Assembly: GCF_029207735.1 (NCBI RefSeq)
Contig: NZ_CP104395.1
Span: 726,692 to 790,691, forward strand
Direction: 5' to 3'
Source of the DNA: Candidatus Nanohalococcus occultus
GTDB lineage: Archaea; Nanohalarchaeota; Nanosalinia; Nanosalinales; Nanosalinaceae
DNA: 64,000 bases
Shown here: one piece after another, positions 1 through 64,000 of the stretch
Layout: each line of letters opens with the position of its first letter
How positions within the stretch are numbered: position 1 is the stretch's first letter
The notes under the pieces: generated by a model
Seen by the model: the letters and a program-made list of their open reading frames with translations, nothing else
Database searches by the model: none
What the model was told of the DNA's origin: nothing
Made by a program: the position numbers and the translations under genes

Positions 1-627
1 ATTTCACGCAGCCAGGACTTCATGCAGAGACTGGATTCGAATATCCAGCAGGTCGCAGCTGAGGGACAGGGATCAAGTAGAACTTTGACCGTACAGCTCG
101 ATAGAGGTACGGTGCTTTTCAACGAGGAGGCAAACGCCTTAATCTATCGGCTTGAAAGTGACGCACAGGTAATTTCCCCGCAGTCCTCCAGGAGGACAGG
201 TAACGTAGTTTTAAGCTCGAATGCGAACGTAAACGTATACAACGTATCCCAGGGAAGCGAAAACGCACCTGCCGGATACACAGGACCCCCATGCTACATG
301 ATGGAAAATGAACATATCCGGGCATGTATCAAGAAGACCGGTTCTCCGACCAACACCACCGATATCAACAGCTCGGAGCTTCTGACACATTACGAGTTCA
401 AAGATCAGGACAAGACCTTTGACGGGAACTTTTCGGTAATGTTGAACGGAGTGCCTGAGACCGGGAGCGGTGGCGGATACACACAAGTCGATCGTTACGG
501 ACAGTTCATCGGAACCGGCCAGGTCAAAGCCCACGTCTCAAGCAGCTACGGTTTCACATACGACATTATCTTCCAGCTTCCGACAGGCGCAGACTTCCTG
601 AAAGTCGATGTAAGGAACTTCTCCTAG
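1..627 (+). CDS. Pilin-like exported protein, 3' part
   Basis: The reading frame is open to the left edge (first codons I-S-R-S-Q-D-F before the first ATG at 22), so the N-terminus lies outside the window. The visible 208 residues are polar, rich in Ser/Thr/Asn and beta-strand-like, with Cys pairs near PPCYMM and RACIKK. The segment around QLDRGTVLFNEEANALIYRL resembles the head domain of archaeal class III signal peptide (type IV pilin-like) minor pilins, but the diagnostic N-terminal helix cannot be seen. A pilin role is inferred from this and from similar proteins further right. Stop TAG is followed at once by the gatD promoter. Confidence 0.5.
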   Translation: MSRSQDFMQRLDSNIQQVAAEGQGSSRTLTVQLDRGTVLFNEEANALIYRLESDAQVISPQSSRRTGNVVLSSNANVNVYNVSQGSENAPAGYTGPPCYMMENEHIRACIKKTGSPTNTTDINSSELLTHYEFKDQDKTFDGNFSVMLNGVPETGSGGGYTQVDRYGQFIGTGQVKAHVSSSYGFTYDIIFQLPTGADFLKVDVRNFS

Positions 628-637
628 GGATATAAGT
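628..637 (+). promoter_or_regulatory. TATA element of gatD
   Basis: GATATAAGT lies about 27 nt before the gatD ATG at 660. That spacing places the transcription start on or next to the start codon, so the mRNA is probably leaderless, as for many genes in this window. Confidence 0.6.
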
Positions 638-659
638 TTTCGGAAGATAAATTTGAATT

Positions 660-1961
660 ATGTACTCGGAAAACATAGAGACTATTCTAGATAATTCCAA
701 TATTGAGGTAGGCGACCGGATAAAGGTCGATGGACGAGAAGGCGTTTTGATGCCGAAGCCTTCAAGCGGAGACCCAGGATCTGTAGTACTCAAGCTTGAA
801 AGCGGATACAACATCGGCCTGGAGCCGGAAAACATCGAACTAGTCGAGAAAAATAGATCGGAGCCAGAGGAAAAGACAGCTATCGAACACGAAGACGACA
901 AACCGGACATAATGGTTCTACATACCGGAGGAACCATCGCATCCCGGGTATCCTACGAGGAAGGAGGAGTCAAACCAGCCTTCGACCCCGAGGATCTGGT
1001 CGAGATGTACCCGGAACTAGCAGAAGAAGTCAATATTCACAGCGAAGTCATCGCTCAGATGCTTTCAGAGGACATGGAGCCAGCTCACTGGCAGGAGATC
1101 GCGGAAAAAATAGATGAAGTAAAAGACGAGTACGACGGAATCATCATCGGCCACGGAACTGATACAATGGCCTATACAGGAGCAGCACTGACCTTAATGG
1201 TTCAAAACATCGATACAGGTGTTTTACTGGTCGGATCCCAGCGTTCAAGTGACCGTCCAAGCACAGACGCATCAATGAACATGTACTGTGCCGGAAAGTT
1301 CCTTTCAGAGACGGATTTCAACGGCATCGGGATCTGTATGCACCGTACAAGCAGTGACGATGAGACAGTTGTTCTGCCGGCTGCGAAAGCCCGTAAAATG
1401 CATACCTCGAGGAGAAACGCATTCCAAGGAATTAACGCAGAGCCTCTGGGAACGATAGACTACCAGACAGGAGAGATAACAGAAAACTATGAGGAAAATA
1501 CAGGAGATTACAAGCTTTCTACTGATCTGAATCCGAACGTAGGGATTCTCAAGACCCGGCCCGGTATGAAACCGGAGGAGCTTGATTTCCTGATAGAACA
1601 GGACTATGATGGCGTGATAATTGAAGGAACCGGTCTCGGTCATATGCCGGTCAACGCGTTCGATGAGAAAACCCAGCACCACGAAGAGATACTTGAAAAA
1701 CTGGATGAACTGGCCGACGAAGCTGTAGTAGTAATGGCCTCTCAGTGTTTGAACGGCCGTGTGAACATGAACGTTTACGATGCCGGTCTGAAGATACAGG
1801 ATGCCGGAGTTATCGGAGCCGAAGATATGCCCCCGGAGCTTGCCTACGTCAAGCTGATGTGGTCTCTCGGGAACACAGGCTCGATGAAAGAGGCAGAGGA
1901 AGTGTTTACGGAGAATATAGGCGGCGAGGTCAACAAGAGGCTTGAATACAATGAACTATGA
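660..1961 (+). CDS. gatD: Glutamyl-tRNA(Gln) amidotransferase subunit D
   Basis: GatD is the asparaginase-like subunit of the archaeal GatDE complex. It releases ammonia from glutamine so that GatE can convert Glu-tRNA(Gln) to Gln-tRNA(Gln). The 433 residues match family length. A small N-terminal barrel domain (about 1-75, with VGDRIKVDGREGVLMPK) precedes the asparaginase I-type domain. Catalytic motifs are visible: LHTGGTIAS (first Thr, near 90) and GHGTDTMAYTGAAL (second Thr-Asp, near 160). The ATG at 660 is set by the TATA element 27 nt upstream. The 3' end overlaps the next gene. gatE lies three genes downstream in the same operon. Confidence 0.96.
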   Translation: MYSENIETILDNSNIEVGDRIKVDGREGVLMPKPSSGDPGSVVLKLESGYNIGLEPENIELVEKNRSEPEEKTAIEHEDDKPDIMVLHTGGTIASRVSYEEGGVKPAFDPEDLVEMYPELAEEVNIHSEVIAQMLSEDMEPAHWQEIAEKIDEVKDEYDGIIIGHGTDTMAYTGAALTLMVQNIDTGVLLVGSQRSSDRPSTDASMNMYCAGKFLSETDFNGIGICMHRTSSDDETVVLPAAKARKMHTSRRNAFQGINAEPLGTIDYQTGEITENYEENTGDYKLSTDLNPNVGILKTRPGMKPEELDFLIEQDYDGVIIEGTGLGHMPVNAFDEKTQHHEEILEKLDELADEAVVVMASQCLNGRVNMNVYDAGLKIQDAGVIGAEDMPPELAYVKLMWSLGNTGSMKEAEEVFTENIGGEVNKRLEYNEL

Positions 1962-2187
1962 CCGAGAGCTACACCTTGAGATAGTGGATGTCTACGAAGA
2001 AGTCAAGGAAACCGGGAAGGAAATATCGCGAAGTCAACGTCCCGGCAACCTCAACCTACTGTTAAACGATTTCGCACGGACTTACGGCTCGAAGACACCT
2101 GAATACACGATAACTGACTATGAAACATTCGAGTCAGAGCTTGACTTCCTTTACAGAGATGTCATCGAAAGACAGGTGTTTTCATGA
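1951..2187 (+). CDS. Small hypothetical protein in gat operon
   Basis: A 78-residue acidic, mostly helical protein that I do not recognise. It starts at ATG 1951, overlapping the gatD stop by 11 nt; an in-frame TTG at 1942 is less likely. It ends with a 4-nt ATGA overlap with the kinase gene, so it is surely co-translated within the gatD to gatE operon. Features are ELHLEIVDVYEEVKETGKEI and a C-terminal FYRDVIERQVFS-like helix; no Cys, no membrane segment. A role linked to tRNA amidation or to the following kinase is only guilt by association. Confidence 0.7.
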   Translation: MNYDRELHLEIVDVYEEVKETGKEISRSQRPGNLNLLLNDFARTYGSKTPEYTITDYETFESELDFLYRDVIERQVFS

Positions 2188-2717
2188 CCGAAATCTATGG
2201 GATAACAGGGATGCCGCTAGCAGGTAAAACCACGGTAGCACGGATGATGAAGAAAAAAGGCTTCGAAGTCCTTGACATGGGAGATGTAGTCCGGAAAGAA
2301 AGAGATAAACGGGATATACCGGCGGCAGATACCGGAGAGTTCGTAAACAACCAGCGAGAAGAGAAAGGAATGGATGCGATCGCCCAGCTATCCGTACCGT
2401 ACCTTGAACAAAAGGCGGAAAGCGGAAAAGTAATTATAACCGGGATGCGTGGCTGGAACGAAAAAGAACGGTTCGAAGAAGAGCTAGGAGAGCAGATAGA
2501 GATAATAGCAGTATGGACTTCCCGTGAAGAGAGAAGAAAACGACGGGAAAAACGCCAACGCAAGGAAGATGTTGAAGGAGACGGCTTTCACGAAAGAGAC
2601 TTGAGGGAGATCGAAAACGGCGTTGGAAAACTTATGGCCTTAAGCGATCACCTGATTAAAAACGATGAGCTAACCATGGAAGAACTGAGGGAGAAAGTAG
2701 ATGAGATCAAGGACTGA
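2184..2717 (+). CDS. UPF0200-type P-loop nucleotide kinase
   Basis: A 177-residue P-loop kinase of the dephospho-CoA kinase/adenylate kinase-like superfamily, closest in form to archaeal UPF0200 proteins. The Walker A is GMPLAGKTTVA at residues 8-18. VLDMGDVVRKE follows as the typical MGD segment, IITGMRGWNE resembles the NMP-binding region, and a basic lid (ERRKRREKRQRKEDV) sits near 115-130. The substrate is unknown. It overlaps the neighbours on both sides (ATGA at 2184; 17 nt with the next gene) and belongs to the gatD-gatE operon. Confidence 0.8.
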   Translation: MTEIYGITGMPLAGKTTVARMMKKKGFEVLDMGDVVRKERDKRDIPAADTGEFVNNQREEKGMDAIAQLSVPYLEQKAESGKVIITGMRGWNEKERFEEELGEQIEIIAVWTSREERRKRREKRQRKEDVEGDGFHERDLREIENGVGKLMALSDHLIKNDELTMEELREKVDEIKD

Positions 2718-3072
2718 GAAAGTTGAACCAAGAAAGGATAAAGTTTCAGAAATAAAGGAGATAGATTTCTCGAGAGACCTGGGTTATGAGCAGAGTCTAG
2801 CCGAGGAGTTCGCAGTAAGAGCTACTAGAGCAATCGCGGACGGAAAAGATTTCTACAAGCTTCCGTTCACACCGACCTATGTAAACCACGGGCCTACAAA
2901 CACGCCAGGCTACAACGAGTTTGCGATGGAAGCTAACGGAACAAGACTGAGATACAATGAAGACTACATTTCAGACGCAGAAACCATAGAAAACATCAGA
3001 TCCGAGTTCAAAACAAGCGAGCTAGGCGAAGAGCAGCTCAACGAACTCGGAGATCTACTAACAGAGGACTAA
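2701..3072 (+). CDS. Hypothetical protein upstream of gatE
   Basis: A 123-residue charged protein that I do not recognise. It begins with a basic stretch (MRSRTEKVEPRKDKV) and has a central conserved-looking segment with aromatic and Pro residues (YKLPFTPTYVNHGPTNTPG) that could be a binding loop, then an acidic helical end. The start overlaps the kinase gene by 17 nt and gatE begins 4 nt after its stop, so all five genes form one transcription unit. Confidence 0.7.
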   Translation: MRSRTEKVEPRKDKVSEIKEIDFSRDLGYEQSLAEEFAVRATRAIADGKDFYKLPFTPTYVNHGPTNTPGYNEFAMEANGTRLRYNEDYISDAETIENIRSEFKTSELGEEQLNELGDLLTED

Positions 3073-3076
3073 AAGA

Positions 3077-4939
3077 ATGGATTACGAACAACTCGGCTTC
3101 AAATGCGGAATAGAAATCCACCAGCAGCTTGATACAGAGGAAAAACTGTTCTGTAACTGCCCTGTACAAACCGTAGATAAAGCAGCAGATGCTAACGTAG
3201 AGCGTTTTCTGAAATCCGTTGCCGGAGAGACCGGAGAGGAAGACGAGGCTGCGAAAGTCGAGTCGTTAAAATCCACGAAGTTCGTCTACAACTACTACAA
3301 GGAATGTAACTGCCTCGTGGAGCTGGATGAGGAACCACCTCACGAAATGAACGAAGAAGCTCTTGATACCGGACTAACTTTTGCCTCAATGGTCGGAGCC
3401 GAAGTACCACAAGAAATACAGGTAATGCGTAAACTGGTCATAGACGGTTCAAACACCTCTGGATTCCAGAGAACATCGATGATAGGCCTCGATGGAGAAC
3501 TTGAGACAGAATCAGGCACCGTGAAAATCGAAGACATCGAATTAGAGGAAGAATCAGCCGGAATACATGAGAGAAACGAAGACAAGGCAATCTTCGACCT
3601 TGACCGGCTTGGAATCCCGCTGATCGAGGTCGGAACCGATGCCTCGATCAAAAACGCAGAACACGCCCGAGAGGTAGCGGAAAAAATCGGAATGCTACTT
3701 CGTTCTACAAACAAGGCTCGCAGAGGACTTGGAACAATCCGCCAGGACGTAAACGTATCGATCGAGGACGGAGCGCGCGTCGAGATCAAAGGATTCCAGG
3801 ACGTACGCAACATCGACAGCCTGATCGAATTAGAAGTTCAGAGACAGAAAACACTGGTTGAACTCGGCGAAGACATCGATGCGACATCCGAAGAAGTTGA
3901 GGCGGACAATGTAACCTATATCTTCGAGGATGCGGAAAACGAGATACTACAAACCGTTATGGGTAACGATGGCCGAGTCTACGGATTCAAAATACCGGAT
4001 CTCAACGGGAAAATGAAAGACGAGATCTCGGGCGAACGGTACGTCGCGAAAGAACTTGTAGACTATGCGAAAAGCCGTGGAATCCAGGGCATAATCCATA
4101 CGGACGAAGATATCGAAGGATACAATCTTATCGAGGAGTTCGACGAGCTAGCGGAAGTCTTCAACGCACAGGAAGATGACGTGCTGGCAGTTCTGGCCGG
4201 ACCACGGGAAAACGCAAAGCAAGCAGCAAAAGCCGTAAGAGATCGAGCGGAAAAGCTGGTTGATGGAGTTATACCTGAAGAGACTCGCTCAGCCGAGACA
4301 GACTTTACAACAAGCTACTCACGTCCTCTACCAGGAGCAGCACGGATGTACCCGGAGACAGACATCAAACCTGTTCGTGTAACTGACGAGAAACTTGACG
4401 AGATCGAGGAAAATATTCCAGACACACTGGAAGAACGCGAGGAAAAGTACGCAGAATTTATTGGAGAGGAGCTAGCATCCCAGATTGTCTCAAGCCGAGA
4501 GCTTGTTACCTACGAGAAGATGATCGAGGCCTTCGAAGTAGATGAGAAAGTTGCCGCAACTGTCTTTACAAACATAGTGCCTCAGCTCGAATCCGGAGGC
4601 ACAAAAGTAGGCGAACTGGATGAAGAAGATTATCGCGCGGTTTTCAAGGCTTTGGAAGACGGAGAGATCTCCAAGGGAGATATACCAGACGTTCTAGTTG
4701 CTTTGATAGAGGAAAACGGAACTAGAGACACGATAATTGAAAAGGTTATGGCTAACAAGTCGGGCGACGATGAAGTCCGGGAAGCCGTAAAAGAAGTCCT
4801 CGAGAGAGAATCGGAGATGATCGAAGAGCAAGGCATGCGCGCTCAAGGTGCTTTAATGGGACAGGTAATGGCAAAGGTTAACGCTGACGGCAGCAAGGTC
4901 TCTGAAATCTTACAGGAAGAGCTTGAGAAAAGGATTTAG
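3077..4939 (+). CDS. gatE: Glutamyl-tRNA(Gln) amidotransferase subunit E
   Basis: GatE is the kinase/transamidase subunit that activates Glu on tRNA(Gln) and transfers ammonia from GatD. The 620 residues match the archaeal family. Order: GatB-like cradle (LGFKCGIEIHQQL near 5-18; cysteine-rich LFCNCPV; YNYYKECNCLVELDEEPPHE near 75), the catalytic region with GTIRQDVNVSIEDGARVEIKG, a GAD-type insert (about 275-400), then helical and YqeY-like tail domains (about 430-620, ending with GALMGQVMAKVNADGSKV). Ends 4 nt into the convergent minus-strand gene. Confidence 0.97.
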   Translation: MDYEQLGFKCGIEIHQQLDTEEKLFCNCPVQTVDKAADANVERFLKSVAGETGEEDEAAKVESLKSTKFVYNYYKECNCLVELDEEPPHEMNEEALDTGLTFASMVGAEVPQEIQVMRKLVIDGSNTSGFQRTSMIGLDGELETESGTVKIEDIELEEESAGIHERNEDKAIFDLDRLGIPLIEVGTDASIKNAEHAREVAEKIGMLLRSTNKARRGLGTIRQDVNVSIEDGARVEIKGFQDVRNIDSLIELEVQRQKTLVELGEDIDATSEEVEADNVTYIFEDAENEILQTVMGNDGRVYGFKIPDLNGKMKDEISGERYVAKELVDYAKSRGIQGIIHTDEDIEGYNLIEEFDELAEVFNAQEDDVLAVLAGPRENAKQAAKAVRDRAEKLVDGVIPEETRSAETDFTTSYSRPLPGAARMYPETDIKPVRVTDEKLDEIEENIPDTLEEREEKYAEFIGEELASQIVSSRELVTYEKMIEAFEVDEKVAATVFTNIVPQLESGGTKVGELDEEDYRAVFKALEDGEISKGDIPDVLVALIEENGTRDTIIEKVMANKSGDDEVREAVKEVLERESEMIEEQGMRAQGALMGQVMAKVNADGSKVSEILQEELEKRI

Positions 4940-5523
4940 TCATCTAAGAAATCAAAGACTTCTTTAAGCCGTTCTTCTACATCTCTTTCTTCAATCTCCA
5001 TTCTCATCCCTCTCATGAGTCCGTAGCTTGCGCCTGCGATATCCCAGAAAGGCCCTCGAGGTTTGTACTTAACGAAGTTAAGAACGACTTCACGGCCTAT
5101 ATTCGTACTCATGACTCTGAAAGCATTGACTCTGGCTTCCTCTCTCCATTCTTCAACAGAAGAATCAGAGAAGAATTCAAGACCAGTATCACCGTAGCGA
5201 GTGTTACTGGCCAGAGCATCCCAGTCATGAGCCAGGCTTTTAGCATATTCAAATGGATTCCTGTACTCTTCAAACTTCTCTACTTCCTGACTGAGCAAGT
5301 CCTGGCTGTAGCGGTCGAGTAATTTCTCGGAGTAATCCTGGAGACCTTCATAATCATCGAACTCAGAGACCTCATTCAAAAACAAAATATCTTCAGACCT
5401 GTATTCCTGATCATCCAGACGTTCTTCTATACCAGTCAGCCTGCTAGCCAGCTTTCTCGGATCATAATCTACCTGCGCAGAACCAAGATCATCTAGCTCA
5501 GACCTGTAAACTGATTCTTCCAC
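4936..5523 (-). CDS. Hypothetical acidic helical protein
   Basis: A 195-residue soluble protein, highly charged and predicted mainly helical, that I do not recognise. GTG start at 5523; a TATA-like TTTAATAG on the minus strand at about 5544-5551 sits about 27 nt upstream, implying a leaderless message. The C-terminal half (FVKYKPRGPFWDIAGASYGLMRGM) is the only notably hydrophobic part and could contact a membrane or partner. Convergent with gatE (4-nt overlap) and divergent from the thermosome gene. Confidence 0.65.
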   Translation of the reverse strand: MEESVYRSELDDLGSAQVDYDPRKLASRLTGIEERLDDQEYRSEDILFLNEVSEFDDYEGLQDYSEKLLDRYSQDLLSQEVEKFEEYRNPFEYAKSLAHDWDALASNTRYGDTGLEFFSDSSVEEWREEARVNAFRVMSTNIGREVVLNFVKYKPRGPFWDIAGASYGLMRGMRMEIEERDVEERLKEVFDFLDD

Positions 5524-5594
5524 AAGAGAAATAACTTAGAAACTCTATTAAACTCAAAGACGTTGACTGACTCTTCTTCCCGAAAACCTCTCAG

Positions 5595-5603
5595 TTTTTA
5601 TAG
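5595..5603 (+). promoter_or_regulatory. TATA element of thermosome gene
   Basis: TTTTTATAG, about 40 nt before the thermosome ATG at 5643. The implied transcription start leaves a short leader of about 15 nt. Heat-shock type control is possible but no specific operator was seen. Confidence 0.5.
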
Positions 5604-5642
5604 TTTTATGGACGTGATCAAAAACAAGGTGAATTCAATTCT

Positions 5643-7307
5643 ATGGCAGGACTAGGAGGACAACCAGTTTTCATCATGTCTGAGGACGCTCAACGTCAGA
5701 CAGGTGAAGACGCACAGGAAAACAACATCGCAGCATGTAAAACAGTAGCAAAAGCCGTAAGAACAACTTTGGGGCCTAAGGGAATGGACAAGATGATGGT
5801 CGATTCCATGGGAGACATCGTTGTGACAAACGACGGCGTAACAATACTTGAAGAGATGAACCTCGAGCATCCGGCCGCCAAGATGATGGTCGAAGTCGCA
5901 CAGACCCAGGAAGAAGAGGTAGGCGACGGAACCACATCCGCAGTGGTATTCGCCGGCGAACTGCTCAAACAGGCCGAAGACCTTCTAGACCAGGAAATCC
6001 ATCCAACAATAATCACACAGGGCTTCCGACTTGCCCGCCAAAAGTCCACAGAAGTACTTGAAGATATCTCGATGGATGTATCTGTCAACGACACCGACAC
6101 CCTGGAAAAGGTCGCCAAGACAGCGATGACCGGTAAGTCCGCGGAAGCATCCAGAGACTACCTTGCCGAGGTCGCAGTCAAGGCAATCCACCAGGTAGCA
6201 GAGGAAACCGGAGACGAGATCGTACTGGACCGAGATCAGATCAAGGTCGAGAAAAGTCAGGGCGGAAGCGTCGAAGACACCGAACTAGTCCAAGGAGTCA
6301 TCCTGAACAAGGAAGGTGTCCACGGAAACATGCCAAACAGCATCGACGATGCGAACATCGCCTTGCTGAAATCACCAATCGAAGTCCGAGAGACCGAGAC
6401 CGATGCCGAGATCAACATCTCCGATCCAAGCCAGATGAAAAACTTCGTAGAACAGGAAGAACAGCAGCTAAAGGAGATGGTCGAATCCATAGCCGAGTCC
6501 GGAGCCGACGTAGTCCTATGCCAGAAAGGGATCGACGATATGGCCCAACACTACCTCGCGAAGGAAGGAATCTTCGCAGCACGCAGAGTCTCCAGCGGAG
6601 ACCTCGATAAACTCTCGAAGGCAACAGGCGCAAACATCGTAACATCGATCAACGACATCGAAAAAGCTGATCTAGGCCGAGCAGGCAGCGTCAAGGAACG
6701 GAAGGTCGGCGGAGACCCAATGACCTTCATCTCGGACTGCCCTGAAGCCAAATCCGTCTCAATCCTGATCAGAGGAGGAACAGAACACGTAGTAAACGAG
6801 ATCGACCGTGCGATGGAAGATGCGATCGGATCAGTCGTATCAGCTCTGCGCAGCGGCCGCGTAGTCGGAGGCGGAGGAGCAACAGAAGTAGAACTCGCCC
6901 GCGAGCTGAGAGATTACGCCGATACCGTTGGCGGACGCGAACAATTAGCGATCAACGCATTCGCAGATGCTATCGAAGTACTGCCTAGAACGCTGGCGGA
7001 GAACGCAGGTTTCGATCCAATTGACTCACTGGTAGAGCTACGTAACAAGCACGAGGACGGAGAGGTCTGGGCAGGACTCGATGTAACCTCAGGAAAGTCG
7101 GAAGTGCTGTTCGAGAAAGGAGTTGTCGAGCCACGACAGATCAAGACACAGGCAGTCCAGTCAGCTTCTGAAGCTGCCGAAATGATCCTGCGTATCGACG
7201 ATGTAATCTCGGCCTCGGGCTTTGACTCCGATGGCGGAGACGCAGGAGGAGGACCGCCTGGCGGACCTGGTGGAGGAATGCCCGGCGGCATGGGAGGAAT
7301 GATGTAG
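5643..7307 (+). CDS. thsA: Thermosome (group II chaperonin) subunit
   Basis: ATP-driven cytosolic chaperonin subunit, homologous to eukaryotic CCT, that folds proteins inside a double-ring cage. 554 residues, normal for the family. Nucleotide-binding motifs: [14 protein letters not shown] near residue 40-53, [20 protein letters not shown] near 97, and [15 protein letters not shown] near 405-420. The apical domain lies in the middle. The C-terminus is the Gly/Met-rich tail typical of chaperonins (repeated GGP, GGM units). Only this one subunit gene is in the window. It has its own promoter and a strong terminator, so it is monocistronic. Confidence 0.97.
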
Positions 7308-7316
7308 AACGCCTGC

Positions 7317-7385
7317 TAACGCGCAGTGCGGCACGCGTTAAGCCATGACAAGCATGGCTTTCACAAAAACCTCTTTTTCTTTCAT
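7317..7385 (+). terminator. Double hairpin terminator after thermosome
   Basis: Two perfect inverted repeats stand back to back: TAACGCG (7317-7323) with CGCGTTA (7334-7340), then AAGCCATG (7340-7347) with CATGGCTT (7353-7360). A pyrimidine-rich, T-run tract follows (about 7370-7400). This would end thermosome transcription before the pilus operon promoter. The hairpins may also protect the 3' end. Confidence 0.65.
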
Positions 7386-7453
7386 TTCATCTTTTCTTTG
7401 TTTCTACGGCTTTCAGGCGAATGCTTGTTTGTAGCCAGGTAGACCGGCCCCGG

Positions 7454-7463
7454 CTTATTTATA
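7454..7463 (+). promoter_or_regulatory. TATA element of the pilus operon
   Basis: CTTATTTATA about 45 nt before the ATG at 7505, followed by a purine-rich GAGAGGT that can pair with 16S rRNA about 11 nt before the ATG. This argues against the longer in-frame ORF that would start at 7421, upstream of the promoter. Confidence 0.55.
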
Positions 7464-7504
7464 CAGGTTCGAGCAAAGTTAGCCACAGAGAGGTCGCAAA
7501 ATTA

Positions 7505-8203
7505 ATGCCGAAAGATGAGGTAAACGTGGGAAGTCAGAACGAGGACTACGAAGTAGTTCCGATTGGTCCGATCAGAAAACTTGAGAGAAGACTTGATAAT
7601 ATAGAGACAGAGGCTCAAAACGGTGGAGCCGACAACGAGATGATCAAAGACGTTATCGACATCATGAAGTCGAACCAGAAGATCGTCAACGACATGACCG
7701 AATCCACCCATCAGCTCAAAAACTCGGTTGAAGACCTCACTCACAAGATGGATACTGTAGTCGATAACATGAACTCCTTTATGGATCTGCTGAAAGATGC
7801 CTCCGAGATGGATATGGAAGGCGAGATGGTCGGCGATATCCAAGGTCAGATCGCGAACGCGGTAGGCGACCGAATGCAGGATGCTGTAAACGACATGCAG
7901 GATCAAAACGAAAGGATTGTCGATTCCCTCGAGCAGCTGAATGAGACTATGAGAAGAAGTTATGCCGCTCAGAACAAAGACGAGATAATGAACAAGAAAG
8001 GACGCGGGAAGTCCCGTAACCACAGCAGACAGCAGAATGGACGGTCTCGGAGTAACTCTCAGCAGAGATCCCGTGGTAACTCCGGTAACCGGCAGCAGAG
8101 GAACAATCAGAGAGGAGGATCTCAGAGAAGCCAGCAGAATCAGGGAGCGGACGACCGCATGAGAAAGCTAAGGCAGAAGTTTAAAGAAGAGAATGACCAG
8201 TAA
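7505..8203 (+). CDS. Coiled-coil protein, first gene of pilus locus
   Basis: About 232 residues in three parts. An N-terminal EVVPIGPIRKLERRLDNIE segment resembles a motif I associate with archaeal proteins near type IV pilus or archaellum genes. A long amphipathic coiled coil follows (about 35-150, repeated N-D-M-x-x spacing). The last 75 residues form a low-complexity basic tail rich in Arg, Gln, Ser and Asn, unusual in this acidic proteome and likely to bind nucleic acid, polyanions or membrane. It probably acts as a cytoplasmic scaffold for the pilus motor, by analogy with FlaC/D/E-type proteins; this is inference. Overlaps the next pilin gene by 11 nt. Confidence 0.7.
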   Translation: MPKDEVNVGSQNEDYEVVPIGPIRKLERRLDNIETEAQNGGADNEMIKDVIDIMKSNQKIVNDMTESTHQLKNSVEDLTHKMDTVVDNMNSFMDLLKDASEMDMEGEMVGDIQGQIANAVGDRMQDAVNDMQDQNERIVDSLEQLNETMRRSYAAQNKDEIMNKKGRGKSRNHSRQQNGRSRSNSQQRSRGNSGNRQQRNNQRGGSQRSQQNQGADDRMRKLRQKFKEENDQ

Positions 8204-8678
8204 GGGAGTTACACCTGTAGTAGCGACTGTACTCCTGATAGGGATAAGTATAGCCGCGACTTTCGCAGCCTGGACTTTTATTTTAAACACACAGGAGCAG
8301 ACTCAGGAAGGCTACGAAGACCAGATTAACCGGGAGGAGCTGGAAGATCAGACCGCTATCGATATCGAGCGAGTCTACAGAAGCAATGGCAACTATGCGT
8401 TCCTAATAATCCGGAACATCGGCTCTAGATACATTACTTTGTCTGATGGTTCGGAGACTTACCTGAGCATGTTTGTAAACGGCGAGCCGGTAGGGAACAC
8501 ACCACAGGACTGGAACTACGTTGGCACACCACAGGACAATATCAGTGCCGGATCAACTATAACTCTTAATTCAACCGAAACATTTCCAACGTCGGGCGTA
8601 AAAGAGTTTAAGATTTCAGCGAGGTACGGAGCTAGCTCTGTACATAGATGTGCGGCCTCGGAGGGAAGCCCATGTTGA
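8193..8678 (+). CDS. Archaeal type IV pilin
   Basis: 161 residues. The N-terminus MTSKGVTPVVATVLLIGISIAA is a classic class III signal: Lys-Gly before the prepilin peptidase (PibD-type) site, then a hydrophobic helix. VTPVVATVLLI closely matches the haloarchaeal pilin consensus (DUF1628 type). The rest is a beta-rich head with a small Cys pair at the C-terminus (HRCAASEGSPC) that could form a disulfide. It overlaps the coiled-coil gene upstream. Likely a structural or minor subunit of the surface filament built by the ATPase and TadC proteins downstream. Confidence 0.88.
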   Translation: MTSKGVTPVVATVLLIGISIAATFAAWTFILNTQEQTQEGYEDQINREELEDQTAIDIERVYRSNGNYAFLIIRNIGSRYITLSDGSETYLSMFVNGEPVGNTPQDWNYVGTPQDNISAGSTITLNSTETFPTSGVKEFKISARYGASSVHRCAASEGSPC

Positions 8679-8679
8679 A

Positions 8680-8688
8680 TTATTTAAA
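8680..8688 (+). promoter_or_regulatory. Internal promoter before second pilin
   Basis: TTATTTAAA in the 42-nt gap between the first and second pilin genes, about 37 nt before the ATG at 8721. It would let the second pilin be made in excess of the machinery, as expected for a major filament subunit. Confidence 0.5.
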
Positions 8689-8720
8689 CAAGGGTTAACA
8701 AGGTTCTAGTAGAACAATCA

Positions 8721-9221
8721 ATGAAACTAGGCAAGAGTAAGGGTATAACCCCGGTAATCGCAATCGTACTATTGCTACTGATCACAGTTGGCGCAGTAGG
8801 AGTAGTATACACACAGTTCAACGAACTGGTACAAGGAAACAATGCACAGGAAAGAGCCGGCCAACTACAGGACGTACAGAACGCAGAGTACAGTATAATC
8901 GGAGTTAACAAGACAGGTTCCGATACATACGGCATCAGCCTGAAGAACACAGGAGACGTCACACTTGACCTTGAAAACAGATCCACACTTCAGGTAGGAG
9001 TTAACGGAGACGCACCGGTAGCAAGCGAGGTCAGAGGAAACCAGTGTGGAGACGAGTTCGGAAGACTTACACCTGGAAGCACAGAGTTCTGTGATACAGG
9101 CGTCAGCTGGAACTCAGGTTACGAAGACGATGGAATTGACACCGTCTTCCAGCTACAAGTTGGACAGACCGTCAAAGCAGAGTACACCTGTACAGAGACG
9201 GGTACAAGCGATTACTGCTGA
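8721..9221 (+). CDS. Archaeal type IV pilin, likely major subunit
   Basis: 166 residues beginning MKLGKSKGITPVIAIVLLLLIT: a class III signal with Lys-Gly cleavage site, ITPVIAIVLLL helix, and a beta-rich acidic head. Four Cys residues occur in the last third (NQCGDEF, TEFCDTG, YTCTETG, DYC), enough for two disulfides. The dedicated TATA element just upstream suggests high expression, hence the major-pilin guess. Closely related in plan to the preceding pilin. Confidence 0.88.
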   Translation: MKLGKSKGITPVIAIVLLLLITVGAVGVVYTQFNELVQGNNAQERAGQLQDVQNAEYSIIGVNKTGSDTYGISLKNTGDVTLDLENRSTLQVGVNGDAPVASEVRGNQCGDEFGRLTPGSTEFCDTGVSWNSGYEDDGIDTVFQLQVGQTVKAEYTCTETGTSDYC

Positions 9222-9231
9222 TCGGACGGAC

Positions 9232-9259
9232 GGCTTTATATTCAAGCAGAGGGCTTTAT
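9232..9259 (+). promoter_or_regulatory. Two TATA-like elements before third pilin-like gene
   Basis: The sequence GGCTTTATA occurs twice in the 43-nt gap (about 9231-9239 and 9251-9259). The first lies about 27-30 nt before the GTG at 9265 and would give a leaderless transcript. The second is too close to act on that start. Confidence 0.35.
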
Positions 9260-9264
9260 AGTCT

Positions 9265-9897
9265 GTGAAAGCACAGACTCAGGCCCTCACAACTGTTCTT
9301 ATTACAACTGTAGTTATCGGAGCTGCTGCCTCGACATATATCTGGGGTCAGCCAATTATTGACAAACAGGAAAGTCAGTCCGATATAGACGGACTTGAGA
9401 GACAGGTAACTGAAATCCATAGTTTGGTAGATGATGTATCGAGAAGCGGGTCAAACCACAGATCCAACATGGAGATAAGCCTGACACAGGGCAGCCTTGA
9501 GGTAAACGATGAAGGAAACTACATACAAGTCACTGCTCCTGCGGAAAACTCTCCTTACGCACCAGGATGGACGTTAATAGAAGGAAACGCAAGGCAGAAC
9601 GTATCAATCTGGGGCGGAGATTTCGCAAGCGAAGAGTCCTCTCCCGGAGTTATAGCAGTGAAAACAACTGAGTCTCGTGCCAGCGATACCATTGAATACC
9701 GGATAGAGTTCAGGAACCGTAGAACCGGAGAAGGCCTGGAAAGAGTCGAACTCAGTCCGGTCGGGCGGACAACAGGAACCGGTGATTTCACGTTATCACT
9801 TACAAACCGTGGAAGATCGATCGATTCCTCATACGAGATATCGACAGGTGAGACATTCCAGCTGACGAAGACCGTAGTCGAGGTCGATATACAGTGA
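9265..9897 (+). CDS. Pilin-like protein
   Basis: 210 residues from a GTG start. The N-terminus MKAQTQALTTVLITTVVIGAAASTYIWGQP has the length and hydrophobic helix of an archaeal pilin-like signal, though the usual Lys-Gly is Lys-Ala, so processing by prepilin peptidase is uncertain. The helix is followed by an acidic linker and a beta-rich domain. It ends with a 4-nt overlap with the next pilin-like gene. Likely a minor pilin of the same filament or an anchor protein. Confidence 0.7.
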   Translation: MKAQTQALTTVLITTVVIGAAASTYIWGQPIIDKQESQSDIDGLERQVTEIHSLVDDVSRSGSNHRSNMEISLTQGSLEVNDEGNYIQVTAPAENSPYAPGWTLIEGNARQNVSIWGGDFASEESSPGVIAVKTTESRASDTIEYRIEFRNRRTGEGLERVELSPVGRTTGTGDFTLSLTNRGRSIDSSYEISTGETFQLTKTVVEVDIQ

Positions 9898-10292
9898 AAG
9901 GTCAGAATCTAGCGGTCGAGACAGTTTTCACCGTAGGACTGGGCATAGCTCTAGCAACAGGAGTTGTAACAATCTTCGATCAGTATCAGACAAGTGTTTC
10001 AGAGGATGCGACGGAAAAACAGTCACAGATAGTTGCCTCAGAGCTGAAAAGCTCAATGTACAGCCTGGAAGCGGTAGAAAACGGAGAGCGAAGCCTTGAT
10101 CTGCCGGAAGAACTGGGATCTAATGAGTACACTGTAGAGGTAGATGAGGACATAACTATAATATCAAATCTCAGAGAGTACAGTTACCCGTTGAACGGTT
10201 TGAGCGCGCGGCGGGAGGTCTCCGGGTCGGCGACCGGCGGAGCGGTTAACATATTCAAATCAGGAAACCAAATCAGAGTAGTGGAGGGATAG
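9894..10292 (+). CDS. Small pilin-like protein
   Basis: 132 residues, GTG start overlapping the preceding stop. The MKGQNLAVETVFTVGLGIALATGVVT start has Lys-Gly followed by a hydrophobic helix with a Glu near position +6 of the mature chain, a pilin hallmark. The short head is beta-rich and has no Cys. Only 3 nt separate it from the ATPase gene. Probably a minor pilin or initiation subunit. Confidence 0.75.
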   Translation: MKGQNLAVETVFTVGLGIALATGVVTIFDQYQTSVSEDATEKQSQIVASELKSSMYSLEAVENGERSLDLPEELGSNEYTVEVDEDITIISNLREYSYPLNGLSARREVSGSATGGAVNIFKSGNQIRVVEG

Positions 10293-10295
10293 AAA

Positions 10296-12002
10296 ATGTC
10301 AGTTAGAATGAACGGGCTGATAAACAAGCTACGTAAAGCAAAACACCCGGAATGGTTTGAGAAAGAAGAGGAAGAAGAGGAAACTGTAAGCAGCGAAGGA
10401 ATCCGGCTTCCAACCCCTGGAGAGTACGCTCCGGAAGAGATCAACGAACAAGCAGATGAAAGCGGAAACCTTACCGAGACTGACGTCACCTACCCTCTGA
10501 TACCGGAAGATCCTGACGAAGGCGAGACAGTGTATGCTTGGGCGCATATCACATGGGACGAAGCCCACGGAGAGTTGACCTACAAGGTTATAGAACCAGA
10601 ACTGGACCATCAGACCGAGAAAATACTTGAAGAAATCAAATCAATACTTGAACGCTCTTTCGACATCAACTTCAGCGATATAGAGCAAAACGAGGCCGAA
10701 GACTACCTATCGGAGAAGATCGACATGGTGGTCGATAAGTACAACATCTCACTCAGCGGCAAGCAAAGAGAGATCATCCGTTACTATGCTTACAGGAACC
10801 TCGCAGGTCTTGGAAAACTCCAGCCGATTCTAAACGACAAGGAGGTCGAAGATATTTCCTGTGACGGGACAGACATCCCGGTCTACGTATACCACCGGAA
10901 TCCGAAGTTCGGATCGATCAAGACAAGTATCGAATGGCATGACAAGGAGAATCTGAACTCTTTCGTGATGAAGCTTGCTCAGCGCTGCGGACGTTCTATC
11001 TCTGTCGCATCACCTTTACTTGACGGTGCGTTACCTGACGGATCTCGTGTTCAGGCAACTCTGGGAACGGATATCGCACGTAAAGGTTCGAACTTCACAA
11101 TCCGACGGTTCACCGAAGATCCTTTGACACCGATCCACATGATGGATTTCGAGACGGAAAACACCCAGATGATGAGCTACCTCTGGACGTTAGTCGAGCA
11201 TGGGAAGTCAACGCTTGTATCCGGAACCACTGGTGCAGGTAAGACGTCTCAGCTAAACGCGTTATCGCTTTTCATCCGCCCGGAGAAAAAGATTGTATCC
11301 ATCGAGGACACCCCTGAGCTGCGGCTGCCTCACGACCACTGGGTGCCGGAAGTCGCAAGAAGCGGGTTCGGATCCAGCGCTGAAGAGGGCGGAGAAGTAT
11401 CAATGGACGACCTGCTCAAAGAGTCGCTGCGTCAGAGACCAGAATACATTATTGTCGGTGAGGTCCGTGGCGAGGAAGCATACATCCTGTTCCAGCAGAT
11501 GGCAACAGGCCACACAGGACTGAGTACGATCCACGCCGACTCAATCGAGATGCTTATGGACCGGCTTACAACCAACCCGATCAACCTGTCTCCGTCTCTC
11601 ATCGAGACACTGGACTGTATCATGCTAATCTCCCGTATCCGGTACAACGATTCTTACATTCGACGTATTAAAGGACTTTACGAGGTCAGAGGATATGACA
11701 AGCAGACAGGGATCGATGCCAACCAGGTTTTCGGCTGGGACGCTCAAAACGATGAGTACGTCCAGAAAAACAACTCCTTAATCCTCCAGGACATTGTAGA
11801 ACAGTCAAACATGAGCGAACAGGAACTTCAGCGGGAAGTGAACAACCGCCAGAAAGTACTGAGCTGGATGCAGGAAAACCAAGTGAAAAACTACAAGAAG
11901 GTCGGAGACATAATCTCCAGATACTATTCCGATCCTGGGACCGTTATAGAACACGCCACGAATGAAAAAGCTCCTGATGAACTTTTCACGAGTCCTGAAT
12001 AA
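10296..12002 (+). CDS. Type II/IV secretion system ATPase (pilus motor)
   Basis: 568 residues, PulE/VirB11 superfamily, the cytoplasmic hexameric ATPase that drives pilus assembly. The N-terminal 110 residues are acidic and variable. The N2-like domain follows (KLQPILNDKEVEDISCDG), then the ATPase core with Walker A SGTTGAGKTSQL near 309-320, an Asp box (SIEDTPELRLPHDHW), Walker B region IIVGEVRGEEAYILFQ near 384-400, and the His box TGHTGLSTIHAD. The motifs match archaeal FlaI/PilB-type ATPases. Its stop overlaps the start of the first TadC gene. Confidence 0.95.
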   Translation: MSVRMNGLINKLRKAKHPEWFEKEEEEEETVSSEGIRLPTPGEYAPEEINEQADESGNLTETDVTYPLIPEDPDEGETVYAWAHITWDEAHGELTYKVIEPELDHQTEKILEEIKSILERSFDINFSDIEQNEAEDYLSEKIDMVVDKYNISLSGKQREIIRYYAYRNLAGLGKLQPILNDKEVEDISCDGTDIPVYVYHRNPKFGSIKTSIEWHDKENLNSFVMKLAQRCGRSISVASPLLDGALPDGSRVQATLGTDIARKGSNFTIRRFTEDPLTPIHMMDFETENTQMMSYLWTLVEHGKSTLVSGTTGAGKTSQLNALSLFIRPEKKIVSIEDTPELRLPHDHWVPEVARSGFGSSAEEGGEVSMDDLLKESLRQRPEYIIVGEVRGEEAYILFQQMATGHTGLSTIHADSIEMLMDRLTTNPINLSPSLIETLDCIMLISRIRYNDSYIRRIKGLYEVRGYDKQTGIDANQVFGWDAQNDEYVQKNNSLILQDIVEQSNMSEQELQREVNNRQKVLSWMQENQVKNYKKVGDIISRYYSDPGTVIEHATNEKAPDELFTSPE

Positions 12003-12877
12003 TGCTTGAAAAATACGCGTCTTTTTGCTACGATCAAATCGGGAGCTACATACTAGACTCACTGGATTACTTCGAAGACATCCGCCCGCATCTTTCAAAG
12101 GCGAATATACAGGTATCGCTGCCAGAGTACGTCTCAGCGATGGTGCTGAGCAGCATGTTTGTAAGTATAACAACACTGACAGTTCTAGGATCTATTTTGA
12201 TGATAGGTAGCGGGATAGCCGGCCTTATCTACGGTATGATACTTTCACTGATCTCAGGGACTCTTACACTCGTCGGATTCTACATATACCCTTCAATTAT
12301 AATCAAGAGTCGGGCTTCGAAGATCCGGGACACACTTCCATTCGCAACCATGTATCTTTCAACGCTCGCAGGAACCGGAACATCACTGCCAAAGCTTTTT
12401 AAGGTTCTTTCAGAGGTCGATGAGTACGGAGAGGTTGCGAAAGAAGCCGAAAGGATCTCAAGAGATATTGAAACATTCAACATGGATACTAACGAGGCTT
12501 TGAAGAACGCAGCTGAGCGCACACCGAGTGAAGACTTCAAGAATCTGATGTGGGGCATGAACCACACTCTTACCTCAGGAGGATCACTTCGTTCCTTCCT
12601 TAGAGAGCGTTCAGATACGCTGATGAACGATTACCGTAGAAGAGTCGAGGAATTCTCCGAGACGCTCTCACTGCTTGTTGAAATGTATATTACAGTCGTA
12701 ATTGTCGGTTCTATAATATTCACATCGATGAGTCTTGTGATGACCACGTTCTCCCCTAACATGAGTACAGGGTTTATCGTCCGGCTACAGGTTCTGTCCA
12801 TCTTTATCGGACTGCCGATGATCTCAGGCATGTTCATAGTTCTGGTCGGAGGGCTTGCTCCAGGAGGGATAAGATGA
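12002..12877 (+). CDS. Type II secretion system F/TadC-like membrane protein
   Basis: 291 residues, the first of two adjacent platform proteins. It has two hydrophobic segments near 50-100, a cytoplasmic helical GSPII_F domain (about 105-215, with FATMYLSTLAGTGTSLPKLFKVL and LRSFLRERSDTLMNDYRRR), and two C-terminal membrane segments. This is the inner-membrane platform that the ATPase turns. Start overlaps the ATPase stop by 1 nt and the end overlaps the second platform gene by 4 nt. Confidence 0.9.
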   Translation: MLEKYASFCYDQIGSYILDSLDYFEDIRPHLSKANIQVSLPEYVSAMVLSSMFVSITTLTVLGSILMIGSGIAGLIYGMILSLISGTLTLVGFYIYPSIIIKSRASKIRDTLPFATMYLSTLAGTGTSLPKLFKVLSEVDEYGEVAKEAERISRDIETFNMDTNEALKNAAERTPSEDFKNLMWGMNHTLTSGGSLRSFLRERSDTLMNDYRRRVEEFSETLSLLVEMYITVVIVGSIIFTSMSLVMTTFSPNMSTGFIVRLQVLSIFIGLPMISGMFIVLVGGLAPGGIR

Positions 12878-13914
12878 GTCAGATAGAGTTTTTCACGGAG
12901 GAAGAGTACGAACCAGGACGTTCAACTGAGGAGAAGGTCGTGATTGGTTCTGCTATAGTTGGAGCAGTCTTCGGGCTTCTAGGCCTCGCGCTTTATGGCT
13001 CCTCACCGCAGCTCGGAGGCTCAGTGATCATCCTCGGGCTTTTAATCGGGGTTTTACCATACGGTTTGCTGTCATTTCTTAAAAACAGGGCGCTAAAGGA
13101 GATGGAAGACCAGTTCCCTTCATTCCTGAAGGACCTGGCGGAATCGAAAAAAGGAGGAATGACTATAATACAGGCATTTGACTCGGCGAAAGAGACCGAC
13201 TACGGACGTCTTAACGGAGAAGTGGAAAAAATACACAACCAATTATCTTGGGGCGTTCCGTTCCCAAAGGTCATGGAGCGTTTTTCCAAACGTATGAGTG
13301 ATTCCTCGGTGATCCAAGAGCTTGTATCCATCCTTTTACAGAGCTTCAAGAGCGGCGGGAACATTACAAAGACGATCGAGTCGATCGCCGATGATGCGAC
13401 AAAGCTCAAGGAGACAATACAGAAGAAGAACTCGATGGTAAAACAGCAGATCGCGATAATGTATATCATCTACCTGCTTTTCATCGGAATCACCATCGGC
13501 CTTTACTTCATGATGGGGCAGCTGATGGGGCTTGGATCACCCGGCGAAGGCGCGCTCGGAGGACTTGATTTCATCAGCGGAGGAGAAGGCGGCTCAACCA
13601 CACCTTCATTCTGCGGACCCAACCTCGATTTCTCAGCACCTATGTGCGAATCCGCTAAGGTATTCGGATTTGTACCGGAAAATATTACAGAAACCGGCTT
13701 CCAGACGGAGTACTCTCAGAGATACGGTTACGGAAACATGGCATACTACAAGTCACTGCTGTTCCTAATGCTTATGATACAGGGTGCGTGTACAGGCGCA
13801 GTAGCAGGCCAGATAAGCAGCGGAACCCCTTCCGCAGGAGTCAAACACGCCCTGATAATGCTGCCCGCGGCGTTCGCAATATTCGTAACAATCGTCGGAG
13901 GAGCAGGATTCTAG
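12874..13914 (+). CDS. Type II secretion system F/TadC-like membrane protein, second copy
   Basis: 346 residues. Two N-terminal membrane helices (about 25-75), a T2SSF domain (LAESKKGGMTIIQAFDSAK; LLQSFKSGGNITKTIESIA), two further membrane segments, and between them an extracytoplasmic Gly-rich loop with two Cys (FCGPNLDF, APMCESA). The neighbouring 291-residue protein is its partner. In many archaea the two T2SSF units are fused in one FlaJ-like protein, so here the platform is split into two genes with a 4-nt overlap. Confidence 0.9.
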   Translation: MSQIEFFTEEEYEPGRSTEEKVVIGSAIVGAVFGLLGLALYGSSPQLGGSVIILGLLIGVLPYGLLSFLKNRALKEMEDQFPSFLKDLAESKKGGMTIIQAFDSAKETDYGRLNGEVEKIHNQLSWGVPFPKVMERFSKRMSDSSVIQELVSILLQSFKSGGNITKTIESIADDATKLKETIQKKNSMVKQQIAIMYIIYLLFIGITIGLYFMMGQLMGLGSPGEGALGGLDFISGGEGGSTTPSFCGPNLDFSAPMCESAKVFGFVPENITETGFQTEYSQRYGYGNMAYYKSLLFLMLMIQGACTGAVAGQISSGTPSAGVKHALIMLPAAFAIFVTIVGGAGF

Positions 13915-13928
13915 GAGGAAAAAAGCAG

Positions 13929-15440
13929 ATGAAAGGTCAGATCAACCTCGAGTTTCTTTTCGCAGCAATGCTTTACATCAGTGCTGTGGGCGGAATACTT
14001 ATCGCAGGCACAGAAACATTGCCCGACATATCAAACGGCGCTCAACGCTCAAATCTTTACAGCGAGGCTTATACGACTTCAAGCAAGCTTCTATCGAAAC
14101 CAGGTTACTCTACTTACGGCTCTACGACCGACTGGGATCAAAACGACTCTACAATCAGCTCTACGACTTCTATCGGTTTATCGACGTCCGCAGAAAACCA
14201 CATGGTGGTCGAACCCGGGAAGCTTGAGAAGTTAGAGGATTTCAGCCCGAACGCTGACGATCTAAACTACTCAGAGTTCAAGGAAATATCCGGCGTGCGA
14301 AACCAGTACCGGTTTAACTTCACGTGGCTACCGGTCCCGGAGCTTGACGGCTCGTTCAAGAGATATGAATCCGGAACCATCCCCGTCGATGAGGACGACA
14401 GCTTGGTAGGCTACTGGACGTTTGACGAAGAAGCACCTGACAGCAACCCTGATCCGGAAGCCATAGCAGAGGATAGATCAGGCAACGGAAACACAGGCAC
14501 GGCTTACGGAAACTTCGGTTACCGGGAACCCGGCATACGTGGAACCTCAGCTTACTACTTTGACTCAGCCGAATACGTAAACATTACCTCAAGCTATGAT
14601 AGTCCTAACGCCACAGTCTCAATGTGGATAAAACCCGAAAGTCTGTCCGGCGAACAGCAGTTTTTGAATCTCGCAGGAGGTTTCCGTAATCTGAGCATGG
14701 AGCTGGAAGACGGAGCAGTCAGCTTAAACGCGGCAGATTTTATTGGAACGGAGGATATATACTCCGCAAACTTAAAACGAGAATGGACGCATATATCGGC
14801 AGTAATAGATCGTGATGGAAGCTACAGTCTTTATGTAAATGGCGAACTCCGGGGCGCAGGGATCGACCGCAGAAACCTCTCGACAATAGATGTATCGGAA
14901 GTCATAGTAGGGGCTGGCGATAAGGACCGGTCTGAAACAGATGAAGAAGGCTTCCGAGGCGGTATCGACGACCTACGGATTTACAACAGAAGCCTTTCCA
15001 GGCAGGAGATCTCAGAGATCACAGAAGGAAAAGATCCGTACAGGAAAGAAGACTACATGAAGATCATACCCCCTACAACACCGAGTTACAGTAGCTCCGG
15101 TAACACGGTGCGGTACGGCCGGGAAAGAATAGGCGAGAGCTATCCTCACTTCCTCGCGATCTCTCACAACGGCATCTACGATGAAGTATACGTCTCCCGT
15201 ACCTGGGATTTTTCAGGAAGTTCTGTTATAACCGAGGGCGATCAGTTCAGCTTACAGGACGAGGAGTTCTACCTCAAATCAATCCAGAACACTGGTTCCA
15301 CACGCGGGAACGCATTAGTTCTCAGACAGCATCTTCGAAGCTTCGGGCCAGAACCCAGCACCGATAAATCAGTTATAACACTTGAAAGATTCGCAGTATA
15401 TCTAGAAGAGCCGTTAAAAATGGAGGTGCTTAGCTGGTGA
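13929..15440 (+). CDS. LamG-domain pilin-like surface protein
   Basis: 503 residues from ATG 13929, which follows a GGAGG site by about 10 nt; the longer in-frame ORF from 13788 overlaps the platform gene and is rejected. The start MKGQINLEFLFAAMLYISAV is a pilin-type class III signal with Glu at +5. Residues about 157-365 form a concanavalin/LamG-like jelly roll (LVGYWTFDE, DRSGNGNTGTAYG, ATVSMWIKP, EWTHISAVIDRDG, YVNGELRG, IDDLRIYNRSLS). Such domains bind sugars or matrix, so this is a candidate adhesin exposed on the pilus. Confidence 0.85.
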   Translation: MKGQINLEFLFAAMLYISAVGGILIAGTETLPDISNGAQRSNLYSEAYTTSSKLLSKPGYSTYGSTTDWDQNDSTISSTTSIGLSTSAENHMVVEPGKLEKLEDFSPNADDLNYSEFKEISGVRNQYRFNFTWLPVPELDGSFKRYESGTIPVDEDDSLVGYWTFDEEAPDSNPDPEAIAEDRSGNGNTGTAYGNFGYREPGIRGTSAYYFDSAEYVNITSSYDSPNATVSMWIKPESLSGEQQFLNLAGGFRNLSMELEDGAVSLNAADFIGTEDIYSANLKREWTHISAVIDRDGSYSLYVNGELRGAGIDRRNLSTIDVSEVIVGAGDKDRSETDEEGFRGGIDDLRIYNRSLSRQEISEITEGKDPYRKEDYMKIIPPTTPSYSSSGNTVRYGRERIGESYPHFLAISHNGIYDEVYVSRTWDFSGSSVITEGDQFSLQDEEFYLKSIQNTGSTRGNALVLRQHLRSFGPEPSTDKSVITLERFAVYLEEPLKMEVLSW

Positions 15441-17191
15441 AAAACAGGAAAGGCGCAGGATACATTATAGAAAGCATAATCTCCATAATAGTACTTTTAA
15501 CGTTTGTAGCCGGTTCTTATTCAGGTATAGGCAGCGATCATGACTGGGTTGGCTTTGAACAACAAACCGCTACCTCTGACCTCACCTACACCTTGAAGAA
15601 AACCGAGCATTTCGATAACTTCGTTGGACGCGGAGAAACCGGTGCTATACGAGGAGTCTCGGCATCTTTAATGGATCAGCGTGTCAGCGCCGCCGGAACA
15701 GTGACAGGTTTGCCAACAGGAACGTATCTAATCGGTGTTTACTCAGATCAGGATCCTTCCGAATCGGATAGGGTCTCCGACACAAGCTTACAGGATGCTA
15801 CCGACGGATCTCCCGGAGACCGTTGTGTAGGCGACCTGGAGGAAATTCGACCGGACGAAGGCACAATTCTACGTACGTCTTCCAGCGGAGACTTTGAGAC
15901 CAACCACATGAGTTCTGGCTCACGGCTTTACTTCGCAGACGCCGATCCAGGTACAAGCGGAACAGATGAAGTAGATTACGACAGCGTATGGGTCGATAAC
16001 AGGACGAGCTGTCAGTTCACAAGAGATGAAGGCCCTTACAGAATAAACGATTTTATCTCACTGGACGGGAACGCGTACAAGATAAAAACACTGACGGACT
16101 CGAAAGCAGTGCTTGAGAGATCAGATCTGAGCTATGAACTGAAACAGGACTTCAAACAGCTTGAATCCGCGGATATCGAAGTAAGAAGGTTTAACAGCTC
16201 TGATAACTTCGATGAATACGATTTATTGGTTTTCAAGCACCGTGAAAACTTGAATGACCTCAACGGATTTGAGTCAAAGCTTCTGGACTATATGGAAAAC
16301 GGAAAAGCTGTTTTCGCGATGGCTTTACAGCAATCAGACCTACGGTCCGGTTTCCTAGATGAGACCGGGTTGAAGTGGGTTGATATGAACTTCAAGCTGC
16401 CTTTAGCCTTCGATGGCTTGATGTTCGGTAACGGGAATAGAGGCCAGCAGGTTGAAAGCTACTTTAACCATCAAGGATTCACTACAGACGATATAGCCAT
16501 CTCTCCGAACGGCCGGATCTCCTCTGGAGAACGGTACACCAGAGACGAGCAGATAGTTGCTTCCGCAGACTATACTTATAACCGCACCGAGTGGGATAGC
16601 TCAAATGACAGCATGGAAACGACAACAGTACAGCCAGTAGGCACACCTTCAAGCGACTGCGCGGATCCTTACCGTAACGGCTCATTCGAGTTCCCGGAAG
16701 GTGAGTCAGGATCAGAAACCCTTACCGCATACAGCATACAGCTTTCAGGCACCGGATGTTCCAGTTTCGAGTACGGCGTTGCTATCGATAAAACCGGAGA
16801 TGGCTCAGGCAACCCGGACGGAGAGTTCGATGATAGAGGTGAAGGAACCTATCTGAACGAAAGCACATTGATAGTCAACCAGCGACTTTACCAGGTGAAA
16901 ATAAACTCCCACGACAATGTAACCTTTGACTTCGTAGGCGATAGACGGACAGAAGTATTTAGCTACGTTAACGACTTAGAGACCCAGAGTTCGGAAGGCT
17001 TCGGCAGATTCCCTATAGTTTCAGGAACCGATCCTCAAAAACACATTGCGCTACTGAGTTCTTCAATTTTCATGATGCTGGACGATGAGAGAAGCTTCGG
17101 GCCGGACGATAGCTCAAGTATATCAACTACGACCGCCGGACGAACGCCTGAAGGCGATGTCTACAGCCTGAACCTGAGGTGGCTTGAGTGA
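15437..17191 (+). CDS. Large pilin-like surface protein
   Basis: 584 residues, GTG start with 4-nt overlap. The N-terminal MKNRKGAGYIIESIISIIVLLTFVAG carries Lys-Gly and a hydrophobic helix with Glu, like a pilin signal. The ectodomain includes a region near 255-310 (YDLLVFKHRENLNDLNGFESKLLDYM) that reads like an alpha/beta Rossmann or glutamine amidotransferase-like unit, but I see no catalytic triad. Several Cys pairs are present. I do not recognise the family. Probably a minor pilin or a surface partner of the LamG protein. Confidence 0.65.
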   Translation: MKNRKGAGYIIESIISIIVLLTFVAGSYSGIGSDHDWVGFEQQTATSDLTYTLKKTEHFDNFVGRGETGAIRGVSASLMDQRVSAAGTVTGLPTGTYLIGVYSDQDPSESDRVSDTSLQDATDGSPGDRCVGDLEEIRPDEGTILRTSSSGDFETNHMSSGSRLYFADADPGTSGTDEVDYDSVWVDNRTSCQFTRDEGPYRINDFISLDGNAYKIKTLTDSKAVLERSDLSYELKQDFKQLESADIEVRRFNSSDNFDEYDLLVFKHRENLNDLNGFESKLLDYMENGKAVFAMALQQSDLRSGFLDETGLKWVDMNFKLPLAFDGLMFGNGNRGQQVESYFNHQGFTTDDIAISPNGRISSGERYTRDEQIVASADYTYNRTEWDSSNDSMETTTVQPVGTPSSDCADPYRNGSFEFPEGESGSETLTAYSIQLSGTGCSSFEYGVAIDKTGDGSGNPDGEFDDRGEGTYLNESTLIVNQRLYQVKINSHDNVTFDFVGDRRTEVFSYVNDLETQSSEGFGRFPIVSGTDPQKHIALLSSSIFMMLDDERSFGPDDSSSISTTTAGRTPEGDVYSLNLRWLE

Positions 17192-17502
17192 AAGGACAGT
17201 TCATGATGATCTCAGCAGTCATCGCCGGACTGATAACGATTTCTGCGGCATCAACAATTGCTACAGCTACAGCCTCAAGCTTCGAACCGGATCAGGATAG
17301 TTCAAGAATATACCAGATAAAAAGCGAGGCCGAAGAGTTCGATTTCAGCAAGCAAGACGACCGAGAGGCATTCAGAGAAATGGTAAGAATGTACAAAGGC
17401 CTGAGAGTTGACACCCGGTACGGCAGTGTAAACGACTGTATGAACGCGACTGTCAGCTCTTCAAACGGCGAGTACGAACTTACCTGCCTCAAAGGACGTT
17501 AA
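17188..17502 (+). CDS. Small pilin-like protein, last gene of pilus operon
   Basis: 104 residues, GTG start with a 4-nt overlap. The MKGQFMMISAVIAGLITISAAS start is a pilin-like class III signal with Lys-Gly and a hydrophobic helix, without the usual Glu. The head is short and acidic, with two Cys (NDCMNAT, LTCLKG). It closes the operon, overlapping the convergent rfcL gene by 4 nt. Confidence 0.7.
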   Translation: MKGQFMMISAVIAGLITISAASTIATATASSFEPDQDSSRIYQIKSEAEEFDFSKQDDREAFREMVRMYKGLRVDTRYGSVNDCMNATVSSSNGEYELTCLKGR

Positions 17503-18686
17503 AAACTTGATATAAACTCTGTTTCATCCTCTTCCAGCTCAAGCTGTTCGGCAAGTTCGCTGTTTTCCTCTAACAATCCAGAAATGAATGGAAGCATAGC
17601 GCGCGCCTCCCGTCCGGAAACGTGTAGCTTCTTCCCGACCTTTTTCTCGATGGACTCGAGTTTGTTCCGAGCTGCCCGAGACGAACCCATACGTCTGATC
17701 TTGGACGGGTACTGGTACTTGGTCCAGCCCGAGTACTTTTGGTTCTTTGCTAAGGCTACCCCGATAGTTGAGAAGTGATAGACGTACTTGAGCAGAGACC
17801 AGTTCATAGTATTCCGGATCCGGCCGTTGAAGACATCCGCCCTCGATATCTGATCGTATGCCCGGGTGACGTCTTCAGATCGCTGGTACTCGCGCGGAAT
17901 ATTCTCCCTTACCCACTCGATGAAAGTACCGGCATCCTCATCTAGATTGTCGGTCGCACGCTTGGCTGTATCAGCATTCTCCGTCTTGAAAACCATCTTC
18001 AAGGCCTCAAAGACATCTTGTTCTTTGTCTCTGGCACCTATTACCTCTACGTCTTCCTTAGTGAGTTTTTCCTTTCCTCTGGCCGCGGCTTCAAGATCGT
18101 TTATCGCCGAACGGATCTGGCCGCCACCTCTGCGGGCAATGGTTTTCACGGCAGATTTTTCGTACTCAATGCCTTCGTTTTCAAGTATCTCTTTGAGATG
18201 CGCGTTGATCGAGTTGGTATGTACCGAGTTAAGCTCTACCTGCTTGGACTTGTTCCTCAAGTTTCTAATCGAGTTATCGTAGGCATCGTTCGCCGTCATT
18301 ATAACCGGAAAACGGGACTCATCTACGATACGGGCGAGTTCAGCGGTTCCTCCACGATCGGAGTTGCCCGACATTCCATCGACCTCATCGATCAAGATCA
18401 GCTTCTGCTTTCCGAAAAACGAAGCCTGACGTGTAGCTTCTTTCAGTTCCTTTTTCAGCTTCTTTTTGGTTCTTACATCGCTGGCATTAGTTTCTACAAG
18501 CTCCAGATCGTGATCATTCGCCAGGGCCTCTGCTAGAGAAGTTTTACCTGTCCCTGCCTGTCCGTAAAGAAGTACGGGTTTGTCTCCTTTCTCCCAGCCT
18601 TCCAACCACTCAGTCAACTCTTCTTTCTGGTTGGAAGCTCCTCTATACTCGGAGAGGGTTTTCGGACGGTATTTTTCTACCCACAT
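17499..18686 (-). CDS. rfcL: Replication factor C large subunit
   Basis: Clamp loader subunit that opens PCNA onto primed DNA together with RfcS. 395 residues. N-terminal MWVEKYRPKTLSEYRG, Walker A YGQAGTGKTSLAEAL near 40-54, Walker B LILIDEVDGMSG near 98-109, then the AAA+ lid and a C-terminal collar domain. It is shorter than many euryarchaeal RfcL proteins (often near 480). The extreme C-terminus ETEFISSF could be a reduced PCNA-interacting motif without the usual Gln. It lies 7 nt downstream of rfcS in the same direction. Confidence 0.95.
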   Translation of the reverse strand: MWVEKYRPKTLSEYRGASNQKEELTEWLEGWEKGDKPVLLYGQAGTGKTSLAEALANDHDLELVETNASDVRTKKKLKKELKEATRQASFFGKQKLILIDEVDGMSGNSDRGGTAELARIVDESRFPVIMTANDAYDNSIRNLRNKSKQVELNSVHTNSINAHLKEILENEGIEYEKSAVKTIARRGGGQIRSAINDLEAAARGKEKLTKEDVEVIGARDKEQDVFEALKMVFKTENADTAKRATDNLDEDAGTFIEWVRENIPREYQRSEDVTRAYDQISRADVFNGRIRNTMNWSLLKYVYHFSTIGVALAKNQKYSGWTKYQYPSKIRRMGSSRAARNKLESIEKKVGKKLHVSGREARAMLPFISGLLEENSELAEQLELEEDETEFISSF

Positions 18687-18693
18687 AATGCTT

Positions 18694-19644
18694 TCACCGC
18701 GTTCCTAGATCGGCTAGCTTTGCGAGCAGTGCTTCGATCTGGATATCATCGGTTCCGCCTTCCGCGATCCGGAACTCGTATTCAGCGAGGCTATCAACCA
18801 ACTCAAGTTTCTTTCTATCATCGATATCAAGGTCAAAAAGCTCTCTGTGAACCGAAGCGATTACATCCTGGCCGTCAAGACCTCTATCAATCATCAGCTC
18901 ACTTAACTCTTCTCTAGCATCCATGAACTTTCCGGCTAACGCATTTTCCATGATCTTCGTGATCTCCTCTGGTTTAAGAGCTGCGGACGCACTGTAAACA
19001 TCTTGTTCTTCGATATCGCCCGTATTAAGCGAAGTTGTCTGTAGTACATTGGTTACTCTACGCAAGTCTCCCTCAGAAACTCTGAGAACTGCGTCTTTCG
19101 CATCGTCCGAGATCTCGAAGCCTTCCGAGTCTGCGACTCTGTCTATGTACTGTTTGACCTGTTCGTCCGTCAGTCTGTTGAACCGGAATACAGCACATCT
19201 TGACTGGATCGGATCGATTATCTTCGAAGAATAGTTACAGGAGAGTATAAACCGGCAGTTTTCCGAAAACTGCTCCATGGTACGTCTAAGTGCCTGCTGG
19301 GCATCGCTTGTCAGGTTATCTGCCTCATCCAGGAAGATGATCTTGTAATCAGCGTTGACCGGCTTGGTTCTTGCGAAGTTCTTGATCTTTTCTCTGACAA
19401 CGTTGATACCTCTATCGTCGGATGCGTTTGTTTCCATGAAGTTTTGCTTCCATGAATCGCCGTAGAGATCTTTAGCTAACGCTATCGCCGATGTCGTCTT
19501 TCCTGTTCCAGCAGGTCCGGTAAACATCAGGTGAGGGATCGAATCCTGTTCAACGAAGGATTTCAAACGTTCAACTATCTTTTCCTGTCCGACAACCTCG
19601 TCTAAGGTATCAGGCCGGTGTTTTTCGGTCCATACATCGATCAT
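18694..19644 (-). CDS. rfcS: Replication factor C small subunit
   Basis: Clamp loader AAA+ ATPase, 316 residues from the ATG at 19644 (MIDVWTEKHRPDTLDEVVGQ). The longer frame starting with TTG at 19713 adds 23 residues unlike the family and is rejected. Walker A FTGPAGTGKTTSAIAL near 39-54, Walker B IIFLDEADNLTSDAQQALRRTME near 104, and the SRC arginine-finger motif DPIQSRCAVFRF. The minus-strand TATA element just beyond it overlaps the promoter of the divergent kinase gene. Confidence 0.96.
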   Translation of the reverse strand: MIDVWTEKHRPDTLDEVVGQEKIVERLKSFVEQDSIPHLMFTGPAGTGKTTSAIALAKDLYGDSWKQNFMETNASDDRGINVVREKIKNFARTKPVNADYKIIFLDEADNLTSDAQQALRRTMEQFSENCRFILSCNYSSKIIDPIQSRCAVFRFNRLTDEQVKQYIDRVADSEGFEISDDAKDAVLRVSEGDLRRVTNVLQTTSLNTGDIEEQDVYSASAALKPEEITKIMENALAGKFMDAREELSELMIDRGLDGQDVIASVHRELFDLDIDDRKKLELVDSLAEYEFRIAEGGTDDIQIEALLAKLADLGTR

Positions 19645-19723
19645 TTTGCTTTCACCGTTGTCTGTACGTCTATCTGGGAACTGGTTTGATTCATGAATCT
19701 CATACTTTACCAACGACTGCTAA

Positions 19724-19735
19724 CTTTTTATTCTT
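19724..19735. promoter_or_regulatory. Shared AT-rich promoter element, rfcS / AK6-type kinase
   Basis: CTTTTTATTCTT lies about 27 nt before the plus-strand GTG at 19755. Read on the minus strand it gives AATAAAAAG about 85 nt before the rfcS ATG. It is a good leaderless promoter for the kinase. Its use for rfcS would give a leader of about 50 nt and is less certain. Confidence 0.4.
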
Positions 19736-19754
19736 TCGAGAGCCGCTAGAAACT

Positions 19755-20246
19755 GTGAAAGTAACGGTTACAGGCACTCCTGGAACAGGCAAGACATCGG
19801 TCTCCGAGAAGCTCGAAGGATACGAAAAAATACACTTGACGGAGTTCGTGAAAGAACACGGGCTAGGTACTGACGGAGAAGTCTTCGAGGTCGATACTGA
19901 GGCGATGTGTGAAAAGCTAGAGGAAGAAACTTCTGAGGGAGACTACCTGATTGAGGGGCATCTAGCGCACTATATCTCCAGCGATATCTGTATTGTTCTA
20001 AGATGCGACCCTGATGAACTAGAAGAAAGGCTCGGTGAGCGCAGATACTCCGAGAGTAAGGTCAGGGAAAACGTTGAATCCGAGGCAATGGATCTGATAC
20101 TTCAGCAAGCAGTTCAGAACCAAGAAGCCGTTGTGGAGGTCGATACCACGGGCAGAACAGTGGAAGAAACTGTAAAAGCTATAGAAGAAAAGATAAGTGA
20201 GGGGAAAAGTAGTTACGGGAAGGTTGACTGGACTGACAGTCTCTAG
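19755..20246 (+). CDS. AK6/Fap7-type adenylate kinase
   Basis: 163 residues from GTG 19755, chosen because the TATA element sits 27 nt upstream and the family begins right at this point (MKVTVTGTPGTGKTSVSEKL). Walker A is GTPGTGKTS. YLIEGHLAHYI and IVLRCDPDELEERL followed by RRYSESKVRENVESEAMD match the AK6/Fap7 signature well. In eukaryotes and archaea Fap7 acts in small-subunit ribosome maturation as well as nucleotide metabolism. Convergent with the thioredoxin gene with 4 nt overlap. Confidence 0.88.
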   Translation: MKVTVTGTPGTGKTSVSEKLEGYEKIHLTEFVKEHGLGTDGEVFEVDTEAMCEKLEEETSEGDYLIEGHLAHYISSDICIVLRCDPDELEERLGERRYSESKVRENVESEAMDLILQQAVQNQEAVVEVDTTGRTVEETVKAIEEKISEGKSSYGKVDWTDSL

Positions 20247-20554
20247 GTGTTTTTCTCGACGAAATCAAGCAGTTCCTGTTTGCTCATAGCTCCGGACTTC
20301 CGGTCGACTTCCTCGCCGTTTTTCATTACTATTGTTGTCGGCAAGGCTCTGACACCGAGCGATGTTCCTAGCTGCTGATGTGCCTCCATATCAATCTTAC
20401 CGAACTTAACTCCTTCTGTTTCCTCTGAGACTTCTTTGAAGGTTGGAGCGTACTGTTTACACGGTCCGCACCATTCAGCCCAGAAATCGATCACCCATGT
20501 ATCGTCGGAGTTTTTGACGTCCTCGAAGTTATCTTCCGTTATCTCTTCAGGCAT
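20243..20554 (-). CDS. Thioredoxin
   Basis: 103 residues, a single thioredoxin fold with the redox motif FWAEWCGPCKQYAPTF at about 24-39 and the cis-Pro loop VRALPTTIVMKNG near 70-82. A cytosolic dithiol reductant or disulfide exchanger. The minus-strand promoter GATTAAAAACC (20576-20584) is about 27 nt upstream, giving a leaderless transcript. No thioredoxin reductase gene is in the window. Confidence 0.95.
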   Translation of the reverse strand: MPEEITEDNFEDVKNSDDTWVIDFWAEWCGPCKQYAPTFKEVSEETEGVKFGKIDMEAHQQLGTSLGVRALPTTIVMKNGEEVDRKSGAMSKQELLDFVEKNT

Positions 20555-20681
20555 ATACTTTGACGTGCGGCGAGGTTTTTAATCGCCCGTGGTTTCCTCT
20601 CCGATAGTACAAACAGGACAAAATAGACGGCGTAAAAAGCGTTTGGCAAAACCCTTCTATGTCCGGATACCCCCATACATG

Positions 20682-20691
20682 TTTACTTAAG
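20682..20691 (+). promoter_or_regulatory. TATA element of E1-like gene
   Basis: TTTACTTAAG centred about 27 nt before the ATG at 20714, implying a leaderless message. Confidence 0.5.
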
Positions 20692-20713
20692 ACTGTAAAA
20701 CTGGTTCGGATAC

Positions 20714-21652
20714 ATGTACTCCCGTTTCAAAGCCCTGGGAAACTACGGAGAAGACGAACTTGAGAAATTACAGGATTCTACGGTCGCAGTCATAGGCCTG
20801 GGCGCTACCGGATCAGTGATAGCCGAGCATCTGGCACGCCACGGCGTTAAACTGGTTTTGATAGACCGAGACTATCTTGAACCTAATGACTGCTATTCCT
20901 CTAATCTTTACACGCCTAAAGAGTGTGAAAAACACGTACCGAAGGCGGAGGCCGCAGCCAAGAAGCTGGGAGACCATACACAGACAGAATCAAAAGTTAC
21001 AAGCTTGAACCCGGAAAATATCGGTGTTCTGGACGGCGTTGATCTGATTGTGGACGGAACTGACAACATGGAAACACGGCTCCTGATAAACGAGTACAGC
21101 AAGAAAAACAACGTTCCCTGGATCTATACAGCGGCTTTAGGTGAGAAAGGTTATTCGATGCTGTTTGATGAAAACTGTTTCAACTGTGTGTTTGAAGACA
21201 TCTCGCCTGGGACGGTCGGTACCTGTGAGACCGATGGAATACTTAGAGAAGTCTCAACTATCGCCGGATCAGTCTCCGCCAGAAAAGCAGTCGAATACCT
21301 GACAGATAAATCCCCGGAACAGTGTCTTTACGGCGTCCATATGGATCGAAAACTGGAGGTCGAATCCTCAGGATGCGAGGTATGTAATAGGGAAAACTTC
21401 CCGCACCTTGAATCCCAGAGCAAAGTCTCTTCCGTCTGTGGGAAAAACAAATACGAGATACGTAGAGAAATCCCTGCTTCCGGCTTCGAACGTATTAAAC
21501 AGTCCGGAGAGAGAATTGAGGAAAACAAGTACCTAGTTAGAGCAGTGATTAACGGAAAAGAGTTCGTAGCTTTTAGATCAGGTCGAGCGATTATTGAGGC
21601 AGAAGACGAAGGTCATGCCGAGGAGCTGTTCGCAGAAGTCATAGGGCTTTAA
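20714..21652 (+). CDS. ThiF/MoeB/E1-like adenylating protein
   Basis: 312 residues. Rossmann nucleotide site VIGLGATGSVIAEHLARHGV near 27-46, followed by LIDRDYLEPNDCYSSNLYT, the region that in E1 enzymes carries the SNL-(N)RQ motif; here the Arg and Gln are missing. A zinc site is suggested by NCFNC near 155 and SGCEVCN near 220. TCETDGIL may hold the catalytic Cys. The last 75 residues form an extra domain. E1-like proteins adenylate the C-terminal Gly-Gly of ubiquitin-like or sulfur-carrier proteins. No such partner is visible nearby, so the substrate is open. Confidence 0.82.
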   Translation: MYSRFKALGNYGEDELEKLQDSTVAVIGLGATGSVIAEHLARHGVKLVLIDRDYLEPNDCYSSNLYTPKECEKHVPKAEAAAKKLGDHTQTESKVTSLNPENIGVLDGVDLIVDGTDNMETRLLINEYSKKNNVPWIYTAALGEKGYSMLFDENCFNCVFEDISPGTVGTCETDGILREVSTIAGSVSARKAVEYLTDKSPEQCLYGVHMDRKLEVESSGCEVCNRENFPHLESQSKVSSVCGKNKYEIRREIPASGFERIKQSGERIEENKYLVRAVINGKEFVAFRSGRAIIEAEDEGHAEELFAEVIGL

Positions 21653-21681
21653 GTTGATTCCAGAACTATAATTTGGTGCGG

Positions 21682-22527
21682 ATGAGCGACTATATCGACT
21701 ATGTAGGGGTTTTCTCGCTTTCGATACTGGCAGTATCAGCCAGCTACTTCCTAGATTTAAACAATACTTTAACGCTGATAACACTGGTCTTAATACCGGC
21801 AAGCATGGGATTTACCGCCTACATTTCAAAAGACGGTTTTTCCACAGCCTCGCTTTCATCCGTTATCTGTTTATTCCTGGCAGGATTTAATCCGCTTGTA
21901 ACTCTTGTAGCAGGAGTTGTAGCGGTTGTCAACCCATTAGTATCTGTTTTCGCAGGCGGAGATAGCTTCAAGGACCTCTTCAATTCAGCGGCACTTCCAT
22001 TACTCTTGGCAGGTCTGATTGTAGGCTCCGGTGTCTACGGAGCCACACAGTACGATCAATCCATACAGACAACGGTTGAAGACACTACGGTAGATCTCGT
22101 ATCAGCCCAAGCCGATCTTATGCTGGAAAACACCGAGATGATCTCAGGCAGCCAAGACCGGCAGGTAGAAGCCATGAAAAACGTTTCCCGCACCTCAGTG
22201 CTTTTAACTGAGAGAACAGTTTTGAACAATATGAGCGGGCGACTGGACCAAGCCCAGCTTATGGAACTCAGAAACTCATTTGACTATGCGGAAAACTCTG
22301 TTCCCGGACGTTTCAACACCACCTCTCAAAGCCAGTCCGGCTCCCCAGAACAGATGATCTCCGATCAGGTCGAATCCGGGCTTAGAGAACTGATCACTCC
22401 GAGGACGATGATCGCCGTAATACCGCTTCTAGGATTAGGATTTTACAGTCTAAGCCCGTTTGTAGGTTTGCTATCCGGTGCTTTCGGAGTTATTTTCCGG
22501 GAGATACTCGAACGGATGAGGTCTTAA
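21682..22527 (+). CDS. Multi-pass membrane protein of unknown function
   Basis: About 281 residues from ATG 21682 (GTG 21676 is also possible). Four to five hydrophobic segments fill residues 1-125 (VFSLSILAVSASYFL, LTLITLVLIPASMGF, VICLFLAGFNPLV, LLLAGLIVGSGVYG). A polar extracellular-type domain of about 125 residues rich in Gln, Ser and Met follows, and one or two helices close the chain (FYSLSPFVGLLSGAFGVIF). I do not recognise the family. It sits between the E1-like gene and lhr. Confidence 0.7.
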   Translation: MSDYIDYVGVFSLSILAVSASYFLDLNNTLTLITLVLIPASMGFTAYISKDGFSTASLSSVICLFLAGFNPLVTLVAGVVAVVNPLVSVFAGGDSFKDLFNSAALPLLLAGLIVGSGVYGATQYDQSIQTTVEDTTVDLVSAQADLMLENTEMISGSQDRQVEAMKNVSRTSVLLTERTVLNNMSGRLDQAQLMELRNSFDYAENSVPGRFNTTSQSQSGSPEQMISDQVESGLRELITPRTMIAVIPLLGLGFYSLSPFVGLLSGAFGVIFREILERMRS

Positions 22528-22549
22528 GATTTATCCGACGAAAAACAGT

Positions 22550-25237
22550 ATGCCTGAGATAAAATTTGAAACTGAAGAATCAGCCTCCGATACCTTACCC
22601 GAGGACTTCGAGCCTTACGTCAAAGAATGGTTCAACGAGAAGTTTCCGGGGCTTTCAGCTCCACAGAGACATTCCTTCGATCTAATTCATGAAGATAAAA
22701 ATTCGTTGATCTGTGCGCCGACAGGATCAGGTAAGACCCTTTCCGCGTTCATGTCGGTTCTGAACCATCTTTTCGAGATGGGAAACAACGGCGAGCTAGA
22801 TGATGAAATCTATGCCGTCTACATCTCACCTCTCCGTGCGTTAAACAACGATATTCAGAGAAACCTACAGGAGCCTCTTGCCGGAATAAAACAGACCGCC
22901 GAGGAGCTAGGTTACGATGTACCGGAGGTTCGGTCCGCCGTCCGAACAGGAGATACCTCCGACAAGGAACGGAGAGAGATGGTCGATAACCCGCCGCACA
23001 TACTGATCACAACCCCAGAATCGCTTGGAATACTGCTTAACTCACCGAAGTTCAGGGAAAACTTCAGGAACGTAAAATACAGCATAGTAGATGAGATCCA
23101 CTCGTTGTGCGAGAACAAACGAGGAGTCCACCTATCGCTTTCAATGGAGAGACTCGAAGAGATGGCAAACACCTCTCCGACCCGGATAGGACTGAGTGCG
23201 ACACAGGCACCAATAGATGAGATCGCAAAATACCTTGTAGGATACGAACACAGCCAAGAACTTTACGAGAAAGAAGCACAGGATGGCTCGAAGGTAACCG
23301 CCTCCGAAGAAGCCGCGCCGGATGAGTTTGAATCACGTGGCTGTCACATAGTCGATGTCGCAGCATCGAAGGAGATAGACTTAGAGACCGTATCGCCAGT
23401 CAAGGACCTCATAAACACTCTCGGAGGGGAGATACGGGAAGCGATGTACGATCAGATCCATAACATGGTCGAAGATCACAAGTCAACTATAATATTTACC
23501 AACACCCGGAGTGCGACCGAAAGGATTGTTAACAACTTACAGGAACGGTTCCCGGATTACTACGAGGACAATATCGGAGCGCACCACTCTTCTATGAGCC
23601 ATGAGGTACGTTTGGATGTAGAAGAGCGGTTGAAAAAAGGAGAACTGGAGGTAGCGGTGACCTCGACATCTCTGGAGCTGGGAATCGACATCGGATCAGT
23701 TGATTTAGTCTTACAGCTTGGCTCGCCGAAAGGCGTGGCCCGCGGGCTTCAGAGAATCGGTAGAAGCGGCCACCAGATCGGAGAGACCGCGAAAGGAAAG
23801 ATGATCGTAACCGACAGAGACGATGCCGTCGAATGTTCTGTACTCGCAAAATGTGCGAAGGAAGATGATCTGGACAAGATTCAGATACCGACACGTTGCC
23901 TAGATGTTTTAGCCCAGCAGATCGTTGGGATGGCATGTAACAAGCGCTGGGATATCGAACACGCGTTGAACACGGTAAGAAAATCTTACTGTTACCGCAG
24001 ACTTGATCGAGAGGACTTTGAGAACGTTTTAACGTATCTGGCGGGAGAGTACGAGCTGGAGGATCAAAACGTTTACCGTAAGATCTGGTGGGATCACGAG
24101 GCCGGTTTGATGGGTCGAAGCGGGAAGATGACACGCGTAATATATATGACGAACATCGGGACGATACCTGACGAATCCGGTTACGATGTAAAGACTCGCA
24201 GCGGCGATTTCATCGGCCAGCTCGAAGAAGAGTTCCTTGACCGTTTGACGAAAGGCGATATCTTCACCTTAGGCGGTAAGACCTACGAGTTCCGGTACGC
24301 AAAGGGAATGAAGGTGTTTGTCGATGCGAAACCACAGAAACAGCCGACAGTACCAAGCTGGTACTCCGAGCGTCTGCCGCTTTCCTACGATCTCGGGATC
24401 GATATCGGTCGTTTCCGGAAGGATGTAGCAGAACAGATCAGGCTTGGTGCCGGAGACGATGCGATCATTCAGTGGATAATGCACAACTACTATTTAGATG
24501 AAAACACTGCGCATGCAATCTTCCAGTACGTAAAACAGCAGCAAAACTACATGGGAAAGGTCTCGGACCACAAAGACATTGTGATCGAAAAATACGTCGA
24601 CGATGACGGACGGCAAAACTACATTTTCCAGACAATCTACGGCCGCCGAACCCACGATGCGCTGGCCCGGATAATGGCCCACATGCTCCAGAAACGGATA
24701 GGATCGAACATCGGAATGGTTATAGATGATAACGGATTCATACTCGTAACTCCGCGAAGGCCGATCGATATCGATAGATTGATCGAACAGGTCTGTGAAT
24801 GTGACTTGGAAGAAGAGCTGAAAGCAGCGGTGAAAAAAACCGAGCTGATGAAAAGACGGTTTAGACACGTCGGCGGGCGCTCTTTGATGATTCTACGGAA
24901 CTACCAGGGTAACTCGAAGACGGTCGGACAACAGCAGATGAAAGGACATTTCCTGCTTTCAGTTATCCGGAACCAGCACAACGAAGACTTTCCGATGATC
25001 AAAGAAACCTACCGGGAGATCATGGAGGATGCTATGGACATCAAACATACAAAGGAAGTGGTCGAAGGCCTAGAAAGCGAGGAAATCAGCTATGAGGTTA
25101 AAGATCAGCGCGGTGCGCCCTCTCCTTTCAGCCACAATCTGTTGTTACAGGGATCGACTGATACCGTAAAGATGGAAGACCGGAAAGAGCGATTGAAACA
25201 GCTACACGAGAAAGTGATGGAAAGTATCGAGGACTAA
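22550..25237 (+). CDS. lhr: Lhr-type superfamily 2 helicase
   Basis: 895 residues, DNA/RNA helicase related to Lhr, implicated in repair and RNA metabolism. Motifs in order: Q-like LSAPQRHSF, Walker A CAPTGSGKTLSAF near 57-69, Ia YISPLRALNND, II VDEIHSLCE, III GLSATQAP, IV-V TSTSLELGIDIGSVD, and VI LQRIGRSGHQIG near 400. The C-terminal half has the winged-helix and Lhr-core beta domain (VGGRSLMILRNYQG region). Lhr-core length is normal. Tail overlaps the minus-strand microprotein gene by 4 nt. Confidence 0.93.
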   Translation: MPEIKFETEESASDTLPEDFEPYVKEWFNEKFPGLSAPQRHSFDLIHEDKNSLICAPTGSGKTLSAFMSVLNHLFEMGNNGELDDEIYAVYISPLRALNNDIQRNLQEPLAGIKQTAEELGYDVPEVRSAVRTGDTSDKERREMVDNPPHILITTPESLGILLNSPKFRENFRNVKYSIVDEIHSLCENKRGVHLSLSMERLEEMANTSPTRIGLSATQAPIDEIAKYLVGYEHSQELYEKEAQDGSKVTASEEAAPDEFESRGCHIVDVAASKEIDLETVSPVKDLINTLGGEIREAMYDQIHNMVEDHKSTIIFTNTRSATERIVNNLQERFPDYYEDNIGAHHSSMSHEVRLDVEERLKKGELEVAVTSTSLELGIDIGSVDLVLQLGSPKGVARGLQRIGRSGHQIGETAKGKMIVTDRDDAVECSVLAKCAKEDDLDKIQIPTRCLDVLAQQIVGMACNKRWDIEHALNTVRKSYCYRRLDREDFENVLTYLAGEYELEDQNVYRKIWWDHEAGLMGRSGKMTRVIYMTNIGTIPDESGYDVKTRSGDFIGQLEEEFLDRLTKGDIFTLGGKTYEFRYAKGMKVFVDAKPQKQPTVPSWYSERLPLSYDLGIDIGRFRKDVAEQIRLGAGDDAIIQWIMHNYYLDENTAHAIFQYVKQQQNYMGKVSDHKDIVIEKYVDDDGRQNYIFQTIYGRRTHDALARIMAHMLQKRIGSNIGMVIDDNGFILVTPRRPIDIDRLIEQVCECDLEEELKAAVKKTELMKRRFRHVGGRSLMILRNYQGNSKTVGQQQMKGHFLLSVIRNQHNEDFPMIKETYREIMEDAMDIKHTKEVVEGLESEEISYEVKDQRGAPSPFSHNLLLQGSTDTVKMEDRKERLKQLHEKVMESIED

Positions 25238-25485
25238 GAAGCCGGCTCAGCGCAAATATCGATGTAGAAACCGGCTCCATCCGCCAAAAACTGTGTAGCA
25301 GGCACATGAAAATAGCCTTTCCTCACAGGCGCATCCATTAAAGGATAGGAACTGGAGTTCATCTCTGGATCGAAACCTACAGCCGCTTCACAGTGCATAA
25401 AGTACCGGACCCTGAGAAAAACTAAGATAGAGACGAAAAATACCACTAAAAGGAAAACCAAGACCAAAGTTTTCTTTTTCATCAA
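25234..25485 (-). CDS. Membrane microprotein A (protease-flanking family)
   Basis: 83 residues: a basic start, one transmembrane helix (LVLVFLLVVFFVSILVF), then an extracytoplasmic domain of about 55 residues with two motifs, RVRYFMHCEAAVGF and GYFHVPATQFLADGAGFYIDIC. The two Cys could pair. It is a clear paralogue of the protein at 26742-27101 on the other side of the protease gene. It overlaps the protease stop by 4 nt, so it is co-translated with the protease. Function unknown; see findings. Confidence 0.75.
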   Translation of the reverse strand: MMKKKTLVLVFLLVVFFVSILVFLRVRYFMHCEAAVGFDPEMNSSSYPLMDAPVRKGYFHVPATQFLADGAGFYIDICAEPAS

Positions 25486-26630
25486 GAATTTCCGGCGAAA
25501 AACCCGTTTAACTTATTCTCAACGGTATTAGCAGTCGTAGATTTTGACCTAGCACCGTCATCTACATCCATAAATCGAATTCCTGCGATGTATGCCTCGC
25601 CATCTTCAACCTTAAATAGAGGTCCTCCAGAATCACCTGGCTGAACCCCTGTAGTAGTGGTCACTGACGTAGTACCTGATCCTTGAACTCCTGTAATATA
25701 GCCAGAGCTCTGACAGGTTGTTCGGCCATGGCCCAGCAGCTCAAAAGATTCATTACCAACGTTATTTACTAATTCGGCATCAGAAACAATCCCTCTTAAT
25801 CCATATTCTTTTGTCGATCCATCTGAACCCGTGATAAAACCCGAGGTAGACTCACTACTGGTTGGTTCGATGAAAGCATAATCTAAATCTGCTAAATCAA
25901 AATGTGCTTGTCTAGCGACACCAAAAGGATCTGTGACCTCTCCAGCATCCTGATGTATCTCATTTCCCACAGAACCTCCTATATCTTTGACAACGTGACC
26001 GGCCGTGACCCATCCGCCTCCATACTCATTGGAGTAGAAAGCCGCAGCCAAAGTACCTGTTTCATTTTGTTTACTCGGGACTTCCAAAGACGCACCTCCA
26101 GGAATATAATCAAAATTGGTGCTACTACACGAGGTCAGCTTACGATTTTGAGTTTCAACTTTAACTGGAACCCGCGATCTTTCAAACCGATCATTCTCAA
26201 ATTTAAAGCCCCCACCTGTTTCAGCAGGAACCAATTTTTCAATTTCCTCTCTATCATTTTCAGTTGAACCCAACTCAGGCATGTAAACTGCCACTCCGAA
26301 GCCGGTAGGGCTATCTTCCATCTGTTCGAAAGCAACTGAGGCCTCATCATACTGAGAAAGTTTCTCATCTATCTGCTCTTTAACATCGAATGTAGACCAC
26401 CTTCTCTCAAAATCTTCTCTGCCGATCTTATTATAGAAAGGCTCTCTTTCTCCAGGTTTACCGCCTTCCACATTCTCCCAGCCCGCAATATAGGCGACTT
26501 CTTTAGAAGGATCGTACTCTATATCGCCGACTTGTTGGAGATCACGACCATCAATAACCCCTAGACCAAGTCCAGCTCCGACAGATTTTAGAAACGCTCT
26601 ACGGTCTGTGTTTGAACCATAATCAGCCAT
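25482..26630 (-). CDS. Tat-exported trypsin-like serine protease
   Basis: 382 residues. The N-terminus contains a twin-arginine signal (TDRRAFLKSVGAGLGLG), so the protein is exported folded by Tat, the common route in halophiles. The C-terminal half is a chymotrypsin-fold protease with His in GGWVTAGHVV, Asp in LADLDYAFIEP and Ser in QPGDSGGPLF. Residues about 40-165 form an extra N-terminal part, perhaps a propeptide. Two Cys flank the domain start (TSCSSTN) and one is near GRTTCQSSGY. Codon use looks more AT-rich than the neighbours, by eye. It is flanked by two paralogous microproteins on the same strand. Confidence 0.9.
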   Translation of the reverse strand: MADYGSNTDRRAFLKSVGAGLGLGVIDGRDLQQVGDIEYDPSKEVAYIAGWENVEGGKPGEREPFYNKIGREDFERRWSTFDVKEQIDEKLSQYDEASVAFEQMEDSPTGFGVAVYMPELGSTENDREEIEKLVPAETGGGFKFENDRFERSRVPVKVETQNRKLTSCSSTNFDYIPGGASLEVPSKQNETGTLAAAFYSNEYGGGWVTAGHVVKDIGGSVGNEIHQDAGEVTDPFGVARQAHFDLADLDYAFIEPTSSESTSGFITGSDGSTKEYGLRGIVSDAELVNNVGNESFELLGHGRTTCQSSGYITGVQGSGTTSVTTTTGVQPGDSGGPLFKVEDGEAYIAGIRFMDVDDGARSKSTTANTVENKLNGFFAGNS

Positions 26631-26741
26631 ACGTCGAATTTCAATCTCCGTATTAATAACGACTTATTTAGATAAACTCAATGCTTGTACACGACCCGAT
26701 AAGGCACTTTTTTCAAATTGTAGAACTAAGAAAATTAAAGA

Positions 26742-27101
26742 CTAGGTCATCTGTGATGCGTTGGGCATTGGCTCTACGACAGCATCATTATCACACATCT
26801 TGATGTAGTGGCCGCCTTCTCCCGAAATGAACTGTGTTGCTGGAATATGAAGATACCCTGGTTTTTCCGGAGCCTCCCCTAGTTTATACTGGCCGTTAGG
26901 ACCTACCTCGCTCGAGTTGACCCATCCAACAGCCGACTCACAGTGCATGAAATACCTAAATCGGACAAAGCCTAGGATAAGTATCAGGCTCAGAGATATC
27001 ACTACAAGAAACAACATCTTTCGCTTGCCAAATTCCGGACAACTTCTCACAGACCAGAGTTGATTATAGGCAATTAAGTGAACTGTTGAACTACAACGCA
27101 T
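26742..27101 (-). CDS. Membrane microprotein B (protease-flanking family)
   Basis: 119 residues from the ATG at 27101, with a minus-strand TATA element about 27 nt upstream (27119-27131). A start at the internal ATG 27017 (MLFLVVISL) would give 91 residues, nearer to its paralogue. One transmembrane helix (LFLVVISLSLILILGFV) is followed by RFRYFMHCESAVGW and GYLHIPATQFISGEGGHYIKMC, the same two motifs as in microprotein A. A T-rich stretch downstream (minus strand, around 26710) may end its transcript before the protease gene. Confidence 0.7.
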   Translation of the reverse strand: MRCSSTVHLIAYNQLWSVRSCPEFGKRKMLFLVVISLSLILILGFVRFRYFMHCESAVGWVNSSEVGPNGQYKLGEAPEKPGYLHIPATQFISGEGGHYIKMCDNDAVVEPMPNASQMT

Positions 27102-27118
27102 ACCGTTAAAATTCGCGG

Positions 27119-27131
27119 CCTATAAACTATA
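27119..27131 (-). promoter_or_regulatory. TATA element of microprotein B
   Basis: Minus-strand CTATAGTTTATAG, near-palindromic, about 27 nt before the ATG at 27101. The divergent plus-strand gene at 27136 more likely uses TTAAAA near 27106-27111. Confidence 0.45.
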
Positions 27132-27135
27132 GGTA

Positions 27136-28800
27136 GTGATCTCCCAGCAGCTAACCGCGGTTCTATCGAATTATTTCAGCGCTCCGGCAGGTTTTCTGGC
27201 GTTGCTGTCTTTGATACCGTTGGCACTGTTTTACTTCATGAAACCGGAGCCAGAGGAGCGTATAATGCCGTCGATGGCGTTTTTCATGAAGAAAAAGAAG
27301 TCTGGGAAGATGGAGCAGGCTTTAAGCCGGCTAGTAGCAAACCTCTTACTTGTTTTACACATTTTGTTTGTTGTAGGTGCGGCAGCGGCGATCGCACAAC
27401 CTTACATTATTGGAGAGCAGAGACCGGAAAACTCTGTGATTTTAGTTGATGTATCCGCATCTATGGGCGATGATTTCTCCGAGGCCAAAAGTTTCGCAAC
27501 CTCGAACCTCGGAGAGGAAAACACGGTAATTGTGGCCGGAGAGGACACCGATGTTCTAGCCCAATCAGCCTCAGCCGGTCAGGCAAGAAGCATAATATCA
27601 GAAATTGAGCTTAGAGACGTAGAGTCCGATATCGTATCAGGTATCGAGCTTGCTCAAAGCTACGAGGGAAACATTGTGTTGGCGAGCGATACAGTTCAGA
27701 CCAGTGATTCGAACTCGGCAAAACAGCTAGCTGACTCGCTGGGCGTAGATCGTTCGATCACCGGTTTCGATGCCTCCAACCAGAACAAATGGGGGATTAT
27801 CGAAGTCGATGACCGCGGACGTTACATAGAAGTAAAGAACTTCATGAACCAAAGCACGGATCTGGAGATCGATACACCGGCAGGAAGCCGAAACATCAGT
27901 TTGCCTGGCGAAGAAGTCCGTAAAGTCGAGTTAGAGACAGAAACAGGCCGGAACACTGTCGAGCTACCTGAAGACGGTCTTGAAGCCGATAACACAGCCT
28001 ACATCAGCATCCCGGAAAACCAGACAGTGGAGGTTACGTTCGTAGGCGATCAGGTAAACCCTTACTTCAGAGAAGCGGTAGAAGCAATCAGCTTCACCAC
28101 CTTCAAGTCCGTAAAGCCTCCAATCGACGACAGTCTAGACGCTGATGTGTACGTGGTTGGAGAAACCAATGAAGTACTATCTTCAACGGCTTCAGAGCTA
28201 CAGTCCGAGGCTAGAAATGGAAAATCACTGGTTCTGTTCGCACAGCCAGATTTAAAATCTAAAGGATTCAATCAGGCGCCTGCGAAAATAGAAGACCAAG
28301 TAAACGCAACAGTTGAAGTCACAAGACCGCGGAGAATCAATATTGGACGCACAGAAGTATTCCAAACAACGAATGTAACCGGCTCTAACTGGGCGATACC
28401 TTCCGGAACACTCGTGAACAGAAACTATGGAGCCGGAAACATCGTATTGTACAACCTTAACAACGATCGCTTCCGATACGATTTTTACTACCCTGTTTTC
28501 TGGAAAGGGCTTTTCGAAGAGCTAGAAGAACGGCCTTCGGCCTCTCAGCTTAACGTTGAGACAGGCGAACGAGTTGAAGGTACAAGAATAACAAGCTCAG
28601 GCTTCTACAACCTCTCAGGATCGACTTATGCCTCAAATCTTGAGAGCGTAGCTGAGTCAAATTCGGAACCTTTAACCGTTTCAAGTACGGTCAGCGCCGA
28701 TAGACGCGGTCAAAAAGACCTACAGAACTTCACAGCAGGAGCGCTTGCGCTTCTAGCAGCTCTAGAAGTTCTTTATTTAAAATGGATAGGTGAGCTTTGA
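27136..28800 (+). CDS. BatA-like membrane protein with VWA domain
   Basis: 554 residues, GTG start. N-terminal BatA/aerotolerance-type region: a helix (FLALLSLIPLALFYFMKP), the short segment MPSMAFFMKKKKSG, and a second helix (LLLVLHILFVVGAAAAIAQP). A von Willebrand A domain follows with a full MIDAS motif DVSASMG near 105 and a Thr/Asp pair further on. The middle is a beta-rich and Rossmann-like stretch, and a helix closes the chain (LALLAALEVLYL). It heads a VWA/MoxR/DUF58 operon. In related systems these act together in metal-dependent assembly or stress tolerance at the membrane. Confidence 0.85.
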   Translation: MISQQLTAVLSNYFSAPAGFLALLSLIPLALFYFMKPEPEERIMPSMAFFMKKKKSGKMEQALSRLVANLLLVLHILFVVGAAAAIAQPYIIGEQRPENSVILVDVSASMGDDFSEAKSFATSNLGEENTVIVAGEDTDVLAQSASAGQARSIISEIELRDVESDIVSGIELAQSYEGNIVLASDTVQTSDSNSAKQLADSLGVDRSITGFDASNQNKWGIIEVDDRGRYIEVKNFMNQSTDLEIDTPAGSRNISLPGEEVRKVELETETGRNTVELPEDGLEADNTAYISIPENQTVEVTFVGDQVNPYFREAVEAISFTTFKSVKPPIDDSLDADVYVVGETNEVLSSTASELQSEARNGKSLVLFAQPDLKSKGFNQAPAKIEDQVNATVEVTRPRRINIGRTEVFQTTNVTGSNWAIPSGTLVNRNYGAGNIVLYNLNNDRFRYDFYYPVFWKGLFEELEERPSASQLNVETGERVEGTRITSSGFYNLSGSTYASNLESVAESNSEPLTVSSTVSADRRGQKDLQNFTAGALALLAALEVLYLKWIGEL

Positions 28801-28847
28801 TGAACGACATAAAGAAATACAGAACTCAGAAAGGAGGTCCCGTCTAG
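28800..28847 (+). other. Possible coupled micro-ORF in operon gap
   Basis: ATG at 28800 overlaps the preceding TGA and reads MNDIKKYRTQKGGPV, stopping at the TAG directly before ATG 28848. The codons for K-G-G contain the AAAGGAGG ribosome binding site of the next gene. It may couple translation of the two VWA genes or be a chance reading of the spacer. Confidence 0.25.
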
Positions 28848-31052
28848 ATGGCAGGTTTCGAACAGCCATTAATGCTTCTTATAGCTTTGCTCGCAGCACC
28901 TGCGCTGTATGTAATCTATAGGAGAGAGTCTAGTTTCCAGACGCTAGTAGGAGTTTCAAGGATCAGCATAATAATTTTGCTCGCAATCGGGGCCGCACAG
29001 CCATTCATACAGTCTGAACAGCAGATAATGGAGGAGCCAACCGTAACGGTACTGAAAGACAGTTCAAGTTCGGCCAAGCTGCTGGATGATGTCGAACTAG
29101 ATTTTGAAGACGTTGAAGTCGAGACTCGTACCATAGCATCAGGTAACACCTCAGATCTACGGCAGGGCATACTCAGAAACATCGAACCTGATTCCGCATA
29201 CGTAACAGTCAGCGACTTCCAATCCAGTGACAGTTTAGAAGACATAGCCCGTAAAATAAATCAGGAAAACGCGAGTTTAAACGCTTTAAAGCCAGAGACG
29301 CGGCAAGATTCTGCTGTATCGATAGAAGGACCTAGTACAACGGTTCCCGGAGCGGAAAACAGCTACACCGTCACAGTAAGTTCGACAGGAACGAGTCCGG
29401 AGCCAGAAGTTGTTTTAAACGGAGAAACCATTGATGCGGAGAAAACCGGAGAGTCAAAATGGAGTTTTACGAGAACATTTGACTCTAAAGGTTCAAACAG
29501 CCTGAAAGCCTCTATAGACACCGATGACTCTTTCAGCAACAACAACGAGTTTTTCAAAACTATTAGAGTAACGGAAAAGCCAGAAGTACTTTTCATAGGA
29601 GCTGAAGGCTCCTTTGGGCGCGAAATATCCCGTTTCTACGATGTAACCTACCGGAGCAGTCTTCCAGATGATCTAGACAAGTACTATAGCATTATATCGA
29701 CAAAGGATATAGAATCATCGGAGCTTTCAAGCTACGTAGCTGAAGGCAACGGGTTTATCTACACAGGAGATACAGAGAAAGAAATGGGCCTCTCACCTGT
29801 AACGAAGGCAGAGACAGATCAGAGTACAGACGCCGCCAGGATTATGCTGACAGTTGATATTTCAGTAAGTACAGGCGAACAAGGCGTGAAAATGTCGAAG
29901 AAGCTGGCGTACAACCTTGTAGAGGATCTTCCAAGCAATTCAAAGGTCGGAGTTGTAGCCTACAACGGCGAGGCCTATCTAATCAACGAGCCAGTAGTTC
30001 TCGCAGAAAACAGAGACATGCTTAAATCAAAGATTTCAAGACTGAAAACCGAAGGACCTTCAGAACACCAGCTGGGCGTACGCGGAGCCAAGGAAGCATT
30101 AAAAGGCAAAGGAAACATAATATTCATCTCAGACGGTCGAGCTGAAGACACAACGCTAAATGGACGTGTTATAGAGAATAAGGCCGATGAAAAAGCGCTT
30201 GAAGAAGCATCACAGCTGGGCGACATCCGGCTCATCTCAGTCGGAGTTGGAGACCGGACGAACACGGAGTTCTTAAGAGAACTTGCACAAGAAGGAAACG
30301 GCAAGTACGTCGATGCGAACAATGCTCGAAGCATCGCCTTCGAATTTACAGCCGGAGGTGCGGCGAGCGGAACAAACCATCTTGAGACAGTCCGAGAACA
30401 CTTTATTACACGAGGACTGGATCTTTCATCCAGCGCAGCCAACTTTGACTCGGTAAAAGCCAAGCCAGGGGCAGATGTTCTAGTCGCAGGACGGGACGGA
30501 AGCATCTATCTTTCGAGCTGGAGGTACGGTCTTGGACGCGTAGCAGCTTTCAGCGGAGGCAGCAGCCAGCAAGACCTGCTTCTACAGGAAGATCCTCTTC
30601 TGGCAACACGGACCGTTTCGTGGACAGTTGGAGATCCTCAAAGAAAGCAGGAAAGATGGATTGAGGCCGAAGACGCACGTAAACCAGAGAAAATCACAGT
30701 AAGAGCGTCTTACGACTCAGACGAGTTGAAACGTCAGTCGTCCGACCTCTACAGCATGAGCATCCGTCCAGAGTCAAGAGGTTTCGGAAGTTACGAAAAC
30801 ACTGTTTACGCGTACAATTACCCTTACGAGTATCAGAACGTAGGCTATAACCCTCGAATGACCGATATAGTGCGCGATACCGGCGGAGGAGTCTACCTAC
30901 CGAATGAGACCGAACAGCTCAAACAGGATATAAAGAGCTTCTCAAGTAAGACTAAGGTGAAACGCCAGCAGCTCGGAAGCTACCTCATAGCTCTCGCGCT
31001 AATAGTTTTCCTAGCCGAAGTTGGCTACAGAAAGGCGAAAGGTAAAAAATGA
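28848..31052 (+). CDS. Membrane-anchored VWA-domain protein
   Basis: 734 residues. Two N-terminal helices (LLIALLAAPALYVIY, IIILLAIGAAQPFI) echo the preceding gene. A beta-sandwich region and a Rossmann-like part come next. A second VWA domain has MIDAS VDISVSTGEQG near 345 with a Thr and Asp (NIIFISDGRAED) further on. The last 100 residues end in a membrane helix (LIALALIVFLAEVGY). ATG 28848 follows GGAGG. Likely a partner of the BatA-like protein and substrate or effector of the MoxR ATPase downstream. Confidence 0.82.
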   Translation: MAGFEQPLMLLIALLAAPALYVIYRRESSFQTLVGVSRISIIILLAIGAAQPFIQSEQQIMEEPTVTVLKDSSSSAKLLDDVELDFEDVEVETRTIASGNTSDLRQGILRNIEPDSAYVTVSDFQSSDSLEDIARKINQENASLNALKPETRQDSAVSIEGPSTTVPGAENSYTVTVSSTGTSPEPEVVLNGETIDAEKTGESKWSFTRTFDSKGSNSLKASIDTDDSFSNNNEFFKTIRVTEKPEVLFIGAEGSFGREISRFYDVTYRSSLPDDLDKYYSIISTKDIESSELSSYVAEGNGFIYTGDTEKEMGLSPVTKAETDQSTDAARIMLTVDISVSTGEQGVKMSKKLAYNLVEDLPSNSKVGVVAYNGEAYLINEPVVLAENRDMLKSKISRLKTEGPSEHQLGVRGAKEALKGKGNIIFISDGRAEDTTLNGRVIENKADEKALEEASQLGDIRLISVGVGDRTNTEFLRELAQEGNGKYVDANNARSIAFEFTAGGAASGTNHLETVREHFITRGLDLSSSAANFDSVKAKPGADVLVAGRDGSIYLSSWRYGLGRVAAFSGGSSQQDLLLQEDPLLATRTVSWTVGDPQRKQERWIEAEDARKPEKITVRASYDSDELKRQSSDLYSMSIRPESRGFGSYENTVYAYNYPYEYQNVGYNPRMTDIVRDTGGGVYLPNETEQLKQDIKSFSSKTKVKRQQLGSYLIALALIVFLAEVGYRKAKGKK

Positions 31053-31087
31053 AAAGAGACAAGCAATACAGAGAAGTGACTAGCTAA
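31049..31087 (+). other. Possible coupled micro-ORF in operon gap
   Basis: ATG 31049 overlaps the preceding TGA (ATGA) and reads MKRDKQYREVTS, ending with a TAA that shares its last A with the ATG of the next gene. It has no clear ribosome binding site inside. Its K-x-Y-R core resembles the micro-ORF at 28800, and a 13-nt stretch of the DNA (AAG-AATACAGA) is nearly the same. Confidence 0.25.
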
Positions 31088-31578
31088 TGGAAACACCTAT
31101 GCTTAAAAGACGTCTGAACCCGTTTTTACTTGCTTCGACAGTTTTAGTGCTTTCTCTGCTCGCAGGTCTAGCAGTTACATGGCAAGGACAGCTAAGCGAT
31201 CTGATGAGCGAGAAAAAGAACTTATCGACACAGATACAGGAGAAAAACGAGGAAATTCAGGCGCTTGAAGCCGAGAAAGCCAACCTATCAGAGGAATCCA
31301 GCACACTGGAGGATACGGTAAGCCAGTTAAAGAGTTTAAACAACCAGCTAGATGCTACAATCAAGGAAAGAGAGGCTAAGATTTCAAGCCTGGAGAATAT
31401 AATAGACGATCGCAACGAAGAGATTGAAAGCCTAAACGACACCGCTGAAGACTTAAGAGACAACTTCACAGACTTGCGAGACACATTCCAAACCGTCTGT
31501 AGCGAGGAAGAGGACTCTGGGAACATAACAGAGGACTCTGAGACGCTCTGTGAAAGCGAATTCGGTGACAATTACTGA
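31087..31578 (+). CDS. Membrane-anchored coiled-coil protein
   Basis: 163 residues: one N-terminal membrane helix (FLLASTVLVLSLLAGLAVTW) and a long extracytoplasmic coiled coil (about 40-140; regular Leu/Ile heptads with Glu, Lys, Asn). The acidic tail holds two Cys in TVCSEEED and TLCESEF. No catalytic motif. TAATG and TGATG overlaps tie it tightly to its neighbours in the VWA operon. It may tether or space the VWA proteins at the cell surface; this is inference. Confidence 0.75.
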   Translation: METPMLKRRLNPFLLASTVLVLSLLAGLAVTWQGQLSDLMSEKKNLSTQIQEKNEEIQALEAEKANLSEESSTLEDTVSQLKSLNNQLDATIKEREAKISSLENIIDDRNEEIESLNDTAEDLRDNFTDLRDTFQTVCSEEEDSGNITEDSETLCESEFGDNY

Positions 31579-32333
31579 TGAGAGTCGAACAGTTACTGAA
31601 GCAGCTAAGAAGAGAGTTTATCAAAGTCAATCTACTTCAGTCGCTGTTAGACGGCCTCGTATTCTTCCTTGTAAGCAACATAGTTCTGTTTTTCTTCAAC
31701 ATCAACGTCTTCTCGAGTGTCCCGAACAGCTATGTTCTAGCCGCAGCCACTCTAGCGTTCTCGCTTTCCGATCTATACTACCGTACTCAACAGTACGACC
31801 TGGAGCTATACGAGGAGAAAAACCCGGAACTCCAGGAAATCCTGAGAACTGCCCGAGACAACATTGACAAAAACAATATTGTATCACAGGCTCTTTTCGA
31901 TGATCTTCTGGATCGAGCTAGAAGAGTTACTTCCGAAAGCATCATACCTGCCAAACAGATAATTTACAAGACCTTGGCCGTCGGAATTCTTTCTTTCTTG
32001 ACAGTTATGAGCGGTCTGGCAGATTTCCAGCTTGGCAACCAGGGAACCGATCTTCTACAGTCCCCTGAAGACTTACAGAGATTCATAAATGACGGAGACG
32101 ACGATGGATTCGAGTTAGAAAACTCATCGGATGTTTTCGGAGATGAAAGCGATATTGATGCCTCGGATATGCGTATTAACTTCAGCGTGGAGGGTTCAGG
32201 CAGCGCGGAGAACGCAGATCTGGGTTCGGAAGATGGAGGCGCCGAAACAGTGACTTTGGACTCTACAGCATCTTTTGACGAAGAGCTTGCTCTAGCAAGG
32301 AGATACAGCCTGGCTATAAAGGAGCTTGGCTAA
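31578..32333 (+). CDS. Membrane protein of the VWA/MoxR operon
   Basis: 251 residues. Two N-terminal helices (about 22-65, FFLVSNIVLFFF and YVLAAATLAFSLSDLYY), a charged cytoplasmic helical part (YEEKNPELQEILRTARDNI), a third helix (LAVGILSFLTVMSGLADF), and a very acidic tail with Asp/Glu/Ser runs. Proteins of this plan sit beside MoxR and DUF58 genes in haloarchaea, as I recall. I cannot assign a function. Start overlaps the preceding stop (TGATG). Confidence 0.72.
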   Translation: MRVEQLLKQLRREFIKVNLLQSLLDGLVFFLVSNIVLFFFNINVFSSVPNSYVLAAATLAFSLSDLYYRTQQYDLELYEEKNPELQEILRTARDNIDKNNIVSQALFDDLLDRARRVTSESIIPAKQIIYKTLAVGILSFLTVMSGLADFQLGNQGTDLLQSPEDLQRFINDGDDDGFELENSSDVFGDESDIDASDMRINFSVEGSGSAENADLGSEDGGAETVTLDSTASFDEELALARRYSLAIKELG

Positions 32334-32365
32334 CCGATTTAATTCCCGAGCAGTCATACTGTACT

Positions 32366-33334
32366 ATGAAGATCAAAGGAATGGATGAAGCCGGAAAGTA
32401 CGAAAAGGCTAACGAGAAACTAAACGAAGTACTAGAAGAGACCTCGAAAGTTATCGTAGGCCAAGAAAAGGTTCAAAGACAGCTCCTTATCTCAATTCTA
32501 TGCGACGGCAACGTACTGATGGAATCATACCCCGGCCTGGGAAAAACCAAGATGGTTAGAACGCTCTCGAAGGTTCTAGGACTGGACTTTTCCCGTATCC
32601 AGAACACCCCTGACTTGATGCCAAGCGATATCACCGGAACACACATAATTAACGAAAACAGTAGCGGAGAGAAAGACTTCGTCTTTCAGCAGGGACCGAT
32701 CTTTTCCAACATGGTTCTGGCCGATGAGATCAACCGTGCTACACCTAAGACCCAGGCTGCTTTGCTGGAAGCGATGGAGGAAAAGCAGGTAACGGTAGGA
32801 AACCAGTCTTACAGTCTGGATAAACCGTTTTTCCTCATGGCAACTCAGAACCCGATCGATCAGGAAGGAACGTATCCTTTGCCTGAAGCACAGAGCGACC
32901 GGTTTTTAATGAAGATCAGAGTCGATTATCCAAGCCAACAAGAGGAGGAAAAAGTTGTCGATAGGTTTACAGGCGAGTTAAACTTCGATCCTCAGCTAAA
33001 CACGGTTCTTTCAGAGGCTTCTCTTCTAAAGCTCCAGGAGTTCACCCGACAAGTCCCTATCGCCGACGACTTGAGGACTAAAGCTGTGAACGTTGTATCG
33101 GAGACCAGAGAACACGAGGACCTGAACTTCGGTGCCTCACCTAGAGCCTCGCTTTCCCTGGTTCTTGCGGCCAAGGCCCGTGCGATTATCGAAGGACGGA
33201 ACCATGTCTCGGAAGAGGACATCGAGGAGGTCGCACAGCCAGTAATGCGTCATAGAATCGGTTTGAGTTTCCAGGCTGAAAAACAGGGTAAGGACGCAGA
33301 CAGCGTGGTAGAGGAGATCCTGGAGAAATACTGA
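32366..33334 (+). CDS. MoxR-family AAA+ ATPase
   Basis: 322 residues. Walker A ESYPGLGKTKMV near 53-64, Walker B NMVLADEINRATPKTQAALLEAMEE near 113-137, sensor 1 FFLMATQNPIDQEGTYPLPEAQSDRF, and the helical lid at the C-terminus. MoxR ATPases remodel or activate VWA proteins. An ATTTAATTC element at about 32336-32344 lies 27 nt before the ATG, so this gene can be transcribed apart from the upstream four genes. Its TGATG junction couples it to DUF58. Confidence 0.95.
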   Translation: MKIKGMDEAGKYEKANEKLNEVLEETSKVIVGQEKVQRQLLISILCDGNVLMESYPGLGKTKMVRTLSKVLGLDFSRIQNTPDLMPSDITGTHIINENSSGEKDFVFQQGPIFSNMVLADEINRATPKTQAALLEAMEEKQVTVGNQSYSLDKPFFLMATQNPIDQEGTYPLPEAQSDRFLMKIRVDYPSQQEEEKVVDRFTGELNFDPQLNTVLSEASLLKLQEFTRQVPIADDLRTKAVNVVSETREHEDLNFGASPRASLSLVLAAKARAIIEGRNHVSEEDIEEVAQPVMRHRIGLSFQAEKQGKDADSVVEEILEKY

Positions 33335-34197
33335 TGATCGAGGTCGATTTCCTGAAGGAGCTTGACCGTTTCAACCTAGCTCTGAAGAAAAACTCCGTAG
33401 AATTAAAGCAAGGCGAACAGTCCTCGAACTCGACCGGACAGGGAATGATCTTCGAGGACCACAAGAAGTATACGCCCGGCGATGACATCCGGAAGATGGA
33501 CTGGAAAGCCTATGCGCGGACAGGAGACCTCTACATCAAACGGTTCGAGGAGGAAAAATCAGTTACAGTCCACATACTGATCGACCGTTCAAGCTCCATG
33601 GATTACGGAGAGGCCGAAAACAAGTACGATTTTGCCTCAAAGCTCGGACTTGGAATAGCACACATGGTTTCAAACACCAACGACCGGTTCCGTTTCTCAG
33701 TCTTCTCTGAGACCGTAACCGACATCTCCAGCGGACGGAGGAATGCGGATCTTGCCTCTCTGGTTGATACACTTAACAACCTGAGGAAGACCCCCGAGTC
33801 GAAGATAGGTAACTGCCTGAGTGACTATGGCAGCAGGATCAGAAACAAATCGGTCGTCGTAGTTCTATCAGATTTCCTGGTCGATATAGAGGAGATCGAG
33901 GACGGACTTGCCTCCCTACAGAACACCGATACAATACTTGTCAACACTCTTGATAGCTCGGAGATAAGCCCGGATATGGAAGGCGATAAGATACTGAAAG
34001 ATCCAGAATCCGGCTCAACTTTACGGACCTATCTCTCTAAACGTATTCGTTCAAGTTACGAGCAGAAAATGGAGAAACATACTTCCGAGGTTGAGGAAAC
34101 CGCAAGAAAGTACGGTGCCGAGTACGTAAAAGTTAATACCGGAGAGGATTTCTTCGATGCGTTTTCAAGAGTCTGGGGCCGATTGAACAGGGACTGA
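33334..34197 (+). CDS. DUF58 (VWA-like) protein
   Basis: 287 residues. The DUF58 signature GDDIRKMDWKAYARTGDLYIKRFEEEK lies at about 50-75 (shown here only in part: D-W-K-A-Y-A-R-T). A VWA-like domain has MIDAS LIDRSSSMDYG near 87. Always found with MoxR ATPases, as here with 1-nt overlap. It is thought to act as an adaptor in MoxR-dependent activation. No membrane helix seen. Confidence 0.93.
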   Translation: MIEVDFLKELDRFNLALKKNSVELKQGEQSSNSTGQGMIFEDHKKYTPGDDIRKMDWKAYARTGDLYIKRFEEEKSVTVHILIDRSSSMDYGEAENKYDFASKLGLGIAHMVSNTNDRFRFSVFSETVTDISSGRRNADLASLVDTLNNLRKTPESKIGNCLSDYGSRIRNKSVVVVLSDFLVDIEEIEDGLASLQNTDTILVNTLDSSEISPDMEGDKILKDPESGSTLRTYLSKRIRSSYEQKMEKHTSEVEETARKYGAEYVKVNTGEDFFDAFSRVWGRLNRD

Positions 34198-34226
34198 CTT
34201 TAGATTTCCGGACGATTAGATTCTCC

Positions 34227-34952
34227 ATGGATGTATTCGGCTTCAAAACAGTTGATTCCCTTCCCGCACTTTACCACCCGGAACTCGATATACTCGCAGT
34301 ATCCGATCTACATCTAGGCCTGGAGAAAGCGGTTAGCTACGATGGAAACTACGTCCCAAAGTTCCAACTTGAGGAGATTAAAGAAGACATCCGGACACTG
34401 AAAGAACAGACCGATGCGTCACGCATACTGCTTAACGGCGATCTAAAACACGAGTTCAGCCACACACGTTTTTCGGAAAAGGAAGAGATAGAAGAGTTCT
34501 TCAAATTTCTACAGAGAGTTTTCCAAGAGATAATAGTGATCGAAGGCAACCATGATACCTATCTAGAGGATATAATCCCCGAAGAAAACCTGTTTGAAAG
34601 CTTTCTCGAAGACGGAGTACTGTTCACGCATGGACATCGAAGTATTGAAGACAAAGAGTTCGAAACCCTGGTTATAGGTCACGAACATCCCGCATTGAAG
34701 CTTGAAGATGAAATAGGTATCACGGAAAAGTTTGACTGCCTTTTATACGGACAGATGGAAGACAATCGAAATATTATCGTACTACCTGCGTTTTCGAAAA
34801 TGGCAGGAGGGAGCGGAGTGAATAAAATGCCTAGCTCAGAGTTACTCTCGCCTGTTCTAAGAGATAAAACAGACGTTAGGACGCTTAAAGCCATTGCAAT
34901 AGATAAAGAAGCCGGTATATTTGAGTTCCCTAGGCTTCATCGTATACAATAG
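34227..34952 (+). CDS. Metallophosphoesterase (calcineurin-like)
   Basis: 241 residues with the metal-binding motifs of the superfamily: AVSDLHLGLEKA near 24-35, LLNGDLKHEF near 69, VIEGNHDTYL near 107, FTHGHRS near 130 and VIGHEHPAL near 146. This is the archaeal ICC-like subgroup (phosphodiesterase or nuclease). In other archaea such genes often neighbour Lhr-type helicases; here lhr is about 9 kb away. The substrate is not known. Confidence 0.88.
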   Translation: MDVFGFKTVDSLPALYHPELDILAVSDLHLGLEKAVSYDGNYVPKFQLEEIKEDIRTLKEQTDASRILLNGDLKHEFSHTRFSEKEEIEEFFKFLQRVFQEIIVIEGNHDTYLEDIIPEENLFESFLEDGVLFTHGHRSIEDKEFETLVIGHEHPALKLEDEIGITEKFDCLLYGQMEDNRNIIVLPAFSKMAGGSGVNKMPSSELLSPVLRDKTDVRTLKAIAIDKEAGIFEFPRLHRIQ

Positions 34953-34988
34953 AATTACTATAAATACTTAAGATACTATAGAACATCT

Positions 34989-35486
34989 ATGACAGATGGA
35001 AATAATGATACAAACATAGGCAGTGCTGAAAAAGACCGCATAGCAAGCGAAGTATACCTCAAAAACGCGAATGCTCTTCTAAACCGCATAAGCGAAGTTT
35101 ACGGAACCTCGGTTGACGGAGACTTAGCAGAGGGATTCAGAGGGATCCCACGGAAAGGCACGGACAACATGAACATGGAGTTTGAGAACGGAGATATTCT
35201 CTCGGGAAGCTTCCAGCTGAAAGGAGATCAGCCACAGGAAGACCTCTCCAGTCTTGGAACAGAAGGATGGATGGTATACACCGGCCCTGACGGAGATCAG
35301 GTACAGCTTTACAGCGACGGAGACTTGGTAAATTACCGGGAGCCAGCGCTTCAAGAAGGCGAGTTCAGAATATCGTACCACGACATGGAGTCTGGAGAAA
35401 ATTACGTCCACAGAGGCAGCCTCGAAGACGGTCCGGCCGCATCCTGGCTAGGCGTCAAGGACTTCCTGGACGAAGTTCAAGAGTAG
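34989..35486 (+). CDS. Hypothetical acidic protein
   Basis: 165 residues, strongly acidic, no membrane segment or Cys. A helical N-terminal part (EKDRIASEVYLKNANALLNRISEVYG) precedes a beta-rich domain with repeated Gly-Asp turns. I do not recognise the family. A CTATAAATACTTAAG element at about 34958-34972 lies around 27 nt before the ATG, implying its own leaderless promoter. Tail overlaps the convergent MFS gene by 10 nt. Confidence 0.65.
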   Translation: MTDGNNDTNIGSAEKDRIASEVYLKNANALLNRISEVYGTSVDGDLAEGFRGIPRKGTDNMNMEFENGDILSGSFQLKGDQPQEDLSSLGTEGWMVYTGPDGDQVQLYSDGDLVNYREPALQEGEFRISYHDMESGENYVHRGSLEDGPAASWLGVKDFLDEVQE

Positions 35487-36646
35487 ATAAAACTTGTTAC
35501 AGCGATGGCAACGGCGATAACAGCAGCCAGTAAAAACGAGCTACTGACGCCGTAAACATCGGCAATCGCTCCCGCCATTATAGGCCCTATAGCTTGTCCT
35601 ATATGCTTGAATAATTCAAAGAACCCCATCATTTCGCCTTCTAGCTCATCAGGAACCCTTGAATCGAAGAACGAGTGAATTGGCGGCGACATACCGCCAG
35701 AAAGCAATCGTGCGAAGAAAAACAGTCCGGCGACAATGTAAAGATTGGAAAACTGGCTCAGAGCAGCTAGAAATACGGCAAGGAACAGCGACATCCATTT
35801 AACCGAGTTAAGATTGCCTATTTTATCAGCTACCTCGCCGAATGCGAACTGGAAAAGCTTTGGAACCAACGCCAGTCCGAATACTATCCCCATCTCCGGG
35901 TAGCTGGCATTTATTTCGTTCAAAAGCAGCGGGATTGCCAGCCAGTAAAAGGAAAATATTATAGAATACAGGAAAACAAGCATGAAAGGCTGCTTAAGAT
36001 GTTCCCAGTTATCCGTTAAATGCTGCCAGTCATCGATGTAAGTGTTTTTCCGCTCAAGAGCCTTCAAGGACTCAAATACGCTTTTCTTAGTAGCGATACC
36101 TACATACACATAGTAAAGAGCTAGCCCCAAGACCGTTGTAAACATCCAGAGGTAAAAAGGAAGTTTGAATCCGTTTGAAGCTATCAGGAAACCTCCTATG
36201 ATAGGTCCTATGACTATAGCAAGATTCATGCCTAGGAAAAATACAGAGATTGATTCAGACTCATATTCAGGGTCAGCGGATTTCAAGTTCAGACTCCATC
36301 CGGAGTTCCAGACAAGAGCTTTGGTCAAACCCTCAGAGACCTTGCCTAAAATAAGAAACGCAGGTATAGCCGTAAGATAAAGAACCGGCGAAAGCAAAGA
36401 AACTATCAGACCTGTGAAAAGCACTATGCGTTCTCCTGCGCGTTGAACGAGATTTCCTACAGGAATATCAATTAGTATAGGTATTATGGCCGGTAGCGAT
36501 GTGAGTATGCCGATCAAGAAGACGCTTGTAATATGTTGTTCGAAATAGACAGGCAGAAAGTTCCATACTGTGCTTCTTCCCAGCCATCCAAAGAGAAATA
36601 TTACTGAAAGATACTTGCTGATAGCCGGGACCTTATCGAACTCCAT
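35477..36646 (-). CDS. Major facilitator superfamily transporter
   Basis: 389 residues with 11-12 hydrophobic segments in the MFS layout. The loop 2-3 region (DIPVGNLVQRAGERIVLFTGLIV) resembles the GxxxDRxGRR motif A, and a second copy is FGEVADKIGNLNSVKWM. The central cytoplasmic loop is about 40 residues (ESLKALERKNTYIDDWQHL). Substrate unknown; drug or metabolite efflux is a common role. Last gene of a three-gene minus-strand unit (37143 to 35477). Confidence 0.88.
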   Translation of the reverse strand: MEFDKVPAISKYLSVIFLFGWLGRSTVWNFLPVYFEQHITSVFLIGILTSLPAIIPILIDIPVGNLVQRAGERIVLFTGLIVSLLSPVLYLTAIPAFLILGKVSEGLTKALVWNSGWSLNLKSADPEYESESISVFFLGMNLAIVIGPIIGGFLIASNGFKLPFYLWMFTTVLGLALYYVYVGIATKKSVFESLKALERKNTYIDDWQHLTDNWEHLKQPFMLVFLYSIIFSFYWLAIPLLLNEINASYPEMGIVFGLALVPKLFQFAFGEVADKIGNLNSVKWMSLFLAVFLAALSQFSNLYIVAGLFFFARLLSGGMSPPIHSFFDSRVPDELEGEMMGFFELFKHIGQAIGPIMAGAIADVYGVSSSFLLAAVIAVAIAVTSFIYS

Positions 36647-36665
36647 TATATCTTAAGACTTCAGT

Positions 36666-36920
36666 TTAGTGGGTTATAAAACCGCCTTCATCTTCTTCCT
36701 CTACATCTTCAGGTTCCTCAGACGATTCTTCGTCCTCCTGTTCTCTTCTGCGCTGTTGTTCGATGAACTCTTCTGTAGCATCTTTCTTGAGTTCTTTATA
36801 CCTTTGTTCGGACTCGCTCATGTCGTTGCCGGCCTGTTTTTCCTTGAGCTTCTTGTAACGTTCCTCACTTGAGTCTTTGGAACCTGAGTTGTTCGCCGCA
36901 TCGAGCAATTCATTTGTCAT
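36666..36920 (-). CDS. Small highly charged protein
   Basis: 84 residues from ATG 36920, preceded by AGAGGT; the GTG at 36932 lies too close to that site. It consists almost wholly of charged residues, with two similar units (SSEERYKKLKEKQAGN and SESEQRYKELKKDATE) followed by an acidic tail (EEDEESSEEPEDVEEEDEGG). Likely an extended helix. It overlaps the upstream membrane protein gene by 11 nt. The internal duplication is easy to see; the function is not. Confidence 0.6.
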   Translation of the reverse strand: MTNELLDAANNSGSKDSSEERYKKLKEKQAGNDMSESEQRYKELKKDATEEFIEQQRRREQEDEESSEEPEDVEEEDEGGFITH

Positions 36921-37143
36921 CTCTTCTAACACCTCTAGGACCTACAAAAGGTATTCTACGCAGAACTGAGACCACATCGTCGATCGTATCAGATGATCTC
37001 TCAACGTTTTTCGCCGCCTTTTCCAGTCTTTTGGCAACTTTATCGAATCTGTACAGCACGTAACCTGTCAGAACCATCAAGACAAGAACTACTGTTTTCA
37101 GCACCACATCAAGTGCCAAGTTAACTGTTTCCAACGCCACCAT
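36910..37143 (-). CDS. Small membrane protein with amphipathic tail
   Basis: 77 residues from ATG 37143 (MVALETVNLALDVVLKTVV). A minus-strand TATA element ATCTATAAA near 37165-37173 sits about 27 nt upstream, so the longer reading from 37194 is rejected. One membrane helix (VVLVLMVLTGYVLYRF) is followed by an amphipathic helix (KVAKRLEKAAKNVERSSDTI), as in DUF948-like or t-SNARE-like small proteins. First gene of the unit that includes the charged protein and the MFS permease. Confidence 0.65.
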   Translation of the reverse strand: MVALETVNLALDVVLKTVVLVLMVLTGYVLYRFDKVAKRLEKAAKNVERSSDTIDDVVSVLRRIPFVGPRGVRRDDK

Positions 37144-37353
37144 GTTACATAGTAGAAGATCAAACGGTTTATAGATTTTGTGTAAAAACGGCAAGCAGGA
37201 AAATCTCTGGAAACGAAAGTAGTTCTTCTTTAAACACCTCAGGATACGACCGCAAACAGATCTCAGTGAGTCCGGACGGTGTCTGAAGGCCTTGATTAAG
37301 CCCTGAAATTGAAACCATTAAAAGCTTCTAACCCGTAACTACACTTGATAACC

Positions 37354-37695
37354 ATGGTAAACGTACCTAACGACACTGAAGTCGAGGATCTTCCGTTCAC
37401 ACACGCAAGAATCAAACGCATGATAAGAGCAAAGGCTGGAGAAGGCCAGTATGTTAGAAGCAACGTATACTACGGACTGAACCTTCTGCTGGGAGAGATC
37501 GCAGAAGAGATCATCGACAACATGATGGAGACAGACGCAGCTTACGTCGAAAAACACCATCTTGACGAAGCCGCACGCAAGTACGAGAAGGTCGAAAACG
37601 TTCTGAAGGAAAAAGAGCGAGTCACCCGGAAGCTTGAAGCTCTCAGCGCAGACGTAGAGAAGCTTTCAAGAGAAGTCTCACAGAGCGACGAGTAA
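37354..37695 (+). CDS. Histone-fold protein with coiled-coil tail
   Basis: 113 residues from ATG 37354; a TATA element (ATTAAAAGC, 37319-37327) is about 27-30 nt upstream. Residues about 12-75 fit an archaeal histone fold: LPFTHARIKRMIRAK (helix 1), GEGQYV loop, a long helix 2 (YYGLNLLLGEIAEEIIDNMM), loop, and a third helix (HLDEAARKYEKV). The match in the LP start, the EIAEEI stretch and the spacing to helix 3 is good. Usual L1/L2 DNA-contact residues are not clear. A 40-residue coiled coil follows, unlike minimal archaeal histones. DNA binding is likely but not shown. Confidence 0.6.
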   Translation: MVNVPNDTEVEDLPFTHARIKRMIRAKAGEGQYVRSNVYYGLNLLLGEIAEEIIDNMMETDAAYVEKHHLDEAARKYEKVENVLKEKERVTRKLEALSADVEKLSREVSQSDE

Positions 37696-37711
37696 AAACT
37701 CGCTCACCTTT

Positions 37712-37987
37712 TTATTCCATTTTCCTGGCCACTGCTGTATGAACTGCTTGCTCCGAGTACGTCTCTTCTATCATTTCAAGGACTCGCCTCCAGTTCCTTG
37801 ATTCCGACCTGTACATACCTGCGATTTCAGTCGAACCCTCCGAAGTTACAGCCACAAGAGTTTTACCAGGATAATTCTCCGATAGATAATGGCTGTTGGC
37901 CTCTAGATACGTCCGGGACCTTTCTCTGCCTTCCAGTATCGAGGAGGCCTGTATTATCTCTTCAGCCCCGGTTTTTCGATTGCTCAT
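37712..37987 (-). CDS. Small hypothetical protein
   Basis: 91 residues, soluble, mixed alpha/beta: a helix (EEIIQASSILEGRERSRTYLEANSHYL is its region), a strand pair (GKTLVAVTSEGSTEIAGMYRSE), and a closing helix (WRRVLEMIEETYSEQAV). I do not recognise it. It shares a divergent promoter with the HTH regulator at 38039 and converges on the histone-fold gene, so it may be a target of one of the two. Confidence 0.65.
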   Translation of the reverse strand: MSNRKTGAEEIIQASSILEGRERSRTYLEANSHYLSENYPGKTLVAVTSEGSTEIAGMYRSESRNWRRVLEMIEETYSEQAVHTAVARKME

Positions 37988-38007
37988 AATTTCTGTTCAA
38001 CGAACCA

Positions 38008-38019
38008 GTTTTAATATTA
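38008..38019. promoter_or_regulatory. Shared divergent promoter
   Basis: TTTTAATATTAT is 27 nt from both the GTG at 38039 (plus strand) and the ATG at 37987 (minus strand). One AT-rich element can serve both genes, which suggests that the HTH protein controls its own expression and that of the small protein. Confidence 0.5.
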
Positions 38020-38038
38020 TTACGGCGTTATAAGTTCT

Positions 38039-38380
38039 GTGAAGTTTGAAGCCGAAGTCATATCCGATGAGCTGCTTCCGGCAGTGAGAAGTCTGCTCTC
38101 ATCCGAGCTAAAAGACAGCTACGGCATGACACAAAGAGATATAGCCCAAAGACTGGAGATCACACAGCCAGCAGTATCCCAGTACCTGAACGATCAGCGC
38201 GCAGATCAATCGGTTAAAAACAAGCTGAAAGACGACCCGCAGATAATGATACTTGTAAACGAGGCAGCAGGAAAGCTCGCAGTAGATAAAGATCCAACCG
38301 GAGAAGTATCCGATATTTTGAGAGCTGTAAGAGACAAGGGACTGTTAAAGGAAAAGTTCAGGGATGCGGCAAAACTCTAG
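38039..38380 (+). CDS. Helix-turn-helix transcription regulator
   Basis: 113 residues, GTG start, leaderless by TATA spacing. An HTH of the XRE/Sigma-70-like type is clear at about 28-50: YGMTQRDIAQRLEITQPAVSQYL. A C-terminal helical part follows, as in archaeal COG2522-type predicted regulators. It likely binds DNA as a dimer; the target is unknown, but its own divergent promoter is a fair guess. Tail overlaps the convergent surface-protein gene by 4 nt. Confidence 0.85.
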   Translation: MKFEAEVISDELLPAVRSLLSSELKDSYGMTQRDIAQRLEITQPAVSQYLNDQRADQSVKNKLKDDPQIMILVNEAAGKLAVDKDPTGEVSDILRAVRDKGLLKEKFRDAAKL

Positions 38381-40501
38381 TTAAAGCCGCCCCACTCAAA
38401 TTCGTCTTCCTCGTCCTCTCCTTTGACCTTCCGTCCGTCCGAAGAAGAGGCTCCTAGATCACCCAGCTTGCTGGTTACAACCTCCAGATCAAGGTTGTGA
38501 TCCAGATCGTACTGCTCGAAGTAACCCTCATGGTATGCGAAGCCTCCTACTCCAACACCTGCTACAAGCAAGATACCGAGAACCATCATAATCATCTGGT
38601 TTTGCTGGTTAGCAGCGTGTCTCTCTTTTACATCCTCATAGGACTGTCTTGCCGAAGAGTAATCCGAATCAATACCGGAAAGTATCTGCTCTGCCTCATA
38701 GTACCTGCCTTCTTCAATCGCAGTCTCAGCGCTGTTAACTTTGTCTTCGAAGACCGATACATTCGAATCTAGCTCTGATTCAAGGTTGTCGTTCAGATTT
38801 GGTTTCAAAGAGGAAGTGTTAGTCTTGAGTTCCTCAAGTCTCGATTTGTAAGTCTCCAGACTGGAGCTGATGCTTTCCTGTTGAGAGCTTGAAGCCACAA
38901 TCCGCGCACTGATCGTCTTGGATACATCAAACCCTGTAGCTGAAACCTCGATGGAAGCTGTCCCTATATCAGATTCTTCAGGTGTGAAAGACCGAAGAAC
39001 GGTTTCCTCATTTCCTGGTTCAAGTCCTTCTACAGTCTTCGCGCCTTCGAAAAGATCTGCGAATGTAACCTCTATCTCATCTGCCGGAATCATTCCCGTG
39101 TTCTCGACTGTTATCCGGACAACAGTTTCCTGTGTGGCAGTCATATCTAGCTCGGAAGGGGCGGAAAGACCGATTTCAGGTTTCTCACCGGGATAATAAT
39201 TGAACTCCAGCTGTTCGATGTTGCTCCATCGGCCTGCTGAATCTTTTACCCGGACGTAAACCATTTTGCCGTCACCAGAGTCTAGATCCGAAGGGTCAAC
39301 TGTGAAACTGGATTCGACGTCTTCCGAATCCGAATCAACATCTACCTGGTTTCCATCCCCGGCTTCCACCGTGGACTCGAAAAAGTATTCAAGCTCGGAG
39401 ATCCCGGAGGTGTCACTGGCCCGGTAGTCCACCGAGAAATCCGAGTTAACTGCTCCGGCAGCCATCGAGATCTCTTCCAGCTCCGGATCCTCCGTGTCGA
39501 TCGTGTAATCTCCGTCTTCATGAGTTTCGCAGTTACCTGCTTCATCACAGACCTGGATGTTTAACTCGACTTCCTGGCCGTCGGCAAACTCATCCTCATC
39601 AAAGGTACATCTCGCCTCGTTGTCATCATCGACGTCATCCGAGTCGAACTCATTGTCATCGTCGTCTGTATCACCATCGTAACAGATTACCTCAGCCGGA
39701 TCCTCGTCTCCATCTCCGTAGGAAAGATCCAAGTCGACATCATCATCCATCTGGATAATCTGATCCTCAACATCCGTACTCCAGTCCATACTAGGGCTGA
39801 CATCGCCTTCGTAAGTAGTATCAAGTGTAAACGTATTCGAGTCAGAACCGGTGTTCCCTACATCATCCGCTACATCTATCTCGAACTCGAAATCATCTCC
39901 CTCATCAATATCAGAAGTATCAAGATCATAATCCAACGTACATGTCTCGCCGGCATCACAGTCAATATCGTTAGGTTCATCGTCGACAGTGACATCGTTA
40001 TCAACCGAAACATTCGCCTCCACTACATCCGTGTAATCATCCGAGACCTCGACTTCGATCGTCGGATCATCGCCTACGTAATCAGAGTCTTCTGTGATAG
40101 TGACCTCAGGAGGCTTACCGTCTAAAGTAAAAGTTCTAGAACCCGTCGTTTCGATTATACTATCGCCAGAGTCATAGACATTTGCTACAAAGCTATATTC
40201 GCCGTGCGTTCCAGCACCATCATTATCCTTGTTGAAAACAGCAGTCCAATTATCTTGTGATGCCTCGCTCGTCGTTCCGACGTAATAAGTATTTGAGTTA
40301 GGATCTGTAACCTCCCAAGTCACATTCTGAACATTCCCGTCTGACGCGTCAGGATCAACAGTAATTGTTACCTCAGAATTATGGCTCGATCCCGAACTAG
40401 GAGAAGTCCAGCTTACAGCAGAAACAGTTGTCAGGGTTACTAATGCGGCGAAAAGTAGTATTGTTATCTTTGATACGGTTCGTAGCCTAATAGCTAATCA
40501 C
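38377..40501 (-). CDS. Acidic Ig-like surface protein with C-terminal membrane anchor; start disrupted
   Basis: About 700 residues. The frame is open from 40497 and encodes a signal peptide (RTVSKITILLFAALVTLTTVSA) but has no ATG/GTG/TTG before it. The TATA element (40525-40532) points to the GTG at 40501, which is one base out of frame. Then come repeated Ig-like or cadherin-like beta domains (motifs such as FTLDTT, DYTIDTEDPE), very rich in Asp, a CARDB-like domain (EIGLSAPSELD region), a coiled coil (about 500-580), a membrane helix (MIMMVLGILLVAGVGVGG) and a short acidic cytoplasmic tail. Probably a cell-surface adhesion or S-layer-like protein. Confidence 0.75.
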
Positions 40502-40524
40502 TACACACTCTTTACCAACTGATG

Positions 40525-40532
40525 TTTAAGTA
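40525..40532 (-). promoter_or_regulatory. TATA element of the Ig-like surface protein gene
   Basis: Minus-strand ACTTAAAC centred 27 nt before the GTG at 40501. This spacing, typical for leaderless genes here, is the main reason to take 40501 as the intended start. Confidence 0.45.
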
Positions 40533-40583
40533 ATTAGAAGAGTAAAGCCGGAAGATATAACAGTTACCTGCTCATGATAACAC

Positions 40584-40994
40584 GTGAGTCCCGACATTGG
40601 TGAGAATCTTGCTGAAGACTTGGAAGACTTCGAAAAAGATGTCATGATGTATGCTAAAAGACTCGGGGAAGGAGACACCATACGCTTCGGAGAGATCAGA
40701 GATTTTATGGGAGAAGACTTCGGGATGGCGCTCAGAGAGTACAGCAACAGAGAAGATCCCTACCTAGTAACAAGTCCTAGAGAACTACGTGAAGCCTATA
40801 ACAAGACCAAGGAAATGAGAGATAGCGGAGAAAACGTTGTAAACAATACTCTAAGCTATCAGGAGCTGACTGAAGATCCTAGAAACGAAGGTATCAACGA
40901 ACTGGATGTAGTTTACAGAACTGTTCTCGAACAGGCCAGATCAGAGCAAAACGAGAGCCAAACAGACGATAAAAACCTCCGCGGATTCCATTAA
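40584..40994 (+). CDS. Hypothetical helical protein
   Basis: 136 residues, GTG start, acidic and almost fully helical, no Cys or membrane segment. Segments such as LEDFEKDVMMYAKRLGEG and SYQELTEDPRNEG suggest a soluble bundle. I do not recognise it. It is convergent with the photolyase gene, ending directly beside it. Confidence 0.6.
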   Translation: MSPDIGENLAEDLEDFEKDVMMYAKRLGEGDTIRFGEIRDFMGEDFGMALREYSNREDPYLVTSPRELREAYNKTKEMRDSGENVVNNTLSYQELTEDPRNEGINELDVVYRTVLEQARSEQNESQTDDKNLRGFH

Positions 40995-42410
40995 CTAATC
41001 TTCCTTTGCTTCCTCGAAACGTTTTATCGCTTTTTCTCTCTGCTCGCTGTGATCGACGATAGGCTCCGGATAGTCCTCGCCGATTATACAGCCTGCCTCT
41101 TCTTGGACTTGCTCAGGCATTTTCCAAGGCTCGTGGATATACTCTTCAGGCACGTTTTCCAGTTCTTCGACGTGTCTTCGGATGTATTCGCCGTCGCTGT
41201 CGTGGCTCTGGCCCTGAGAGATCGGGTTGAATACTCTGAAGTACGGCTGGGCGTCCGTTCCTATCGAGTACGCCCACTGGATTCCTCCTACCATAGCTGA
41301 TACCTCGGCGTCGATAAACATCTTCGAGAAGTACTCGTGGACGTCTCTCCAGTCAAGCCAGAGGTCTTTGCTGGAAAAAGAGGTTACAACCATACGAAGT
41401 CTGTTGTGCATCCAGCCTGTCTGTTTTAGCTGGCGCATCCCGGCATCGACGAATGGAAAGCCGGTTTTGCCTTCCTTCCACGCCTCCCAGCGTTCGGGAG
41501 CTTCTTCCTTGGACTTCCACCCGATCGAGCCATACTTTTCCAGGTAAGGTTCATCGACAGTGTAAGGGAAGTTCCAGATCATCTGGAAGTAAAAGTCTCT
41601 CCAAGCCAGCTCCTCCTGCCAGGTCTTTATCCCAGAATCGTCTTCGTTTGGATTCCTGGCTTTGACTCTCTCGGAGGCCCAGAAAGCTTCTCTAATGGAG
41701 ACAGTTCCGAACTTGAAATGTGGTGAGAGCTTCGAGGTTCCATCCTGTGAGGCAAGATCTCTGCGATCGTCATAGTCCCAGATACGTTCCTTGAAGTTTT
41801 CCAGGCGTTTCAAGCCGTTTTCACGACCTCCTTCCCAGACTTCCGTTCCCTCCGGTTTCTCGAAGCCTAGTTCTTTCAACGAAGGTATTTCATCGGATTC
41901 AAGCTCCGGAGTCTCGAAGCCTTCTGGTTTCTCCGGCCTGCGTTTGTCTCTTTTGAACCATTTTTTACTGTAGTAAGAGTATACGCTGTAAGGATCGCCG
42001 CTGTTTGTTAGTATCTCTCTTTTCTCGAACATTACAAGGTCCTTGAAGCTTTCTACTTCACACTCCAGGTTATTTTCGACCTTTTGATCTCTCTCCCGTG
42101 CGTAAGGCGAATAATCTCTGTTGTAGTATACTTTGTCCGCATCGGTTTCTTCGATTACCTTCTGGAGCTGTTCGAGCGGCTTGCCTTTCCGTACAACCAG
42201 ATCCTGTCCGTCCCTCTGTAGAATTTCTTTGAGTTCCTTGAGAGAATCGTGCCAGAAGCTGACCCTTGGATATCCGAGATCCGCTGTCTCGAAGTAGTTT
42301 TCATCAACCACGTAGAACGGAATAACTTCATCGTGTTCCTTGGCTGCCTGTACGAGCGCAGTGTTATCGTGTTTGCGCATTGATCTGCGGATCCAGACTA
42401 TAGCTGTCAC
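40995..42410 (-). CDS. phrB: Deoxyribodipyrimidine photolyase (cryptochrome/photolyase family)
   Basis: 471 residues, light-driven repair of pyrimidine dimers. The N-terminal antenna domain starts TAIVWIRRSMRKHDNTALVQA. The FAD domain holds LSPHFKFGTVSIREAF near 230, WQEELAWRDFYFQMIWNFP near 265, GKTGFPFVDAGMRQLKQTGWMHNRLRM near 315 (partly quoted: D-A-G-M-R-Q-L) and IQWAYSIGTDAQPYFRVFNP near 385. The Trp chain residues appear present. Length and motifs fit a CPD photolyase of class I. Useful for a surface-brine organism exposed to sunlight. Confidence 0.95.
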   Translation of the reverse strand: MTAIVWIRRSMRKHDNTALVQAAKEHDEVIPFYVVDENYFETADLGYPRVSFWHDSLKELKEILQRDGQDLVVRKGKPLEQLQKVIEETDADKVYYNRDYSPYARERDQKVENNLECEVESFKDLVMFEKREILTNSGDPYSVYSYYSKKWFKRDKRRPEKPEGFETPELESDEIPSLKELGFEKPEGTEVWEGGRENGLKRLENFKERIWDYDDRRDLASQDGTSKLSPHFKFGTVSIREAFWASERVKARNPNEDDSGIKTWQEELAWRDFYFQMIWNFPYTVDEPYLEKYGSIGWKSKEEAPERWEAWKEGKTGFPFVDAGMRQLKQTGWMHNRLRMVVTSFSSKDLWLDWRDVHEYFSKMFIDAEVSAMVGGIQWAYSIGTDAQPYFRVFNPISQGQSHDSDGEYIRRHVEELENVPEEYIHEPWKMPEQVQEEAGCIIGEDYPEPIVDHSEQREKAIKRFEEAKED

Positions 42411-42418
42411 GGCTTAAA

Positions 42419-42760
42419 CTACCGCTCCAACTCATTTATAACCGATTCGAATCTCTCCCTTCCAGGATCGAACACGTCTCGAAGCGCAAAGGCAATATGC
42501 GCATCCATGAGCTGGTAAAACTGCGTTGAATTTACGCTAGTGGCATTCTCTCCGACTTCGATTTCAATTCGTTCAGCTTCAGGATCTTGACCTTCACTAT
42601 CTACACATGAACGTACGAACGGCGCTATATCCCGATCATAGGCTTCATTTACCGCCCCGTATGTCCTGTGCTGGTTGTAACCTTCTTCCTCAAGCATTTG
42701 GAACGTGTTGTACGCGGCTTCATAGACACTCATACGTGTCTCATCTAGATCTACTGGCAC
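42419..42760 (-). CDS. Hypothetical protein beside photolyase
   Basis: 113 residues from GTG 42760 (ATG at 42733 is an alternative). Soluble, mixed, with one central Cys (VRSCVDSEG). Segments YEAAYNTFQMLEEEGYNQHRTYG and a closing helix FESVINELER. I do not recognise the family. It lies 8 nt upstream of the photolyase gene on the same strand, so they are probably co-transcribed. Confidence 0.6.
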   Translation of the reverse strand: MPVDLDETRMSVYEAAYNTFQMLEEEGYNQHRTYGAVNEAYDRDIAPFVRSCVDSEGQDPEAERIEIEVGENATSVNSTQFYQLMDAHIAFALRDVFDPGRERFESVINELER

Positions 42761-42787
42761 ATCAGGATTAACTCCTTTAACTTGAAA

Positions 42788-43447
42788 TTACTGTCGCTTG
42801 AAAAACTCATCAAGCTCGGATTTTTTCTCCTGAGGGCCGATCAAAATAATTTCATCCTCTCTTTCGAGCTGTACGTTCGACTCTCCAGACAAAGTGTTTT
42901 CTCCCTGTAGAACAGAGACTATCTGGAAACGTGAAGGAAATCTTTTCTCCGATTCCACTTCTTCAACCGTCATATCTTCTATACCCGAGTTACGTTCAAC
43001 GGATGCCTTCAAGATCTCCCTGTCATTCGATAAATTCGCTATCTTGACTAGGTAAGGATGTTCAACTGCCGATACGAACTCGCTGATAAGAAGATCCGTG
43101 TGACCGATTGTTTCTGCTCCAATAACCTGGAAAGCATCATAGTATTCATTGTCCTCTACTCTAGAGACTACTTTCGGCACCCCGTATTTTTTAGCAAGCG
43201 AGGAGACAACCATGTTCTCGTTGTCATCTTTACGTGCCGCAATAAGAACATCTGCTCGGTCTATGCCCGCATCCTCCAAGGCTGTAAGTGTTGAAGGCTT
43301 TTTGTTGATTACTGTTGCCGCGGAACTCGAGTAAAGCCGTTCACACCGGTCTTTGTCCTCATCTATCACTACGACGTCGTGATTCGATTCCAGAGATGAT
43401 ACCAGTCTTTTCGACAGCGTGTTGATGCCTGCGATCACTACATACAT
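42788..43447 (-). CDS. trkA: TrkA-type potassium uptake regulator
   Basis: 219 residues: RCK_N Rossmann domain (VVIAGINTLSKRLVSSL, then VVVIDEDKDRC and a second helix-strand set) and an RCK_C domain (about 140-215, FQIVSVLQGENTLS, EREDEIILIGPQ). The nucleotide loop reads AGINTLSK rather than GxGxxG, so nucleotide specificity may differ. It gates the TrkH channel subunit encoded just upstream; the start overlaps the trkH stop by 1 nt. Potassium uptake is central to the salt-in strategy. Confidence 0.92.
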   Translation of the reverse strand: MYVVIAGINTLSKRLVSSLESNHDVVVIDEDKDRCERLYSSSAATVINKKPSTLTALEDAGIDRADVLIAARKDDNENMVVSSLAKKYGVPKVVSRVEDNEYYDAFQVIGAETIGHTDLLISEFVSAVEHPYLVKIANLSNDREILKASVERNSGIEDMTVEEVESEKRFPSRFQIVSVLQGENTLSGESNVQLEREDEIILIGPQEKKSELDEFFKRQ

Positions 43448-44883
43448 TATTTTGAGTCTTTGAGCAGCTTGCTATTAAAGATTGCCAGCATCGGCAGCAT
43501 CTCCAGACGGCCGGCAAGCATCACCACAGACCAGAGAATCTTTGTAAACGGCGTCAAAGCTCTCAACTGCTCGCCTTCAAGGAAAAGAGGACCCATGTTC
43601 GAGGCAGCTGAAACACTGCCAGACATAGCCGCCATCAGAGATACATCCTCAGCAACCAATGTAAGCAGAGTCGATACGAACACAACCGCAATCCACGAGA
43701 AAAACAGCACGGAAATCGTACGAACCGTCGAGGACTCTAAAATCTCACCGTCGATTTTAACCTCGTTTATAGCGGTCTGCGGAAGATTATATGCTCTAAG
43801 CCGTGTTTTCAAAAGCTCAAACAACGTCTTTAAACGGAAAACCTTTACTCCTCCTGCCGTAGAACCAAGAGAACCTCCTACAAACATTGCCGCCACAATA
43901 ACAAGCTGTATGGCAGAAGAAAATGCCATAAACGACATGGTCGAATAACCCGTGGAGGAAACAACAGCTGCGGCCTGAAAGGCTCCGTCAAGAACCGAAT
44001 GTCCTATATTAGAGGTTTTCATCCAGAGTTCTAGCGACATTACTGCTGCAACCGCCAGAAAAATCTTGGTGTAAAGCCTGAACTCACTGCTCTTCCAGAG
44101 CGGAGAAAACTCCGAACGGAAAAACTTGTGTAAAAGCACGAAGTTAACGCCCCCTATAAACATGAACAGGACTGTAAAAGCCTCGAGTCCGGGAGAGTTA
44201 TAGGCTGCGATACTCGCACCCTCCGTTGAGAAACCCCCGGTTGAAATAGTGGAAAATCCATGTAGAAGTGATTCGAAAACCGATACGCGGAATGCTATGA
44301 AGGTACCTATTATCAAGGCAGTCATGAAACCGTAGACTTTCCAAAGTGCAGCCACAGACTTAGTTAACGACGGCCTTATCGACCCAGAATCAGTTTTATG
44401 AGCTTCTGCAGAGAAAAGCCGCCTTGATGCGCCACCAGACTCTCTCACCACTGCGATGAAGAACGTGAGTATTCCCAGACCGCCGATCCACTGCATGAAC
44501 GATCTCCAGAAAAGAACAGACTGCGGAAGCTTCGAAGGTTCGGCAACCATCGAAATCCCAGTGGTGGTGATACCGGCTGATGATTCGAATATAGCGTCGA
44601 TAACCGTCATGTAAGGTATGAACGGCATCGCTCCAATTATAGTCGCTAGGAACCATCCTAGAACAGTTGCGAGCATGGCTTCGCTGACTGATGGAGATCC
44701 CGCATCCGAATATAGTTTCAAAGCAGTCCCCATGATCAGTGCGGTTCCCGCAGAGGTTAGAAAGCCTATAGCAGCGACTTCTGGGCCTTGGTAGTATATG
44801 TTTACGAGAAGTGGCAGTAAAACTAAGGCTCCGAAAACCTGGAGGAAGCTTCCAACGAACCGGAGCATTACCTTACTTCTCAC
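43447..44883 (-). CDS. trkH: TrkH-type potassium transporter
   Basis: 478 residues from GTG 44883; a minus-strand TTTTATAT element (about 44908-44915) is about 27-30 nt upstream. ATG 44868 is the alternative, and the longer frame from 45036 runs into the eS6 promoter and is rejected. It has eight or more membrane helices and four pore-loop repeats with selectivity Gly residues: SSAGITTTGIS, STISTGGFST, VSSTGYSTM and SVSAASNMGP. Imports K+ with TrkA as regulator. Both genes form one transcription unit. Confidence 0.93.
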   Translation of the reverse strand: MRSKVMLRFVGSFLQVFGALVLLPLLVNIYYQGPEVAAIGFLTSAGTALIMGTALKLYSDAGSPSVSEAMLATVLGWFLATIIGAMPFIPYMTVIDAIFESSAGITTTGISMVAEPSKLPQSVLFWRSFMQWIGGLGILTFFIAVVRESGGASRRLFSAEAHKTDSGSIRPSLTKSVAALWKVYGFMTALIIGTFIAFRVSVFESLLHGFSTISTGGFSTEGASIAAYNSPGLEAFTVLFMFIGGVNFVLLHKFFRSEFSPLWKSSEFRLYTKIFLAVAAVMSLELWMKTSNIGHSVLDGAFQAAAVVSSTGYSTMSFMAFSSAIQLVIVAAMFVGGSLGSTAGGVKVFRLKTLFELLKTRLRAYNLPQTAINEVKIDGEILESSTVRTISVLFFSWIAVVFVSTLLTLVAEDVSLMAAMSGSVSAASNMGPLFLEGEQLRALTPFTKILWSVVMLAGRLEMLPMLAIFNSKLLKDSK

Positions 44884-44954
44884 AGTTTCTGAATTCGGTT
44901 GCTCGGAATATAAAATGAGGAAAAATCGGAGGCCTTTACAAAAAACTTCCCTAA

Positions 44955-44967
44955 CATTACAGTAATG
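44955..44967. promoter_or_regulatory. Palindrome in trkH-eS6 intergenic region
   Basis: CATTAC-A-GTAATG, a perfect inverted repeat between the divergent trkH and eS6 genes, followed by a smaller GCTC...GAGC pair (44967-44982). It has the size of a dimeric repressor site. No matching second copy was noticed in the window. Confidence 0.3.
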
Positions 44968-44997
44968 CTCGGGTAACTGAGCAAGGTGAATCAAATA

Positions 44998-45378
44998 ATG
45001 CAAATTACAATTGGAACTAACGACGGTAAGACACATCAGGTTGAACTAGAAGACGCTTCTCAGCTAGTAGGAAAGGAGATTGGAGAAACCTTCGAGGGCG
45101 GAATAGTTGATCTGAACGGCTACAAGCTGGAGATCACAGGCGGAAGCGACAAACAAGGCTTCCCTATGAGAGAGTCCATCGAAGGACCTGCCAGAAGAAG
45201 AGTACTAATCGAGGACGGATCCGGAATCAACGAGGAAGAAGACGGAGTCCGGAGAAGAAAATCCGTTCGAGGAAAACAGGTAAGCGAAGACATACAGCAG
45301 CTAAACACAACAGTAGCCGAAGAAGGAAGCAAATCCGTTGAAGAGCTTCTAAGCGACGAAGAAGAGGAAGAAGAGTAA
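44998..45378 (+). CDS. rps6e: Ribosomal protein eS6
   Basis: 126 residues from ATG 44998 (MQITIGTNDGKTHQVELED); the in-frame GTG at 44986 is less family-like. The core GKEIGETFEGGIVDLNGYKLEITGGSDKQGFPMR (only partly quoted: GGSDKQGFPM) is diagnostic. The C-terminal tail is an unusual run of acid residues ending in seven Glu/Asp. It opens the eS6-KOW-aIF2-gamma unit, the normal archaeal arrangement. Confidence 0.95.
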   Translation: MQITIGTNDGKTHQVELEDASQLVGKEIGETFEGGIVDLNGYKLEITGGSDKQGFPMRESIEGPARRRVLIEDGSGINEEEDGVRRRKSVRGKQVSEDIQQLNTTVAEEGSKSVEELLSDEEEEEE

Positions 45379-45382
45379 GCTA

Positions 45383-45640
45383 ATGTCGGTCTTCGATATC
45401 TTGGACGGAGCAGGAGAGGCAGTCAGAGACCGGTTCTCTACTGAACCAAAGTATGAGGCAGGTTCCAGAGTCAGAGTGACTGAAGGAGATTATGCCGGCG
45501 AGCAGAGAACTGTAGAAGCCGTAGCAGTCAATCCTCCGTCCTGGATGAAGATCATTCACGGCGACAACGCTCCAGTAGCGTATGTGCTGGATGAAGAGCC
45601 AAGAAGTGTTTACGAGGACCAAATTGAGGGAACACAATGA
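45383..45640 (+). CDS. Small KOW-like protein between eS6 and aIF2-gamma
   Basis: 85 residues, acidic. The middle (YEAGSRVRVTEGDYAGEQRTVEAV) reads like a KOW or SH3-like RNA-binding barrel, as in uL24 or Spt5, followed by VAYVLDEEPRSVY. I do not know this gene from the standard operon order. It begins 4 nt after the eS6 stop and overlaps aIF2-gamma by 4 nt, so it is co-translated with translation factors. Confidence 0.7.
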   Translation: MSVFDILDGAGEAVRDRFSTEPKYEAGSRVRVTEGDYAGEQRTVEAVAVNPPSWMKIIHGDNAPVAYVLDEEPRSVYEDQIEGTQ

Positions 45641-46830
45641 CAGAAGGAATACCAGAAGCAAACATCGGCCTAGTAGGCCACGTTGACCACGGAAAGACAA
45701 CACTAACTCAAGCACTTTCAGGCAAATGGACTGATGAACACTCTCAGGAGCTTGAGAAAGGAATCACAATCCGAATTGGATACGCAGACGTCACATACTA
45801 CAAAGACGATAACGGAACTCTCAACGTAAGCAAGGACGGCGAAGAAGTACGCACAGTTTCACTGGTCGATGCTCCTGGCCACGAGACACTGATGGCAAAC
45901 GTTTTATCCGGAGCAGCCATCATGGACGGAGCGGTTTTGATGGTTGCTGCTGATGAAGACTGTCCGAGACCTCAGACAAGAGAGCATCTCGCAGCCCTCG
46001 ACATCACAGGTATCGAAAACATAGTAATCGCACAGAACAAGATCGACCTGGTTGACAAGGAACAGGTCAAGGAAAACCACGAGCAGATCAAGGAGTTCGT
46101 AGAAGGCACCGTTGCCGAGGACGCTCCTATTGTCCCTATCAGCGCACAGCACGACATCAACATCGATGCCTTGCTTGATGCGATCGATGAAGAAATTCCT
46201 ACACCAGAAAGAGATCTCGAAGCAGATCCGAAGATGCTTCTGGCCCGTTCATTCGATATTAACAAGCCTGGTAGCAACCCTACCGGTTTGATGGGCGGAG
46301 TTGTCGGAGGATCGCTTATCGAAGGAGAGCTTGAGGAAGGAGAGGAAATCGAGATCCGACCCGGAGTCAAGAAATCCGATAGAAAGTGGGAGCCGGTTAC
46401 CACAGAGGTTGAAAGCATAATGCATGGCGGAAACCCCGTTGAGAAGGGAACGCCCGGCGGACTGCTAGCAGTTGAGACCAAGCTTGATCCTTCGACCACC
46501 AAATCCGATGGACTTTCCGGAAACGTTCTAGGCAAGAAAGGAGAGTTACCTGAGACAACATCAGATATCGAGATGGAAGTCGAGCTGATGGAACGCGTGG
46601 TCGGGTCTGAAGGGGAAAAGGAGATCGAAAACATCAAGAAAAACGAACCACTGATGATCAACGCCGGAACCGGAAAGAGCGCAGGAATCGTCACACAGGC
46701 CGGTAAGCACGTCAAAGTAGATCTCAAGGTACCGATCTGTGCGGAGGAAGGCGACAGGATGGCAATCTCCCGGCAGATAGGCTCTCGATGGCGTCTAATA
46801 GGTCATGCGACCTTGACGTCCAAAAACTAG
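45637..46830 (+). CDS. eif2g: Translation initiation factor aIF2 gamma subunit
   Basis: 397 residues, GTPase subunit that carries initiator Met-tRNA to the small ribosomal subunit. G1 GHVDHGKTTLTQAL near 14-27, G2 in EKGITIRIGYAD, G3 VDAPGHETLM near 77-86, G4 NKID near 131, G5 SAQH near 165, then two beta-barrel domains. The zinc-knuckle segment usual between G2 and G3 lacks Cys pairs here (TYYKDDNGTLNVSKDG), as in some archaea. The conserved next genes (PIN, rpo7) are displaced 5.4 kb by the ATP-grasp cassette. Confidence 0.96.
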   Translation: MTEGIPEANIGLVGHVDHGKTTLTQALSGKWTDEHSQELEKGITIRIGYADVTYYKDDNGTLNVSKDGEEVRTVSLVDAPGHETLMANVLSGAAIMDGAVLMVAADEDCPRPQTREHLAALDITGIENIVIAQNKIDLVDKEQVKENHEQIKEFVEGTVAEDAPIVPISAQHDINIDALLDAIDEEIPTPERDLEADPKMLLARSFDINKPGSNPTGLMGGVVGGSLIEGELEEGEEIEIRPGVKKSDRKWEPVTTEVESIMHGGNPVEKGTPGGLLAVETKLDPSTTKSDGLSGNVLGKKGELPETTSDIEMEVELMERVVGSEGEKEIENIKKNEPLMINAGTGKSAGIVTQAGKHVKVDLKVPICAEEGDRMAISRQIGSRWRLIGHATLTSKN

Positions 46831-46837
46831 CCGAGGG

Positions 46838-46846
46838 TTTTTAAAC
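46838..46846 (+). promoter_or_regulatory. Promoter of the ATP-grasp cassette
   Basis: TTTTTAAAC about 27 nt before the ATG at 46870, directly after the aIF2-gamma stop. The cassette therefore has its own start of transcription inside the translation superoperon. Confidence 0.5.
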
Positions 46847-46869
46847 AACTGCCTCCACAAACTTCTATT

Positions 46870-48381
46870 ATGGCCGATTTTCTGACAGCTATTCTAGGTT
46901 TGGAGCTAGCTAACGACGTTTTCACAAGAGTACTAGTATCTCTAATAATACTGGTTGTAGGACACCTGGGTGTCAGACTATCCAAGGTCCTCGCAAAAAA
47001 ACTATGGATCGCACCAAAGGAGTTCTCCAAGAAAGAAGTGGAGGACAGACTAGAGACCGTCCAGTACACAGGCTACATCCTCGATGCTGGAGTCATAACA
47101 GCCGCATTACTATACTTGAACAAAGGACTGACATCGAACCTTTCCTCAGATCTAGCGGATTCACTCCCGGAGCTGATGTCAGTTATACTGATAGGCGTTC
47201 TAGGATTCATAGCCATCAACCTATCCATTAAAGCAGGAAAGGAGTTTTTCGAAGCCATAGGAACAACAGCATACTTCAAAGAGATCGGGATGACCGAGAA
47301 CACACTTGATATAATCGCAGGAGCAGTCAAAGCATTCCTGTACCTGATCCTACTACAGATACTACTTAACCAGTTAAGCGTCGGAGATACCTTCATAGCA
47401 GAGCTTGTAACCGCTTCCTCATGGGCTTTCGCCTTGATGCTCGCAGCATTGCTTTTCTGGGGGCTTAAAGACCTGTTCACTAATACAGCGGCAGGACTTT
47501 ACCTCAAGAACTCGAGGATGGTCCGGCCCGGAGAAGAGGTCAAGCTCGGAGACGAGACCGGAGAGATCAAGAAAGTCTCACTTTTCTCCACGGAAGTCAC
47601 AACTGACAAAGGCTATACATTGTTGAAACCTAACAAGGCGATCATGGACTCGGAGATCCGGTTCAAGAGAACTAAAAACGACTTGGAGACTCTTGAAGAC
47701 ATCAAGTCCTACTTCGTTTCCCAGAGCGGAGAAGGATCGGGTCCAGCCGTAATGGAGATGGCACTGGATGTATTCGGATACCAGGCAAGTCAGGAACGGC
47801 TGGCGAAGGACGCAGAAGACCGTGAAAGCCTAATGCAGGCAGTTGAGAACGTAACTAACAACGAGGTGAAAACAGGCTACGTGGAAAAGGAAAAGATCAC
47901 CAAGCTCGGAGATGAGCTGAAAGCCTGGTTCAACGACGGTGCGCTCGTAGCAATCACATTGGACAAAGAAGAAGTTATTCCAGAAGGCGAAGGTCGTTAC
48001 ATACTCGGCATAGGAGTTGAGGAAAATGAAGTTCTTATAATCGATCCTTCAAGAAGTTCTGGAGGAGTCTACTTCATCGAGCAGTCAAATCTGATTGAAG
48101 CAATGACTGATGACGATGGATACACCGTTGTTGCTCCTAACGGAACCACTGCCTACTGGAGGATCAAAAAGGACTTGCTTTACAGCGATAAGACTTACTA
48201 CGATGAGCTTTCCAAAACCTTGGAAGCGCGGCTGAACAAGATGATCCGTCAGGGACGTATCATGAAACAGGTGATGCCTTCATCAGTCCGTGAGTACGTC
48301 GATGACTGGAGAAGCGGCAAGTACGCATCCAGAGTCTGGAAGCCAACAGGGGGAGAAAATGAAACTTCTGAAGACGAGTAA
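46870..48381 (+). CDS. MscS-type channel fused to inactivated C39-peptidase-like domain
   Basis: 503 residues. Four to five membrane helices cover 10-205. An MscS-type beta domain follows (NTAAGLYLKNSRMVRPGEEV to DSEIRFKR, about 205-267). Residues about 275-430 match the C39-like papain fold in order: GSGPAVMEMALDVFGYQAS (normally CGPA; here Ser290), a Leu-rich helix pair, GALVAITLD, RYILGIGVEENEVLIIDPS (normally H at the start of the strand; here Arg-Tyr), and a closing GYTVVAP strand. Both catalytic Cys and His are gone, so this is probably a peptide-binding sensor. First gene of the cassette; its 3' end overlaps the next gene by 23 nt. Confidence 0.75.
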   Translation: MADFLTAILGLELANDVFTRVLVSLIILVVGHLGVRLSKVLAKKLWIAPKEFSKKEVEDRLETVQYTGYILDAGVITAALLYLNKGLTSNLSSDLADSLPELMSVILIGVLGFIAINLSIKAGKEFFEAIGTTAYFKEIGMTENTLDIIAGAVKAFLYLILLQILLNQLSVGDTFIAELVTASSWAFALMLAALLFWGLKDLFTNTAAGLYLKNSRMVRPGEEVKLGDETGEIKKVSLFSTEVTTDKGYTLLKPNKAIMDSEIRFKRTKNDLETLEDIKSYFVSQSGEGSGPAVMEMALDVFGYQASQERLAKDAEDRESLMQAVENVTNNEVKTGYVEKEKITKLGDELKAWFNDGALVAITLDKEEVIPEGEGRYILGIGVEENEVLIIDPSRSSGGVYFIEQSNLIEAMTDDDGYTVVAPNGTTAYWRIKKDLLYSDKTYYDELSKTLEARLNKMIRQGRIMKQVMPSSVREYVDDWRSGKYASRVWKPTGGENETSEDE

Positions 48382-49150
48382 CGTCTCCGAGAAGCTCGAT
48401 GAGCATTTCGAGGAAGTCAGTGCTGTAGAGACCGAGGAGTTCTCACCAGAAGTAATTGACGGAGAGGCCGATGTAAGAGTCAACTCCGGGATCGAAGACT
48501 GTGAGTCCGCCTTTCTGAAGCTGCCGGAGCGAAACCCTATCTTCGGAAGAGTGCTGCTAGAGATACTTGAAGAGAAAGGAATAACCACGAATTATCCTTC
48601 TATCGGGTTCTACATCACCGCCAAGAAAAACTATCTTTACTACGTACTGGAGCAGAAAGACATTTCGATACCGGAAACAGTTATCGCTGCATCGGAGAAC
48701 TCGGCTAAAAACGTAACCCGTTACCTCGAGCTGCCGATAATTGCGAAGAGATACGAGGAAAACCAGCTGGAGGAATCGGCACGCCTAGAAGACGAACAGG
48801 AAGCCAAAGAGTTTGCGGAAGGAACCGATTACGGAGAAGACATACTAATCTTCCAGGAAGAGACCGGAGACGAAAAATACAAGGTCTTCTATGCGAACGG
48901 AAATCTAATATCTTTGAAAGACAAGACAGAGGGCTGGAGAGTCTCCGATGAGAAACTCCAGTATTCAAATCTGAGCAACGAACTCGAAGAACTTGTCGAA
49001 ACCACAATGAAATCCATCGGAACCGAGTACGGCGAAGTGATTCTCAAAGGCGGAAAGGTCATAGACGTCAAACCCAACCCGGACCCGGAAGTTTATGCCG
49101 ATAAATCCGGCAAAGACGCTTTCAAGTACATCAAGGAGATCTACCAATGA
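48359..49150 (+). CDS. Degenerate ATP-grasp-like protein
   Basis: 263 residues from ATG 48359, set by a GGGGGAG site just upstream; the frame open from 48290 is not used. The layout follows the ATP-grasp fold: a pre-domain, AKKNYLYYVLEQKDISIPETVIA (as in K-x-x-L-x-x-x-x-I-P-V-P-x-T, near 89), LPIIAKRYEENQLEESARL where the glycine loop should be, and VILKGGKVIDVKPNPDP where active enzymes have E-x-N. The nucleotide loop and metal ligands are largely lost. It may be a regulatory or substrate-presenting subunit of the intact ligase that follows with a 4-nt overlap. Confidence 0.65.
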   Translation: MKLLKTSNVSEKLDEHFEEVSAVETEEFSPEVIDGEADVRVNSGIEDCESAFLKLPERNPIFGRVLLEILEEKGITTNYPSIGFYITAKKNYLYYVLEQKDISIPETVIAASENSAKNVTRYLELPIIAKRYEENQLEESARLEDEQEAKEFAEGTDYGEDILIFQEETGDEKYKVFYANGNLISLKDKTEGWRVSDEKLQYSNLSNELEELVETTMKSIGTEYGEVILKGGKVIDVKPNPDPEVYADKSGKDAFKYIKEIYQ

Positions 49151-50031
49151 AAATGGGTATTGTTTACGGAGAAATATCGACCCAACACCAGCTGCTGATG
49201 GAACGGGCCGATGAGATATTCGAGACCGTTCTAGCAGTGCCTGTAGACAGCGTAGAGTTCGTTCACGGAGAGGAAACCCAGGTAATGTACCGAGGAACTG
49301 ATTTAACCACGTTTGATGCGATCTACATCCGTACCGGAGACCAAGACCAGTATTTCTCCGAGCATCTAAGCGAAGTTCTCAACGAGGCAGGGGTAATCAC
49401 TCAGGCAGAAAACGATACCTACTGCTATGAGGCCAACAAGTTCTACTCGATGAAAATACTGGCTGAAAACCATGTTAACGTACCTGACAGCGCTTACACG
49501 CTTTCACCGGAGACTGCCTTGGATGCGGCCGAGCGTCTCGGCTTCCCGATCATTTTGAAGACCGCGCAGGGAGCTGGCGGAGAAGGAGTCATGCGAGTAT
49601 CAAGCGAGTCAGAGCTACGTCCAATCATGGATGCGATGAGATCCTTCGAGCAAGACATTGTTCTCCAAGAATACATCGAACACGAGGGGACCGACAACCG
49701 AGTGATTGTAATAGACGACTATGTAACCGCTTATGCGCGTTCAAGCGGTAGCTCGGATGAATGGCGGTCGAACATTTCAAGCGGAGGAGAGCGGATTCAT
49801 GCCAACCTGACCGATGAGATGAAGGAAACTGCTTTGACCGCGGCAAGAGCCACCGGATTCGATATGTGCGGCTGTGATATCATTCAGAACGACGGAGAAG
49901 TATACGTCCTAGAGGTTAACGGAAGCTTCGGAATCAACGAGGAGATGAATGAGATAATAGGAGAAGACGTCATTCTCCGGATGGTCGAGCGGCTTCACGA
50001 GCTTGCTATGGAAAAACAGGTTCAGAGCTGA
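49147..50031 (+). CDS. RimK-like ATP-grasp ligase
   Basis: 294 residues with an intact ATP-grasp core: NKFYSMKILAENHVNVPDS near 97, FPIILKTAQGAGGEGVMRV near 135 (Lys plus glycine loop), DIVLQEYIE near 175, NRVIVIDDYVTAYARS, and the metal site CGCDIIQNDGEVYVLEVNGSFG near 250 with Asp and E-x-N. Enzymes of this group join an amino acid to a peptide or protein C-terminus or to a small acid, via an acyl phosphate. Co-translated with the degenerate paralogue upstream. It converges on a second ATP-grasp gene with 10 nt overlap. Confidence 0.85.
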   Translation: MKMGIVYGEISTQHQLLMERADEIFETVLAVPVDSVEFVHGEETQVMYRGTDLTTFDAIYIRTGDQDQYFSEHLSEVLNEAGVITQAENDTYCYEANKFYSMKILAENHVNVPDSAYTLSPETALDAAERLGFPIILKTAQGAGGEGVMRVSSESELRPIMDAMRSFEQDIVLQEYIEHEGTDNRVIVIDDYVTAYARSSGSSDEWRSNISSGGERIHANLTDEMKETALTAARATGFDMCGCDIIQNDGEVYVLEVNGSFGINEEMNEIIGEDVILRMVERLHELAMEKQVQS

Positions 50032-50957
50032 GCCATATCCACCAGCATCCTGATTACTTTCTCCATAACCGGCACCTTATGTTTTTCCGAGTCTTCATCG
50101 TCAAAGACCAGTCCTGGCTTCGAGCTTAACTCGATGATCCAGGGATTCATCTCGCTGTCAAACATGACATCCACAGAATACATTGTATGATCCAGCTCGG
50201 AGAATCCATTCGAGACCGTCTCAATTAGATCATGTACGGTTTCCGGGATCTCATCTACATCAACAAACTTTCTGGAGCCTCCCATCGATACGTTCGCAAG
50301 ATCACTTGCCTCATTAAGCCTGTAGTAACATGCCAGCGGCGCTCCATCGGCAATCATAACTCTGAAATCATGTGCGCCCTCAAAGTCAAAATGTGGTGTA
50401 CCTCCGGACGGATCAACGTATCTTTGAACCAGCAAGTTATCGGCAGGTTCGAACTCTTCGAGAGAGTCGATTAACCGAACCTCCATTCCTTCCGAGCCGA
50501 AACGCGGCTTTAAAATCGCTTTGCCATCTTTTTCCAAGACTTTTCGGACAGTTTCTTTATCTGCGAGCGCGGTCTCAGGTACGAACTCCGGGAAACTCTG
50601 GTAGGTCAAGAGCTTGTCCTTACAGACCTCTTCAAGCCCAAATGCGTTTAACATAGGAAGCTCGGACTGTATATTTTTCTTCAACTCGACAGTTGTCTCA
50701 TCGAACTTGAACTTATCGAAGACGACATCGAGTTCAATATCTTTCTTTCTCTCCCAATTTTCTCCGTTCCATTTGTAGGACTCTGAGAGCTTTCCATCGC
50801 TGTATTTTTTGTAGTTTGCCATGTATACCTCAGCGTTTTCATCGGCAGCTAACTCGGAGAAACGAGCGTAGCTACGGTTCCCATCATCCTTTTTCATCGG
50901 TTCATCGCCTTCATGGTCTATCTCATAGTCCCAGAGAACTCCAATACTGACAGTCAT
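50022..50957 (-). CDS. ATP-grasp family ligase, second type
   Basis: 311 residues. ATP-grasp motifs: CKDKLLTYQSFPEFVPETA near 112, KAILKPRFGSEGMEVRLI near 145, DNLLVQRYVDPSGGTPH near 172, HDFRVMIADGAPLACYYR near 192, and DVMFDSEMNPWIIELSSKPG near 263. The last metal site reads E-L-S rather than E-x-N but ends in a GshB-like S-x-P-G. The N-terminal domain starts VSIGVLWDYEIDHEGDEP. Divergent from the zincin gene over a 52-nt gap with one shared TATA element, so the two are probably controlled together. Confidence 0.82.
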   Translation of the reverse strand: MTVSIGVLWDYEIDHEGDEPMKKDDGNRSYARFSELAADENAEVYMANYKKYSDGKLSESYKWNGENWERKKDIELDVVFDKFKFDETTVELKKNIQSELPMLNAFGLEEVCKDKLLTYQSFPEFVPETALADKETVRKVLEKDGKAILKPRFGSEGMEVRLIDSLEEFEPADNLLVQRYVDPSGGTPHFDFEGAHDFRVMIADGAPLACYYRLNEASDLANVSMGGSRKFVDVDEIPETVHDLIETVSNGFSELDHTMYSVDVMFDSEMNPWIIELSSKPGLVFDDEDSEKHKVPVMEKVIRMLVDMAQL

Positions 50958-50976
50958 AAACCTAGTTTGTCACTGA

Positions 50977-50990
50977 GAGCTATAAGTTTG
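50977..50990. promoter_or_regulatory. Shared divergent TATA element
   Basis: AGCTATAAGTTTGG is about 27 nt from both start codons: the ATG at 51010 on the plus strand and the ATG at 50957 on the minus strand. Each strand reads a TATA-like core (CTATAAG, CTTATAG), linking the second ATP-grasp gene and the zincin gene. Confidence 0.55.
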
Positions 50991-51009
50991 GAGAGACAAA
51001 ACCATAGAC

Positions 51010-52233
51010 ATGAAAGTTCAGGGCCTTAGACAGCTGGAAAGTGTCGAAAATCCATCAATAGAGTTCGATGAAGAAAATCTTATCGAAGAGCTTTCCACAG
51101 CAGCCAAGATACTGAAAAACAAAGCATCCTGGACCAAAAACGTAGGAATAACTAACAAATACGAGGAAAAACAGCGTTTTCTAGAAGAATGGGATGGAAA
51201 ACCAGATTTCCAACCCGAATTCAAGTTTAAACAGATTAAATACGATAAAGAAAAGGTTCTGGACGTCCTCAATCAGTGTCAAGAGGCCGCAGGAAAAATC
51301 ACGGCAGAGGAACTCGAAAGATACGGCGCCGAGACACTGAATGAAAAAGACTTCCAAGAGTTTTTCACCCAGATTTTCGAACAGTTCACGCTTTTCATCG
51401 AACTTGGTGCGAATATAGAGAGCTTTGAAGACTGGCACGAGTTATGCGGACAGCTATGGACTATGCCTTCTGAAACCGAAGTTGAGAGATCAAAACAAGA
51501 GGTTAAATCAATTGAAAAAGAAGATCTTGAAGAGAAACTGACGGCAGACGATCTTAAACAGATGTTTGAAGCGGAATTTGAACGCCTAGGTATTGAATAC
51601 GAGGTTGAGATCAGAGATGTCGGAGGCTGTTTCAATATCCCAGAAGAACGGAAGCTGATTGTTGCCAGAGGGGACGGAGAGGAAAGAAAGTTCTCAAGAA
51701 AGGAAGCAGAGATGCTAACCGTACACGAGACCTTTCACTCAGTAAGAGCATACAACGGCTACATGGCCGGTGAGAAATCAGGTTTCCCGGATATACTTGG
51801 AGTTGACACCCCGTTCTACGATCAGACCGAAGAAGGCGGAGCGATCTACAGAGAGCATCGAACAGAAGCCAGCTACCCGAACCAGAGATTCGACTACCAC
51901 CTGAAACGTATAGTTGCCTACGAAATACACAACTGTGAGAACTACCAACAAGATTTCCAGAACATAGTGGAAACTGCCGTCGAGTACGGAGCAAGTCCGG
52001 CAAGAGCATTCACACTTGTAGCCCGTAACCGAGAAGTTTTACGCCATCAGATCTACCAGACCGGCTACGAAGAATGGGAGGACAAAGAAGAGATCTGGCC
52101 GCTTTTAATCGGGAAGATCAACCATGAGTGGGCAGAAAAGCTCAAAGACGAGGTTGAAGCCGGAGGAATGTTCCAGGAACCCTCCGTCAGCGAAGAACAG
52201 CTCTTCGAGTTCAGTTTTAAAGACCAGAACTAA
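51010..52233 (+). CDS. DUF1704/QEGLA-type zincin peptidase
   Basis: 407 residues. The metal site is LTVHETFHSVRAYNGY (HExxH near 238) followed by YDQTEEGGAIYREHR near 275, the counterpart of the T-Q-E-G-L-A motif that gives DUF1704 its QEGLA name. Length and motif spacing fit that family, which includes the human tubulin carboxypeptidase MATCAP. Such enzymes trim C-terminal residues, and bacterial members are linked to ATP-grasp ligases. The N-terminal 170 residues are helical and charged. Shares a promoter with the ATP-grasp gene at 50022-50957. A peptidase that reverses or matures the ligase product is the natural guess. Confidence 0.8.
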   Translation: MKVQGLRQLESVENPSIEFDEENLIEELSTAAKILKNKASWTKNVGITNKYEEKQRFLEEWDGKPDFQPEFKFKQIKYDKEKVLDVLNQCQEAAGKITAEELERYGAETLNEKDFQEFFTQIFEQFTLFIELGANIESFEDWHELCGQLWTMPSETEVERSKQEVKSIEKEDLEEKLTADDLKQMFEAEFERLGIEYEVEIRDVGGCFNIPEERKLIVARGDGEERKFSRKEAEMLTVHETFHSVRAYNGYMAGEKSGFPDILGVDTPFYDQTEEGGAIYREHRTEASYPNQRFDYHLKRIVAYEIHNCENYQQDFQNIVETAVEYGASPARAFTLVARNREVLRHQIYQTGYEEWEDKEEIWPLLIGKINHEWAEKLKDEVEAGGMFQEPSVSEEQLFEFSFKDQN

Positions 52234-52242
52234 GTAGGGATT

Positions 52243-52620
52243 ATGACGGAAAAAATCCTCTTGGACACTAATTTCCTTGTCGCACCGTTCCAGTTCGGAT
52301 TCGATATATACGACGAGCTGGAGAAAATGTTTCCATACGCAGAATTATACACTCTAGAAGATGCATTACAGGAAGCAAAGTCGATCAAATCCGGAAAGTA
52401 CAAAGAACTTGTTCCGAAGATGCTGGAAAAACAAGATGTAGAGCTTTTGACAGCAGAAGGTGACGAAGAGGTCGATGACCTGATCGTAAACATTTCAGAC
52501 GACTTCATAGTCGCTACAAACGACAAAGAGCTGAAAAGACGTTTGAAGAAGAAAGGTCGACCGGTAATAATCATCCGCAGTATGACTCACTTGGAAGTTG
52601 TAAACTCCGAGGAGTACTAA
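52243..52620 (+). CDS. PIN-domain protein (Fcf1-like)
   Basis: 125 residues. PIN fold with acidic residues in KILLDTNFLVAP (Asp near 8), EEVDDLIVN and FIVATNDKELKRRL. Archaeal members of this Fcf1-like group are standard neighbours of aIF2-gamma and Rpo7 and are thought to cut rRNA precursors. Here only 9 nt separate it from the zincin gene, and the usual upstream partner aIF2-gamma lies 5.4 kb away. Confidence 0.88.
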   Translation: MTEKILLDTNFLVAPFQFGFDIYDELEKMFPYAELYTLEDALQEAKSIKSGKYKELVPKMLEKQDVELLTAEGDEEVDDLIVNISDDFIVATNDKELKRRLKKKGRPVIIIRSMTHLEVVNSEEY

Positions 52621-52656
52621 ATTTTTCTGTATTTCAACCACCTGAGTTCAAACACC

Positions 52657-52665
52657 ATTTAAAAC
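52657..52665 (+). promoter_or_regulatory. TATA element of rpo7
   Basis: CATTTAAAA about 30 nt before the rpo7 ATG at 52695. It restarts transcription after the cassette and PIN gene. Confidence 0.5.
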
Positions 52666-52694
52666 TTGGCTCGAAGTTCGAACATGTTTCTAAG

Positions 52695-53273
52695 ATGTAC
52701 AAGAGGCTGACAGTAGAGGACAAGGTTCGAGTTCCCCCGGAACATCTCGGTGAGGAAGTCGAAGAAAGCGTAAAAGCAGGACTCCGAGAAGAGGTAGAAG
52801 GAACGATAAACGAGCAGCTTCAAGGGGTTGTTGTAGGAGTTGAAACCGTCAACCATGTAGAGGGCGGAACTATAGAGCCAGAAGACGCTGGCGTACACTA
52901 CAACGTAGAGTATACTGCGATTGTTTTCACTCCAGAACTCCACGAAGTTGTAAACGGAGAAGTAGTAGATATTACAGGCTTCGGAGCATTCATCCGTATC
53001 GGACCGTTCGACGGACTATGCCACGTCAGCCAAGTAATGGACCAGTACGTCAACCATGATGAAGAAGCAGAGATGCTTGTAGCAGAGGACTCAGAGTTCA
53101 ACCTACAGGTCGGAGACGTTGTAACCGCCAGGATCATCGCAGTCAGCCTTGAAAAACAGGAGACCAACAAGATCAACCTGACAATGAGACAGCCAGGTCT
53201 CGGTAAAGACGAATGGATCGAAATTTACGAAGAAGAACAGGCCGAAGCCGAAGAGGAACAAGAAGATGAGTGA
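52695..53273 (+). CDS. rpo7: RNA polymerase subunit Rpo7 (RpoE')
   Basis: 192 residues, stalk subunit that binds emerging RNA together with Rpo4. N-terminal RNP-like domain (YKRLTVEDKVRVPPEHLG), then an S1 domain from about 82 (GEVVDITGFGAFIRIGPFDGLCHVSQV). The C-terminal tail is very acidic (EEEQAEAEEEQEDE), longer than in non-halophiles. Overlaps spt4 by 8 nt. Rpo4 is not encoded in the window. Confidence 0.95.
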   Translation: MYKRLTVEDKVRVPPEHLGEEVEESVKAGLREEVEGTINEQLQGVVVGVETVNHVEGGTIEPEDAGVHYNVEYTAIVFTPELHEVVNGEVVDITGFGAFIRIGPFDGLCHVSQVMDQYVNHDEEAEMLVAEDSEFNLQVGDVVTARIIAVSLEKQETNKINLTMRQPGLGKDEWIEIYEEEQAEAEEEQEDE

Positions 53274-53454
53274 AAAGGCTTGTAAGCAATGTAACAGAAT
53301 CGTAGAGGACGCAACAGAGTGTCCTGTATGTAAGAACAACGATCTCTCCAGTACGTGGAGCGGAACAGTTGTAATCTACAACCCTGAAGACTCAGAGATA
53401 GCAGAAAAGCTAGGCGTCAAAACCCCTGGCGAGTACGCGATCAGAGTCAAATAA
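53266..53454 (+). CDS. spt4: Transcription elongation factor Spt4 (RpoE'')
   Basis: 62 residues with two zinc-binding Cys pairs (KACKQCN and TECPVCK) and the conserved tail WSGTVVIYNPEDSEIAEKLG. Partner of Spt5 in transcription elongation. Stands in its usual place after rpo7. A T-run follows its stop (53455-53461). Confidence 0.95.
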   Translation: MSEKACKQCNRIVEDATECPVCKNNDLSSTWSGTVVIYNPEDSEIAEKLGVKTPGEYAIRVK

Positions 53455-53476
53455 TTTTTTAGAGGAAAAAGATACT

Positions 53477-53533
53477 ATGTACGAATTTCAAAGAAATTCT
53501 GGACACGCAGAAAATCGCGGAGGCGATTTTTGA
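53477..53533 (+). other. Leader of eS24: stem-loops and possible micro-ORF
   Basis: The gap holds two perfect inverted repeats: GAATTTC-AAA-GAAATTC (53483-53499) and AAAATCGC-GGAG-GCGATTTT (53511-53530). The second shows a GGAG ribosome binding site in its loop, 11 nt before the eS24 ATG. The same stretch reads as an 18-codon ORF (MYEFQRNSGHAENRGGDF) that stops directly before the eS24 ATG. It may control eS24 translation, or the second hairpin with its T-run may end upstream transcripts. Confidence 0.4.
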
Positions 53534-54004
53534 ATGGAAGCAAAAATTGAATCACTAAGACACAACCCGCTTCTCGAAAGAGCGGAAATCACAGTAAACC
53601 TAGATCACGAAGGGGAAGCAACTCCAAGCGAAGAAGACGTCAAAGACAGACTCTCAGCCGAACAGGACTGGGATAAGGACAGCATCGAAGTCGAGACCAT
53701 CAAGACCGGCTTCGGATCGAAGTCTTCCGTCGCAACACTGAAGCTTTACCAGGAAATCGACCTCGAACAGTACGAGGATAAGCTTCAGGAAGATACAGTT
53801 GCCGAACCGGAAACATCAGAGGACGTACAGGACGAATCCTCGACAGGAACAGCTTACAACGACATCGTCTCCGGCACAATCGGAGAGGCAAAAGACGCTC
53901 TCAACGAACTTGAAGACGTCGACTGGGACGCCGCAGTTGAAGCAGAAAAGGAGAACAAAAACCGCACAACACTAATCGACTGGCTTGAAAACCAGTTAGA
54001 TTAA
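53534..54004 (+). CDS. rps24e: Ribosomal protein eS24 with extra C-terminal module
   Basis: 156 residues. The eS24 core is residues 1-85 (SLRHNPLLERAEITVNLDHEG, TIKTGFGSKSSVATLKLY). An acidic linker follows, then a 49-residue module at 108-156 with IGEAKDALNELED and KNRTTLIDWLE. The same module ends uL24 at 56865-57014. Most archaeal eS24 proteins stop after the core. The usual partner eS27 is absent here. Confidence 0.92.
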   Translation: MEAKIESLRHNPLLERAEITVNLDHEGEATPSEEDVKDRLSAEQDWDKDSIEVETIKTGFGSKSSVATLKLYQEIDLEQYEDKLQEDTVAEPETSEDVQDESSTGTAYNDIVSGTIGEAKDALNELEDVDWDAAVEAEKENKNRTTLIDWLENQLD

Positions 54005-54032
54005 AACATTTCAACAACAGAGGTATAGTATA

Positions 54033-54230
54033 ATGGCTATTCTACGTGCGGACGATATGAGAGACATGGAGGATTCGGAACTCCATGAGAAGATGAACGA
54101 TCTACAGAAAGAGCTTGTAGAAGAGCGAGGGCAGATCGCTGTAGGAGGATTCGCAGAGAATCCTGGAAGAATCAGCGAGATGCGCAAAACCATCGCTCGA
54201 ATCCAGACAGTTCTAAACGAGCGAAACTGA
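54033..54230 (+). CDS. rpl29: Ribosomal protein uL29
   Basis: 65 residues, two-helix bundle: RADDMRDMEDSELHEKMNDL, then AENPGRISEMRKTIARIQTVL. uL29 normally follows uS3; here uS3 and the rest of the S10 half are missing, and uL29 follows eS24. It lies 3 nt before the first aIF1 gene, keeping the usual uL29-aIF1 link. Confidence 0.94.
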   Translation: MAILRADDMRDMEDSELHEKMNDLQKELVEERGQIAVGGFAENPGRISEMRKTIARIQTVLNERN

Positions 54231-54233
54231 GGC

Positions 54234-54518
54234 ATGCCAGACGTACCAGACGAATTCGACCCGTTTGACCAAGTCTCGAAAGCAGATCAGAAGATAGAGG
54301 TCTACATCGACACTCGAAGCTACAACAAGGAGATGACTATTATCTCAGGTTTCGATGAGAACGTGGATCTCGATGACCTATCCTCCAAGCTGAAAACCAA
54401 GGTAGCAGCAGGGGGAACAGTCAAAGATGGAAACATCGAGCTACAAGGCAACCACCTACACCGTATTGAAGATATTCTAGCCGAGGAAGGCTTTGACAAC
54501 GTAGAGGTTCAAAGATGA
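54234..54518 (+). CDS. SUI1/aIF1-family protein, paralogue 1
   Basis: 94 residues. SUI1 domain: IDTRSYNKEMTIISGFD, LDDLSSKLKTKVAAGG, IELQGNHLHRIEDILAEEGF. It lacks the N-terminal CPxCG unit of archaeal aIF1 and reads VAAGGT where the standard is LACGGT. It overlaps the second paralogue by 4 nt, and the two share the rare SYNKEMTI stretch, so this is a local duplication. It may be a diverged aIF1 with changed start-site selection or a specialised factor. Confidence 0.88.
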   Translation: MPDVPDEFDPFDQVSKADQKIEVYIDTRSYNKEMTIISGFDENVDLDDLSSKLKTKVAAGGTVKDGNIELQGNHLHRIEDILAEEGFDNVEVQR

Positions 54519-54817
54519 GTGTATGCCCGGACTGCGGGATGGAAAAAGAACTCTGCGTATGTGACTCGATGGCGAAAGCCGAGCAGACAATCACCGTCAA
54601 GATCGATACCCGTAGCTACAACAAGGAGATGACGATTGTAGAAGGATTCGACAACGAAGTCAACCTTGATACACTTTCCTCCAAGCTGAAATCAAAACTG
54701 GCTTGCGGAGGAACCGCAAAGGACGGACACATCGAACTACAGGGCAACCACACTCACCGGATCAAAGACGTCTTGGTCAAAGAAGGCTTCGAACGCAGCG
54801 CAATCAACGTCAAGTAA
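54515..54817 (+). CDS. Translation initiation factor aIF1 (SUI1), paralogue 2
   Basis: 100 residues. N-terminal CPDCGMEKELCVCD resembles the zinc-binding start of typical archaeal aIF1, followed by a SUI1 domain with LACGGTAKDGHIELQGNH. It is the canonical member of the pair. aIF1 controls start-codon selection on the small subunit. Confidence 0.93.
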   Translation: MSVCPDCGMEKELCVCDSMAKAEQTITVKIDTRSYNKEMTIVEGFDNEVNLDTLSSKLKSKLACGGTAKDGHIELQGNHTHRIKDVLVKEGFERSAINVK

Positions 54818-54853
54818 AAAACGTTTTCAACATATCTTTCCCACTATTTTTCT

Positions 54854-55357
54854 ATGCCTGGAGCAGTTTTTCTGGAAGGAGAAAGCATAAATCTTAGAAC
54901 AGTCGAAGAAGAGGATTTAGAAACCCTTAGAGACATCGTAAACCAGCGGGATGTACGGCGTTTTATCGGACACCGCGAACCACTGAATCTGGAGGATGAA
55001 CAGGACTGGTTCGAAAACTATGAAGGACTAGTACTTACAGTATGTGTAGACGGCGAGGTTGTTGGCAACATTGCCTTGAGGGAAAAGGAGCCGAATGTCG
55101 GAGAGTTCGGAATCATGCTTGACACCGAACATCATGGCAACGGATACGGAACCGAAGCCGTCGAACTAGTAATCGAGCATGCCTTCAAGCAGCTAAACCA
55201 TCACAGAGTTATGGCGCGCGTGGTCGATACAAATGAAAAGTCTAGCAGAGTCTGGGAGAAACTAGGTTTTACTCTAGAAGGCGCTATGAGAGAGCATGTC
55301 TACATGGACGGAGAGTTCCGAGACATGAAGATCTACGGGCTTTTGAGAGAAGAGTGA
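54854..55357 (+). CDS. GNAT N-acetyltransferase (RimJ/RimL-like)
   Basis: 167 residues: INLRTVEEEDLETLRDIVN start, central EVVGNIALREKEPNVGEFGIML, acetyl-CoA loop HHGNGYGTEAVELVI near 96 and LNHHRVMARVVDTNEKSSRVWEKLGF (partly quoted: SRVWEKLGF). RimJ/RimL-type enzymes acetylate N-termini of ribosomal proteins, and the location supports such a role. In many archaea the RNase P protein Rpp29 gene occupies this slot before uS17; it is absent here. Confidence 0.88.
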   Translation: MPGAVFLEGESINLRTVEEEDLETLRDIVNQRDVRRFIGHREPLNLEDEQDWFENYEGLVLTVCVDGEVVGNIALREKEPNVGEFGIMLDTEHHGNGYGTEAVELVIEHAFKQLNHHRVMARVVDTNEKSSRVWEKLGFTLEGAMREHVYMDGEFRDMKIYGLLREE

Positions 55358-55390
55358 CCGTAGAAAGAGAATGTACTTGCGACATATTAC

Positions 55391-55462
55391 GTGTTGAAAG
55401 GACAAGCTGATACGAAGTAGACTAACAGTACGGGTTTCAACACTTACAGGTGAACGTCCTTT
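55391..55462 (+). other. Structured intergenic segment before uS17
   Basis: The 210-nt gap between the GNAT gene and uS17 has GTGTTGAAA (55391-55399) complementary to TTTCAACAC (55435-55443), and overlapping AAAGGAC (55397-55403) complementary to GTCCTTT (55456-55462). The two pairings exclude each other in part, as in an attenuator or alternative fold. It may be a leader of the spc operon or a small RNA. The promoter-like CTATTAAAAGG follows at about 55516-55526. Confidence 0.35.
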
Positions 55463-55567
55463 AAAAGAGTTGGAGTTGTTTGTATGTTTACAGTTTCAGG
55501 TTAGATTGGTTTTACCTATTAAAAGGTTGGCCGATCAGTCGAAACTGTCGAATAGGTGTAAATACAC

Positions 55568-55855
55568 GTGAGCAATGATTACGCAGAAATAGCAGAACAA
55601 GAGGATGTCTCCATCAGAGGCGGAGTTTTTGTCGGAGAAGTACAGTCGACGAAAATGCAGAAATCCGCAACGGTAAGATGGGAATACACAGAAAAGATTC
55701 CAAAGTACGAGCGTTACGAGAGACGTAACACTAAGATAACGGCTCACGTACCGGAAGATATTGAAGTAGAGGAAGGCGACCAGGTCCGCGTTGCGGAAAC
55801 CAGGCCAATCTCCAAGACAAAATCACATGTAATCGTTGAGACTATCGAGCAGTGA
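55568..55855 (+). CDS. rps17: Ribosomal protein uS17
   Basis: 95 residues from a GTG. VRWEYTEKIPKYERYERRNTKI (partly quoted: KYERYERR) and EEGDQVRVAETRPISKTKSH are diagnostic. First gene of the spc-type run; the promoter lies about 45 nt upstream (near 55516). Primary binder of 16S rRNA 5' domain. Confidence 0.96.
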   Translation: MSNDYAEIAEQEDVSIRGGVFVGEVQSTKMQKSATVRWEYTEKIPKYERYERRNTKITAHVPEDIEVEEGDQVRVAETRPISKTKSHVIVETIEQ

Positions 55856-55862
55856 CTTTTCC

Positions 55863-56258
55863 ATGAAGCCATTAGGTTCTAACATTACAAGGACTCTAGA
55901 TACAGGTGCCGAACTAACTTGCGCAGATAACTCCGGAGCAAAAAGACTTGAGATCATCGGTGTCAAGTCCCGTAAAGGACGTAGAGGGCGCAGAGTAGCG
56001 GCAGGAGTCGGCGACCAGGTAACAGTGAAAATTCTGAAAGGAGATCAGGAGGTCAAGCACCAGGTCTTCGACGCCGTGATCGTACGTCAGGCAAAGGAGT
56101 ACCAGCGTCCGAACGGAACACGTGTCGAGTTCGAGGACAACGCAGCAGTGCTTGTCGAGGAAGGAGTTCCTAAGGGAAACGTCACACGCGGACCTATCGC
56201 AAAAGAGGTAGTCCGACGATTCTCAGCGATCGGCAAGATCGCATCACAGGTAGTATAA
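55863..56258 (+). CDS. rpl14: Ribosomal protein uL14
   Basis: 131 residues from ATG 55863 (MKPLGSNITRTL); the frame open from 55836 overlaps uS17 and is rejected. Diagnostic CADNSGAKRLEIIGVK and NAAVLVEEGVPKGNVTRGPI (partly quoted). Sits at the subunit interface. Normal length for archaea. Confidence 0.97.
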   Translation: MKPLGSNITRTLDTGAELTCADNSGAKRLEIIGVKSRKGRRGRRVAAGVGDQVTVKILKGDQEVKHQVFDAVIVRQAKEYQRPNGTRVEFEDNAAVLVEEGVPKGNVTRGPIAKEVVRRFSAIGKIASQVV

Positions 56259-56261
56259 TTT

Positions 56262-57017
56262 ATGACAGATAACTGGAGCAAGAGCTGGAACAACAGTCAG
56301 AACCCAAGTAAACAACGCAAATACAGAAGAAACGCACCTCAGCACGTCAAGAGGAAGCTGGTTTCGGCCAACGTTTCCAAGGATCTACGTGAAGATCTAG
56401 GAACCCGAACCATCAAGCTGAGAACCGGGGATCAGATCGAAGTTAAGCGCGGAGATCACAGAGGAGAAACCGGTATTGTAAACAAGGTAGATTATTCTAG
56501 CGAGAAAGTATACGTAAACGGCATCACAGTTGAACGCCAGAACGGTACAGAATCACAGATTCCTTTGAGACCTTCCAATCTTCAGGTCGTCGCAATGAAC
56601 GTTGACGATGACATGAGAATGGAGAAATTCGACATCACCGAAGACGACTTCGCAGATATTGAAGTCGACGAAGAAGAGATGGAGGAAGCTCTCGAGGAAG
56701 ACGATGAAAACGAAATGATGAAGCAGATGCAGTCAGGTGACTCATCGATCGACATGGACGAGATTGACGAAGACGAACTCGAAGAGATCAAAGACCAGGT
56801 CGAGGAAGCAGAAGAGGAAGAGTCTGAGGAAGATTCCGAATCCGAAGAAGCTGATGAGACAGACTACAGCGGTGTAGTCGATAACAACATCGGCGATGCG
56901 AAAGACGCATTGAACGAGATGGAGAACCCTGACTACGAGGCAGCTCTTGAAGCTGAGAAGGCAGGAAAGAACCGGAAAACATTCGTTGACTGGTTAGAAG
57001 GTAAGGTGAACCAATAA
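56262..57017 (+). CDS. rpl24: Ribosomal protein uL24 with long acidic extension
   Basis: 251 residues, about twice the usual archaeal length. The core is residues 1-118: KYRRNAPQHVKRKLVSANVS, KOW motif IEVKRGDHRGETGIVNKVDY. Residues about 120-200 form a very acidic linker with many Glu and Asp. The final 49 residues repeat the module found at the end of eS24 (IGDAKDALNEMEN and KNRKTFVDWLE). The extension may add flexible surface on the large subunit near the exit tunnel, where uL24 lies. Confidence 0.94.
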   Translation: MTDNWSKSWNNSQNPSKQRKYRRNAPQHVKRKLVSANVSKDLREDLGTRTIKLRTGDQIEVKRGDHRGETGIVNKVDYSSEKVYVNGITVERQNGTESQIPLRPSNLQVVAMNVDDDMRMEKFDITEDDFADIEVDEEEMEEALEEDDENEMMKQMQSGDSSIDMDEIDEDELEEIKDQVEEAEEEESEEDSESEEADETDYSGVVDNNIGDAKDALNEMENPDYEAALEAEKAGKNRKTFVDWLEGKVNQ

Positions 57018-57674
57018 ATGACACATAACAAGAGACTTCCGGCTCCGAAGCATTATCCTATCAACAGGAAGGAATCGTCTTACGTCTCCGAGATCAAAGG
57101 ATCTCGAAGCAGAGACACCGCGATCCCAACAGTAGTATTCTTGAGAGAAGTCACAGAGTACGCTGATAATGCGAAGGAAGCCACAAAGATCGTTAAAGAA
57201 GGTAAAATTTTGAGAAACGGAGACAAACTGAGAGACATCAAGCAGGGTATCGGCGTACTTGATGTAGTACAGTTCCCTGATACAGAGGAATCTTTCCGAG
57301 CTGTAAAGCAAGGTAAGAAACTTGTTTTCCTTCCGGTTACGGATGGAGACAAGGTGGCAGCCAAGATTCTCGACAAAAGCGTTGAAGGCGACGAGTTCGT
57401 TTACCGGCTTCACAACGGAGAGAACTTCCGGACAGAAGATGAGTTCTCAACAGGAAACACTCTTGTTTTCAACGACTCCGTCAAGGAAGTCGAGTTAGCT
57501 GAAGGAAATCAGGCTCTTGTAATCGAGGGATCTCACGCAGGAGAGAAGGCTGAGATCAAGGAAATCAATCGTAGAGGAATGAAGCCTGATACAGCAACAG
57601 TTGAATCGGACAGAGAGTTCGAGACAAGACTCGGAAACCTTGTAGCAGTTGAGAACCTAGAGGTGACCAGATAA
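57018..57674 (+). CDS. rps4e: Ribosomal protein eS4
   Basis: 218 residues: RLPAPKHYPINRKESSYV start, S4-like RNA-binding region (TKIVKEGKILRNGDKLRD), central domain and C-terminal KOW (VIEGSHAGEKAEIKEI). Starts directly after the uL24 stop and ends directly before uL5. Standard archaeal spc position. Confidence 0.96.
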   Translation: MTHNKRLPAPKHYPINRKESSYVSEIKGSRSRDTAIPTVVFLREVTEYADNAKEATKIVKEGKILRNGDKLRDIKQGIGVLDVVQFPDTEESFRAVKQGKKLVFLPVTDGDKVAAKILDKSVEGDEFVYRLHNGENFRTEDEFSTGNTLVFNDSVKEVELAEGNQALVIEGSHAGEKAEIKEINRRGMKPDTATVESDREFETRLGNLVAVENLEVTR

Positions 57675-58181
57675 ATGAACGAGATGAAACAGATCGAAGT
57701 CAGCAAAGTAGTAGTAAACATTGGAGAAGGACAGGTAGGTCAGGGCGTAGAGAACGCAGTAAGCCTACTGAAGAAGCTTACAGGTAAAGAACCTGTTCGC
57801 ACAGAGTCCAAGGATGAATCCAAGTCCTTCGGTCTAAGAGAAGGACTGAACATTGGAGCAATGGTAACTCTTCGAGGAGAAGAGGCAAGAGAGTTCCTCG
57901 AGAAAGTCGCTCCAGCAGCAAACGAGATTACAGATGGATCCTTTGATGGCAACGGGAACTTCGGTTTCGGAGTATCCGAGTACATCGATGTGCCAGGAGT
58001 CGATTACGACAGCGACATCGGCATGAAAGGATTCGAGGTAGCGGTAAGCCTGGAAAGACCGGGTTACAGAGTTAAGAGACGTAACCACAAGCCTTCCAAG
58101 ATCGGAAAGCAGCACAAGGTATCCGATCAGGAAGCCAAGGAGTTCGTGAAAACCGAGCTGACACTAGAGGTGACCGAATAA
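57675..58181 (+). CDS. rpl5: Ribosomal protein uL5
   Basis: 168 residues: [61 protein letters not shown] (partly quoted: [11 protein letters not shown]). Binds 5S rRNA and the P-site tRNA. Its stop shares a base with the uS14 start. Confidence 0.97.
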
Positions 58182-58408
58182 TGATGAGTTATGAACGAGT
58201 GTTAGAACAGATCGAACATAAGAAAGGAAAGAGACTGAAGTTCGAGAAACATAATGCTCCGAAGAACAGAGATTACGGAAAATCCAAGAAAGAATGCAGA
58301 AGATGCGGAAGAATCGGACGCGGTATTATCTCCAAGTACGGACTTAACTACTGCCGACAGTGCTTCCGTGAAGTAGCCGAAGACCTCGGCTTTGAACAAC
58401 TCAAGTGA
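58181..58408 (+). CDS. rps14: Ribosomal protein uS14, zinc type
   Basis: 75 residues with the zinc site CRRCGR and CRQC at about 38-60, and [17 protein letters not shown] at the end. Longer at the N-terminus than most archaeal uS14 (usually near 55): [19 protein letters not shown] is extra. ATG 58184 is an equal start choice. Confidence 0.95.
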
Positions 58409-58416
58409 TCTAACAG

Positions 58417-58803
58417 ATGCAACACGATACACTTTCAGACGCGATCAGCGCGATCAACAACGCAGCAGATATAGAAAACAATCACGCAACAGTTTCACCA
58501 GCAACGAATCTGATCAAGAACGTGCTGATTGAACTACAGCAGGAAGAATACATCGGAGTTTTCGAGCTTATCGAAGACGGCAAAGGCGGAAAGTTCAAGG
58601 TAGAAGTGGAAGATATCAACCAGTTCGAACCTGTTAAACCGAACTTCTTTGTCAAGGCCGATGAGTACACAAAGTGGGAGAAAAGATTCCTACCGGCTAA
58701 GAACTTCGGACATCTGATCGTCACAACACCGAAAGGAGTTATGACACACAGAGAAGCCAAAGAAGAACACGTAGGAGGAAAGCTCCTGGGGTATGTTTAC
58801 TGA
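58417..58803 (+). CDS. rps8: Ribosomal protein uS8
   Basis: 128 residues: DTLSDAISAINNAADIENNH at the start, then VEDINQFEPVKPNFFV, and LPAKNFGHLIVTTPKGVMTH (exactly the conserved C-terminal block). Central 16S rRNA binder and often the translational repressor of the spc operon in bacteria. Overlaps uL6 by 1 nt. Confidence 0.97.
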   Translation: MQHDTLSDAISAINNAADIENNHATVSPATNLIKNVLIELQQEEYIGVFELIEDGKGGKFKVEVEDINQFEPVKPNFFVKADEYTKWEKRFLPAKNFGHLIVTTPKGVMTHREAKEEHVGGKLLGYVY

Positions 58804-59327
58804 TGGCATCAGCACAGCTACCTGAAGGCTTCAAAGCAAGTTACGAAGACGGAGTTCTAACCGTAACCGACGGAGACAACGAAGTAACAAAGAAGATGGA
58901 GCATGCCCTCATCGAAGTAGAGGTAAGTGACGATGAAGTAATTTTCACAGCACTTACTTCGAAGAGAAACGTAGAGAGCATTACAGGAACTTTCAAGAGC
59001 CACGTAGAAAACATGGTAGAAGGACTTGAGGAAGCACACGTTTACGAGCTTTCAGGAGTCTACGCACACTTCCCTATGACAATCAAACAGCAGGGAGATG
59101 AGATTCATCTTCAGAACTTCATGGGAGAACGGAAGGACCGTGTTATCGATGTAATGGAAGGAGTCGAAGTCGAAGTAGACGGCGATGACCTGAAGCTTAC
59201 AGGAAACGATAAGGACGCAGTAGCACAGACAGCAGCCCGTATCGAACAGGCCTGTCATAAAGGCGACCGTGATCCAAGAAGCTTCCAGGACGGAGTTTAC
59301 ATCACAAAGAGAGGTAAGAAACAATGA
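58803..59327 (+). CDS. rpl6: Ribosomal protein uL6
   Basis: 174 residues, two repeated domains: FKASYEDGVLTVTDGDNEVT and IDVMEGVEVEVDGDDLKLTG; tail DPRSFQDGVYITKRGKK. Binds near the GTPase centre. Four-base overlap with eL32. Confidence 0.96.
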   Translation: MASAQLPEGFKASYEDGVLTVTDGDNEVTKKMEHALIEVEVSDDEVIFTALTSKRNVESITGTFKSHVENMVEGLEEAHVYELSGVYAHFPMTIKQQGDEIHLQNFMGERKDRVIDVMEGVEVEVDGDDLKLTGNDKDAVAQTAARIEQACHKGDRDPRSFQDGVYITKRGKKQ

Positions 59328-59668
59328 GCAAGGATTTCAAAAGAGAAGACGCACACAAGCACAAGAGAGTTTCATCCGGTAGCTGGAGAAGCCCTAACGG
59401 AACTCACAGCGATATTCGCAGAGAGGTCAAAGGAGCAGCTCCAAAGCCTAAAGCAGGACGAAGAACTGACAAATATGTCAGAGGCAAACACCCATCGGGT
59501 TACGATGAAGTGCTTGTCAACCGACCCGTTGAACTAGAAGACCTAGACAGCGAAACTGAAGCAGCAAGAATCGCTGGAACAGTCGGTGGAAAGAAGAAAG
59601 CACAGATTCTCGAGAAAGCAGATGAACTCGAGTTAAAGGTACTAAACAGAGGAGATACAGATGAGTGA
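59324..59668 (+). CDS. rpl32e: Ribosomal protein eL32
   Basis: 114 residues. Core WRSPNGTHSDIRREVKGAAP and GKHPSGYDEVLVNRP are typical. The N-terminus is short; it lacks the helix-hairpin-helix extension known from haloarchaeal eL32. Ends with an 8-nt overlap with eL19. Confidence 0.95.
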   Translation: MSKDFKREDAHKHKRVSSGSWRSPNGTHSDIRREVKGAAPKPKAGRRTDKYVRGKHPSGYDEVLVNRPVELEDLDSETEAARIAGTVGGKKKAQILEKADELELKVLNRGDTDE

Positions 59669-60113
59669 TCTAAAGAGCCAGAGAAGAATGGCAGCAGAAG
59701 TACTCGGCGTAGGAAAGAACCGTGTATGGATCGACCCTGAGCAGGAAGAGAAGATTGAAGAAGCAATCACACGTCAGGACATCCGCAACCTAGTTGAGAG
59801 CGGAGCGATCGACAAACGGGACGTTGAAGGTACTTCGAAAGGAAGAAGCAGAAAAGCTAAGAAGCAAAAGCAGAAAGGACGCCGTAAAGGACACGGTTCC
59901 CGTAAAGGACGGAAAACTGCTCGTAAATCAGAGAAACAGGACTGGATGGAAAAGATCCGTTCAATCCGTAAACGTCTCAAAGAGATGAGAGACGAGGAAG
60001 AAGTCACACAGGAACAGTACCGGAAGCTTTACGACATGGCTAAGGGAGGGTTCTTCCGTGACACAAAACACCTGGAAAACCACGTAGCCAACAAGCTAGA
60101 GAGTGTAGAATAA
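59661..60113 (+). CDS. rpl19e: Ribosomal protein eL19
   Basis: 150 residues: LKSQRRMAAEVLGVGKNRVW start, basic central segment with KGRRKGHGSRKG, and a long C-terminal helix (KIRSIRKRLKEMRDEEEVT, GGFFRDTKHL). Among the few strongly basic proteins of the window, as expected for a part buried in rRNA. Confidence 0.96.
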   Translation: MSDLKSQRRMAAEVLGVGKNRVWIDPEQEEKIEEAITRQDIRNLVESGAIDKRDVEGTSKGRSRKAKKQKQKGRRKGHGSRKGRKTARKSEKQDWMEKIRSIRKRLKEMRDEEEVTQEQYRKLYDMAKGGFFRDTKHLENHVANKLESVE

Positions 60114-60622
60114 TGGCAGATTCATCAAACTACAGAGTAAAGAAGAGAAGAAGACGAGATCAGGAAACAGACTACCAGAACAGGCTAAGCCTACTGAAGA
60201 ATGGAAAGCCTCGAGCAGTAGTCAGAACCTCAAACCAGCATACTAGAGTTCAGATCTCCGAGTTCGAAAGAGAAGGAGACCGGAACACAGCACAGACAGT
60301 ATCCAAGCAGCTAGAAGAGTTCGGCTGGGATCACAGCACAGGGAATCTTCCAGCAGCATACCTGACAGGATTCCTGGCAGGAATGAAGGCTGATACAGAC
60401 AAAGCAGTGCTGGATACAGGGCTTCGAAGCATCAAGGCAGGCGGACGGACATTTGCCGCTGTACAGGGCCTGAACGATGCCGGAGTACACGTCCCTGTAG
60501 GAGAGCAGATGGTTCCTGAAGAGGGACGTCTTCACGGAGAACACATCGAAGAGATGAAGGACGTAGAGATCTCAGATGATGTAGAGTCCGTAAAGGAAAG
60601 TATCGAAGGTGAACTACAATGA
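60113..60622 (+). CDS. rpl18: Ribosomal protein uL18
   Basis: 169 residues: YQNRLSLLKNGKPRAVVRTS near 22, HTRVQISEFEREGD, GNLPAAYLTGFLAG near 78 and VLDTGLRSIKAGGRTFAAVQG. Binds 5S rRNA with uL5. Normal archaeal size. Four-base overlap with uS5. Confidence 0.96.
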   Translation: MADSSNYRVKKRRRRDQETDYQNRLSLLKNGKPRAVVRTSNQHTRVQISEFEREGDRNTAQTVSKQLEEFGWDHSTGNLPAAYLTGFLAGMKADTDKAVLDTGLRSIKAGGRTFAAVQGLNDAGVHVPVGEQMVPEEGRLHGEHIEEMKDVEISDDVESVKESIEGELQ

Positions 60623-61275
60623 GTGACAGAGACGAAGCAGAAGAAGTCTGGAATCCGAAGACCAAGCTAGGTAAGAAGGTCGCTAACGGACAGATTTCAA
60701 ACATCAAGGACGCAATGAACGCAGATCAGCCAATCATGGAACCGGAAATCGTAGACCAGCTGATCAACCTGAACGAAGAGGTAATCCTGATCGGAGGAAC
60801 ACCAGGAAAGGGAGGAGGTAAGAGAAGAACCGTCTCCAAACGTACAGCACGGATGCACAAATCCGGCGCACGTTACAACACAAAGGCAATGGTTGTAGTA
60901 GGCGATAAGAACAACGTCGTAGGCCTTGGATACGGAGAGGCAAACGACACCCGTGCCGCAATCGAATCAGCTACACGTGAAGCCAAGCTGAACCTTATCG
61001 AGGTACAGCACGGCAGCGGAAGCTGGGAAGATCAGACAGAACACACAAGCTCAATTCCTATCGAGTCAACCGCAAAGGTTGGAAGCGTACAAGTAAGTCT
61101 GAAGCCAGCACCTAAAGGTACAGGACTGGCAGCAAGCGATGACGTCAAGAAACTCCTTGAACTAGGAGGAATCAGCGACGTCTGGGTACAGACACAGGGT
61201 AAGACACAGACAAGAGAAAACCTGTTGAAAGCTTCATTCGAAGCACTCGAGAACATCAACGAGGTAGTCAAGTAA
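60619..61275 (+). CDS. rps5: Ribosomal protein uS5
   Basis: 218 residues. The double-stranded RNA binding part reads RMHKSGARYNTKAMVVVGDKN and GLGYGEANDTRAAIESATREA; C-terminal GTGLAASDDVKKLLELGGISD. Influences decoding accuracy. Abuts uL30 without gap. Confidence 0.97.
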   Translation: MSDRDEAEEVWNPKTKLGKKVANGQISNIKDAMNADQPIMEPEIVDQLINLNEEVILIGGTPGKGGGKRRTVSKRTARMHKSGARYNTKAMVVVGDKNNVVGLGYGEANDTRAAIESATREAKLNLIEVQHGSGSWEDQTEHTSSIPIESTAKVGSVQVSLKPAPKGTGLAASDDVKKLLELGGISDVWVQTQGKTQTRENLLKASFEALENINEVVK

Positions 61276-61623
61276 ATGCTAGCAGCAGTAAGAGTACGAG
61301 GACAGGTAGACGTCAAGGAAGACATCGAGTACACACTCGACAATCTAAACCTAGAGAAAAAGAACCAGCTAGTAGTGTTCGACGAATCCGATGCCAACGA
61401 AGGCATGATGAACAAGGTCAAAGACTACATCACTTACGGAACAGTCAGCGAACAGCTACTTGAGAAACTGGCAGAGAAAAAAGGCTCGGAAGTAGAGTCC
61501 GGAGACGCATTCTCCTGTAGACCTCCTAAGAAAGGTTACAAGGGAACACGGTCTCAGGTCGGCCAGGGCGGATCACTAGGTAAAAGAGAAGACATGGACG
61601 AACTAGTCCAGAGGATGGTGTAA
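61276..61623 (+). CDS. rpl30: Ribosomal protein uL30, shortened
   Basis: 115 residues against about 150 in most archaea. The start (LAAVRVRGQVDVKEDIEYTL, NKVKDYITYGTVSEQLLEKL) and the end (FSCRPPKKGYKG, GQGGSLGKREDMDELVQRM) both fit, so about 40 residues are missing in the middle, between LAEKKG and the PP motif. No frameshift is needed to explain it; it looks like a true internal deletion. Confidence 0.93.
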   Translation: MLAAVRVRGQVDVKEDIEYTLDNLNLEKKNQLVVFDESDANEGMMNKVKDYITYGTVSEQLLEKLAEKKGSEVESGDAFSCRPPKKGYKGTRSQVGQGGSLGKREDMDELVQRMV

Positions 61624-61626
61624 AAG

Positions 61627-61683
61627 ATGGAAATCACAGATTTCCGGAAAGACGAAAACAGGAGGTTTTCAACTAATGACTAA
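61627..61683 (+). other. Possible coupled micro-ORF before uL15
   Basis: ATG 61627, three bases after the uL30 stop, opens an 18-codon frame (MEITDFRKDENRRFSTND) whose stop lies inside the uL15 gene, overlapping the uL15 start at 61676. Its N-R-R codons contain the AACAGGAGG ribosome binding site of uL15. Could couple translation; may be chance. Confidence 0.2.
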
Positions 61684-62101
61684 GAGACGTTCCAAGAAGA
61701 ACAAGTCCGGGAGCCATGGATACGGATCAAGCAAGAAGAACCGTGGAGCAGGAAACCGCGGAGGACGTGGCAACGCAGGACGCGGAAAGAAGGCAAAGCA
61801 CAAGAAAATGACGAAAGACGGGATCCACCAGCTCGGTGAGAAAGGATTTAACTCCCGGAAAGACCCTCAGAACGGAATCAATCTCAGAGATATCGATCAG
61901 AGAATTGAAGAGTTCGTTGAACAGGGCGCAGCTGAAGAAGAGGACGGAGAGTACGTCTTCTACGCTGAGAAAGCAGGTTACGACAAGATTCTAGGTAAAG
62001 GACGCCTAACACGGCCTGTTGAAGTTCACGCTGAAAACTTCTCATCCTCCGCAGAGGAAAAGATTAAAGACGCGGACGGACAAGCCATAACTGAGGAGTA
62101 A
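61676..62101 (+). CDS. rpl15: Ribosomal protein uL15
   Basis: 141 residues. Gly/Arg-rich loop region (GSHGYGSSKKNRGAGNRGGRGNAG, partly quoted: NRGAGNRGGRGNAG), then KMTKDGIHQLGEKGF, IDQRIEEFVEQG and KILGKGRLTRPVEVHAE. ATG preceded by GGAGG. Last ribosomal protein before secY. Confidence 0.96.
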   Translation: MTKRRSKKNKSGSHGYGSSKKNRGAGNRGGRGNAGRGKKAKHKKMTKDGIHQLGEKGFNSRKDPQNGINLRDIDQRIEEFVEQGAAEEEDGEYVFYAEKAGYDKILGKGRLTRPVEVHAENFSSSAEEKIKDADGQAITEE

Positions 62102-62102
62102 G

Positions 62103-63521
62103 ATGTCTTCTACCCTGATGAAGGTAGCAGGTTTTCTACCATCAGTAAGAGAGCCTGAGAAAGAGCAGTCCCTGAAAGAAATGCTTTCATGGACCGGAGT
62201 AGTCCTACTGCTTTACTTCATCCTAGGGTCAATCAACATTTACGGAGCTGACAGCCAGGCGGTAGCCCAGGCGTTAACTCAGCTTGAAACTATGCAGACC
62301 ATTTTAGGCGCACAGATCGGTACGATTATCACGCTCGGAATATCTCCTATCGTTACATCCTCGATTGTATTACAGATGCTTGTAGGATCTGAGCTACTTA
62401 ACTGGAATACAAACACACAGCAAGGAAAACAGAAGTTCCAGGCAGCTCAGAAAGTACTAGCATACTTACTAGCAGTTCTAACCGGTTTCGGTTACGCAAT
62501 GGGCGTATTCGGCGTAGGAATGAACACGCCAGGAACACTTGCCGTAGTAGGAAGCCAGATCGCTCTGGGAGGAATGCTGATCATCCTCATGGACGACCTA
62601 GTACAGAAATGGGGATTCGGATCAGGAGTAGGAATATTCATCGCAGCCGGAGTATCGAAAGCAGTATACATCACAGCTATCTCCCCTCTAGCACAGGGAG
62701 GCTCACCGGCACCGCTTTTCTGGACGGTAGGCGGAACACCTGTAGGACAGATATTCAAGGCAACACAGACCACAAGCCTAGCAGGAATGTTCTCAGAGTT
62801 CCTACCAGTAATAATGACAGCAGCAGTGTTCCTAACAGTAGTATATCTACAGGCAATGCGTGTTGAAATACCGTTAACGCTTGGAAACACCAGAGGTTTC
62901 GGGCAGAAATGGCCTCTGAAGTTCCTCTACACATCAAACATGCCTGTAATCCTGATCGCAGCCGCAGTTTCAAACATTAGAATACTAGGAACAACGCTGA
63001 CAGCAGCAGGGTCATCATCAATCTTCGGAACCCTGAGTGCCGACGGACAGTTCACATCAGGACTTGTCTCATGGCTCAGCCCTCCGACACAGATAATCGA
63101 CAGCCTGCTGACCGTGGGATTCACAGCGATCACACCGATAGATATCTTCCACGTAATATTTTACACAGCAATCTACGTGGTAGGATCGACAGTGTTCTCG
63201 ATCTTCTGGATGAAGACATCCGGTCAGGATGCTGACTCGGTAGCCCAGCAGATCCACGACACCGGCATGAAGGTCCCAGGATTCCGCAGAGACACCCGTG
63301 TAATCAAGAAAGTCTTGAACCGTTACATCCCAGGACTGACAATTCTATCCGGAGCAGTAGTCGGACTACTGGCGGCAGTAGCCAACATGACCGGAGCAGC
63401 CGGAGGAGGAACAGGAATCTTGCTTACAGTCATGATCCTGTACAGACTGTACGAGCAGCTCGCTCAGAAACACATGGAAGAACTTCACCCAGCTCTCAAG
63501 GACTTCATGGGCGCATCGTAA
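62103..63521 (+). CDS. secY: Protein translocase subunit SecY
   Basis: 472 residues, ten membrane helices, the channel of the Sec translocon. Helix 1 VVLLLYFILGSINIYG; plug and helix 2 region ITLGISPIVTSSIVLQML; LAVLTGFGYAMGVFG; GFGSGVGIFIAAGVSKAV; the cytoplasmic loop RVEIPLTLGNTRGFGQKWPLKFLYTSNMPVIL (partly quoted: KFLYTSNMPVIL); C-terminal GTGILLTVMILYRLYEQL. One base after the uL15 stop. Confidence 0.97.
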   Translation: MSSTLMKVAGFLPSVREPEKEQSLKEMLSWTGVVLLLYFILGSINIYGADSQAVAQALTQLETMQTILGAQIGTIITLGISPIVTSSIVLQMLVGSELLNWNTNTQQGKQKFQAAQKVLAYLLAVLTGFGYAMGVFGVGMNTPGTLAVVGSQIALGGMLIILMDDLVQKWGFGSGVGIFIAAGVSKAVYITAISPLAQGGSPAPLFWTVGGTPVGQIFKATQTTSLAGMFSEFLPVIMTAAVFLTVVYLQAMRVEIPLTLGNTRGFGQKWPLKFLYTSNMPVILIAAAVSNIRILGTTLTAAGSSSIFGTLSADGQFTSGLVSWLSPPTQIIDSLLTVGFTAITPIDIFHVIFYTAIYVVGSTVFSIFWMKTSGQDADSVAQQIHDTGMKVPGFRRDTRVIKKVLNRYIPGLTILSGAVVGLLAAVANMTGAAGGGTGILLTVMILYRLYEQLAQKHMEELHPALKDFMGAS

Positions 63522-63613
63522 AAAACCACATATCAACCCCTACTTCTTGAGCCAGCAGTGACAAAAAAAAGGAGATCAGCGAGTTTAAAAGCATCTATGG
63601 AGGATAACAATAC

Positions 63614-64000
63614 ATGGTCGCGGAACTAGCACCGATACTTACAGCACTTTACAGTTTTTACAACGTGGTCTTTCAGCCACTGCTAGCTCTCGGCCCGTAT
63701 GCGTCACTAGGGTTTTTCTCGGTTTGCCTGGCAGGACTGTTTTCACTAATATACTGGCATTTCCTTGACATAGAGAAAGCAGACAAGCTAAAGGAAAAAA
63801 TGAGCCACCACCAGGATAAGATGAAGGAGGCTCGAAGTAACGATAAAACAGACAAAGCCTCCAAGCACATGCAAAAATCCATGGAGGTAAACCAGGAGCT
63901 GATGAAGGAAAACTTCAAGCCGATGATAGGCACGCTTCTGTTCGTCACACTGATCTTTCCATGGCTGGGCGCAACCTTCGCACCAACAGTCCAGCTAGCA
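63614..64000 (+). CDS. DUF106/EMC3-type membrane insertase, 5' part
   Basis: 129 residues to the window edge, open at the 3' end. Helix 1 (LGPYASLGFFSVCLAGLFSLIYWHFL) is followed by a charged cytoplasmic hairpin (ADKLKEKMSHHQDKMKEARS, MQKSMEVNQELMKENFKPM) and the second helix (IGTLLFVTLIFPWLGATFAP). This is the layout of the archaeal YidC/Oxa1-like Ylp1 family (DUF106), which stands next to secY in many archaea. A TATA-like GTTTAAAA lies about 30 nt before the ATG. Confidence 0.85.
   Translation, partial: MVAELAPILTALYSFYNVVFQPLLALGPYASLGFFSVCLAGLFSLIYWHFLDIEKADKLKEKMSHHQDKMKEARSNDKTDKASKHMQKSMEVNQELMKENFKPMIGTLLFVTLIFPWLGATFAPTVQLA

Follow-up and report, generated by a model that had tools for sequence, protein, structure and literature searches.

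A three-gene core consisting of an MscS channel protein fused to a C39 (papain-like) domain (MscS-C39), a degenerate RimK-like ATP-grasp protein (pseudo-ATP-grasp) and a RimK-family ligase is conserved in the small, halophilic Nanohalarchaeota, as judged from gene neighbourhoods, and extends beyond the phylum. Peptidases appear to have been swapped at this locus, with a DUF1704/MATCAP zincin standing where the C39 active site has been lost. On balance we lean towards a membrane-linked ligase/peptidase cycle that would be formed by the core proteins and a trimming peptidase, probably acting on glutamate tails or peptides and tied to a putatively tension-gated channel.

Gene layout

The window, a stretch of 64,000 nucleotides from Candidatus Nanohalococcus occultus, had been outlined in a preliminary description as holding five adjacent genes that seem to form one system. 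All five open reading frames of 46870-52233 were verified, with the claimed motifs, overlaps and single TATA element all present in the sequence (Table 1). The MscS-C39 and pseudo-ATP-grasp genes overlap by 23 nt, the start of the second lying inside the first, and the pseudo-ATP-grasp and RimK genes overlap by 4 nt. The RimK and second ATP-grasp genes are convergent with a 10 nt overlap, and the second ATP-grasp and zincin genes diverge from a 52-nt gap whose single TATAAG element is a candidate promoter common to both.

Table 1. Features of the locus and its neighbours (positions in the window)
Feature	Positions	Strand	Evidence
MscS-C39 channel protein	46870..48381	+	Pfam profile, AF2 model, alignment
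Pseudo-ATP-grasp, RimK-like fold	48359..49150	+	Profile and profile-profile searches, alignment
RimK-family ATP-grasp ligase	49147..50031	+	NCBIfam score, alignment, solved relatives
Second ATP-grasp (TTL / glutathione-synthetase / YheCD-like), optional module	50022..50957	-	Profile match, alignment
TATAAG element, candidate shared promoter	50976..50990	.	Sequence inspection alone
DUF1704/MATCAP (QEGLA) zincin, optional module	51010..52233	+	Pfam profile, motifs, alignment
TrkA/TrkH potassium-uptake genes, neighbours, context only	42788..45036	-	Syntenic throughout phylum

Conservation of the core

When the gene set was sought in Nanohalarchaeota, the MscS-C39, pseudo-ATP-grasp and RimK genes were found adjacent in 25 of 28 genomes. 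Comparative genomics upheld the idea of a single system of five genes, with these three as its conserved core and the other two, zincin and second ATP-grasp, as optional modules. Beyond the phylum, the gene directly after MscS-C39 codes for RimK and/or the pseudo-ATP-grasp in 7 of the 11 genomes that could be assessed; they come from five families and have no common flanks. Five outside relatives of MscS-C39 were not seen beside RimK, four of them having other neighbours and one lying at a contig end. In the part of the literature covered, no paper was found to describe a system that joins MscS-C39 to RimK. Plasmid searches found no MscS-C39 relatives, and their RimK and AstE matches were generic ones only.

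The channel protein and its C39 domain

MscS-C39 comprises a transmembrane region with the MscS beta-domain (residues ~1-265), a C39/papain-like domain (~275-418) and a conserved helical segment at the C-terminus (~419-480). The beta-domain, preceded by some 4-5 hydrophobic segments, scores 29.3 bits against PF00924 (Pfam cut-off 20.2). The C39 domain directly follows it, and the cytoplasmic alpha-beta vestibule domain of MscS channels is absent. Pfam gives only a sub-threshold match for the C39 domain. In its AF2 model (pLDDT 73, core 85-95) the domain resembles structures of the C39 and papain-like kinds, among them PCAT1, ComA, CDI papain-like domains and Alr0975, with E down to 4.9e-8, which bears out the earlier C39-like assignment. 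Profile and fold searches gave no transglutaminase match in this protein.

As had been noticed, the domain in the window lacks Cys and His: the active site reads Q-S-R-D, with Cys replaced by Ser, His by Arg and Asp retained, and the domain is predicted to be catalytically dead. All 12 full-length relatives from outside the phylum keep the Gln-Cys-His-Asp residues, as do 15 of the 25 Nanohalarchaeota, so a channel whose dead peptidase domain senses the product, as the preliminary description had it, fits the lineage of the window and not the system. By this distribution the domain did not start out as a dead sensor. In the ten Nanohalarchaeota that have lost catalytic residues, the window included, the replacements differ. 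Within the C39 core, dead forms share 45% identity and intact forms 67%, and the transmembrane, beta and tail regions show about equal identity in both groups, which points to relaxed constraint on the C39 domain alone.

The conserved acidic C-terminal tails of MscS-C39 (such as ...NETSEDE and ...LDEFTSSDE) were considered as an acceptor motif for the ligase and rejected. In the window the bases that encode the tail also encode the first residues of the pseudo-ATP-grasp (MKLLKTSN); conservation of the tail elsewhere fits the same overlap, and the tail is therefore not evidence of a substrate.

The ATP-grasp proteins

The pairing of a degenerate ATP-grasp protein with an intact RimK-like ligase was confirmed. 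Taken as a single sequence the pseudo-ATP-grasp matches weakly (0.042 to the RimK profile, 2.3e-6 to TIGR00768); its family profile reaches 99.6% probability against the RimK profile and 3.5e-9 against solved RimK, and its catalytic metal site is degenerate in every relative. The RimK-family ligase scores 148.9 bits with TIGR00768 (curated NCBIfam cut-off 143.4), and among solved structures it is closest to E. coli RimK (4iwx/5zct, 1e-42). Lys98, Lys138, Asp244, Glu256 and Asn258 are invariant across 16 aligned members, and the ATP/Mg residues of the window ligase (two Lys, D..ExN) are intact as predicted by alignment. To our knowledge bacterial ribosomal protein S6 is absent in archaea, so that S6 cannot be the acceptor of an archaeal RimK.

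The assignment of the second ATP-grasp as a ligase holds in so far as it is TTL/glutathione-synthetase/YheCD-like, with one detail that had been overlooked: the near-invariant Asn of its ExN metal motif is Ser in the window (ELSSKPG vs ELNSKPG). In other lineages the same region holds a GCS2-type carboxylate-amine ligase, a P-loop protein, for which no solved relative was found, or an AstE-type deacylase.

Exchange of peptidases

At the profile level the DUF1704 assignment also stands. The window zincin scores 34.9 bits against PF08014 (gathering cut-off 27), and a search with its family profile finds the structure of human KIAA0895L at 1.5e-10. The model is confident (pLDDT 93.7) and its best Foldseek match has E 0.019 (3o0y, M32 carboxypeptidases), none falling below 0.001. 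Its motifs are HETFH and TEEGGA, the latter containing the third-ligand EEG; the first is an HExxH and not the HExxxH of the DUF1704/MATCAP family (motif definition PMC10499314), which is found in most DUF1704 copies unlinked to the locus or outside the phylum.

This zincin lies at the locus in 8 of the 10 genomes with a dead C39 domain (8 of 9 assessable) and in none of the 14 assessable genomes with an intact one. Its presence with dead C39 domains only is what makes the peptidases appear swapped. The association is strong by a Fisher test that ignores kinship (1.8e-5); once phylogeny is controlled for, it comes down to just 3-4 pairs that are independent, and is weak (p 0.25-0.5 by sign test). 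One genome, 99% complete, has a dead C39 domain and no zincin (G025), and an independent recruitment of the zincin in one family (f5) was not established when two recruitments were tested (AU p 0.188).

Retropepsins of the RimB/RloA type (PF05618) were absent from all 28 Nanohalarchaeota genomes in a profile search and adjoin MscS-C39/RimK in four genomes outside the phylum. Four further outside genomes have the RimK pair with both retropepsin and DUF1704 zincin; retropepsin, degenerate ATP-grasp, RimK and zincin form one operon in three of them and are grouped in the fourth. A PF05618 partner adjoins RimK in eight of the archaeal loci examined. By gene context this retropepsin is, for archaea outside the phylum, the trimming partner that matches best, and gives a firmer tie to the bacterial systems than the preliminary description had.

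Comparison with known systems and proposed mechanism

Iyer, Abhiman, Burroughs and Aravind (2009) reportedly predicted RimK-linked amidoligase/peptidase gene neighbourhoods by comparative genomics, the general idea being that ligases of the ATP-grasp/GS fold are accompanied by peptidases whose folds are unrelated. The earlier idea of a ligase that writes and a peptidase that trims fits published relatives. Free poly-alpha-glutamate is a product of RimK both in vitro and in vivo, and in Pseudomonas fluorescens RimB not only takes poly-Glu off but also stimulates RimK (PMC11957791). MATCAP/TMCP zincins strip polyglutamylation, TMCPs taking off the glutamate chains placed by TTLL ATP-grasp-type ligases (PMC10499314). 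In Pseudomonas aeruginosa RloA/RloB/RloC govern hypo-osmotic tolerance, and the defects caused by loss of the peptidase are rescued by losing the ligase or the membrane papain-fold protein (PMC12239564).

The likeness drawn to bacterial operons with RimK, an inactive transglutaminase and a peptidase is apt for Rlo (PMC12239564), in which a RimK-like ATP-grasp stands in an operon with a peptidase and a papain-superfamily membrane protein, RloB, whose papain-superfamily domain is inactive like the C39 domain of the window. RloB, however, has seven transmembrane segments and a periplasmic transglutaminase-type domain. The archaeal protein is instead a channel of the MscS type, and its C39-type domain, predicted to be cytoplasmic, retains its active site in most relatives. 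The peptidase RloA is a retropepsin that is secreted; the window has a zincin and no retropepsin, which occurs in other archaea only, and the archaeal locus carries an extra pseudo-ligase. Rlo is tied to hypo-osmotic survival, and the archaeal locus may have an osmotic role. By analogy, the best reading is of an archaeal system that operates in the manner of the Pseudomonas Rlo operon without belonging to it. With RimK/RimB it would share a RimK-family ligase countered by a peptidase, differing in the missing S6 acceptor, the channel fusion and the window zincin in place of RimB. With MATCAP/TMCP (KIAA0895L, DUF1704) it shares the zincin family, and in eukaryotes TTLL and TMCP make up a writer/eraser pair that combines the same two folds; the window zincin, by contrast, is prokaryotic, has HExxH and has no microtubule substrate. 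The C39 peptidases PCAT and ComA and the phytochelatin synthase Alr0975 have the same fold and the Gln-Cys-His-Asp seen in relatives, but PCAT/ComA carry C39 on an ABC exporter and not on an MscS channel, and the Cys and His are missing in the window.

In the cycle that we favour, RimK would spend ATP on extending an acceptor protein at its C-terminus with amino acids, by analogy with its family most likely L-glutamate in alpha linkage, or alternatively on making short poly-acidic peptides. The translationally coupled pseudo-ATP-grasp may be a non-catalytic partner or regulator of RimK, and the second ATP-grasp an accessory ligase. The architecture of MscS-C39 is predicted to place a papain-fold peptidase at the cytoplasmic face of a mechanosensitive channel, where the ancestral domain could trim or read the ligase product and link it to membrane tension. 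In the lineage of the window the C39 active site would have decayed under relaxed constraint, the domain being kept probably for binding or docking, and the neighbouring zincin, given its correlation with dead C39 domains, may have taken over trimming. The likely physiological use would be a response to hypo-osmotic shock.

RimK/RimB, Rlo and TTLL/TMCP are recently described glutamate-chain writer/eraser pairs (the Rlo target is not yet known). If true, the conservation in archaea of such a pair, joined to a mechanosensitive channel, would be the clearest genetic link from glutamate-chain chemistry to membrane tension, and would help explain the papain-fold membrane proteins alongside bacterial RimK-type ligases. 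The locus also amounts to a natural experiment: the active site of one protease decays, and a different peptidase turns up at the same place. A bolder version, which we hold as doubtful, is that the cytoplasmic cage of the channel is built of protease domains, so that tension would directly control cleavage of a poly-glutamate-like ligase product, with C39, retropepsin and DUF1704 zincin interchanging as eraser; this would amount to an archaeal mechano-controlled polyglutamylation switch with three unrelated peptidase folds.

Alternative explanations

The flanks aIF2-gamma, TrkH, PIN and RpoE are retained in nearly all Nanohalarchaeota genomes, as would be expected if the genes had no functional link and merely shared a slowly rearranging block. 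The MscS-C39/ATP-grasp pair nevertheless recurs with different flanks in the five outside families, for which a simple adjacency model gives a chance of ~1e-5 or less. This recurrence makes such an account of the locus highly improbable: it is refuted for the core as far as gene order can tell, and may still hold for the second ATP-grasp and the zincin. A metabolic role in which no protein is modified seems unlikely to us but deserves more weight. Here the ligases would condense glutamate, a potassium counter-ion, to free small peptides, peptidases would release it, and the channel would vent ions or peptide on down-shock. The free product of RimK (PMC11957791), the MscS domain and the TrkH/TrkA potassium-uptake genes that adjoin the locus throughout the phylum are consistent with this; TrkH and aIF2-gamma are, however, neighbours only within the phylum, so they may be so by chance, and no peptide osmolyte is known from these archaea.

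Maturation of a graspetide-like ribosomal peptide, with the ATP-grasp cyclising a precursor and C39 cutting the leader, is brought to mind by graspetide ATP-grasp loci, where fusions of C39 double-glycine peptidase and ABC transporter are the most frequent companions (PMC8939145). We rejected it as barely credible because no precursor, nor any conserved small ORF, was found at the locus in 25 genomes; the C39 domain is moreover joined to a channel and not to an ABC transporter, and the ligase is of the RimK subfamily. We also judge very unlikely a gamma-glutamyl or thiol-type pathway, in which GCS2-like and glutathione-synthetase-like ligases would make a glutathione-like peptide for a phytochelatin-synthase-like C39 domain to hydrolyse or transpeptidate. 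The second ATP-grasp does resemble glutathione synthetase, and a GCS2 (YbdK-like) ligase fills its slot in G008, G018, G019 and G024, but these are 4 of 25 genomes only and the matches score far under the NCBIfam cut-offs. The C39 model matches the Alr0975 phytochelatin synthase at ~1e-6, and equally matches C39 peptidases and CDI papain-like domains.

Results

All five genes named in the preliminary description are present in the window as described, with the MscS beta-domain, RimK ligase, second ATP-grasp and DUF1704 zincin exceeding curated Pfam/NCBIfam cut-offs. The C39-like domain and the pseudo-ATP-grasp each fall under cut-off when scored alone. By profile comparison, however, the pseudo-ATP-grasp aligns with RimK over its full length (99.6% probability) and matches a solved RimK at 3.5e-9. 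PF13529 scored above cut-off in the first MscS-C39 relative scanned and matched 12/12 relatives at a loose threshold; structure prediction (AF2) bore out the proposed fold, the model of the window's own domain resembling C39 peptidases, papain-like CDI domains and phytochelatin synthase. Relatives and model together settle the assignment of this predicted C-terminal domain as C39. In the window's second ATP-grasp the near-invariant Asn of ExN is replaced by Ser, which may weaken the enzyme in this genome (948,351 bases, single contig).

A search of all 28 phylum genomes detected MscS-C39, pseudo-ATP-grasp and RimK each in the same 25, where gene maps place the three next to one another (in G007 divided over two contigs). 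The second ATP-grasp was found in 10/28 and a zincin within the locus in 8/28 (G011 has a mere fragment on a separate contig); the conserved core comprises the other three genes, to which these two are optional additions. Core gene starts overlap in most of the 25, and several genera show the 23-nt overlap between the first two genes, consistent with translational coupling. An apparently conserved acidic motif at the MscS-C39 C-terminus was rejected as a feature, being explained by this overlap with the next gene's start.

Adjacency inside the phylum could reflect slow rearrangement, as the whole block is syntenic there; for the same reason the TrkH/TrkA adjacency is only suggestive of an osmotic link. 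A profile search with the C39 region found the full architecture in 12 more archaeal genomes outside the phylum. In seven of these loci (L159-L164, L168), spanning five families and sharing no common flanks, the next gene is RimK and/or pseudo-ATP-grasp; neighbours differ in L165, L167, L169 and L170, and L166 is cut off. Such recurrence with unrelated flanks, at a chance of ≤1e-5 under a simple adjacency model, separates functional linkage of the core genes from slow rearrangement.

Other genes can also occupy the slot flanked by RimK and the PIN gene (table). Directly after RimK, a conserved P-loop protein of 340-370 aa (weak MobB similarity, motif MDAGKTT) stands in for the second ATP-grasp in intact-C39 genomes, and L159 carries both; no solved structural relative of it was found.

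The catalytic Gln-Cys-His-Asp is intact in 15/25 phylum members and in 12/12 full-length outside relatives. It is lost in ten (the window genome, G009, G011, G015, G016, G017, G023, G025, G026 and G027), where Ser, Ala, Asn, Gln or Thr stands in place of Cys, the oxyanion Gln is frequently Glu, and His is usually gone as well (retained in G026 and G027). Mean C39-core identity is 45% among dead forms vs 67% among intact ones, and barely differs elsewhere in the protein (TM 38/33%, beta-domain 56/55%, C-terminal segment 61/62%), showing that relaxed constraint was confined to the C39 domain, though the domain itself was kept. The tree (rest of locus, aIF2-gamma, TrkH) requires at least four changes of C39 state, a number that rises if a lost catalytic site cannot be restored. 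C39 death is a late, derived state; the earlier interpretation was right in outline but not in making the dead peptidase its central feature.

Leaving out G013 and G027, whose contigs end at the locus, a DUF1704 zincin lies at the locus in 8/9 dead-C39 genomes vs 0/14 intact ones (Fisher 1.8e-5, relatedness not removed). Better assemblies alone give 5/6 vs 0/5 (p 0.015), and just 3-4 independent pairs, too few to reach significance, all agree or are neutral. The exception is G025 (99% complete), with a dead C39 and no zincin. One clade holds six locus zincins, with HExxH instead of HExxxH; that of G009 is placed apart, a single common clade not being rejected. Some phylum genomes carry DUF1704 copies away from the locus, beside the alanyl-tRNA synthetase gene in L122 and L225.

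Coordinates of features in the window and in compared loci (L, locus; G, genome; f4 and f5, families)
Feature	Genomes or families	Position
Acidic C-terminal motif of MscS-C39	window	48340-48381
Second ATP-grasp, ExN Asn to Ser	window	50022-50957 (-)
GCS2-type (YbdK-like) carboxylate-amine ligase in slot	G008, G018, G019, G024, all intact C39	L105:9571-10602, L106:7259-8290, L111:7474-8481, L120:5063-6121
P-loop protein in slot	10 phylum genomes	L097, L099, L101, L107, L108, L109, L115, L116, L117, L118
AstE/aspartoacylase-type (DoeB-like) protein in slot or near locus	G003, G005, G006, G007, G009 (f4, f5)	L115:3706-4929, L116:4725-5753, L121:4767-5858, also L117, L118
Archaeal DUF1704 zincin elsewhere, adjoining alanyl- (L122, L225) or methionyl-tRNA synthetase gene		L122:5256-9350, L225:5930-10014, L213:4097-6881
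Second, plain MscS gene	f4, f5	L115:11078-11935, L116:11835-12725, L121:14748-15671
aIF2-gamma with intein	G023	L110:12426-15494

Discussion

Poly-alpha-glutamate is made by RimK and removed by RimB, which also stimulates RimK (PMC11957791), and glutamate chains from TTLL ligases are shortened by TMCP/MATCAP zincins (PMC10499314). In the Rlo operon a RimK-like ATP-grasp is accompanied by a retropepsin and by a membrane protein bearing an inactive transglutaminase; loss of the three peptidases blocks low-salt growth unless the Rlo ligase or membrane protein is removed too (PMC12239564). The archaeal system would act like Rlo and RimK/RimB, yet by the features tested belongs to neither. The RimB/RloA retropepsin family (PF05618) is absent from all 28 phylum genomes searched. 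It adjoins RimK in four outside genomes (G035, G057, G172, G189), and in G381 a divergent retropepsin gene adjoins zincin, RimK and pseudo-ATP-grasp. In each of G040, G062 and G082 a single operon holds, in order, retropepsin, degenerate ATP-grasp, RimK, DUF72, DUF1704 zincin (HExxxH) and MetRS, the DUF72 gene having been identified in G040. The ligase pair is thus the constant part, around which C39-channel, retropepsin and DUF1704 appear to be exchangeable or stackable peptidase parts. We found no description of the archaeal group with retropepsin, degenerate ATP-grasp, RimK and DUF1704 but w/o channel (L213-L216, with DUF72 too in L213), nor, in a literature search of partial coverage, any prior report of an MscS-C39/RimK system.

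We suggest that the RimK homologue, with the pseudo-ligase as its partner, writes an acidic chain, probably of glutamate, and that the channel-borne C39 may trim or sense this product, coupling it to tension. In the window lineage trimming would have been handed to the zincin and the dead domain kept for docking or sensing. Both the phenotype reported for Rlo and the identification of the channel as MscS suggest a role in hypo-osmotic shock.

Among the neighbours, families f4 and f5 carry their plain MscS gene between TrkH and the MscS-C39 block. The G023 aIF2-gamma is 1022 aa long vs about 395 aa in relatives, owing to an intein (splicing domain and LAGLIDADG) inserted in its GTPase domain.
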